This document shows, in pieces, positions 1 through 34,009 of a stretch of 34,009 bases of DNA; the first letter of the stretch is position 1; every line of letters starts with the position of its first letter. The notes below the pieces were generated by a model. It saw only the letters and a list, made by a program, of their open reading frames with translations. It made no database searches and was not told the origin of the DNA. Source of the stretch: Bacteroidota bacterium (GTDB lineage Bacteria > Bacteroidota > Rhodothermia > Rhodothermales > Bin80); NCBI GenBank assembly GCA_028875125.1, contig JAPPGC010000088.1, positions 1-34,009 of the forward strand, read 5' to 3'. Both the position numbers and the translations under genes were made by a program.

Positions 1-186
1 TAGGGGATAGGGAATCTCAGTAAAAAATCCACTACAATGTCGAACTTGCGTCAGGGCCGATGGCGTGCCCTCATAGTGGACGATGCCTGGCCGCTCCCGG
101 ACATTCTGGGTGGCTATGCCGGCCATCTTCAGATGGGTGGAAGCCGCGACACCTTCAAAACTGCCATGCATAGGTGAATTCCCCAT
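1..186 (-). CDS. Possible partial ORF running off the window edge, unrecognised
   Basis: An open frame enters from the left edge on the minus strand, with an ATG at about 186. It reads MGNSPMHGSFEGVAASTHLK and continues to the edge without a stop (about 62 codons). An in-frame TAG lies just upstream at 208-210, and open-looking segments in other frames continue further upstream. This could be a real gene start or the end of a decayed longer gene. I do not recognise the family and the sequence is too short to judge. Confidence 0.22.
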   Translation of the reverse strand, partial: MGNSPMHGSFEGVAASTHLKMAGIATQNVRERPGIVHYEGTPSALTQVRHCSGFFTEIPYPL

Positions 187-443
187 TCCGAAAGATTCCA
201 ACCGAACCTAGCCTGAATTTCCAATCACGTTCTTGATGACAATCGGGGCTTCGTTTGCGCGTGGAGTTAGGCGTATTCAAGGATGAGGTTTCGATCATGC
301 AACCAGGAGATTGGTCCTTGGGAACCGACATGTCCGGCTAACCAAAATTCTGTATTATGTGCCCGAATGGTGAGTCGTAATATCCAATATCACACGACAG
401 GGCCGTCCGATCCCCCACAGGCTGAGGGCCAATAATGCTCGGA
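187..443. other. Gap with short, frame-shifting open segments and an inverted repeat
   Basis: No convincing intact gene lies here. On the minus strand, short open stretches follow one another in different frames and are interrupted by stops (TAA at 267-269, TGA at 277-279, TAG at 208-210). This is what a decayed coding region would look like, but chance is not excluded. An 8-bp inverted repeat, CCCCCACA at 412-419 and TGTGGGGG at 448-455, straddles the right boundary. It has no T-run, so it is not a typical terminator. Confidence 0.3.
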
Positions 444-770
444 TCATTGTGGGGGCTGGAAACGTTCCGCCGGTGGGCCAATCGGTCTGTGACTGGTCCA
501 GGGTGTTCGGTCGACAAATCGTGCGCGCTGGGCTTCATACTTTCGTTGGAGTGGGGACTGGGGTGGAAGGACGATATTTTCGAATTCATGGTGGGTAAGC
601 GTCATTAACATCATTACGGCGGTCTCAGGCGGTCCCTGGCCCGGCAGAAGGGCTAGGTTGTTTCTAACAGCGAACAAAGAGACAGCATCCTGCTTGGGTT
701 GTACGCTTGCATCATGGTCATAGCCCGACAAGGCGAAGTACACGACTAATTGCCATTGCTTAATCTCCAT
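444..770 (-). CDS. Hypothetical protein, 108 aa, downstream of the propeller lipoprotein
   Basis: This minus-strand ORF of 108 codons starts with ATG inside the last 11 bases of the propeller lipoprotein gene, an overlap compatible with translational coupling. The product starts MEIKQWQLVVYFAL, has no signal peptide or clear membrane segment, and its C-terminal third is rich in proline, arginine and glutamine. I recognise no domain. The main support is position: it would be the last member of the minus-strand series mutY, membrane protein, Cys-rich ORF, lipoprotein. It may equally be a chance ORF. Confidence 0.3.
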   Translation of the reverse strand: MEIKQWQLVVYFALSGYDHDASVQPKQDAVSLFAVRNNLALLPGQGPPETAVMMLMTLTHHEFENIVLPPQSPLQRKYEAQRARFVDRTPWTSHRPIGPPAERFQPPQ

Positions 771-1818
771 CGGATTGGGGCAGTACGAACCTGTATCTAA
801 TCAAAATGGGATTCCCAACCTCGCCGTCGGGCAATGGCTCGTGCTCCCCTTCAGCGTATAAATAGCCGTTACCAGCGGACTTTGGAATCACATGTGAAAT
901 CGTGCTGCGACCCGGGAACTGTCCTGTATTGCTGGCTACGCTAATCCCAATCAGGTGACCAGATTCTTCGCTCCATCTGGCCCACTCCCGGTCTAGTTGA
1001 AAAAACGGCACCATTCGCGTGGATTTGTCAAGTGCAAATACGCCTATGCCCATAGGATACTCGAGTATTTGCTCAATAGGCGGAATTCCAGACACGTCAT
1101 TTGGCCGCCGCCGGAAGAAATCAGGTTGATATCGAATCCGACTGTTGTCTACTCTCACCGGCCACGAATCCATATCCTCGATATAGTGATAGTGCGCACC
1201 ATCGTCAAAGCACTCAATAGATCTCCCCGGCAGTCCACTGTGGGTCAAGTTCAACATGGTAAGCCGAGGCGAGCGAATTTGAATATCCGTCAAATGTGCT
1301 AATGTTGAATCGTACACGCTCACTGACGTTGTTTCTCGAGGATCCTTCAAATGCATGAAAATTGAGTCTTCCTGTGTACAAATTGATTTTGAGTACATAT
1401 TCCACAATCTGGTTCCAACCAGGCAATCACCGCCCCGGTCGAATACCGCAGCTCCCTGACCCCGGGACATCACCACAATTCGCCCGCCACCAAGAAAGCG
1501 CGAACTTGCAGGAAGAAAACCACCCTCGTCGGGGACACAGTCGGGCACGGAATATGACGCCAGGTGCATTCCTGTTGCGGAAAACAAGTGAGTAATTTGG
1601 CCTGCTTCGTCAGTGATAAGTAAGTTTCCGGCTTCGTCAACATCAATGAAAGTGTAATGACCAACGAGCACTGACGCATCTACCCTAATGGTGTCGACCG
1701 GCTGAAACAGCTCACTAAACGACACCATTTGCGAACGTACCACGCGAATCTCGTCACTCTCCGGACGGCACCCTATCCCCATCAGCGCAATAAGCATTAA
1801 CGTGACTTGATTTCGCAT
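760..1818 (-). CDS. Putative 6-bladed beta-propeller lipoprotein
   Basis: A 352-residue exported protein. The N-terminus MRNQVTLMLIALMGIGC is a short lipoprotein signal with the presumed acylated Cys at residue 17, so it should sit in the membrane facing the periplasm or cell surface. The rest is beta-rich and repetitive, with blade-like segments such as FIDVDEAGNLLITDEAGQI (about residues 57-75). This resembles the BF3164-like/6-bladed beta-propeller lipoproteins common in Bacteroidota. Those proteins often lie beside small cysteine-rich peptides, and a 64-residue Cys-rich ORF ends 9 bases upstream here. Biochemical function in the family is unknown. The family call rests on pattern and context; the lipoprotein call is firmer. 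Six Cys besides the lipobox Cys are scattered through the protein. Confidence 0.68.
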   Translation of the reverse strand: MRNQVTLMLIALMGIGCRPESDEIRVVRSQMVSFSELFQPVDTIRVDASVLVGHYTFIDVDEAGNLLITDEAGQITHLFSATGMHLASYSVPDCVPDEGGFLPASSRFLGGGRIVVMSRGQGAAVFDRGGDCLVGTRLWNMYSKSICTQEDSIFMHLKDPRETTSVSVYDSTLAHLTDIQIRSPRLTMLNLTHSGLPGRSIECFDDGAHYHYIEDMDSWPVRVDNSRIRYQPDFFRRRPNDVSGIPPIEQILEYPMGIGVFALDKSTRMVPFFQLDREWARWSEESGHLIGISVASNTGQFPGRSTISHVIPKSAGNGYLYAEGEHEPLPDGEVGNPILIRYRFVLPQSDGD

Positions 1819-1827
1819 CTGTGAAGC

Positions 1828-2022
1828 TTACGGCGTTACATAAATTGGACAAGGTTCACTCGCCCAAACTAATTTTCCTGGAGTCGCACAGCCCGGTGAC
1901 AGGTACTTTTTACACTCGTTAAGACAGGCATTCATCCAGTAACAGGGACTATTGCCGCTACCACAGTCCCTATTTGTCGCGTGATGGGTCCGAAAAATCG
2001 TATCACTGCCTGATGCTCTCAC
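1828..2022 (-). CDS. Small cysteine-rich protein, 64 aa
   Basis: A 64-codon ORF with a GTG start whose first bases overlap the stop of the upstream membrane-protein gene (GTGA). It ends 9 bases before the propeller lipoprotein start, so it looks co-transcribed. The product has six Cys at 20, 27, 33, 37, 45 and 58, mostly in the C-terminal half, and no obvious signal peptide. An in-frame TAG about seven codons upstream rules out a longer N-terminus in this frame. It resembles in style, not in motif, the small Cys-rich peptides found beside propeller lipoproteins in Bacteroidota (NVEALA-type); the NVEALA motif itself is absent. It may be a real peptide, the truncated end of one, or a chance ORF. 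Confidence 0.4.
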   Translation of the reverse strand: MRASGSDTIFRTHHATNRDCGSGNSPCYWMNACLNECKKYLSPGCATPGKLVWASEPCPIYVTP

Positions 2023-2519
2023 GGGAGACGCTTTGCGTGGGGTCTACGGATTCCCTTAGGTTGGGCAAGTATTTCACTAAGCAGGATTGCAGTCTGCGCC
2101 GAGGATGGATTCTTGAGCTGCCGCGAAATGGCACGCGCCGCCGGTGTAGCTGAGCTACGCCGCTTTTGTGTGTTCAGATGTATGGGTTCAGTCTGGGCCG
2201 GTTTTGCCTGCCTGACCGACGGCAATCTTTCGGGTCTGGATGCAGTGGAGGGGAAGTTGTCGCGCTCGATGCTGCCGGATGGACGGAATTCATCAGACCA
2301 ATTAAAGGGTACGGGAATGGGCTCCGGCTGCGGGGATGGAGGTGGTGCACTGGACCGAGACTTCTCCTGCGATGAACTTGGAAAGTCTCCCAACACATCT
2401 TCAAGAGACCAAGGCTCCTGTTTTTTTTGCTCTTGTTGTTTCTTTTTGGCAGCTCTACCTAGTAGCGTAAAAACGAGATACAGCACACCAAGAATGATGT
2501 AGAGAAGCGTTTCGTTCAT
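2019..2519 (-). CDS. Small membrane-anchored hypothetical protein downstream of mutY
   Basis: A 166-residue protein with one N-terminal membrane segment (residues 4-21, LLYIILGVLYLVFTLLG). A strongly basic stretch (RAAKKKQQEQKK) follows and should keep the long C-terminal part in the cytoplasm. The middle (about 45-130) is proline/serine-rich and low in complexity, probably disordered. The end carries a short conserved-looking helix, ILLSEILAQPKGIR (about 145-158), resembling the SEIL-xPP-KALR tail seen in many small Bacteroidota/Chlorobi hypothetical proteins. Its ATG overlaps the mutY stop by four bases (ATGA), so the two are probably translated from one message. Function is unknown. Confidence 0.72.
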   Translation of the reverse strand: MNETLLYIILGVLYLVFTLLGRAAKKKQQEQKKQEPWSLEDVLGDFPSSSQEKSRSSAPPPSPQPEPIPVPFNWSDEFRPSGSIERDNFPSTASRPERLPSVRQAKPAQTEPIHLNTQKRRSSATPAARAISRQLKNPSSAQTAILLSEILAQPKGIRRPHAKRLP

Positions 2520-3598
2520 GATGTTTCAGTTGATGGAGCTGTGATTAGATTCAGGATGCGTCGATTGGCTTTTGGGAATGCAAACCTGTGCAATGCATCA
2601 GGTTTAACCCAAGCAGTTGTCAATCCTCCAGTTGACACCGGTTTCCCATTGGCAATCGTACATTCATACACTCGAAGTGTAATACGGAAGTGAGTATACG
2701 CATGTTGGACCTTACCAACCATATTCCCCACGATCACCTCTACGCCAAGCTCCTCATGCAGTTCACGCGCGCAGGTTTCCGCTCCCGATTCACCTTGCTT
2801 CGCTTTGCCGCCCGGCAACTCCCAGAGACCGCCAAGAAGACCTTCAGGAGCGCGTTGCTGAATGAGTATTTGTCCAGTAGAATTGCGGAGTATTCCTGCG
2901 GCTACATCATGGTGTGGAATAGGGTTCTTTTTCTTTGGAGCCGGATAGCTTTCGGGAGTACCCTCTGACCAGGAGAGGCAATGATTTTGAAGCGGGCAAA
3001 CAGTGCATTGGGGGTTCTTTGGTGTACACACTTGTGAACCAAGCTCCATCATTGCCTGATTATGATCCCCGGGTCGAGGCCTGCAAAGCAGCGTATCAGC
3101 GAGTTGCTGGATGGATTTAGCTGGGCTTCCGGGATGTGCAAACAGGCGGGAAAGTACACGGCGAACATTTCCGTCAACCGCAGCTACACCTTCCCCGAAT
3201 GCAATGGAGGCAATCGCCCGACTCGTATACGGACCAATTCCGGGAAGTAAGCGCAACTCGCTGCAGTTTGATGGGAGGTGGCCTGAGGCAACGACTTTCC
3301 GGGCTGCCGCGTGCAAATTTCGAGCTCGTGCATAATATCCGAGTCCCTCCCAAACACGCAAAACGTCATCCAGATCTGCTTCAGCAAGTACCTCAAGTGT
3401 CGGAAAAGCTGTCAGAAACTGCTCGTAGTATGTCCAAACCTGATCAACCCTGGTTTGCTGAAGCATGACCTCTGAGAGCCAAATCGCGTACAGGTCTGTT
3501 TGATCACGCCAGGGAAGGTTCCGATGATGGAGATCGTACCACTCCAATAGTTTATTCTGGAGTTCTTTCGTTACAGTTGTAGGTATCTGGGTATCCAA
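2516..3598 (-). CDS. mutY: A/G-specific adenine DNA glycosylase MutY
   Basis: Removes adenine mispaired with 8-oxoguanine or guanine, the base-excision step that prevents G:C to T:A mutation. The 360-residue product has the full set of family marks: catalytic Glu43 in LSEVMLQQT, the helix-hairpin-helix LPGIGPYTSRAI (118-129), catalytic Asp142 in VDGNVRRV, and the iron-sulfur cluster ligands Cys191, Cys198, Cys201 and Cys207 (C-x6-C-x2-C-x5-C). A C-terminal NUDIX-like domain follows (from about 230) with a recognisable box GGKAKQGESGAETCARELHE (263-282) then ELG, the part that reads 8-oxoG opposite the adenine. Length is normal for the family. It heads the minus-strand series and is divergent from the outer-membrane protein gene at 3664. 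Confidence 0.97.
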   Translation of the reverse strand: MDTQIPTTVTKELQNKLLEWYDLHHRNLPWRDQTDLYAIWLSEVMLQQTRVDQVWTYYEQFLTAFPTLEVLAEADLDDVLRVWEGLGYYARARNLHAAARKVVASGHLPSNCSELRLLPGIGPYTSRAIASIAFGEGVAAVDGNVRRVLSRLFAHPGSPAKSIQQLADTLLCRPRPGDHNQAMMELGSQVCTPKNPQCTVCPLQNHCLSWSEGTPESYPAPKKKNPIPHHDVAAGILRNSTGQILIQQRAPEGLLGGLWELPGGKAKQGESGAETCARELHEELGVEVIVGNMVGKVQHAYTHFRITLRVYECTIANGKPVSTGGLTTAWVKPDALHRFAFPKANRRILNLITAPSTETS

Positions 3599-3663
3599 AA
3601 GGATCGGTGAACATGTTACACCGAATATTACTTCACTCGCGGATTACCTGTTCAGTAGACTTC

Positions 3664-5343
3664 ATGAGGGCATACTTGCGAAGTTTTTGTCTGTGCGTGT
3701 TTGTTTTTGTGATGGTGTTGCACGCCAATGCCCAATGGCAGTTCGTAGTTGACGGTGAGGTCTGGCCGTGGACGCCGGATGAGATTGCTGAAAGTATGCT
3801 CACACCGGAGCAGCAGGCAATCCGAATGCTACATCAGGAAGGTTACCTGCATGCCGCCATTGATTCTCAAGACACAAAATCCCGGGTATTTTTTGTATCT
3901 CTGGGAGATCGTGCACGTGTAGGCAAAGTCAGTTTTCTAGGGATAGAGAGCATTGATTCAAAAACAATACAATCCCCCCTGAAACAGGATGACTGGATCA
4001 CGTCGGATGTCCTGACAAGGTCGGCGGAAGCAATACTGGATGCGTACTCAGAGGAGGGCTATTTATTGGCCGAAGTCGTCATAGAGGCACTGATTCCCCT
4101 TGACAGTGCACGGTATGATGTAGTTATGCGTGTGCAGGAGGGCGTGCCTGCGCGACTTGATCGTGTTGTGTTACGAGGGGCTAGGCGAACGGGCCAGGTC
4201 TATGTACGGCATGTTGTCGGGCTGACACCTGGAAGCGTTCTTAAGGATTATAGTCCGGCAGATATGCAACGTAAGCTGGAAGCCACAGGCGTGTTCAGTC
4301 ACGTGGATACGCCTGTGCTCTATCAGGCAACAGACAGCAGTGTCGCAATTCACGTTCCAGTCACGGAAAGTCCCCCCGGTGCGTTTGATTTGGCATTGGG
4401 GTATGAGCGGGCAGAAGGAGGCAGAGGGGCTCTGGTTGGCAGCGGAAGCCTGGCACTCAGAAACTTATTCGGTAGAGGGCGTACGCTGGAGCTGACATTG
4501 AACCGGGCCCCCGGTCAACTAGGGCATGTCTTGGTGAATGCTGAAGCCCCGCTAGTGCTAGGGCTACCTCTGAGTTTAGCCCTCTCCTTTGAAGGATTAC
4601 AGCAGGACTCCACCTATGGTAAACGTGATTATGGACTGCAGTTAGGCTATTGGATCGATTCCTCAACACAGATCTTTGCAAGTGTAGCCCGGGAAATCAC
4701 ACGGCCGGGTCTCGCGGGTACGGAGGTGATAGCGGGCAGGCAGCGAATCCCGATAGCCGATGCACTTTTCATAGGCGGTGGAATCCATATCAGGCAGGTT
4801 GATCATGCGTTGAGTCCTACACGAGGCTATCTGCTGAGTATGCTGGCAGAAAGCGGAACGAAAGACGCGGAGCAAATCGTCGAGATAGAAGAGCCCGTCC
4901 ATGAACAAAACAGTCTGCGTCAGGGCCGTCTCAGCGTCCGGGGGCGTGTGTATGTTCCCCTGCGCGGGCGCAGTCTATTAGTCACAGGCGGGGAAATAAT
5001 GTTGGTGCGTAGCCGGCAACTTGACGAAAGTGACCTGTTCAGGGTAGGTGGGGCCCAGAGTCTGCGAGGTTATGACGAACAGCGTTTTCGTGCATCGCTG
5101 GTTACACGGTTGCTGACAGAATTTCGATATCTGATTGATCGTGTGAATTATGGTTTTGGGTTTTTTGATCTTGGGTATCTGGATGATCACAAGACATCAC
5201 AGTCCGTTGACGGGTGGTATCCCGGGTTTGGCGTTGGTTTCCAAATTAGCACCGCGGCAGGTATCATAAACCTGACGTTCGCTTCAAATACTGAGGATTT
5301 GTCTGCCGTGCGGGCCCACATTGGGTTATCGCTTGGGCTTTAA
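3664..5343 (+). CDS. Omp85/BamA-TamA superfamily outer-membrane protein
   Basis: Outer-membrane beta-barrel protein of the Omp85 superfamily, which inserts or translocates proteins at the outer membrane. I chose the ATG at 3664 rather than an in-frame ATG at 3607, because the product then begins with a clean signal peptide (MRAYLRSFCLCVFVFVMVLH, then ANAQ) and 65 bases remain as a shared promoter region with divergent mutY. Residues about 25-230 form POTRA-like repeats (VSFLGIESIDSKTI; VVLRGARRTGQVYVRHVVGL). The remainder is a D15-type barrel with the diagnostic loop-6 motif SLRGYDEQRF near residue 467. At 559 residues it is closer to TamA size than BamA. rsmE starts four bases after its stop, so they probably form one operon. 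Its exact partner or substrate cannot be told from the sequence. Confidence 0.9.
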   Translation: MRAYLRSFCLCVFVFVMVLHANAQWQFVVDGEVWPWTPDEIAESMLTPEQQAIRMLHQEGYLHAAIDSQDTKSRVFFVSLGDRARVGKVSFLGIESIDSKTIQSPLKQDDWITSDVLTRSAEAILDAYSEEGYLLAEVVIEALIPLDSARYDVVMRVQEGVPARLDRVVLRGARRTGQVYVRHVVGLTPGSVLKDYSPADMQRKLEATGVFSHVDTPVLYQATDSSVAIHVPVTESPPGAFDLALGYERAEGGRGALVGSGSLALRNLFGRGRTLELTLNRAPGQLGHVLVNAEAPLVLGLPLSLALSFEGLQQDSTYGKRDYGLQLGYWIDSSTQIFASVAREITRPGLAGTEVIAGRQRIPIADALFIGGGIHIRQVDHALSPTRGYLLSMLAESGTKDAEQIVEIEEPVHEQNSLRQGRLSVRGRVYVPLRGRSLLVTGGEIMLVRSRQLDESDLFRVGGAQSLRGYDEQRFRASLVTRLLTEFRYLIDRVNYGFGFFDLGYLDDHKTSQSVDGWYPGFGVGFQISTAAGIINLTFASNTEDLSAVRAHIGLSLGL

Positions 5344-5347
5344 GAAA

Positions 5348-6043
5348 ATGGATCGATTTTTCTTTGTTCCACCCGAATTTTTTCTGTCGGACGGATATGT
5401 GGAATTTCCTCCAGATGAAGCGAATCATGCATTCAAAGTGCTGAGATTGCGTACGAGTGCAGTCGTTTCCGTGGTTGACGGTCAAGGCGTCTGCGTCAAG
5501 GTACAAATTGAGCAGTGTGACCGACAAGGAGTGCGTGGGCGGATTATTGTCGCGCAGGAGAATCCGTGTGAGCCAACCCGGAAGCTGACAATTGGACTCG
5601 CTTTACTTAAGCAGCGGAGCCGGTACAAGATGTTCTTGGAGAAATCAGTTGAGTTAGGGGTAACCACCATTCTGCCTCTGATCACCGAACGAACTGAGTC
5701 TAGAACCTGGCGAAAGGACCGCGCTACACAGGTCATGATTGCAGCCCTGAAACAGTGCAGGCGAAGCAAGCTCCCCGAACTTCAATCGCCAAAACCTCTG
5801 GATTCGGTATTGGGACCAGATCTACTTCTTGCTGACCCCAATGCAACAACGTCCTTACTGACTATTGTTGACCGGAGTCGAGATCCGGTTACGATATTGA
5901 TCGGGCCCGAAGGGGGCTTTTCTGAAAACGAGCGTATACTTGCTCAAGCGCGTGGTGCGACACTGGTTCGGTTGGGCCCGCGTCATCTTCGTGCCGAAAC
6001 CGCGGCCATATGCAGTGCGGCCGCAGTTATGCTTGCAGGTTAA
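5348..6043 (+). CDS. rsmE: 16S rRNA (uracil-1498-N3)-methyltransferase RsmE
   Basis: Methylates N3 of U1498 in helix 44 of 16S rRNA using S-adenosylmethionine. The start at 5348 gives MDRFFFVPPEFF, the usual RsmE N-terminus, and avoids overlap with the preceding gene; an in-frame ATG at 5321 would overlap it. The N-terminal PUA-like domain (about 1-70) contains HAFKVLRLR. The C-terminal SPOUT (trefoil-knot) domain carries LLKQRSRYKMFLEKSVELGV and the cofactor-binding signature GPEGGFSENE (about 186-195), followed by LRAETAAICSAAAVML. The 231-residue length is typical. It sits between the Omp85 gene and secG, all on the plus strand. Confidence 0.96.
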   Translation: MDRFFFVPPEFFLSDGYVEFPPDEANHAFKVLRLRTSAVVSVVDGQGVCVKVQIEQCDRQGVRGRIIVAQENPCEPTRKLTIGLALLKQRSRYKMFLEKSVELGVTTILPLITERTESRTWRKDRATQVMIAALKQCRRSKLPELQSPKPLDSVLGPDLLLADPNATTSLLTIVDRSRDPVTILIGPEGGFSENERILAQARGATLVRLGPRHLRAETAAICSAAAVMLAG

Positions 6044-6100
6044 TGCGGAACGGATTGTTCATTCGGCAGTAGCACCGGACCAGATCAGTTTTCTCCTTAC

Positions 6101-6460
6101 ATGTTCACGTTTCTGATTGTCGTCATCACGCTTATAGGGATAGTTATGACCGGCCTTATTTTGCTTCAGGCGGGCAAGGGAGGCGGTTTGGCAGGTATAG
6201 CCTCTGGGGGAGCAACAACCCAGATACTGGGGGCTCGGCAGGCGCCCGATGTGCTTGAGAAAGGTACATGGATCATGGCAACGGTGTTCATTGTGCTTTG
6301 TGTACTTACCAATTTCGTCATTGATGACGGTGGTTCCCAGAAGAGCGTTCTCCAGCAGTCACCGCAGACGAATCAGCAAACGCTCCCGGCTCCTGAAGAA
6401 TTACCTCCGCCACCATTGGAGGACGCCTTGCCTCCTCCTCCCGTGGAGGACGGAGAGTAG
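6101..6460 (+). CDS. secG: Protein-export membrane protein SecG
   Basis: Small auxiliary subunit of the SecYEG translocon in the inner membrane. The 119-residue product has two hydrophobic segments (about 2-22 and 55-74) joined by the conserved loop LQAGKGGGLAGIASGGATTQ, ending ILGARQAPDVLEKGTW, the standard SecG signature. The C-terminal tail (about 80-119) is acidic and rich in proline and glutamine (PPPPLEDALPPPPVEDGE), as in many Bacteroidota-related SecG proteins. It begins 57 bases after rsmE and is probably in the same transcription unit, or has a weak promoter in that gap. RNase P RNA lies tail to tail with it. Confidence 0.95.
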   Translation: MFTFLIVVITLIGIVMTGLILLQAGKGGGLAGIASGGATTQILGARQAPDVLEKGTWIMATVFIVLCVLTNFVIDDGGSQKSVLQQSPQTNQQTLPAPEELPPPPLEDALPPPPVEDGE

Positions 6461-6463
6461 CAG

Positions 6464-6490
6464 GGCGACCCTCTTGTCAGAAGGCCGCCC
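6464..6490. terminator. Imperfect GC-rich hairpin between secG and rnpB ends
   Basis: Downstream of secG, GGGCGACC and GGCCGCCC pair in an 8-bp stem with one mismatch around a 12-base loop. It lies between two convergent units, so it could help end either transcript. Neither strand has a T-run after it, which makes intrinsic termination uncertain. Confidence 0.3.
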
Positions 6491-6499
6491 CGGCGGCGC

Positions 6500-6902
6500 G
6501 TGCCGGCCTGTAAGCCGAATTCTGTCTGCCCCGATGCCGTAGCCGCTGCTCAGCAGAACGAGGGGGATCATCATCTATCTAGGACCAGTGTCACCACTGG
6601 CCTCAAGCGGCCTACCCGCATCGCTGGTTTGGCGGGTCGCCATATCGCCTAGGCGTGCGATGCTGTTTGGCCTTGCTCCACGTAGGGTTTACCTAGCCGC
6701 CAGGGTCACCCCTGAAGCTGGTGGGCTCTTACCCCACCATTTCACCCATCACCTGTGGCCATTTACGGCTCATCGGCTGGTATACTTTCTGTTGCACTTG
6801 CCGTCACCGCTTGTGCGGTGCCTTCCCGTTAGGAAGTACGCTACCCTATGGAGTTCGGACTTTCCTCCCTGCCTGACGGCAGAGCGATGATCCGGCCGAC
6901 AC
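6500..6902 (-). ncRNA. rnpB: RNase P RNA (bacterial type A-like)
   Basis: Catalytic RNA of ribonuclease P, which cleaves the 5' leader from tRNA precursors. Read on the minus strand, the 5' part contains the near-universal GAGGAAAGTCCGAACTCC followed by ATAGGGTAG (P4/J3-4 region), and the 3' part contains ACAGAATTCGGCTTACAGG, which pairs back to form P4 and the end of the molecule. I set the ends by the P1 helix: GTGTCGGCC at the 5' end pairs with GGCCGGCAC at the 3' end, nine pairs with one G-U. This gives about 403 nt, a normal length. The exact mature ends are uncertain by a few bases. No protein-coding frame should be called over this interval. Confidence 0.95.
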
Positions 6903-6919
6903 GTTTCTGGTTAAGATAC

Positions 6920-7672
6920 TCAGCTTAAATCACTGGTCACTTGCTCATAGAATTCACTGTCAACAATAATGCGACCAGTTTGCTCACATGGGATGATCCG
7001 GTTACGTTGACGAATCTCTACTTGCCGCTGTGGCGGGACTGCAAAGCCGCCAGCAGCGCCGCGCTGCAACATAACGACCGCACGACCATCCCTGTATCGT
7101 TTTCGTAATCTCATATACGCTCTCAAGTAGCGGTTGTCTACCTGAGATTCTGCATTCTTACGCAATCCTTCCAGCTCCTTTTTTCGCTGTTCTGTAGTTG
7201 CTAACACCTCGTTCAGCTGTTCACGTTTTTTCTCAAGAAGGTCAGCTAGTTCAACGAGGCGCTGCTGTGCTTCTTCAACCAGGGCACCGTTTGTTTCGAG
7301 AGTGCCTGCGGTGGTCTCAATAAGCTTTTCTGCCGCGGCTATACGCTCGCGCTGTGCCTCTATCTCCTTGGTGAGCGCGTCGTACTCGCGATTGTTTCGA
7401 ACCTGGAGTTGTTGCTCTTCGTATTTCTTTATGAGGCCTTCGGCGTCTTCGATATCAAACTCGCTGCGACGACGCGACACGTCAATATCCTGCTGCTCCT
7501 GCGTGATCTTGCCCATTCGGGTTGTCAGTCCTGCAGACTCGTCTTCAAGGTCCATGATCTCGTCGGGCAAATCTCCTCGCTCTTTCACCACTTGATCAAT
7601 GAGCGTATCAATATGCTGCAACCGGACGAGTGCACGCAGTTGGTGGCCAATTGTCGTTTCTGTAGTACTCAT
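6920..7672 (-). CDS. CT398-like coiled-coil protein with degenerate C4 zinc ribbon
   Basis: A 250-residue cytoplasmic protein. Residues about 10-190 form a long antiparallel coiled coil rich in Glu, Gln, Lys and Arg (EEQQLQVRNNREYDALTKEI is the family's typical central turn). The C-terminus is the position of a C4-type zinc ribbon in the DUF164/CT398 family. Bacteroidota relatives read roughly C-G-G-C then PPQRQ then C-E-x-C-GRI. Here the same layout is kept (GAAGGFAVPPQRQVEIRQRN, then RIIPCEQTGRIIVD), but only one Cys is left, so classic zinc binding looks lost. Precise function is unknown; relatives have been linked to secretion or nucleic-acid functions. It is followed upstream, on the same strand, by the Nif3-like gene, a common pairing. 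Confidence 0.88.
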   Translation of the reverse strand: MSTTETTIGHQLRALVRLQHIDTLIDQVVKERGDLPDEIMDLEDESAGLTTRMGKITQEQQDIDVSRRRSEFDIEDAEGLIKKYEEQQLQVRNNREYDALTKEIEAQRERIAAAEKLIETTAGTLETNGALVEEAQQRLVELADLLEKKREQLNEVLATTEQRKKELEGLRKNAESQVDNRYLRAYMRLRKRYRDGRAVVMLQRGAAGGFAVPPQRQVEIRQRNRIIPCEQTGRIIVDSEFYEQVTSDLS

Positions 7673-7724
7673 ATAGTCAAGTATAAAAGGTAGCGCGCTT
7701 CAACGAATCTAGATGGATTCGGGT

Positions 7725-8546
7725 TCAGGGGATGTAATACTGTATAGGACTGGTGCAGACTTTGGTACGACAAAAATCAACGGAGGGAAATCGTTGGGTC
7801 AGCCATGAGCAGAGCAGGTTCTCTGTATGTTGTTCCGTTTCATAATGTCCAGCATCAACGAGGGCCATGCGGCAATCTCCATCAGAACCAAGAACCTCGA
7901 AAAACCCGTGATAGCTCAGGTCGCCCGTCACGTACACATCCGCCCCTGCCTCCAGAGCTGCTTCGATCAGGCTTCCGCCCGAACCTCCGCATACCGCCAC
8001 CGTACTCACCTGTGTGTCGGTACTGCCCGTGTAGCGCAGTACCGGGGTATTAAGTTTGATGCGAAGGTGCTCCATAAATGCGTCAAGAGTCTGTGGCCGT
8101 GATAGTTGGCCAATGGCTCCCATGCCGGAGCTATTATCGGAATCTGGCCGCAGAAATGAAATGTCGCCTAATCCAAGAATGTCGGCCAATGCGATGGATA
8201 CACCTCCATGGGCCGCGTCAAGGTTGGTGTGGATGCTGTAAAGTGTAATGTTCTCGCGTGCCAGTCTGAGGATGAGTTGACCAATGAAATCACTGTCCAA
8301 GATGCGCGGGGGTGCCCGAAAAAGCAATGGATGGTGTGTCAGAATCATAGATGCTTCTATTTGCACGGCTTCATCCACGACATCCGGGGTGAGGTCGAGT
8401 GCAACGAGAGCGCGGCTGACCACGCGGTTGGCAGAACCAACATGAAGCCCTACATTGTCGTACGATTCAGCAAAGGACAGCTTAGCCCATGATTCAAGTT
8501 TTGCCGCAATATCACGGGCGCGGGGAAGACTTTCGGATACAACCAT
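7725..8546 (-). CDS. Nif3-like dinuclear metal-centre protein
   Basis: Member of the widespread NIF3/YbgI/YqfO family, often labelled GTP cyclohydrolase I type 2; the true reaction in most bacteria is unsettled. The 273-residue product is the short form, without the middle PII-like insertion. Visible marks are SYDNVGLHVG (about 28-37), the metal ligands in ILTHHPLLF (His71, His72), IHTNLDAAHGG (His106 and Asp110), and the C-terminal VDAGHYETEQ motif (about 235) that supplies the last His and Glu ligands. It lies 52 bases upstream of the coiled-coil zinc-ribbon-like gene on the same strand, a partnership seen in many genomes. Its start codon is only 15 bases from the divergent RpiB-like gene. 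Confidence 0.94.
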   Translation of the reverse strand: MVVSESLPRARDIAAKLESWAKLSFAESYDNVGLHVGSANRVVSRALVALDLTPDVVDEAVQIEASMILTHHPLLFRAPPRILDSDFIGQLILRLARENITLYSIHTNLDAAHGGVSIALADILGLGDISFLRPDSDNSSGMGAIGQLSRPQTLDAFMEHLRIKLNTPVLRYTGSTDTQVSTVAVCGGSGGSLIEAALEAGADVYVTGDLSYHGFFEVLGSDGDCRMALVDAGHYETEQHTENLLCSWLTQRFPSVDFCRTKVCTSPIQYYIP

Positions 8547-8561
8547 CAGGGAATTAGTGTC

Positions 8562-9026
8562 ATGTTAACAAAGATTGCTGTGAGCTGTGATGAGTACGGT
8601 CATCTGGTTGATGTACTGCTCGTCTTGCTCCGTAAGCGCGGATATGAACCGATCTATTTTGGTCCGCATGCGGGGGAAGAAGTACATGATTGGCCTTTGG
8701 TTACTCAGCAAGCGATTGATCAGGTACTTAAGGGTAAGGCTGCAGAGGCTATTGTAATGTGTTGGACCGGAACCGGTTGCACAATCGTGGCCAACAAAAT
8801 GCCAGGCATTCGGGCGGCATTGTGCCTGGATGCAGAAACAGCCAAGGGAGCCAGGATATGGAATCATGCAAATGCACTGGCGCTCAGCCAGCGTGCCACC
8901 AGTGCTGCGGTGCTGGAGGAAATCCTGAATGCATGGTTCGATACACCATGCAGTACAGACCAATGGAATGTAACTCAAATTGATCGTGTTAATGACTTGG
9001 ATGCCGCTCGCACAAACAGTCGGTAA
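8562..9026 (+). CDS. RpiB/LacA/LacB-family sugar-phosphate isomerase-like protein
   Basis: A 154-residue protein of the RpiB/LacAB fold, which interconverts aldose and ketose phosphates. The core MCWTGTGCTIVANKMPGIRA (66-85) aligns without gaps to the RpiB CGTGxGxxIAANK region, so the catalytic Cys67 is kept. The N-terminal GxDHxG motif reads SCDEYG (Asp10 kept, His replaced by Glu). The usual HNDAN motif reads WNHANALALS (100-109), so the His expected to open the sugar ring is Trp. Variants of the WNDAN type occur in a recognised subfamily, so this is probably functional on another substrate than ribose 5-phosphate. It is divergent from the Nif3-like gene with only 15 bases between start codons. 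Confidence 0.87.
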   Translation: MLTKIAVSCDEYGHLVDVLLVLLRKRGYEPIYFGPHAGEEVHDWPLVTQQAIDQVLKGKAAEAIVMCWTGTGCTIVANKMPGIRAALCLDAETAKGARIWNHANALALSQRATSAAVLEEILNAWFDTPCSTDQWNVTQIDRVNDLDAARTNSR

Positions 9027-9157
9027 GTGCAGTCCAATCAGGGCGGTGGATGAATGCCACACCAGAATAAGATGGTGCCTCTGAACTTGAATTGGGCCAA
9101 ATGCGGGTTGATTGAATCACGGTGTTCAAGGCTTACAATTTGGTAAGTGGACGACTG

Positions 9158-10450
9158 CTATTCCTCAAGTTCGAGAACGTTGCGTATCCCGTCTTTTTCG
9201 TTAACGCGCAGTAATAGGATCAACCCTGCGGCAAAGAAGAAGATCACGGTAGCCATTCCCCAGCGCTGGCTTCCCGTGGCCTGGACTACCAGCCCTAGGA
9301 GTAACGGTCCGAGGAAGGCGGTGAATTTCCCTGAAAGAGCAAAGAAGCCATAGAACTCGTTCCGCTTACCGTCGGGAGTGAACCGGCCCATCAGTGAACG
9401 ACTCGCAGATTGATTAGGGCCGGCAAGAAGCCCAGCACCTAAACCTGCAATCCAAAACAATATCTCCATCCGAGCAAGGACCGCAGTAAGGCCAAAGCCG
9501 ATCAATCCCACCAGCGAGAGCATGATCGTCGTACGTCCGCCAAGTTTGTCGTCTAAGTATCCAAACGCAAGTGCACCTAGCCCGGCGGCTATATTGAGGG
9601 TGATACCGAAGACGATTACCTTTTCTGTGGAGAACCCGAATGTAGTGCTGGCATAGATACCTCCAAAGGCAAAGACGGTGATCAGTCCGTCGTTGTAGAC
9701 CAGGCGAGCAACAAGAAAGCGCAGGACTTGGCGATAACGCCGGGAAATTTCCAGGAAAGTAGATACCAATTGCTTGTTGGCCTGCCCGATGAGCGTCCTG
9801 ACATTTGGGAGGGTCTGATGGCATTTGCTTTTCACCAGGAAAAAAATCGGGAGCGAGAAAAGCGCAAACCAAGTGGCAACGAGAAGATTGGTTGCTCGGA
9901 TATTTTCCCCGTTGTCCGTTCCGAACCCCAAAATCGGCGTGTCAGCCTGAACGAATCCAAAGAGTGCAGCCACCAGACACAGCAAACCCCCAAGATATCC
10001 CAATCCCCAGCCATATCCTGATATTCGTCCAATTTGTTCTGCAGGAGCGATGTCCGGCAGATAGGCATTGTAGAAGACGTTGCCCATCTCGAAAGCAATG
10101 TTCGTGATCACAAACACCGCGAGTGCAAACCCAACTTGTCCTTCTTGCGGAAAAAAGAGCAGTATGCTGCCTGCAACACAGATGATCGTCGAGGTTGCGA
10201 GGAACTGTTTTCGCAATCCGCCACGATCCGCAAGTGCACCAAGGTATGGTGACAGCAATGCGACAACGAAGGCGGTGATGGCGATTGCCATAGACCACTG
10301 TCGGGTACCTTCGGTTTCGTTTTCGGCAATCCCAAGCGTGAAATAGGTTGCATAAATGAATGTTACTGTCAATGTGGTGAACGATGAGTTAGCAAAGTCG
10401 TAAAGCGCCCACGACCAGATAGTTTTGCGGCTGGGTTTTTGTCCGTTCAT
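9158..10450 (-). CDS. MFS transporter, UMF1 (Atg22-like) family
   Basis: A 430-residue integral membrane protein with about 12 hydrophobic segments. The N-terminus carries the UMF1 signature WALYDFANSSFTTLTVTF (about 14-31), and the C-terminal half has GPNQSASRSLMGRFTP (about 347-362), also typical of this family. The MFS A-type loop is visible as GALADRGGLRKQF. Relatives include fungal Atg22 vacuolar amino-acid effluxers and bacterial UMF1 proteins of unknown substrate, so amino-acid or small-solute export is only a guess. It is divergent from serA with a gap of 108 bases that must hold both promoters. Confidence 0.92.
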   Translation of the reverse strand: MNGQKPSRKTIWSWALYDFANSSFTTLTVTFIYATYFTLGIAENETEGTRQWSMAIAITAFVVALLSPYLGALADRGGLRKQFLATSTIICVAGSILLFFPQEGQVGFALAVFVITNIAFEMGNVFYNAYLPDIAPAEQIGRISGYGWGLGYLGGLLCLVAALFGFVQADTPILGFGTDNGENIRATNLLVATWFALFSLPIFFLVKSKCHQTLPNVRTLIGQANKQLVSTFLEISRRYRQVLRFLVARLVYNDGLITVFAFGGIYASTTFGFSTEKVIVFGITLNIAAGLGALAFGYLDDKLGGRTTIMLSLVGLIGFGLTAVLARMEILFWIAGLGAGLLAGPNQSASRSLMGRFTPDGKRNEFYGFFALSGKFTAFLGPLLLGLVVQATGSQRWGMATVIFFFAAGLILLLRVNEKDGIRNVLELEE

Positions 10451-10558
10451 AAATTTAGTTCAGAGCGTTAGCTCCAATTTAAGAGTAGTACCGATTACGC
10501 GTCATACCCGTTTACTCAACATTGAAAACCTCTGACAAAGTCCATATACTACTAATTG

Positions 10559-11728
10559 ATGTTCAAAGTCAGGACCTACAATACGATTTCTACTCATGGC
10601 TTGGATAGGTTTCCCACATCTGATTATGTTGTCGGTGAAAACGTAGTAGAGCCGGATGCAATCCTGTTGAGAAGTCGCAGCCTTCATGGCGTCACCTTTC
10701 CGAACGCTGTTCTTGCCATTGCCCGATGTGGCGCAGGGGTCAACAATATTCCAATTGAAGAGTGTTCCAATCAGGGTATAGTTGTTTTTAACACGCCGGG
10801 TGCCAACGCGAACAGTGTCAAGGAATTGGTTATATGTGGTATGCTGTTGGCCTCCCGGCGGATTGTGGATGGTATCAACTGGGCCAGGTCCCTGAAAGAA
10901 GGGGATGTTGCCGCAGAAGTGGAAAAGGGAAAGAAAAACTTCAAGGGCCCTGAGATCATGGGCAAGACACTGGGGGTTATTGGTCTTGGAGCCATTGGGG
11001 TCGCTGTAGCAAATGCAGCCAATGCGCTCGGGATGAGGACGCTGGGTTACGATCCGTTTATTTCGGTGTCGAGTGCATGGGGGCTGAGTCGGGAAGTAAC
11101 ACGGGCGACGGGTCTGAATGAGATCATTCAGAGCGCTGACTACATTACGCTTCATGTACCGCTCAACGATCAGACGCGTGACCTGATCAACGCGTCTCAC
11201 TTTGCGCGCATGAAGACGGGGGCTCGCCTTCTAAATTTTGCGCGTGGTCCACTGGTCAATGAAGAAGCACTCATTCAGGCTTTGGATAAGGGCACCTGTG
11301 CATGCTACGTTACAGATTTTGTGGATGCGCAACTGGTACAGCATCCCAAAGTGATTCCTGTGCCACATTTAGGTGCATCAACATCAGAGGCCGAGGATAA
11401 CTGTGCAGTTATGGCAGCAGAGCAAATTCGTAACTACCTTGAGCACGGGACTGTCAAGAATTCAGTCAACTTCCCCGAAGTCACACTTCCGCCCCGTCCA
11501 GATGGGTACAGAATTCAGGTAGTAAATCGAAACGAACCCCGGATGATCAGCCAACTTGCAACCGTGCTTGCAGGTGCCGGACTTAACATTGATAATCTTG
11601 TAAATAAGGGGCGCGGTGCCCTGGCCTACAACGTGATTGACATTGGTAGCCCAGTCAGTTGCTCGGTGTTCGATCAGTTGGCAGCCATTGATGGGGTAGT
11701 CAGAGCACGTGTAATAGCTCCTTCTTAG
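10559..11728 (+). CDS. serA: D-3-phosphoglycerate dehydrogenase with C-terminal ACT domain
   Basis: Oxidises 3-phosphoglycerate to 3-phosphohydroxypyruvate, the first step of serine synthesis. I use the ATG at 10559. The 389-residue product follows the compact SerA type: substrate segment ARCGAGVNNIPIEECSNQGI (56-75), NAD-binding GLGAIGVAVANAA (142-154), Arg229 in LNFARGPLVNEEAL, His270 in PVPHLGASTSEAEDN, and an ACT-like regulatory domain (about 318-389) that may sense serine. The position where relatives have the triad Glu (TDFPNEE) reads TDFVDAQ, so that Glu appears to be Ala257 with Asp256 beside it. The acyltransferase gene begins one base after its stop, so the two are probably co-transcribed. 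Confidence 0.94.
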   Translation: MFKVRTYNTISTHGLDRFPTSDYVVGENVVEPDAILLRSRSLHGVTFPNAVLAIARCGAGVNNIPIEECSNQGIVVFNTPGANANSVKELVICGMLLASRRIVDGINWARSLKEGDVAAEVEKGKKNFKGPEIMGKTLGVIGLGAIGVAVANAANALGMRTLGYDPFISVSSAWGLSREVTRATGLNEIIQSADYITLHVPLNDQTRDLINASHFARMKTGARLLNFARGPLVNEEALIQALDKGTCACYVTDFVDAQLVQHPKVIPVPHLGASTSEAEDNCAVMAAEQIRNYLEHGTVKNSVNFPEVTLPPRPDGYRIQVVNRNEPRMISQLATVLAGAGLNIDNLVNKGRGALAYNVIDIGSPVSCSVFDQLAAIDGVVRARVIAPS

Positions 11729-11729
11729 G

Positions 11730-12320
11730 ATGTCCTTTCCAGACCTTGGTCCTGATGTGGCGCGTAAATCCCGCCCAGAGATTACACGATTTGCCAGGTG
11801 GCTATTGAAGACCTTAGGTTGGCGTGTGGAGGGAACGTTGCCGAACCTAAAAAAGTTTGTGATTATTGCCGCATATCACACATCGAACTGGGACTTTTTC
11901 CTGGCGATGGCCATTATGTTTGCCTTGGACCTGCACGGAACCTGGATAGCAAAACACACGATCTTTCGATGGCCAACTGGTCCCCTGCTTCGCTTACTTG
12001 GAGGGAAGCCGGTTGATCGGCGTAATCATTATGGGATGGTGGAGGGGGCCATTGAGCTTTTCGAGACGAGCGAGAAATTTATTTTCGCAATCACCCCTGA
12101 AGGCACACGCAGCCGCGTGGAAAGATGGAAAACGGGGTTCTACCACATTGCGGTAGGCGCACAGGTTGTCATAGTACCGGCCTATTTTGATTACCCCGGC
12201 CGCGTAGTGGGGTTTGGAGCCCCATTTACACCTACGGGCGACATGGAGTGCGATATCGCAGCACTGCAAAAATTTTACGAACCCCACAGAAAGACAGCTG
12301 CCCGACCGGACAGGGTCTAA
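11730..12320 (+). CDS. PlsC-like 1-acylglycerol-3-phosphate acyltransferase family protein
   Basis: A 196-residue acyltransferase of the PlsC/LPLAT superfamily, expected to move an acyl chain to a lysophospholipid or similar acceptor at the membrane. Motif I is HTSNWDF (H-x4-D catalytic pair, about 50-56). The glycerol-phosphate binding motif is ITPEGTRSRVERWKTGFYHI (about 122-141), which contains the EGTRS signature. It is short, with no long N-terminal membrane segment, resembling the small Bacteroidota-type acyltransferases that end soon after the core. It follows serA by one base. Its stop codon overlaps the stop of convergent gdhA, so there is no space for a terminator between them. Confidence 0.88.
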   Translation: MSFPDLGPDVARKSRPEITRFARWLLKTLGWRVEGTLPNLKKFVIIAAYHTSNWDFFLAMAIMFALDLHGTWIAKHTIFRWPTGPLLRLLGGKPVDRRNHYGMVEGAIELFETSEKFIFAITPEGTRSRVERWKTGFYHIAVGAQVVIVPAYFDYPGRVVGFGAPFTPTGDMECDIAALQKFYEPHRKTAARPDRV

Positions 12321-13735
12321 GGGAAGATCCCCATACGAAGATAGCCCTGAGCAATTTTGTCAATTGCGCTCATAAATGCGCCTGTGCGCAGGTCAACGTT
12401 GTGGCTTCGCGCTTTGGCATGGATTTCGTGGTATGCGTTAACCATTGTATCCTCTAGACCTGAATCAACGAGGTCAGCCTCACTTGCACCGAAAGCGAGC
12501 GTGGATTCAAGCCCCTTGACAGTCGCTGTACTCAGGCGCTTATCAATCAGGTCCTGCACGGTTTCAAGGATTCTAAGCGCGTTGTGGGCTTCGCGCCGTC
12601 GGCTCATACGACCGTGCCGCACATGGGAAAGGTTGCGGAGCCATTCGAAATAGGAAACCGTGACTCCTCCTGCATTCAGGTAGACATCGGGGATGATTTC
12701 CACACCACGGTTCGCCAACATCTGATCGGCATCGAAGGTCAGTGGGCCGTTTGCTGCTTCAGCAATGATTTTCGCCTTAATTCGATCCGCGTTGTCACTT
12801 GTCACCTGAGATTCCAGGGCTGCAGGGATTAGAATGTCGCAGTCCATTTCCAATATTAGCTTGGAATTCTGAATGTTCTGTGCTCCCGGGAAGTTGAGCG
12901 TTGCTCCAGTCTCCTTGCGGTGCGATACAATATCTTCCAGAGACAATCCGTCTGGATTGTAGAGTGCACCATCATATTCGCCGATACCAACAATTATTGC
13001 ACCGGCTTTTTCCAAGAAATGAGCAGCGTGGTAGCCTACATTTCCAAGTCCCTGTACAACCACGCGCTTACCTTCTACACCGCGCTCCAGTCCCAGTGCG
13101 CGCATATCTTCTTCAATAGAGCAAGCCTCCCGAATACCAAAGAAGACACCTCGGCCCGTGGCCTCAACGCGTCCGCGAACTCCCCCCATGCCGACGGGCT
13201 TCCCTGTGACAGCGGCCAGCGCATCAAGTGGGTTATCCGTTAGTGTTTGATAGGTATCAAAAATCCAGCTCATTTCGGTGGCGGAAGTGCCATAATCAGG
13301 AGCGGGCACATCCACACCGGGTCCGATAAAATTTTTCTTGGCCAATTCAAAGGTGTATCGTCGTGTGATACGTTCCAGCTCAGGCTGGGAATACTGCCTC
13401 CGATCAATGCATATTCCGCCCTTGGCCCCGCCATAGGGGACATCTACAATGGCACATTTATAGGACATAAGAGAAGCCAGTGCCATGACTTCATCCGCGT
13501 TTACGGTGGGGGCATAACGGATTCCGCCTTTAGTTGGTTGCATATGGTGACTGTGCTCAGCGCGGTATGCGTGTATTACATCAATTTCTCCGCTGTCCCG
13601 CACGAGCGGAAAACTTACATGGTAGACGCTGTTGCAGGACCTGATCTGTGCGAGCAATCCGGGAGCATGATCAGTGTGTACCGCTGCACGGTCAAACATT
13701 TTGTTGACCTCGTCAAAGAAAGAAATATGTTGCAT
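12317..13735 (-). CDS. gdhA: Glu/Leu/Phe/Val dehydrogenase family glutamate dehydrogenase
   Basis: Reversibly deaminates glutamate to 2-oxoglutarate and ammonia with NAD(P). The 472-residue product has the family core: MQPTKGGIRY (65-74, substrate-binding Lys69), MSYKCAIVDVPYGGAKGG (90-107, with Lys93 and the catalytic Lys105), and GPGVDVPAPDYGTS (about 138-151). The Rossmann motif VVQGLGNVGYHAAHFLEKAGA follows at about 225-245. Cofactor preference is not clear from the sequence. The length is about 50 residues more than many 420-residue GDHs. A perfect LacI-type palindrome lies 23-36 bases upstream of its ATG, so carbon- or sugar-linked control is plausible. It ends convergent with the plsC-like gene. 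Confidence 0.95.
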   Translation of the reverse strand: MQHISFFDEVNKMFDRAAVHTDHAPGLLAQIRSCNSVYHVSFPLVRDSGEIDVIHAYRAEHSHHMQPTKGGIRYAPTVNADEVMALASLMSYKCAIVDVPYGGAKGGICIDRRQYSQPELERITRRYTFELAKKNFIGPGVDVPAPDYGTSATEMSWIFDTYQTLTDNPLDALAAVTGKPVGMGGVRGRVEATGRGVFFGIREACSIEEDMRALGLERGVEGKRVVVQGLGNVGYHAAHFLEKAGAIIVGIGEYDGALYNPDGLSLEDIVSHRKETGATLNFPGAQNIQNSKLILEMDCDILIPAALESQVTSDNADRIKAKIIAEAANGPLTFDADQMLANRGVEIIPDVYLNAGGVTVSYFEWLRNLSHVRHGRMSRRREAHNALRILETVQDLIDKRLSTATVKGLESTLAFGASEADLVDSGLEDTMVNAYHEIHAKARSHNVDLRTGAFMSAIDKIAQGYLRMGIFP

Positions 13736-13757
13736 TATACAAGTTGAATGGTGGTTA

Positions 13758-13771
13758 TGGAAGCGCTTCCA
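13758..13771. promoter_or_regulatory. LacI-family/cre-like operator upstream of gdhA
   Basis: TGGAAGCGCTTCCA is a perfect 14-base palindrome with a central CG. It fits the catabolite-responsive element consensus TGNAANCGNWWNCA at every position, which is also the general form of operators for LacI/GalR-family repressors. It lies 23-36 bases upstream of the gdhA ATG, between the likely promoter and the start, a position suited to repression. No LacI-family gene lies in the window, so the regulator is unknown. Confidence 0.5.
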
Positions 13772-13780
13772 ATTTTCCTT

Positions 13781-13831
13781 AATTTACGCATTTAACATAC
13801 GTATATGATAGTCTCTATCTCAATTTACGCA
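13781..13831. repeat. Pair of 10-bp direct repeats, 41-bp period
   Basis: AATTTACGCA occurs at 13781-13790 and again at 13822-13831. The 41-base spacing is close to four helical turns, so both copies face the same side of the DNA. They lie upstream of the operator-like palindrome. They could be binding sites for a second regulator of gdhA, or coincidence. Confidence 0.4.
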
Positions 13832-14088
13832 GCGATAATCAGGCACGGATCATCCCCTTGCAGGGAATGCTATCTTTGGGTAACCGTCATACTGTTCTCC
13901 GCACATCCATAGGCAAAGTGCTCAATGATACGGTCTCCTAAACTGCGCTGGAGACACAGCAACTAGGATGCAATTTGGTTATAATTCTCCGCTGTTGTAT
14001 CAGGAGATCGCGTGGGGTTTTGTAGCAGGATGCCTTTCCGGAAACTAGGAAAGTGCACAAAATTAGTTACAAACGCCTTACTTTCTCG

Positions 14089-14112
14089 GACGGAGGGCGT
14101 AATGGCTCCGTC
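14089..14112 (+). other. Hairpin in the antiporter leader region
   Basis: GACGGAG and CTCCGTC form a perfect 7-bp stem with a 10-base loop. It is about 50 bases upstream of the GTG start of the antiporter. No T-run follows, so it is not a standard terminator. A role in the leader is possible but unsupported beyond its position. Confidence 0.25.
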
Positions 14113-14160
14113 TTGCTGGTAGACATTAATTGTTCACTATAAGCCATACAATCTGAATTC

Positions 14161-15984
14161 GTGAGTGGGCAAATATTGATTCATATCGTCCTCGTCATTG
14201 GATTGGCGATTGGTGCGCAGTGGCTGGCGTGGCGCATTCGGGTACCGTCAATCCTGCTTTTGCTGATTCTCGGATTTGTGGCGGGACCGGTAACCAGGAT
14301 ACTCCCGCCTGAACATTTGCAAGGCGACTGGCTGTTTGCTTTTGTCTCCCTAGCCATTGGTATCATTCTGTTTGAAGGGGGCTTAAATCTCAAGCTGTCC
14401 GAACTAAGGGGTGTGGGTCGTGTGGTACTGAATCTGGTAACCATTGGTGTGCTGATTACCGGGGTGCTTGCTGCTATAGCAGCACACTATGTGCTGGGCA
14501 TGCCCTGGGAAATTGCTGCTGTATTAGGGGCCATCCTGACCGTTACCGGTCCGACCGTAGTGTTACCTCTTCTCAGACATGTTCGACCAAGTGGGCGCGT
14601 TAGTGCGATTGCAAAATGGGAAGGAATTACAATTGATCCAGTGGGTGCAATCTTCGCAGTCCTGGTGCTTGAAGCTGTGATTGTCATGCGTGAGCATGGT
14701 CCGGGTGAAAGCGGTGGCGGCATGGTTGCCACGATTCTTCCTTCGCTGGAGGCGTTGTTGGCCACGGCAGCTGTCAGTGTAGGTATCAGCGTTCTGGGCG
14801 CTATTCTCATGGTCTTTCTGTTACGGCGCCATCTGGTACCTGATTACTTGCAAAGTTCGCTTGCACTTACAGTCGTCATACTTGTATTCGCCCTGTCGAA
14901 TGAACTTCACGAGGAATCAGGTCTGTTTTCTGTGACTATAATGGGAGTATTTCTTGCGAATCAACAGTACGTCACAGTTCGCAGCATAACCAAGTTCAAA
15001 GAGGATTTGCAAGTGCTTCTGATCGGCTGTCTATTTATTCTCCTGTCGGCGCGCCTCGATTTGGATGCACTGGATTATTTTGATGCGCGCGCTTTCATTT
15101 TTCTAGGCATTCTGATCTTGTTTATTCGGCCCATCGCGGTCGTATTCTCGAGTCTTCATACTGGACTTAATTGGAAGGAAAAGGGATTCATTGCGTGGCT
15201 GGCGCCACGTGGTATCGTGGCAGCTGCTGTGGCATCGCTGTTCTCGGTTCGTATCGCAGAAGTTTACGGTGCTGACCTTGCGGGACCATTGGTACCGATT
15301 GTTTATATGGTCATAATCGGTACAGTCACGGTTTATGGATTGACGTTACAGCCACTGGCTCGCGTGCTCAAGATGGCAGACTCGAACCCACAGGGTATCC
15401 TGTTTTTAGGAGCCAGTATGTGGGTACAAAGCATTGCAAAGACCATTCAGGAGCAGGGCGTGACCGTACTTCTGCTTGATGTTAATGAGAATAATATTGA
15501 GCGCGCACGCGAGCAGGGATTACCCGCAGTTGCTGCGGATGCTCTCGGAGAGCAGGTTTTCGATGAATTGGATTTGAGTGGAATCAAACGGTTTATAGCA
15601 GCGACCTCCAACGATGAAACGAATTCGCTTGCCGCACTTCGTTTTAAGGAAGTCTTTGAGGGTGGAGAGGTATATCAGCCCGCTGCTCCCACTGTTCGTA
15701 CTGAGACCTCACAGCTCCGTGTGCCGACATATCTGCGGGGGCGTCCCTTGTTCGGGGCCACGCACACCGCACAAGATTTGGAACGCCGTTACGAAGCCGG
15801 GGGAGCAATACGAACCTTCGAGGTTACAGCGCCGGAAGCTTATGAAGCGCTGCAGGTGAGGTATCAACACGACTTGATTTTACTCTTCATAGTTCGGGGA
15901 TCCAGTCTTCTGGTCCATGCAGAAGAAAATGGTCTAGTTCCACAGTTGGGCGATAAGGTGGTTGTACTGCTGCCACCGTCATAG
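14161..15984 (+). CDS. Cation:proton antiporter (CPA family) with C-terminal TrkA/RCK-like domains
   Basis: A 607-residue inner-membrane antiporter. I accept the GTG at 14161 because an in-frame TAA lies seven codons upstream. Residues about 5-400 hold roughly 12 membrane segments of the Na_H_exchanger domain, with the motif TVTGPTVVLPLLRHVRPSG (127-145) and the ion-site Asp159-Pro160 in WEGITIDPVG. Residues about 415-510 read as a Rossmann TrkA-N/RCK domain (ILFLGASMWVQSIAK; LLLDVNENNIERAREQG), suggesting ligand or nucleotide gating. The end (about 560-605) resembles TrkA-C. It probably exchanges Na+ or K+ for H+; the ion cannot be told from sequence. The position upstream of its start contains a small hairpin. 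Confidence 0.93.
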   Translation: MSGQILIHIVLVIGLAIGAQWLAWRIRVPSILLLLILGFVAGPVTRILPPEHLQGDWLFAFVSLAIGIILFEGGLNLKLSELRGVGRVVLNLVTIGVLITGVLAAIAAHYVLGMPWEIAAVLGAILTVTGPTVVLPLLRHVRPSGRVSAIAKWEGITIDPVGAIFAVLVLEAVIVMREHGPGESGGGMVATILPSLEALLATAAVSVGISVLGAILMVFLLRRHLVPDYLQSSLALTVVILVFALSNELHEESGLFSVTIMGVFLANQQYVTVRSITKFKEDLQVLLIGCLFILLSARLDLDALDYFDARAFIFLGILILFIRPIAVVFSSLHTGLNWKEKGFIAWLAPRGIVAAAVASLFSVRIAEVYGADLAGPLVPIVYMVIIGTVTVYGLTLQPLARVLKMADSNPQGILFLGASMWVQSIAKTIQEQGVTVLLLDVNENNIERAREQGLPAVAADALGEQVFDELDLSGIKRFIAATSNDETNSLAALRFKEVFEGGEVYQPAAPTVRTETSQLRVPTYLRGRPLFGATHTAQDLERRYEAGGAIRTFEVTAPEAYEALQVRYQHDLILLFIVRGSSLLVHAEENGLVPQLGDKVVVLLPPS

Positions 15985-16432
15985 GCGGACGAGCACTTGG
16001 ACCGAAGTGGAATTATAGTTCACGCTACACTCGTAGTCGTACTCTCTGAAAGTCGGGGTAACAAGTGTTGAAAGATCGCTGCTTTCACATTTCTGGAATC
16101 GGTGAGAGATTAGGCAGGATCTACGAGAAAATAAGGAGTCGACCATCCTGGCACCTGGGGCGGTGCAATATACCCTAGCGTGGCCCAAGCCAATAATCAA
16201 TTGAGGCGTAGGTCTTTTTTGTGAGTTCGAAATCAATTCTGTACCACTACTCCAAGCGCGTGCCCACTTGGTAGGACGACTAGGATGTCTCTCCCTCTAT
16301 AAATGCTTGCCCGGAAATTAAACATTAGCCTGAAGATATCTACTTCCTGGCAGGCAATGTTTCCCTTCAGGAACTTACAGATTCCGGCTAGGTAGGTATT
16401 TCTTGCAATCAACCACGGGTGAACTATACAAG
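15985..16432. other. 448-base gap without a recognisable gene
   Basis: Between the antiporter and the TPR-thioredoxin lipoprotein. Minus-strand open frames of about 85 codons exist here but have no recognisable domain, start context or neighbour. I see no tRNA, strong terminator or repeat. The start of the next transcript is presumably inside it. Confidence 0.5.
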
Positions 16433-18523
16433 ATGGCGTTTTTCCGGCAGCGACAAAGTGCAAGCGAGTCATGCGCATTGAGTCTCTTTTTAGCACTTGC
16501 GGCGGTTTCGATTATGTCGTGCTCGGAATCAGGTCCGAGCGTTGAAGAACAGTTGCAGATCGCACGCCAAGACTATGAAGCTTTCGACTTCTTGGCTGCA
16601 CGCGACGGATTTGAAGAGGCCTTGAACAAGTCTCCCGACAATGCCGAAGCGGCTTATGGTCATGCGCGTGTACTGATGGAGTTCAATCAGTATGAGGATG
16701 CAATTGCTGCATTTGAGTTGGCTTTATCGCTTGCCCCCGATAACCCACATGTGCATGAAGGCTATTTGCACACGCTTGTCTGGGGTGGGAAATTGAGAGG
16801 TCAGCGCGACTGGCTTGACCGCACCATTGAACTCGGCCAGGAAACCATACGGTCGTTTCCCGATCGAGTTGAGCCGTATGAGTCAGTGGAAGACGCTGTC
16901 GGAGAACTGAATCAATCAGAGAGATGGCTGCGAATTCTAGACGCACTGGCCATGAGATCTGAGGGGGCGTCGGCTTATAGAATCAACAATTCCCAAGTCT
17001 TTCGAATTCATCACATTGGGGCGCGTTTGCGGGCCGCCCGTTCTTCAGGAGACGCGAGTGCTGTCGCGACGATAGAAGATGAATTGAGTCGTGAGCTTGA
17101 AATTGCCAGCGCATCTGAGAATGGCGCGGACGAGGCTGGCACGGAAGCCAAATTCGATCGCCAGTACTTTTTGGCCTACGGGTACGAACTGATGAACGAG
17201 GCTGATGAGCAGTACCGGTGGCTAAATCGCCTGGATGAGACACCTGAGGGGCGCGAAATGAACAAAGATATGATTCATTTCGATGTGTTTTATATGGATC
17301 ATTTTATGTCAAGGGACAGCTCGCTTGAACAGCGGCTTGAGATTGTTGAGCGATGGAAACGGCGTTTCCTGCCGACTTGGGAAACCGGTGACATAGGGAA
17401 ATTTCGTGTGGCCTTGTCTGAGGAGCAATCCATTCTCGAAGACGAAGCAAATCGGCAGAATGAGGAGATCGGGCAGGTTGATGAGGATTTACTTGATCGG
17501 ATAATCAGTAATGCGCACGACCTTGTGCGACTGGAGACGTGGTCGGGCGCTAGTGCTTACAGAAGGATAACCAGGTTATTGATCGACTTGAACGTAAGAC
17601 ACGAGGTGGCCCTGGCGTTCGCCGATGAAGCTATTGCGGGGCTTGAGGAGAATCGTGCAGGTCTGATTTATCCAGGCGTGTCTCCGGACGAAGTCAAAAG
17701 TACTCGAGAGAACTGGATTGCGAGTATGGAGCGCCTTCGCGGCTTGGTGCTGGTCGGATTGGACCGTCAAGTAGAAGCAGAGGAGGTCTTGCGGCAGCTG
17801 GTTGCCAATGCCCCTCGCTCCGACCGCCTCGCTGCTCTTGGAGAACTGCTCGCCGAGCAAGGATCCTATGACGAGGCATACGAAATACTGGTGGCTGCCT
17901 TGGGTCACGATGCCCAGGACGAGCGACTTCGCAGTGACGCTGACAGAATTCATGAACTCGTGGAGGAACTCGCGTTGGCGTTGAATCGCGACGAGGGAAG
18001 GCTGGACGCTGAGATAGACAGCATCCGCATTGAAGTGGCTGATGCCGCCCGCCAGTACTTGATAGGCGACCGACTTGACCGGGTGGCCCCAGATTTCAGT
18101 CTAACTGACACCGAAGGCAAGCAATGGCGTCTCTCGGAGTTGGAAGGTAAGGTTGTCGTACTCAATTACTGGGCCACCTGGTGTGGGCCGTGCCGCCAGG
18201 AGTTTCCGTATTACAGTTCCTTGGTAGACTCATATGCGTCAGCCGACGACGTAGTATTTCTTGCGATCACCACGGACGTGGACCATAGTTTGACGCGCGA
18301 ATTCCTTAGAGAGAATGACTATCGCTTTACCGTGTTGTTCGACGAAGGTAGTGCCACGGATTTCCATGTGACCGGCATTCCGGCCCATTTCATTCTGGGA
18401 CCCGAAGGGCGAATTCAGTACGCCACGTCTGGATTCCCGGGCGCAGAAAAGTACAATGAGGAGATGCGCTGGCGTATAGAAGCGCTACGTGCGGGAGGCA
18501 TCACGCCAATACAACTTGATTAG
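16433..18523 (+). CDS. TPR lipoprotein with C-terminal TlpA-like thioredoxin domain
   Basis: A 696-residue exported lipoprotein. I take the ATG at 16433, giving a signal ending LALAAVSIMSC with the acylated Cys near residue 30; an upstream TTG at 16403 would put ten polar residues before it. Residues about 45-130 hold TPR units (AEAAYGHARVLMEFNQYEDA, then IAAFELALSLAPDN), and more helical repeat-like segments follow to about 520. The C-terminus (about 550-696) is a TlpA/AhpC-TSA-type thioredoxin fold with the WCGPC redox motif near 583-587, preceded by RVAPDFSLTDTEGKQWRLSE. The cis-Pro region reads FHVTGIPAHFILG. It should act as a periplasmic thiol reductase or oxidoreductase tethered to a TPR scaffold; partners unknown. 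Confidence 0.91.
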   Translation: MAFFRQRQSASESCALSLFLALAAVSIMSCSESGPSVEEQLQIARQDYEAFDFLAARDGFEEALNKSPDNAEAAYGHARVLMEFNQYEDAIAAFELALSLAPDNPHVHEGYLHTLVWGGKLRGQRDWLDRTIELGQETIRSFPDRVEPYESVEDAVGELNQSERWLRILDALAMRSEGASAYRINNSQVFRIHHIGARLRAARSSGDASAVATIEDELSRELEIASASENGADEAGTEAKFDRQYFLAYGYELMNEADEQYRWLNRLDETPEGREMNKDMIHFDVFYMDHFMSRDSSLEQRLEIVERWKRRFLPTWETGDIGKFRVALSEEQSILEDEANRQNEEIGQVDEDLLDRIISNAHDLVRLETWSGASAYRRITRLLIDLNVRHEVALAFADEAIAGLEENRAGLIYPGVSPDEVKSTRENWIASMERLRGLVLVGLDRQVEAEEVLRQLVANAPRSDRLAALGELLAEQGSYDEAYEILVAALGHDAQDERLRSDADRIHELVEELALALNRDEGRLDAEIDSIRIEVADAARQYLIGDRLDRVAPDFSLTDTEGKQWRLSELEGKVVVLNYWATWCGPCRQEFPYYSSLVDSYASADDVVFLAITTDVDHSLTREFLRENDYRFTVLFDEGSATDFHVTGIPAHFILGPEGRIQYATSGFPGAEKYNEEMRWRIEALRAGGITPIQLD

Positions 18524-18589
18524 CTTGGTGTGAGAGGCAATCGTGCCAACCTAGTGTATGGGCACTATCGGCTTAGCCAAGAGATAACC

Positions 18590-18610
18590 CGGAGCGATCC
18601 TTGCGCTCCG
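18590..18610 (+). terminator. Hairpin downstream of the TPR-thioredoxin gene
   Basis: CGGAGCG and CGCTCCG form a perfect 7-bp GC-rich stem around a 7-base loop, 66 bases after the stop of the TPR-thioredoxin gene. Only a weak T-containing stretch (GATTTAGAG) follows, so it is a possible but unproven terminator. The remaining 292 bases up to the terC stop show nothing else convincing. Confidence 0.35.
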
Positions 18611-18815
18611 ACGCTAAGATTTAGAGTCCTTGGGCCAAATTGTCTATTTCCGGTCTTGTGGCACCGATCTTTGCTGCTTATCACATGGTCGCGTTTGAAA
18701 CGGCTTCGGACTCCATCTCCAGACTGTCGCCGGAAAATTATATACCTCAGAGTCCCAATACGAAGAACGCAACGTTTTGGCGTCAGGGCTAGAGCTATTC
18801 ACGATCGCGTGTAGA

Positions 18816-19559
18816 TTAGTCTGCAGGGCGTCGAGAGCTTTGCAACTGAACGGGGGCTCTATTGCGCCGCATGCGAAGGTTCAGCAGTTCTACCAGGAGT
18901 GAGAAAGCAATTGCGAAGTAGAGATACCCTTTTGGGATATGCAGTTCAAAGCCTTCGGCGATCAACGCCATGCCGATCAAAAGCAGGAAGGACAGCGCAA
19001 GAATCTTGATGATTGGGTTTTTCTCAATAAACCCCGAGATCGGGCCGGCCGAAACCATCATCACAATGATCGCGATGATTATGGCAATAATCATGATCTC
19101 CACCCGATCGGCCATACCGACTGCCGTGATCACTGAGTTCAGGGAAAAGACAATATCCAGGAGCAGGATCTGGATCATCACATGGGAAAAGGAAGCCACG
19201 ACCACCTTCTTATGCGAAGATTCAGGTATCTCAAGTTTGTCGTGAATTTCATGGGTAGCCTTGGCCAGCAGGAACAGCCCCCCGCCGATCAGAATCAGGT
19301 CTCGTCCAGAGACGTCCTGACCAAATACCTCAAACAGCGTAGCCTCAAGGCGCATGATCCAACTCAGTGACAGCAATAGTACAATGCGGCCAAACATCGC
19401 GAGCGCCAATCCAAGAAAACGGGCACGCGGTTGCTGCTTCTCGGGCAGTTTGGACGAAAGAATGGAAATAAAAACGATGTTATCAATGCCCAGAACCACC
19501 TCCAACAGCGTAAGCGTTGCGAGGGCTACCAGGGCTTCGGGGCTTGTAATCCAGTCCAC
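18816..19559 (-). CDS. TerC-family integral membrane protein
   Basis: A 247-residue inner-membrane protein with about seven hydrophobic segments. The start is GTG, supported by the usual TerC opening MDWITSPEALVALATLTLLE. Diagnostic acidic motifs are present: LEVVLGIDNIVFISILSSKL (19-38) and LLLDIVFSLNSVITAVGM (about 132-149), the Asp-Asn and Asp-Ser pairs proposed to handle a metal ion. Members such as Alx/YkoY-type proteins are implicated in manganese export and in tellurite resistance; here the true substrate is not shown. I see no yybP-ykoY-type riboswitch in the 83 bases before its start, which it shares with divergent aroE. Confidence 0.93.
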   Translation of the reverse strand: MDWITSPEALVALATLTLLEVVLGIDNIVFISILSSKLPEKQQPRARFLGLALAMFGRIVLLLSLSWIMRLEATLFEVFGQDVSGRDLILIGGGLFLLAKATHEIHDKLEIPESSHKKVVVASFSHVMIQILLLDIVFSLNSVITAVGMADRVEIMIIAIIIAIIVMMVSAGPISGFIEKNPIIKILALSFLLLIGMALIAEGFELHIPKGYLYFAIAFSLLVELLNLRMRRNRAPVQLQSSRRPAD

Positions 19560-19572
19560 GGATTATCTCTAT

Positions 19573-19606
19573 TTTGGTGAAGTAACTTACTGGGAGCGTA
19601 AATTTA
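19573..19606 (+). promoter_or_regulatory. Possible Bacteroidota-style promoter for aroE
   Basis: TTTG at 19573-19576 and TAAATTTA at 19599-19606 approximate the Bacteroidota -33/-7 pattern TTTG then TAnnTTTG, with a 22-base spacer and a G-to-A mismatch in the -7 element. The -7 box ends 36 bases before the aroE ATG. It is a near match only. Confidence 0.3.
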
Positions 19607-19642
19607 AGACAATGAATAGATCTTTCGCCTTAAACCAATAAA

Positions 19643-20497
19643 ATGATCTTTCCCGATGCGAAAACCAAGATGATTGCCATCCTCGGTCATCCAGTGAGAC
19701 ATTCATTTTCGCCCATCATTCACAATACCGCGCTGAGGCACCAGGGATTGAATTTTGTCTACCTAGCGGCAGATGTCTTGCCGAGTAGTTTGTCGCAGGC
19801 TTTGCAGGGACTGTCTGCACTGGGTTTTGCCGGAGCGAATGTAACGATTCCCCACAAGGAGGCAGTATTGCCGTATATGGATAGTCTTACGAGCGCGGCC
19901 AAGGCTGTGGGTGCAGTGAATACAATCGTTTGCAAGGGGGACAAGCTTTACGGTGACAACACGGACATTGAAGGTTTTTTGTCTCCACTGCGGGGGATGG
20001 AGATTAAGGCCAAGCCGATGGTTTTGCTGGGTGCTGGCGGCGCAGCACGCGCTGCGGCTTATGGTTTACTTAGACACTATCGCCCACGCCCACTGACTGT
20101 AGTGGCACGAAGGATTGGCCAGGCAGAACAATTGGTGAAGGACCTGGCAAGTTTTCGTGGTGACGGGGAATTGAATGTGTCAGATTTCGCATCTGCAGCA
20201 GTGCACATTCGCAATAGTCAGCTTATCGTTAACTCAACACCGGTAGGGATGCACCCGAATACCAGGGAAACACCTTGGGAACAGCTGGAAGATTTCTCTT
20301 CGGGTCAAGTGGTCTATGATCTGGTTTATCGGCCGAACCGGACCCGTTTCCTTGAGGATGCTGAATCTCGCGGAGCCACTGTGATTGGGGGACTAGCCAT
20401 GCTGGTGGAGCAAGCTGCTGCTGCGTACAGGCAGTGGACGGATCAGGATTTGCCTATTGAAGTGGTATACAGTACATTGAGGAGTTTACTTGACTGA
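19643..20497 (+). CDS. aroE: Shikimate dehydrogenase
   Basis: Reduces 3-dehydroshikimate to shikimate with NADPH in the common aromatic pathway. The 284-residue product opens with the substrate motif ILGHPVRHSFSPIIHN (13-28, two Ser residues). It then carries the catalytic Lys in NVTIPHKE (about 73-80), Asp in YGDNTDIEGF (about 109-118), the NADP-binding GAGGAARAAAYG (about 131-142), and the ending IGGLAMLVEQAAAAYRQWTD typical of AroE. All key positions seem intact. The ATG at 19643 is the first sensible start. The TPR protein gene begins 16 bases after its stop, so the two may share a message. Confidence 0.96.
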   Translation: MIFPDAKTKMIAILGHPVRHSFSPIIHNTALRHQGLNFVYLAADVLPSSLSQALQGLSALGFAGANVTIPHKEAVLPYMDSLTSAAKAVGAVNTIVCKGDKLYGDNTDIEGFLSPLRGMEIKAKPMVLLGAGGAARAAAYGLLRHYRPRPLTVVARRIGQAEQLVKDLASFRGDGELNVSDFASAAVHIRNSQLIVNSTPVGMHPNTRETPWEQLEDFSSGQVVYDLVYRPNRTRFLEDAESRGATVIGGLAMLVEQAAAAYRQWTDQDLPIEVVYSTLRSLLD

Positions 20498-20513
20498 AAA
20501 CCCATTCTGAAGC

Positions 20514-22064
20514 ATGCTTAATAGACGTCCAATCACATTGTTGTCGCTGTTGTGTTTTGTTGTTCTGCCTGCTCAGGCGCAGGTAACCGGACTCGGAAGC
20601 ACGATGTTTGAGAATTCCGGTGCAGAAGAGGCACAGGATATGTTCTCCCGTGGAATCCTCTTATTGCACAGTTTTGAGTATGAAGACGCCCGCGATGCCT
20701 TCTCGGAGGCACGCAGAATAGATCCTGGTTTTGCAATGGCTTATTGGGGGGAGGCCATGACCTATAATCATCCGATCTGGATGCAGCAGAGTACAGAAAA
20801 GGCCCGGGATGTGCTGCTTGAGCTTGGTCCAGACCTCCAGGGACGTCTGGCAAAGGCCCCCACGACGCGGGAGAAGGATTATCTGCGCGCGGCGGAGGCA
20901 TTGTATTTCAGTGAAGGAGACAAAAAAACACGGGATTTTGCGTTTGAAGAGAAGATGGCTGCTCTGTCTGCCAGATACCCAGACGACATGGATGCGGCCG
21001 CATTCCATGCTCTATCAATCTTGGGTCTGGCGCACGACGGCCGCGATTTTGAATTGTATATGCGTGCGGCCGCAATTGTCGAGGAAGTATTCGCAATAAA
21101 CCCGCAGCACCCGGGTGCTGCACACTACCTGATTCATTCGTACGACGACCCGGTTCATGCCCCGCTCGGGCTACGGGCGGCACGCACCTATGCAACAATT
21201 GCACCGGATGCGGCCCACGCTCTTCATATGCCATCGCACATCTTTACTGCATTGGGCATGTGGCCTGAGGTGGCATCTGCCAATGAGGAATCATTTGCTG
21301 CAAGTGATGCACGCATGCGACGCAAGGGATTGGGTGTGAGTGCGCGCTCTTTTCATGCTAGGCATTGGCTTGCTTATGCATACTTGCAACAGGGTCGCCA
21401 TGCAGAAGCCGAGGGGCTGCTTAAGGACATGATCAGCGACGCTGAGGAAGGTGGTAGCAGGTTGGCACGCAGGCATTTGGTTTCCATGACGATTTCTTAT
21501 CTGGTCGAAACGCAGCGGTGGGACTCGGACTATGCAAAAATTGAATTAGATCCTGAGGGACTGAGTCCCAATAGTATCGCGGACCTCCTATTTATAAGAG
21601 GCAGTGCAGCCCTGGCAAGTGGTGACGAGGAGGAGGCACGTAAGGCACTCAGCGAACTGATGCATTTAGAGGGTGCAGAGGTGGGGGAATTGCTCCAGCA
21701 CCAACTAAAAGCGCAACTCCTGGAATTGGAAGGCAATCTGGACGGTGCAATTGATTTACTCGCAACAGCAGCGGAAATGGAGGCGGCCAGACCGATGGAA
21801 TTTGGTCCCCCCAAACCTGCAAAACCGACGTATGAACGCCTTGGCGAGTATTACCTGAAGGCTGGCAAGGGGGCGAAAGCGATGAAAGCATTCGAAACAT
21901 CTTTGACAAGGGCACCGGGTCGGTCATTGTCCTTCATTGGTATGGTTGCCGCCGCAAAAATGAAGGGGGATAAAGACGCACACAAGGAGGCAACTGCCAA
22001 ACTGGAGAAAAATTGGAAGAGAGCGGATTCCAGTGTTACTAAGACATTCCCGATTCCCGACTGA
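20514..22064 (+). CDS. Exported TPR-repeat protein
   Basis: A 516-residue protein with a cleavable signal peptide (MLNRRPITLLSLLCFVVLPA, then QAQ). It begins with a TPR-like unit (DMFSRGILLLHSFEYEDARD, then AFSEARRIDPGF). The middle has the conserved block HYLIHSYDDPVHAPLGLRAA followed by HALHMPSHIFTALGMW (about 203-246), shared by a known family of secreted TPR proteins of unknown function. More repeats follow to the C-terminus (YERLGEYYLKAGKGAKAMKA). It is probably periplasmic, acting as a protein scaffold. No catalytic motif is seen, although the two His-rich stretches are striking. It is likely co-transcribed with aroE, though there is no functional link that I can see. Confidence 0.9.
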   Translation: MLNRRPITLLSLLCFVVLPAQAQVTGLGSTMFENSGAEEAQDMFSRGILLLHSFEYEDARDAFSEARRIDPGFAMAYWGEAMTYNHPIWMQQSTEKARDVLLELGPDLQGRLAKAPTTREKDYLRAAEALYFSEGDKKTRDFAFEEKMAALSARYPDDMDAAAFHALSILGLAHDGRDFELYMRAAAIVEEVFAINPQHPGAAHYLIHSYDDPVHAPLGLRAARTYATIAPDAAHALHMPSHIFTALGMWPEVASANEESFAASDARMRRKGLGVSARSFHARHWLAYAYLQQGRHAEAEGLLKDMISDAEEGGSRLARRHLVSMTISYLVETQRWDSDYAKIELDPEGLSPNSIADLLFIRGSAALASGDEEEARKALSELMHLEGAEVGELLQHQLKAQLLELEGNLDGAIDLLATAAEMEAARPMEFGPPKPAKPTYERLGEYYLKAGKGAKAMKAFETSLTRAPGRSLSFIGMVAAAKMKGDKDAHKEATAKLEKNWKRADSSVTKTFPIPD

Positions 22065-22363
22065 GATTGCCTTTTCCATAGGTTTTTGGTGGTGTATTTC
22101 TCAAGAAACATTGCGAAAATGCAATCGAAGTTCAGCCCCCTCCGTAATCATGGGTATGGCCATGTGGGTGAAGCCGCAAGGATCGTTGTTGTGATTACGT
22201 CCGCAAGATAAAGGAGAGTTGTTAGGGATGAACACTGCTTGGGCCACCTGCTCATCCATTTCCGTATGAGATGCTGAACCGGCCTTATAGCTTCCATTTT
22301 GTTAATTGAGTGTAGCTCACTGCTGGCAATGAATCGCTTGCTGGACGTTAATAGGGCATTGTG
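22065..22363. other. 299-base gap without a recognisable gene
   Basis: Between the exported TPR gene and the GHL10 protein gene. I see no tRNA, strong hairpin with T-run or clear promoter match here. It presumably holds the promoter of the following gene. Confidence 0.5.
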
Positions 22364-24151
22364 ATGAGATCCTGGATCCAGTTATGTCTCTTGGCGGTGA
22401 TGCTGTTCGCGATATTGCCTGGCACACAGGCCCAAATCGCTGGGCCTCCCAAGCATGAATTCCGGGCTGCCTGGATCGCAACGGTTTACGGGTTGGATTG
22501 GCCACAGCAGGGAGCAGGCGAGTCTCAGCAGAAGGGGGCTTTACGGCAGCTTCTGGATCATCTCCAGAATGCAGGGATCAATGCGGTAATTTTCCAGGTT
22601 CGTTCGATCGGGGATGCCATGTACGAATCCAACCATGAGCCATGGTCCCACTACCTAACGGGCAGGCAGGGAGCGGATCCAGGTTATGATCCCCTGGCGT
22701 TTGTCATTGAAGAGTCTCATAGCCGAGGCATGGAGCTACATGCATGGTTTAATCCCTACCGGGCTGACAACGGTTCATCATTTACGCCGGCAAATAACCA
22801 TGTTACGGTAACACATCCAGAGTGGACCTACCAAGCTGGACCGCTGACGCTGCTGGATCCAGGAAAAGAGGAGGTGCGCAACTATGTTGTATCCGTCATT
22901 ATGGGTGTGGCACGTCGCTACAAGATTGATGGGGTCCATTTTGACGACTATTTCTATCCGTATCCCCCCAATCAGATCTCTACGCAGGACAGCCAGACAT
23001 TCCAGACCGAAAGCCGAGGGTTCACGAGTCTGTTTAATTGGCGTCGGGACAATGTTAACCTTCTGATCGCACAGGTTGCTGACAGTCTACGCGCATTCGA
23101 TCCGGCGATCAAGTACGGGATTAGTCCGTTTGGTATTTGGAAGAATAACGTACCTGCAGGAATTCGCGGGCTTGACGCTTACAGCGTCCTCTACGCAGAC
23201 GCCACGGCTTGGATCAGACAAAAGACTATCGATTACCTCGCGCCACAATTGTATTGGCCCTTTGGAGGTGCCCAGGCCTACGAAAAACTGGCACCCTGGT
23301 GGGCGGACCAAATAGATGATCGACATTTATACCCGGGCCATGCACTTTATCGAACTGAAGCATCTTCGCCGATTGGTCCGATGGAAATTCCCGACCAAGT
23401 CGCTTTTAACCGGAATTATTTTGGAATTCAGGGCAGTATATTTTTTCGGGCACGTCATCTGTCTCCCGGTCGCGGGAGAAATTTTGCGCGGATCATGCGG
23501 GAAGGACTTTATCAATACCCTGCACTCACGCCATCCATGGATTGGAAGGATCAGACTCCGCCAGCTGCTCCTCTTAACCTGATTGCTTCGCAGGATGGTG
23601 GAACAGTACGGCTGACGTGGGATCCTCCTGGCGAAGCTCCTGCACGCTACACTGTATATCGCGTAAAGAGCGAATTAGAGCCGGATGCAACCACGGCCGC
23701 CCAGGATGCGCGCAACTTGATTGCTTTAACTGGGAGAACCGCAATTACCGATACCCCAAGTGCAGATACCGGCAATCATTGGTATTTCGTACAATCTGTG
23801 AGCTCTAATTCTATTGAGAGCGATCCGAGTAACATCATAATATCTCCTGTGCAAACAGGCTTGAGCTCGGTGCCGACCCGGCTGGGTTTAAGTGTAGTGA
23901 TATATCCGACTGTATTCAGTGAGCAGGCACAGGTAGAGTACACATTAGAGGAGCCCGGAACCGTTACTTTGGAAATGATTGACGTGATCGGGCGTAGTAG
24001 TGTTACTCTCATCAAGGGTGAGTTCAAGCAGTCTGGTCAGCATGCACTGACCATTAATGCAAGTGAGTACGCACTGGCGAACGGACTGTACCTGCTAGTT
24101 CTCCGCAAGGATTATCAGCGGGTTACCCGTGCGTTCAGGCTTGTTCGATAA
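22364..24151 (+). CDS. GHL10 (DUF187) glycosidase-like protein with FnIII domain and T9SS-type C-terminus
   Basis: A 595-residue secreted protein. The ATG at 22364 gives a signal peptide MRSWIQLCLLAVMLFAILPG, then TQAQ. Residues about 30-385 are the glycosyl-hydrolase-like 10 (YngK-type) TIM-barrel, opening HEFRAAWIATVYGLDWPQ and containing DGVHFDDYFYPYP (about 189-201) and GISPFGIWKNN, the region of the presumed acidic catalytic residues. A fibronectin type III-like domain (about 397-500) follows. The last 85 residues (YPTVFSEQAQVEYTLEEPGT, to the ending LVLRKDYQRVTRAFRLVR) match the type A sorting domain used by type IX secretion. Expected location is the cell surface or medium. Related YngK proteins act on peptidoglycan or other glycans; the substrate here is unknown. 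Confidence 0.93.
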   Translation: MRSWIQLCLLAVMLFAILPGTQAQIAGPPKHEFRAAWIATVYGLDWPQQGAGESQQKGALRQLLDHLQNAGINAVIFQVRSIGDAMYESNHEPWSHYLTGRQGADPGYDPLAFVIEESHSRGMELHAWFNPYRADNGSSFTPANNHVTVTHPEWTYQAGPLTLLDPGKEEVRNYVVSVIMGVARRYKIDGVHFDDYFYPYPPNQISTQDSQTFQTESRGFTSLFNWRRDNVNLLIAQVADSLRAFDPAIKYGISPFGIWKNNVPAGIRGLDAYSVLYADATAWIRQKTIDYLAPQLYWPFGGAQAYEKLAPWWADQIDDRHLYPGHALYRTEASSPIGPMEIPDQVAFNRNYFGIQGSIFFRARHLSPGRGRNFARIMREGLYQYPALTPSMDWKDQTPPAAPLNLIASQDGGTVRLTWDPPGEAPARYTVYRVKSELEPDATTAAQDARNLIALTGRTAITDTPSADTGNHWYFVQSVSSNSIESDPSNIIISPVQTGLSSVPTRLGLSVVIYPTVFSEQAQVEYTLEEPGTVTLEMIDVIGRSSVTLIKGEFKQSGQHALTINASEYALANGLYLLVLRKDYQRVTRAFRLVR

Positions 24152-24457
24152 AGAGTGTCCATTTGCAGATACGCCGGTTGAGACCCTTTCCGTGACTGAA
24201 TTTTCAGACTCGTACAACGGGACCTTTTGGGCCTTAGGCAGTCTGGGGTGTCACATTGTGGGGGGGGACTCTGCTGCCTGATACTTGCCAGCAGGATTCC
24301 TTCCAGGATTGGGAAGACCGGCAGTCTTGAGAAGTAGCGATTCCCCAAAATTGCCACTAATCACGGGTGGTTCTTTGAACGATCAGTCGGCAGGTATCTG
24401 GAGGGCGGTCCGCATCTGCCTCACAATTCGGCACGTCCCGGTCCTTGTGGTAGCCGG
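24152..24457. other. 306-base gap between two convergent genes
   Basis: Between the GHL10 gene (plus) and glpF (minus), so both transcripts end here. I see a run of eight G around 24260 and a few weak inverted repeats (for example CTTCC/GGAAG near 24300), but no stem followed by a T-run and no gene. Confidence 0.5.
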
Positions 24458-25168
24458 TTAGCTTCCAATCAGTGTGAAGGCACCTCCAGCAAGCAGTCCA
24501 CCAATGATTGGTCCCAAAACGGGAATCCAGGCGTAGCCCCAGTCATTGTCGCGTTTACCGCTGATGGGGACCAGTGCGTGAATAATGCGTGGGCTGAGGT
24601 CCCGGGCAGGATTGATGGCGTAACCCGTCGTACCTCCTAAAGTCAACCCGATCGCCAGTACTACAGCACCAACGGGAAGTGCATCCAAAGCGCCTAGCCC
24701 AACATCCGGTTTCACCATGTATAGCACGGCGAACACCAGAACGAAGGTTGCAATAATCTCACTTAGCAGGTTTGAGAGGTTGTTGCGGATGGCGGGTGCG
24801 GTGCAGAACACAGCTAATTTTGCATCCCCATCGTCGGTTGCTTCAAAGTGATCGCGGTAATGCAGCCAGACCAGAAATGCTCCGAGCGCTCCTCCCAAAA
24901 ATTGTGCCGTAAGGTACAAGGGGACCAATGTCCATTCAAAACTTCCCGCAAGTGCAAGTCCAAGCGTAACCGCCGGGTTGATGTGCGCACCGCTGTACCC
25001 GGCCACGACAAAGACGGCTACGAATACAGCTGTACCCCAGCCAAAACTGATGGTAATCCAGCCGGCGCCGCTCCCCTTGGTATCCTTGAGCACGACGTTT
25101 GCGACAACCGCATTTCCAAGAAGGAGCAATATTGCGGTACCGATAAATTCACCCAGAAAAGGACTCAT
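24458..25168 (-). CDS. glpF: Glycerol facilitator (aquaglyceroporin)
   Basis: A 236-residue six-helix channel of the MIP family that lets glycerol cross the inner membrane. Both NPA motifs are present: GAHINPAVTLG (NPA at 64-66) and GYAINPARDLSPR (NPA at 186-188). The Asp190 after the second NPAR, and the overall loop layout, are characteristic of glycerol facilitators rather than strict aquaporins. It lies 32 bases downstream of glpK on the same strand, the classical glycerol uptake pair. It begins with MSPFLGEFIGTAILLLLG, a standard family start. Confidence 0.95.
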   Translation of the reverse strand: MSPFLGEFIGTAILLLLGNAVVANVVLKDTKGSGAGWITISFGWGTAVFVAVFVVAGYSGAHINPAVTLGLALAGSFEWTLVPLYLTAQFLGGALGAFLVWLHYRDHFEATDDGDAKLAVFCTAPAIRNNLSNLLSEIIATFVLVFAVLYMVKPDVGLGALDALPVGAVVLAIGLTLGGTTGYAINPARDLSPRIIHALVPISGKRDNDWGYAWIPVLGPIIGGLLAGGAFTLIGS

Positions 25169-25200
25169 TGCTGATACAGATTATGATTTGATGGTTACTG

Positions 25201-26682
25201 TTATTGATCCCAGCCCTTGGAGCGTTCAACAGCAGAAGCCCAGGAATCCATCAGTGCAGAAGCATCTGAACGTGATTTTTGTGGCTCAAAGATGCGCTCT
25301 TTTTGCCACAACTGGCTAAGATCATCAAAACCGGCCCATTGTTCCACTGCGATTCCTGCCAGGTATGCAGCCCCCAGTGCGGTCGTTTCGCGCACGACAG
25401 GTCGGACCACGGGAACCCCCAGAATATCTGCCTGAAACTGCATGAGCAGGTTATTTGCCGTTGCCCCACCATCTACACGCACTTCCTTGAGCCCCACACC
25501 GGCATCTGCCTCCATGGCTCTGATTACATCTGCGCTCTGGTACGCGATACTTTCGAGTGCTGCCCGGGCAATATGCGCTGCGTTGCTGCCACGTGTCAGC
25601 CCTACAATGGTGCCTCTTGCATAGGGATCCCAGTGTGGCGCCCCCAGTCCAGTAAAGGCTGGCACGACGGTTACTCCCCCATTATCCGGCACCTGTGATG
25701 CGAGCGTCTCCACTTCGGAGGATGAGGCAATAAGTCCAAGTTGGTCGCGCAGCCATTGAACGACCGCACCGCCTACAAAGACACTGCCCTCAAGCGCGTA
25801 CTGCGTTTCGTTGTTCAGCTTCCACGCGATGGTGGTGAGTAGTTTGTTTGTGGAAGGGATGGCATTTGTCCCAGTGTTCATAAGCAAAAAGCAGCCCGTA
25901 CCATAGGTATTTTTTACCATTCCGGGCTTTGTGCAAACCTGTCCGAACAGAGCTGCCTGTTGATCACCGGCAACTCCCGCGATGGGGACTGGGGTGCCCA
26001 AGAGGGTCGTTTCTCCGATTACGCCGCTTGATGGAACGACATCCGGCAGGATTTCCAGTGGCACATCCAGTAGCGTACAAAGCTCGTCGTCCCAGTCAAG
26101 TGCGTGCATGTTATAGAGCAGCGTACGGCTTGCATTCGAGACATCAGTGCAGTATTGTCTGCCGTTCGTCAGCTTCCAAATCAGCCATGTATCAACTGTA
26201 CCGATGCACAGTCGACCTGCTGCCGCCAGATCCCGCGCGCCCGAAACATTGTCCAAGATCCACCTGATTTTTGTACCGGAGAAGTACGGATCCAGTACTA
26301 GTCCGGTGCGCGACTGGAATAAATCTGCCTGTCCATCCGCTCGTAATTGGTCGCATTGGCCAGCGGTGCGGCGATCCTGCCAGACAATAGCGTTATGGAC
26401 GGGGTGACCGGTGTCCCGATCCCACGCAATGGTAGTTTCGCGCTGGTTGGTGATTCCGATTGCCTTTATATCCTGACAGAGCAGTCCGCAGTTCTGCAAG
26501 ACCTCGTGGGCTACCGACAGTTGGGAGTTCCAGATAGCAATTGGATCGTGCTCGACCCACCCGGGCTGAGGATAAATCTGGGGGAATTCCTGTTGTGCCA
26601 TCCCCACAATAGAACCCTCTGCGTCGAAAACAATGGCGCGCGAACTTGTGGTCCCCTGATCAAGGGCGAGAATGTATGACAT
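25201..26682 (-). CDS. glpK: Glycerol kinase
   Basis: Phosphorylates glycerol with ATP to glycerol 3-phosphate, trapping it in the cell. I use the ATG at 26682, giving [20 protein letters not shown], the usual FGGY opening; an upstream in-frame start at 26727 would add a non-conserved extension. The 493-residue length is normal. Visible motifs include [25 protein letters not shown] (about 82-97), [13 protein letters not shown] (ATP domain), [18 protein letters not shown], and [20 protein letters not shown] (about 403-422). The channel gene glpF follows by 32 bases. A glycerol-3-phosphate dehydrogenase gene is not in the window. Confidence 0.96.
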
Positions 26683-26705
26683 GCTTGGCAAAGTGTGAAC
26701 TGACA

Positions 26706-26713
26706 CAAATATA
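26706..26713 (-). promoter_or_regulatory. glpK: Bacteroidota-type -7 box upstream of glpK
   Basis: On the minus strand TATATTTG matches the TAnnTTTG -7 consensus of Bacteroidota primary sigma factor promoters at all fixed positions. It lies 24-31 bases upstream of the chosen glpK start. A clear TTTG -33 element is not seen at the usual spacing. Just upstream is an 8-bp palindrome CCACGTGG (26728-26735) that might bind a regulator. Confidence 0.4.
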
Positions 26714-26781
26714 ATACTTAAATGCAACCACGTGGATATCTAATCGTAGTTCCACTGAGGGGGATCTCTCAATTATTGATC

Positions 26782-28275
26782 ATGGATATCGTAACTGTCA
26801 TCACTGCAACAGCATTGCTCCTTATAGCTATCGGTATTGGGCACAGGGGCAACGGTTCCTGGGTTATTCTGGCGGGTTTTGCCTTGGGTATTGGTGCAGT
26901 GATTGCGCGGCTCTGGTCAGGAGGCGGATTCATTCAGGTGATCATCGAGTTGCTCAGGGATGGCGGTATCAGTCTGCTTCTGGCGGCGGCGTATATGGGC
27001 TTCAGAAAATTGGCAGAAAACGCACGCCCTTTTGTAATTCTGGGAGTGGCCTCTCTGGCATTGGCGGGGTTACTGTTTGGGGCCAAACATCTTTGGCAAT
27101 CAATTTGGCATCAAACAGAGCAATCTGTACTGGTTGAGTTGGGACCCGATGACTCAATCCTTGAGGTTGAGGATATTCTAGAACGTTTTGCAGAAACCTG
27201 GGAGCGTGCTTTTCCCGAGCTTACGCTTGCCGAGGATGTAGACCTTGCTCAGGTTTATCTGATCAGCGTGTCTTCGCGCCGAGCGGAAGCCATGATGTCT
27301 GCTCTTAGAGCAGACACGGAGAATGTTGATCATGTGGAGTTCAATGTGGAGATTAGCTTGTCTCTTCCGCCTTCCGACGAGATTGAGGACCAGTCGGGAA
27401 GTACAGTTCTAGAAAATGATCCATATGTAGCACAGCAGTGGGCATTGGATGCAATTCAGGCGCACGAAGCGCATGCAGTGCTTGAGAATACAAGCCCTGT
27501 ACGCAAGGCTCGCGTTGCTATACTGGATACCGGGGTTGAATCCGATCATGAAGACTTGCAAGCGGTCTATTCTACCGGGGTTACACGGGATGAACATGGA
27601 CATGGCACGCACTGCGCCGGAATTGCCGGTGCGACAACCAATAATGGTCTTGGAGTTGCATCATTAAACTGGGAGGGACGGTTTATCGAGTTGTTGGGAT
27701 TTCAGGCCCTTGGAGATGCAGGTCGAGGCTCGATAGAGCAGATAGCGCAGGCAATCATTGATGCTACGAGGGCCCGGGCGGATGTGATCTCTATGTCCTT
27801 AGGCAGCAAGTCTGATGTACAGCCTCGCGTGTTGACGAATGCCGTGGAGTACGCAATCAACCGTGGGGTTATTGTGGCCGCTTCGGCAGGAAATGCCAAC
27901 GAAGATGCGATTGATCATTTCCCATCCAATATTGATGGTGTGATCGCTGTCGCGGCGGTTGACAGGGATCTTGCCAAGGCCGGTTTTTCCAATACGGTCG
28001 GCAGTCTTTCCCGCCCGATTGCAGCACCAGGGGTTGACTTGGTGTCCTCTTTCCTTGAAGGAACATACAAGCCCATGAGTGGCACATCTATGGCTACGCC
28101 TGTTGTGACGGGGTTGCTGGGGGTAATGAGATCAATGAACCCGGAGCTTACGGCAGATGAAGCGTACTTGATACTGCATGAAACAGCTACTGAAGTAACT
28201 GATACTCCGGTGGTTGGCCGCGTGATTGATGCAAGTGCCGCACTTGAACGTACCATGCGTACGGCAACGCTGTAG
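26782..28275 (+). CDS. Subtilisin-like (S8) serine protease with N-terminal membrane segments
   Basis: A serine protease whose N-terminus, unusually, holds about four hydrophobic segments before the catalytic domain. Numbered from the ATG at 26782, the segments lie near 2-19, 26-44, 60-75 and 84-100. Positive residues in the loop FRKLAENARP suggest that the protease domain faces the periplasm. A region of about 115-190 may be a pro-domain (I9-like). The catalytic triad is clear: Asp249 in AILDTGVESDHED, His274 in DEHGHGTHCAG, and Ser near 436 in MSGTSMATPVV, with the oxyanion region AASAGNANED. An upstream ATG at 26722 would add 20 residues and leave only 39 bases to glpK. It converges with the RidA-like gene. 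Substrate is unknown. Confidence 0.9.
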   Translation: MDIVTVITATALLLIAIGIGHRGNGSWVILAGFALGIGAVIARLWSGGGFIQVIIELLRDGGISLLLAAAYMGFRKLAENARPFVILGVASLALAGLLFGAKHLWQSIWHQTEQSVLVELGPDDSILEVEDILERFAETWERAFPELTLAEDVDLAQVYLISVSSRRAEAMMSALRADTENVDHVEFNVEISLSLPPSDEIEDQSGSTVLENDPYVAQQWALDAIQAHEAHAVLENTSPVRKARVAILDTGVESDHEDLQAVYSTGVTRDEHGHGTHCAGIAGATTNNGLGVASLNWEGRFIELLGFQALGDAGRGSIEQIAQAIIDATRARADVISMSLGSKSDVQPRVLTNAVEYAINRGVIVAASAGNANEDAIDHFPSNIDGVIAVAAVDRDLAKAGFSNTVGSLSRPIAAPGVDLVSSFLEGTYKPMSGTSMATPVVTGLLGVMRSMNPELTADEAYLILHETATEVTDTPVVGRVIDASAALERTMRTATL

Positions 28276-28281
28276 CCGGAG

Positions 28282-28812
28282 CTACTCCCGTACCTCTACA
28301 ATCATTTCTATTTCCACTGCGATCCCAATTGGAAGGGAGTTCATTCCAACGGCTGCTCGGGCATGTTTTCCGATCTCGGGGCCGAATACTTCTACGAGCA
28401 AATCCGAACAGCCGTTAATTACGTTTGGCTGTTGGGTATAGTCTGGTGTCGCATTGACCATGCCATTCACCATGACAATACGCGTAACCCGACTCAAGTC
28501 ACCGATCTCCTGTTTCAGTGTAGCTAGGAGCGCAATCCCCGTTTGTCTGGCAGCTGCGTATCCTTCTTCAAGTGTAAGGTCTCTTCCCAGTTTCCCTGTG
28601 ATGTACGTGCCATCGGGCAGGAGGGGTCCATGTCCAGCGAGAAAGACAAGATTGCCGGTCTGCACTGCCCCCACATAGTTGGCCACAGGGTCAGGTGGGT
28701 CGGGCAGCTGAATCCCAAGTTCATCTAGGCGTTGTTCGGGGCTCAGTTCCTGGCCATGAACAGCAGCCGTGAAGAGAGCGAATAGAATAATGAGATATAG
28801 TCTGGTTCTCAT
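28282..28812 (-). CDS. Exported RidA-like (YjgF/UK114) protein
   Basis: A 176-residue protein of the RidA family. Classical members hydrolyse reactive enamine/imine intermediates made by PLP enzymes such as threonine dehydratase. The family core is GKHARAAVGMNSLPIGIAVE then IEMIVEV (about 147-174), with the Arg of HARAAVG at the usual ligand-binding position, and the N-terminal NLVFLAGHGPLLPDG. Unlike the common cytoplasmic RidA, it begins with a signal peptide (MRTRLYLIILFALFTAAVHG) and carries a 30-residue spacer, so it is probably periplasmic. Some Rid subfamilies lack deaminase activity. It ends seven bases from the convergent subtilase gene. Confidence 0.9.
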   Translation of the reverse strand: MRTRLYLIILFALFTAAVHGQELSPEQRLDELGIQLPDPPDPVANYVGAVQTGNLVFLAGHGPLLPDGTYITGKLGRDLTLEEGYAAARQTGIALLATLKQEIGDLSRVTRIVMVNGMVNATPDYTQQPNVINGCSDLLVEVFGPEIGKHARAAVGMNSLPIGIAVEIEMIVEVRE

Positions 28813-29023
28813 GTCAGCGTTTGTTGAAAAATCTGGTATCAGTGATGCTGAATGGTAGTGATGGCCACAGTATCAAATATTGAACATCTTTTCAGATGAG
28901 TCATGTTTGACGGGAGAGGTGACCGCCCGGTGAGTCTGATAAACATTTACGTTGAACTTCCAGAAGCGCTTGGAGACTTTCTGGCAATGAACTGTTTTCC
29001 CACTGGAGGTATCCACCGGTCAG

Positions 29024-30700
29024 TTAGGTTTGATCGAGTACACTCTGGAAATTCTCGTCGGATATATTGCCGCCGCAAATGATCAATGCTAGCCGCTTTT
29101 TGGTCAAGTTTTTCTTGTATCCCAGAAAACAGGCAACTGCGACCCCCGCGGCTCCCTCAATTTTTATCCCGTGCTCGCGATAGACGCGGCGCATGGCGTT
29201 GGCAATCTCCTCTTCCGTAGCCATCAACCATTCGTCCACTAAATCCACGCAAAGCGGGAGGGTAATCGTATCAGATTCAATTTGGCCGGCTGTGCCATCG
29301 GAGAGAGTAGGTTGTGAATGTTGTTCAACGATGCGGCCGGCTTCTACAGATGCCTGCATTACGTTGGATCTTTCGGGTGAGCACCCGATAATCTTGATAG
29401 TGGGAAGGTGGGTTTTCAGTATAAGTGCCAAACCGCTGATCAGGCCGCCGCCTCCCACAGAAACAAAGACGTAATCCAAGGATCCTGCCTGGCGCAATAG
29501 TTCAACCCCGACGGTCCCCTGGCCTGCTATGATCTGCCAGTCGTTGTAGGGAGAGATAAACACGCGTCTTTCCTGCTCTGCTACACGTCGAGCCTCCCGT
29601 TCTGCGTCTATTCCGTCATCCCCACTAAAAACGAGGTCCGCAACGCCCTCGCTAAGCACTTCACGCTTATGCTCTTCTGTGGTGACGGGCAGATAGATCG
29701 TTCCCTTTGCGCCAAAATCCTTCAGAACACGGGATATCGCAAGGCCATGGTTACCGGTAGACGCCGCAGCTATGGGGCTAAGTGGTTCATTCAGCGACAA
29801 TAGTTTGTTCAGGGCTCCTCTGTATTTGAAGGATCCGGTATGCTGTTCATTTTCGAGTTTGAGGAAGACAATTGCACCGAATTCTTTTCCGAGTTCTTTC
29901 GATCGCAAAGCTTTGGTTTCAACCACTTCTCCTTTCAGCCTATTTGCCGCGTCCATTACGTATCGATAAGCCCGCCAGTGAGTGACGTGGTATTCAGCAG
30001 GTTTATCAGCACGTTTGGCCATATAGGCTCTCCTCACAGGTTGGTCAAAACGCTCAATGGCGTAGCGTAAAGCAGTGCGGGGGAGAACTACGGTCGGGTC
30101 ATCCAGGAATTCGGCAAGAACAGACTCATCGCGCTTACCAACCTCACGAAGCATCCAGCCGCAGGCCTTGTGAATCAAATCTTCCGGATCATGTGCCAAA
30201 ATATCTGAAAGCGCAAGTGTATCGTTGTATTGATCCCGTTTGATGAAATAGTATGTAGAGATAACTGCGATCCGGCGCTCCCACAGGTTGTCACTTCGGG
30301 CGAGGGTATATAATGGTGTTCGAGGGCGCTTGAAGAGATAGGGTCCCAGGATCTTGTGTGCGCTTGTATCAACCAGATCCCAATTGTTAACAAAGGAGGT
30401 GTGTTCCAGATATGCGTTGTACACCCTATACTGATTACCACGTTTGAAGGCGTGAACAAGAAGGCACAGGGCTACGAATCGGTCCTCGTGATAATCAGAT
30501 CGCAAGAGTACGAGCATTTCATCAAGCGAAACCTTCTTCCAGCTCTGGGCGATCCTCCGCAGTTCCGGCACACGAATTCCACGAAAGATATCTCCCTCAC
30601 CGTATTCTCCGGGGCCGGTTTTGAAGAAGCGTTGAGCATGTGCTGCCTTCACGGGATTCCCCATGCTCGCCAACAGTTCCTGAATATCCCTGGCAGTCAT
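29024..30700 (-). CDS. Fusion: AlkD-like DNA-alkylation-repair domain + threonine/serine dehydratase
   Basis: A single uninterrupted 558-codon ORF with two unrelated domains. Residues about 1-225 are an AlkD-type HEAT-repeat DNA glycosylase domain: IFRGIRVPELRRIAQSW, SFVNNWDLVDTSAHKILG (Trp107 and Asp111 fit the AlkD catalytic Trp-Asp positions), KACGWMLREVGKR (Trp182), ending LRYAIERFDQP. Residues about 240-558 form a PLP-dependent threonine/serine dehydratase: AANRLKGEVVETKALRSK, Lys292 in TGSFKYRGA (PLP Schiff base), STGNHG (314-319), SVGGGGLISG (414-423), and CGGNIS near the end. The linker is only about 15 residues. Both domains keep their catalytic residues. An internal Met at 227 could start a separate dehydratase. 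It is divergent from thrS with 66 bases between start codons. Confidence 0.9.
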   Translation of the reverse strand: MTARDIQELLASMGNPVKAAHAQRFFKTGPGEYGEGDIFRGIRVPELRRIAQSWKKVSLDEMLVLLRSDYHEDRFVALCLLVHAFKRGNQYRVYNAYLEHTSFVNNWDLVDTSAHKILGPYLFKRPRTPLYTLARSDNLWERRIAVISTYYFIKRDQYNDTLALSDILAHDPEDLIHKACGWMLREVGKRDESVLAEFLDDPTVVLPRTALRYAIERFDQPVRRAYMAKRADKPAEYHVTHWRAYRYVMDAANRLKGEVVETKALRSKELGKEFGAIVFLKLENEQHTGSFKYRGALNKLLSLNEPLSPIAAASTGNHGLAISRVLKDFGAKGTIYLPVTTEEHKREVLSEGVADLVFSGDDGIDAEREARRVAEQERRVFISPYNDWQIIAGQGTVGVELLRQAGSLDYVFVSVGGGGLISGLALILKTHLPTIKIIGCSPERSNVMQASVEAGRIVEQHSQPTLSDGTAGQIESDTITLPLCVDLVDEWLMATEEEIANAMRRVYREHGIKIEGAAGVAVACFLGYKKNLTKKRLALIICGGNISDENFQSVLDQT

Positions 30701-30766
30701 GGTAATGGAACACCTTGCACATAAACGCGTGCTCCTTTGCTGCCCAACAATAATTCTTGTTTAAGC

Positions 30767-32593
30767 ATGGTTGAGGAGCTTTTACGACGTGCAGAAACGT
30801 ACATCCCGGAGGATTACGATCCCAACCTCTACAAAATACGTCATTCGGCTGCGCATATTATGGCGCAGGCCGTAGTGGAGCGGTTTCCGGAAGCGAAGCC
30901 TACTATAGGACCGCCAATTGAGGATCGTTTCTACTATGACTTCGAGATGTCGTCTCCTCCGCATGAAGAGGATCTGTCTTGGATTGAGGATCGAATGCGG
31001 GCGATTATTAAGGAACGGCATCGTTTTGAGATCCGTGAGGTAGCACTGGACGAGGCCCGTGCGCTTTTTGCAGACAATCCTTACAAGCTCGAACTGATTG
31101 AAGAACTGGCGGCCCAAGATGGAGATACACCTTTGACAGTCTATCAGCAGGGGCCCTTTGTTGATCTTTGCAGGGGACCGCATGTTCCCCACACCGGATA
31201 CCTTAAACCCAATGGAGTCAAGCTGTTGAGCATTGCGGGGGCCTATTGGCGGGGAGATGCTGAGAAAGCACAATTGATTCGCATTTACGGCACGGCATGG
31301 AAGAATCGCACGCAGTTGCAGGAGTACCTGGATCGTCTGGAGCAGGCTCGCGCCAGAGACCATCGGGTTCTAGGAAAGAAGTTGGAGTTGTTTATGTTCA
31401 GTGAGAAGGTCGGACCGGGACTGCCACTTTGGCTTCCAGCGGGAACCACACTTCGGGAAACTTTAGTGAATTTTTTACGCGAGGAACAACTTCGCCGTGG
31501 CTATGAACCTGTGATCACACCGCACATAGGGCACCTTGATCTTTACCGAACCAGTGGGCACTACCCGTATTACAGTGAAAGTCAGTTTCCCCCCATGCAC
31601 TCACATGGGATGGACGGTTACCTGCTCAAACCCATGAACTGTCCGCATCATATTCAAATTTATGCACATAAGCGGCGCAGCTATCGGGAACTGCCTGTAA
31701 AGTTGGCGGAATTTGGACAGGTTTACCGATATGAGCAAACAGGCGAGCTTGGCGGCTTGACACGTGTACGCGGTTTTACTGTAGACGATGCGCATATATT
31801 TTGCCGGCACGATCAGGTTGAAGAGGAGATCTGGGACTCCGTAGATCTTGCACTTCAGGTATTAGGTGCATTGGATTTCAAGGATTACAGTGTGCAGTTA
31901 TCGCTCCGCGATCCCAGTAACCATGAGAGGTACACTGGCGCTGTAGAGGTCTGGGAAGCTGCCGAGGATTCGATGCGAAAGGTTGTAAATAAGATGAATC
32001 TGGATGTCCGCGAAGAGCTCGGGGAGGCGGCCTTTTACGGGCCGAAGATTGATTTTATGGTTCGGGATGCACTTGGGCGGCAATGGCAATTGGGTACGGT
32101 CCAACTGGATTACAATCTACCTGAGCGTTTCGACCTCTGGTATACAGGTGCGGATGACGAACGCCACCGCCCAGCTATGATTCATCGAGCGCCGTTTGGT
32201 TCAATGGAGCGGTTTATTGGAGTCTTGATTGAGCATTGCGCGGGGGTATTTCCTTTATGGCTGGCACCGGAGCAGGTTCGGGTAATGTCGATTTCTGAGC
32301 GTTTTGCGGATTATGCCGGAGATGTGCATGCCGGGCTACAGGAGGAGGGATTACGTACGACACTGGATGTTCGCAGTGAGAAAATCGGTTACAAGATCCG
32401 CGAGGCGGAGCTTTTGAAGGTGCCCTATATGGTTGTACTTGGAGCTCGTGAAGCAGAGGGAAAGACGATCACTGTCCGTGCTCGTTCCGGCGAAAACCTA
32501 GGTGGAATGACGCTGGATTCGTTTCTGGATTCTATTCAGAATGATCGTTCTCCAATCATGAGGAGAGATCTCGTTCGAGTTCCTAAGGAATAG
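30767..32593 (+). CDS. thrS: Threonyl-tRNA synthetase, lacking the N-terminal TGS domain
   Basis: Charges tRNA-Thr with threonine. From the ATG at 30767 the product has 608 residues. The editing domain is present, with His26 and His30 of the HSAAHIMAQAV motif and FVDLCRGPHVPHTG (about 141-154). The class II catalytic core follows: LKPMNCPHHIQIY (the zinc Cys), RYEQTGELGGLTRVRGFT (motif 2) and HRAPFGSMERFIGVLIEH (motif 3). The anticodon-binding domain ends the protein. The standard enzyme has about 60 residues of TGS domain before the editing domain; here there are only about 25 residues and no space for one, since the upstream gene starts 66 bases away. A TTG at 30737 would add only ten residues. 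Confidence 0.97.
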   Translation: MVEELLRRAETYIPEDYDPNLYKIRHSAAHIMAQAVVERFPEAKPTIGPPIEDRFYYDFEMSSPPHEEDLSWIEDRMRAIIKERHRFEIREVALDEARALFADNPYKLELIEELAAQDGDTPLTVYQQGPFVDLCRGPHVPHTGYLKPNGVKLLSIAGAYWRGDAEKAQLIRIYGTAWKNRTQLQEYLDRLEQARARDHRVLGKKLELFMFSEKVGPGLPLWLPAGTTLRETLVNFLREEQLRRGYEPVITPHIGHLDLYRTSGHYPYYSESQFPPMHSHGMDGYLLKPMNCPHHIQIYAHKRRSYRELPVKLAEFGQVYRYEQTGELGGLTRVRGFTVDDAHIFCRHDQVEEEIWDSVDLALQVLGALDFKDYSVQLSLRDPSNHERYTGAVEVWEAAEDSMRKVVNKMNLDVREELGEAAFYGPKIDFMVRDALGRQWQLGTVQLDYNLPERFDLWYTGADDERHRPAMIHRAPFGSMERFIGVLIEHCAGVFPLWLAPEQVRVMSISERFADYAGDVHAGLQEEGLRTTLDVRSEKIGYKIREAELLKVPYMVVLGAREAEGKTITVRARSGENLGGMTLDSFLDSIQNDRSPIMRRDLVRVPKE

Positions 32594-32845
32594 GATCGGA
32601 ATTCGATACCCGTAGATTCCAGTGTGATATTTCTCGGGGATACAAGCCACTCCATCGGAATTCCTCAGCACGGGGGTACAATATCAATTGAGTAATTTGG
32701 GGTAGTTCAGTTGTATGGGGAGCGGGACAGTTGCTGGCGGGGGTTTATTCCAGCTGTTTCGTTCTGAGGCTGGTCAGCATAGGCCTTCAAAACATTCGTT
32801 CCGCCGGTCCCGTCCTTTTATGCGGGGTCGCTGACTTTGGCTACT
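32594..32845. other. 252-base gap downstream of thrS
   Basis: No convincing gene. The stretch holds two copies of ATCGGAATTC (32595-32604 and 32654-32663) and a short string, GGGGTAGTTCAGTTG (32699-32713), that resembles a tRNA D-arm without the rest of a tRNA. The usual infC-rpmI-rplT neighbours of thrS are absent. Confidence 0.45.
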
Positions 32846-33940
32846 TTACGGTTTTGAGTCAGTTTCCCAGAGCATGCGGATGGGAACGGCAAACATACCA
32901 TCCCCAAAACTTGCGCAAAGTTCTCCGTCGTATAGCAGTGCACCAAACGTGAATCTATCTTCATGAGCTGCCTTGATCTTGCGTAGTGCTTTGAAATCGG
33001 AACTAGTGATCGAAGCTCCCGCTTTTATTTCAACACCGGCTAATTTGGAGCCTCCCAGCTCAATGATCATGTCTGCTTCAACCCCGTATCGGTCCCGAAA
33101 ATGGTAGAACCTGTACGGCTTACTTGATGAGCTGGCTTGACGTCGCAATTCTTGAAAAACAAACGACTCTAAGAGTTGGCCCAGAAGGTTACGGTCCTTC
33201 TGTAAATCATTTGCATCAATATTCAATAGTGAACAAGCAAGACCGGTGTCGCCGATATGAATTTTGGGAGTCTTGATCATCCTTTTCATCCGGTTACTGT
33301 ACCAGGGTGGAAGCCTCTTTATCAGGAAATGGCGCTCTAGTAGTGACAAGTAATGCCGAATCGTGTTGCGATTCATTTGCAATTGTGATGCGATGGAGGA
33401 CGCGTTGAATAGTTGGGCAGATAAACCGGCTACCGCAGTGATTAAACTGGGAAGCGAATCAGGAGAATGAACCTTCACCTGCCCAGTAATGTCATGCTGA
33501 ATTAAGCTGACGACATAGCTATTGTACCAAGAAGAGCGTATTCTATCTACAGGGATGGCCAGAGCGGGGGGATATCCACCAGCCACAATTCGATCTGCTA
33601 GATTACTTCCCAGAGGCTCGGATTGGCTCATTCGGAAATCTCCCGTAAACAGTCGCTCGAGAAAAGGGGTGGACTTGGTTTGTTCAATTTCCACTTGAGA
33701 CAGCGGATGTAGGCGAACGATGAGCATGCGACCAGTAAGTGCATCGGTCAATTCTGGGAGAAAAAGGACATTGGTTGAGCCAGTCAGGATAAATTGACCA
33801 TTTATTCGGTGACGATCCACAGACAATTTGAGTAGTCGAAACAGTTCCGGGGCAAGTTGTATCTCGTCAAGTATGACGCGGTCTGGGAGTGCGTACATAA
33901 ACCCCGTCGGGTCGCTCTGCACCGCTGCCAGGGTTTTCAA
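32846..33940 (-). CDS. DUF4143-type AAA ATPase, N-terminally truncated (probable pseudogene)
   Basis: A 364-codon frame (TTG start) of the DUF4143/AAA_14 family of ATP-binding proteins, sometimes associated with DNA-binding or toxin-like functions; the biochemical role is mostly unknown. It contains the Walker B segment VILDEIQLAPELF, the LTGSTNVLFLPELTDALTGR stretch, a winged-helix-like region (about 178-205), and the C-terminal nuclease-fold-like DUF4143 segment VEADMIIELGGSKLAGVEIK. The Walker A (GxxxxGKT) that should precede YYTFDTLKTL is missing. In the same frame, TAG codons lie at 33974-33976 and 33992-33994, and no GKT motif is visible in any frame up to the window edge. It is likely broken by deletion or frameshift, though a Walker A beyond the window cannot be excluded. 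Confidence 0.7.
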   Translation of the reverse strand: MKTLAAVQSDPTGFMYALPDRVILDEIQLAPELFRLLKLSVDRHRINGQFILTGSTNVLFLPELTDALTGRMLIVRLHPLSQVEIEQTKSTPFLERLFTGDFRMSQSEPLGSNLADRIVAGGYPPALAIPVDRIRSSWYNSYVVSLIQHDITGQVKVHSPDSLPSLITAVAGLSAQLFNASSIASQLQMNRNTIRHYLSLLERHFLIKRLPPWYSNRMKRMIKTPKIHIGDTGLACSLLNIDANDLQKDRNLLGQLLESFVFQELRRQASSSSKPYRFYHFRDRYGVEADMIIELGGSKLAGVEIKAGASITSSDFKALRKIKAAHEDRFTFGALLYDGELCASFGDGMFAVPIRMLWETDSKP

Positions 33941-34009
33941 AGTGTCGAATGTGTAATAGATCTTATAGTAGGACTATCCCGGCTGGTTGAGCTACATTAG
34001 CATGCGTTC

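Follow-up and report, generated by a model that had tools for sequence, protein, structure and literature searches.

The closest precedent for the gene analyzed here is the DPP III-AlkD fusion of Porphyromonas gingivalis, which likewise derives from adjacent genes: the fused form occurs only in Porphyromonas, and in Bacteroides and Prevotella the two parts are encoded by separate neighbouring genes (PMC5708649). In that single-genus fusion the partner is a peptidase, the AlkD part is C-terminal, and it displayed no repair activity in complementation (PMC5708649). For B. cereus AlkD the catalytic residues are Trp109, Asp113 and Trp187 (PMC8626424).

In the window, by which we mean the entire 34,009 nucleotide stretch of contig JAPPGC010000088.1 (assembly GCA_028875125.1), positions 29024-30700 are filled by a single ORF of 558 aa with an ATG start, which joins an AlkD-like glycosylase domain to a threonine/serine dehydratase. 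An earlier note on this DNA had recognized this one-ORF fusion and left its strand, minus, unstated. The parts of the gene and its downstream neighbour are as follows:

28282..28812, minus strand: gene for a RidA-like (YjgF) protein with a signal-peptide-like N-terminus, the conserved downstream neighbour (PF14588/PF01042)
29024..30700, minus strand: fused alkD-dehydratase gene, 558 aa, one ORF whose frame is equally open in 12 of the 16 genomes of the family
29033..29968, minus strand: predicted threonine/serine dehydratase domain, residues 245-556, PLP lysine K292 (PF00291; NF005292; TdcB fold)
29954..29977, minus strand: W242-x-A244-Y245-x-x-V-M249, where the first dehydratase helix begins, conserved in fusions only
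29981..30016, minus strand: linker, roughly residues 229-240, modelled as coil (pLDDT falls to 65 in the block 231-240, and 229-240 lacks helix)
30047..30685, minus strand: AlkD-type DNA_alkylation domain, residues 6-218, catalytic positions W107, D111 and W182 (PF08713; B. cereus AlkD alignment; 12 fusions)

This protein resembles the Porphyromonas DPP III-AlkD in that an AlkD-like HEAT domain is combined with a metabolic enzyme, and in that related genera encode the two as separate neighbours in the same gene order. It differs in that the AlkD domain is N-terminal, the partner is a PLP-dependent dehydratase, and the AlkD catalytic positions are kept. Our literature search found no paper on an AlkD-threonine/serine dehydratase pairing, which is apparently an undescribed, new combination of two known enzyme kinds. 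The two cases, this one and that of Porphyromonas, suggest repeated joining of AlkD-type genes to metabolic enzymes within the Bacteroidota/Rhodothermota group.

Each domain is full length, because coverage of its Pfam profile is essentially complete: PF08713 (DNA_alkylation) matches residues 6-218 over profile positions 1-213 of 213 (E 2.7e-59; 200.9 bits versus a cut-off of 21), and PF00291 (PALP) matches residues 259-543 over positions 5-295 of 295 (E 9.5e-64; 216 bits versus a cut-off of 35). This domain search bears out the earlier description of two complete domains, and the catalytic residues and motifs it had listed, namely W107, D111, K292, STGNHG (314-319) and SVGGGG (414-419), are all present. 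An alignment of the 12 fusions shows W107, D111, W182, K292 and the GGGG loop to be invariant. The first three of these align with Trp109, Asp113 and Trp187 of B. cereus AlkD; this unfused protein belongs to the same Pfam family and shares the catalytic Trp, Asp and Trp positions, but its similarity to the window protein is low (phmmer E ~3e-9), and glycosylase activity of the latter is a prediction. The fusion is the sole PF08713 protein of its genome, and neither Mpg nor Tag was found there. We nevertheless rejected the idea that the fused AlkD is the only alkylpurine glycosylase of the genome, which also encodes an AlkA-like HhH-GPD protein (weak model match).

The C-terminal domain is, as judged from its sequence, a nearly full-length fold-type-II dehydratase, with threonine and/or serine as putative substrate: it scores above the PF00291 cut-off and retains the PLP lysine K292 and the phosphate-binding glycine loop GGGG. 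The best NCBIfam dehydratase model, NF005292 (PRK06815 threonine/serine dehydratase), spans residues 245-556 over positions 5-318 of 320 and scores 345.8 bits against an equivalog cut-off of 371, so that the domain is close to PRK06815 and is not filed as a member. The IlvA threonine ammonia-lyase models score 172-227 bits against cut-offs of 379-577, and the IlvA-type C-terminal regulatory part is absent, the protein ending with the catalytic domain. Among the matches listed in a fold search, which were taken up by the dehydratase half and cover that half only, the predicted fold aligns with TdcB (Z 41.2, rmsd 2.1, 321 aligned); the best match in a viral structure library covers the PLP part only. 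The dehydratase half is 34% identical to the TdcB catabolic threonine deaminase (2gn0), is likewise a full-length fold-type-II PLP domain and, like both TdcB and PRK06815, lacks the C-terminal regulatory part, but it differs from them in sitting behind an AlkD domain and in scoring under the PRK06815 cut-off.

The fusion was recovered in 12 of the 16 family genomes (10 of 10 of the genus, and one genome each of two other genera), its gene being cut by a contig end in G001 (start) and G010 (end). A frame that stays free of stops in so many genomes is neither a chance occurrence nor a private sequencing error. The public records of the fusion come from several MAG projects with differing contig-naming styles. 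No fusion was found elsewhere in 245 genomes of the class, in 394 genomes sampled from the phylum, or among the best 80 loci of a seed-limited scan of 84,980 species; the distant AlkD loci examined among these 80 had no such dehydratase in their flanks. Within the limits of these searches the pairing, for which the earlier note knew no standard family, is confined to one Rhodothermales family of uncultured bacteria. The presence in independent relatives that it had named as favourable was obtained: three genera and 12 of 16 genomes of the family share the open frame. Nor is the join recent, a possibility that the note had raised, as the fusions of these genera have 56-93% protein identity. It had further held that separate genes in all close relatives would count against a real fusion: separate adjacent genes do exist, but only in the outer genera, where they represent the precursor state.

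Three relatives, G011, G015 and G013, have unfused alkD and dehydratase genes lying close together at the locus of the fusion, in the order thrS (divergent), then alkD-dehydratase-RidA-like-glpK, with S8 and glpK coming next on contigs that extend far enough; the G014 dehydratase lies ~6 kb from alkD. The alkD stop codon TGA of G013 is followed one base later by GTG, a possible dehydratase start. A tree of AlkD domains unites the 12 fused domains in one clade (support 99/96), and a tree of the dehydratases agrees weakly with a single origin (72/91). Given the unfused neighbours at this locus and the two trees, adjacency most likely came first and was followed by one fusion, which would most likely have occurred in the ancestor of the three genera. 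A fusion of single origin with its precursor visible in sister genera can be used to ask whether a joint function was gained or the two parts were merely frozen together.

The RidA-like gene occupies the same position in most loci of the family whose flanks are long enough, which fits the known clustering of RidA genes with threonine dehydratase genes (PMC4433059). Its product has an N-terminus resembling an export signal, so that cytoplasmic action on dehydratase intermediates, and hence a role as direct partner, is doubtful. The protein with this signal-peptide-like N-terminus is kept across the family; export would be unusual for a Rid protein. On the other side of the fused gene, the divergent thrS has a listed start codon only ~36 bases from that of the fusion (window 30700-30737), and the true thrS start may lie further inside the gene than listed. 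A promoter and terminator scan gave no signal above chance.

Purifying selection acts strongly on both domains (dN/dS about 0.04-0.17) and is relaxed on the linker: pairwise comparison of the four closest species (six pairs) gives dN/dS values of 0.04-0.08 for AlkD, which is the more constrained half in these species, 0.11-0.17 for the dehydratase, and 0.24-0.80 for residues 228-244, the last range resting on few substitutions. G003 and G005 are so close to each other that too few changes separate them for a judgement. The linker diverges in sequence among relatives, and its length varies only in multiples of three. At the domain joint W-x-A-Y-x-x-V/I-M has its W, A, Y and M invariant in the 12 fusions and was not seen in separate dehydratases; common descent or a new contact may account for it. 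AlphaFold (AF2) predictions for the window protein and the 56% identical G012 protein are high-confidence two-domain models (mean pLDDT ~92, pTM 0.91-0.92), both with a short coil from ~229 to 240. Such pTM values for two domains point to a fixed predicted arrangement, and together with the fusion-only motif they hint at this rather than at fully independent halves.

Based on these observations we propose, with a probability of about 0.65, that this is a genuine bifunctional fusion whose halves are largely independent, a neighbouring gene pair having been frozen into one chain. In one ancestor of the three genera the stop codon between adjacent alkD and downstream dehydratase genes was most likely lost, and the resulting frame has been kept. 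The N-terminal AlkD domain would remove alkylated purines from DNA, and the C-terminal domain, with PLP on K292, would convert threonine and/or serine to the 2-oxoacid and ammonia, the two activities running largely independently across the short variable linker. Any benefit might lie in 1:1 co-production, or possibly in a dehydratase dimer that brings AlkD domains together as a pair. Of the readings considered, independent bifunctionality needs the fewest assumptions.

It appears unlikely that the AlkD domain is now a non-catalytic HEAT-repeat scaffold that serves the dehydratase as a DNA tether or in oligomerisation. The P. gingivalis DPP III-AlkD fusion, a possible parallel, failed to rescue tag alkA E. 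coli from MMS (PMC5708649), and the AlkA-like glycosylase is also present in the genome; yet the three catalytic positions are invariant in 12 of 12 fusions, and the AlkD half is under tighter constraint than the dehydratase half. Slightly less probable is a functional coupling, in which dehydratase activity or amino-acid/PLP status alters the activity or placement of AlkD, or the reverse. The fixed two-domain arrangement predicted from pTM values of 0.91 and 0.92, the fusion-only motif and the retention of the fusion over three genera would be consistent with it, but there is no known pathway link and the linker is variable in both sequence and length. Its specific form, in which the joined deaminase controls the activity, placement or oligomeric state of the glycosylase such that amino-acid/PLP status feeds into base excision repair, is more improbable still; were coupling true, amino-acid deamination and DNA repair would be linked in a new way.

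We are even more doubtful that an internal start or linker cleavage yields free dehydratase, whether alongside the fused chain or as the main product. In the window GAGGAG stands seven bases ahead of an ATG at codon 228, but this codon is CTG or another in most relatives, and we rejected this internal Shine-Dalgarno and start as the start codon is not conserved; the ATG at codon 249 is found in 12 of 12 fusions but has no such purine-rich site before it. The main alternative in the earlier note, loss of a stop codon through faulty assembly or sequencing, has almost no probability left: all the genomes are MAGs, but the same fusion recurs in 12 genomes from separate bins and its diverged linkers stay in frame, which excludes it in practice. 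Neither half is obviously essential, given the AlkA-like glycosylase and a citramalate synthase in the genome.

This citramalate synthase (687.9 bits versus a cut-off of 450) and an IlvD-family protein imply that isoleucine can probably be made without a threonine dehydratase, by the citramalate route, and no full-length biosynthetic IlvA was found in the genome (evidence on G000 contigs C121 and C123; L146, L002). The fused dehydratase is therefore not needed as an isoleucine-pathway enzyme, a role we rejected, and is probably catabolic. The only other similar dehydratase found in the genome matches threo-3-hydroxyaspartate ammonia-lyase (460.8 versus 452).

Two rearrangements were observed at loci of relatives. 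In G003 and G005 (L035:1960-6050, and alike in L039) a segment with the starts of thrS and alkD is duplicated on either side of a ~3.6 kb insert, which holds ORFs that we name aldehyde-dehydrogenase-like and PLP-decarboxylase-like from reading the sequence; the outer alkD copy is degenerate. In G012 (L112:11922-13133) a second, nearly identical dehydratase copy with only about the last 35 AlkD residues follows the full fusion ~2 kb downstream, with an insert in between, and is either a partial duplication or an assembly effect.
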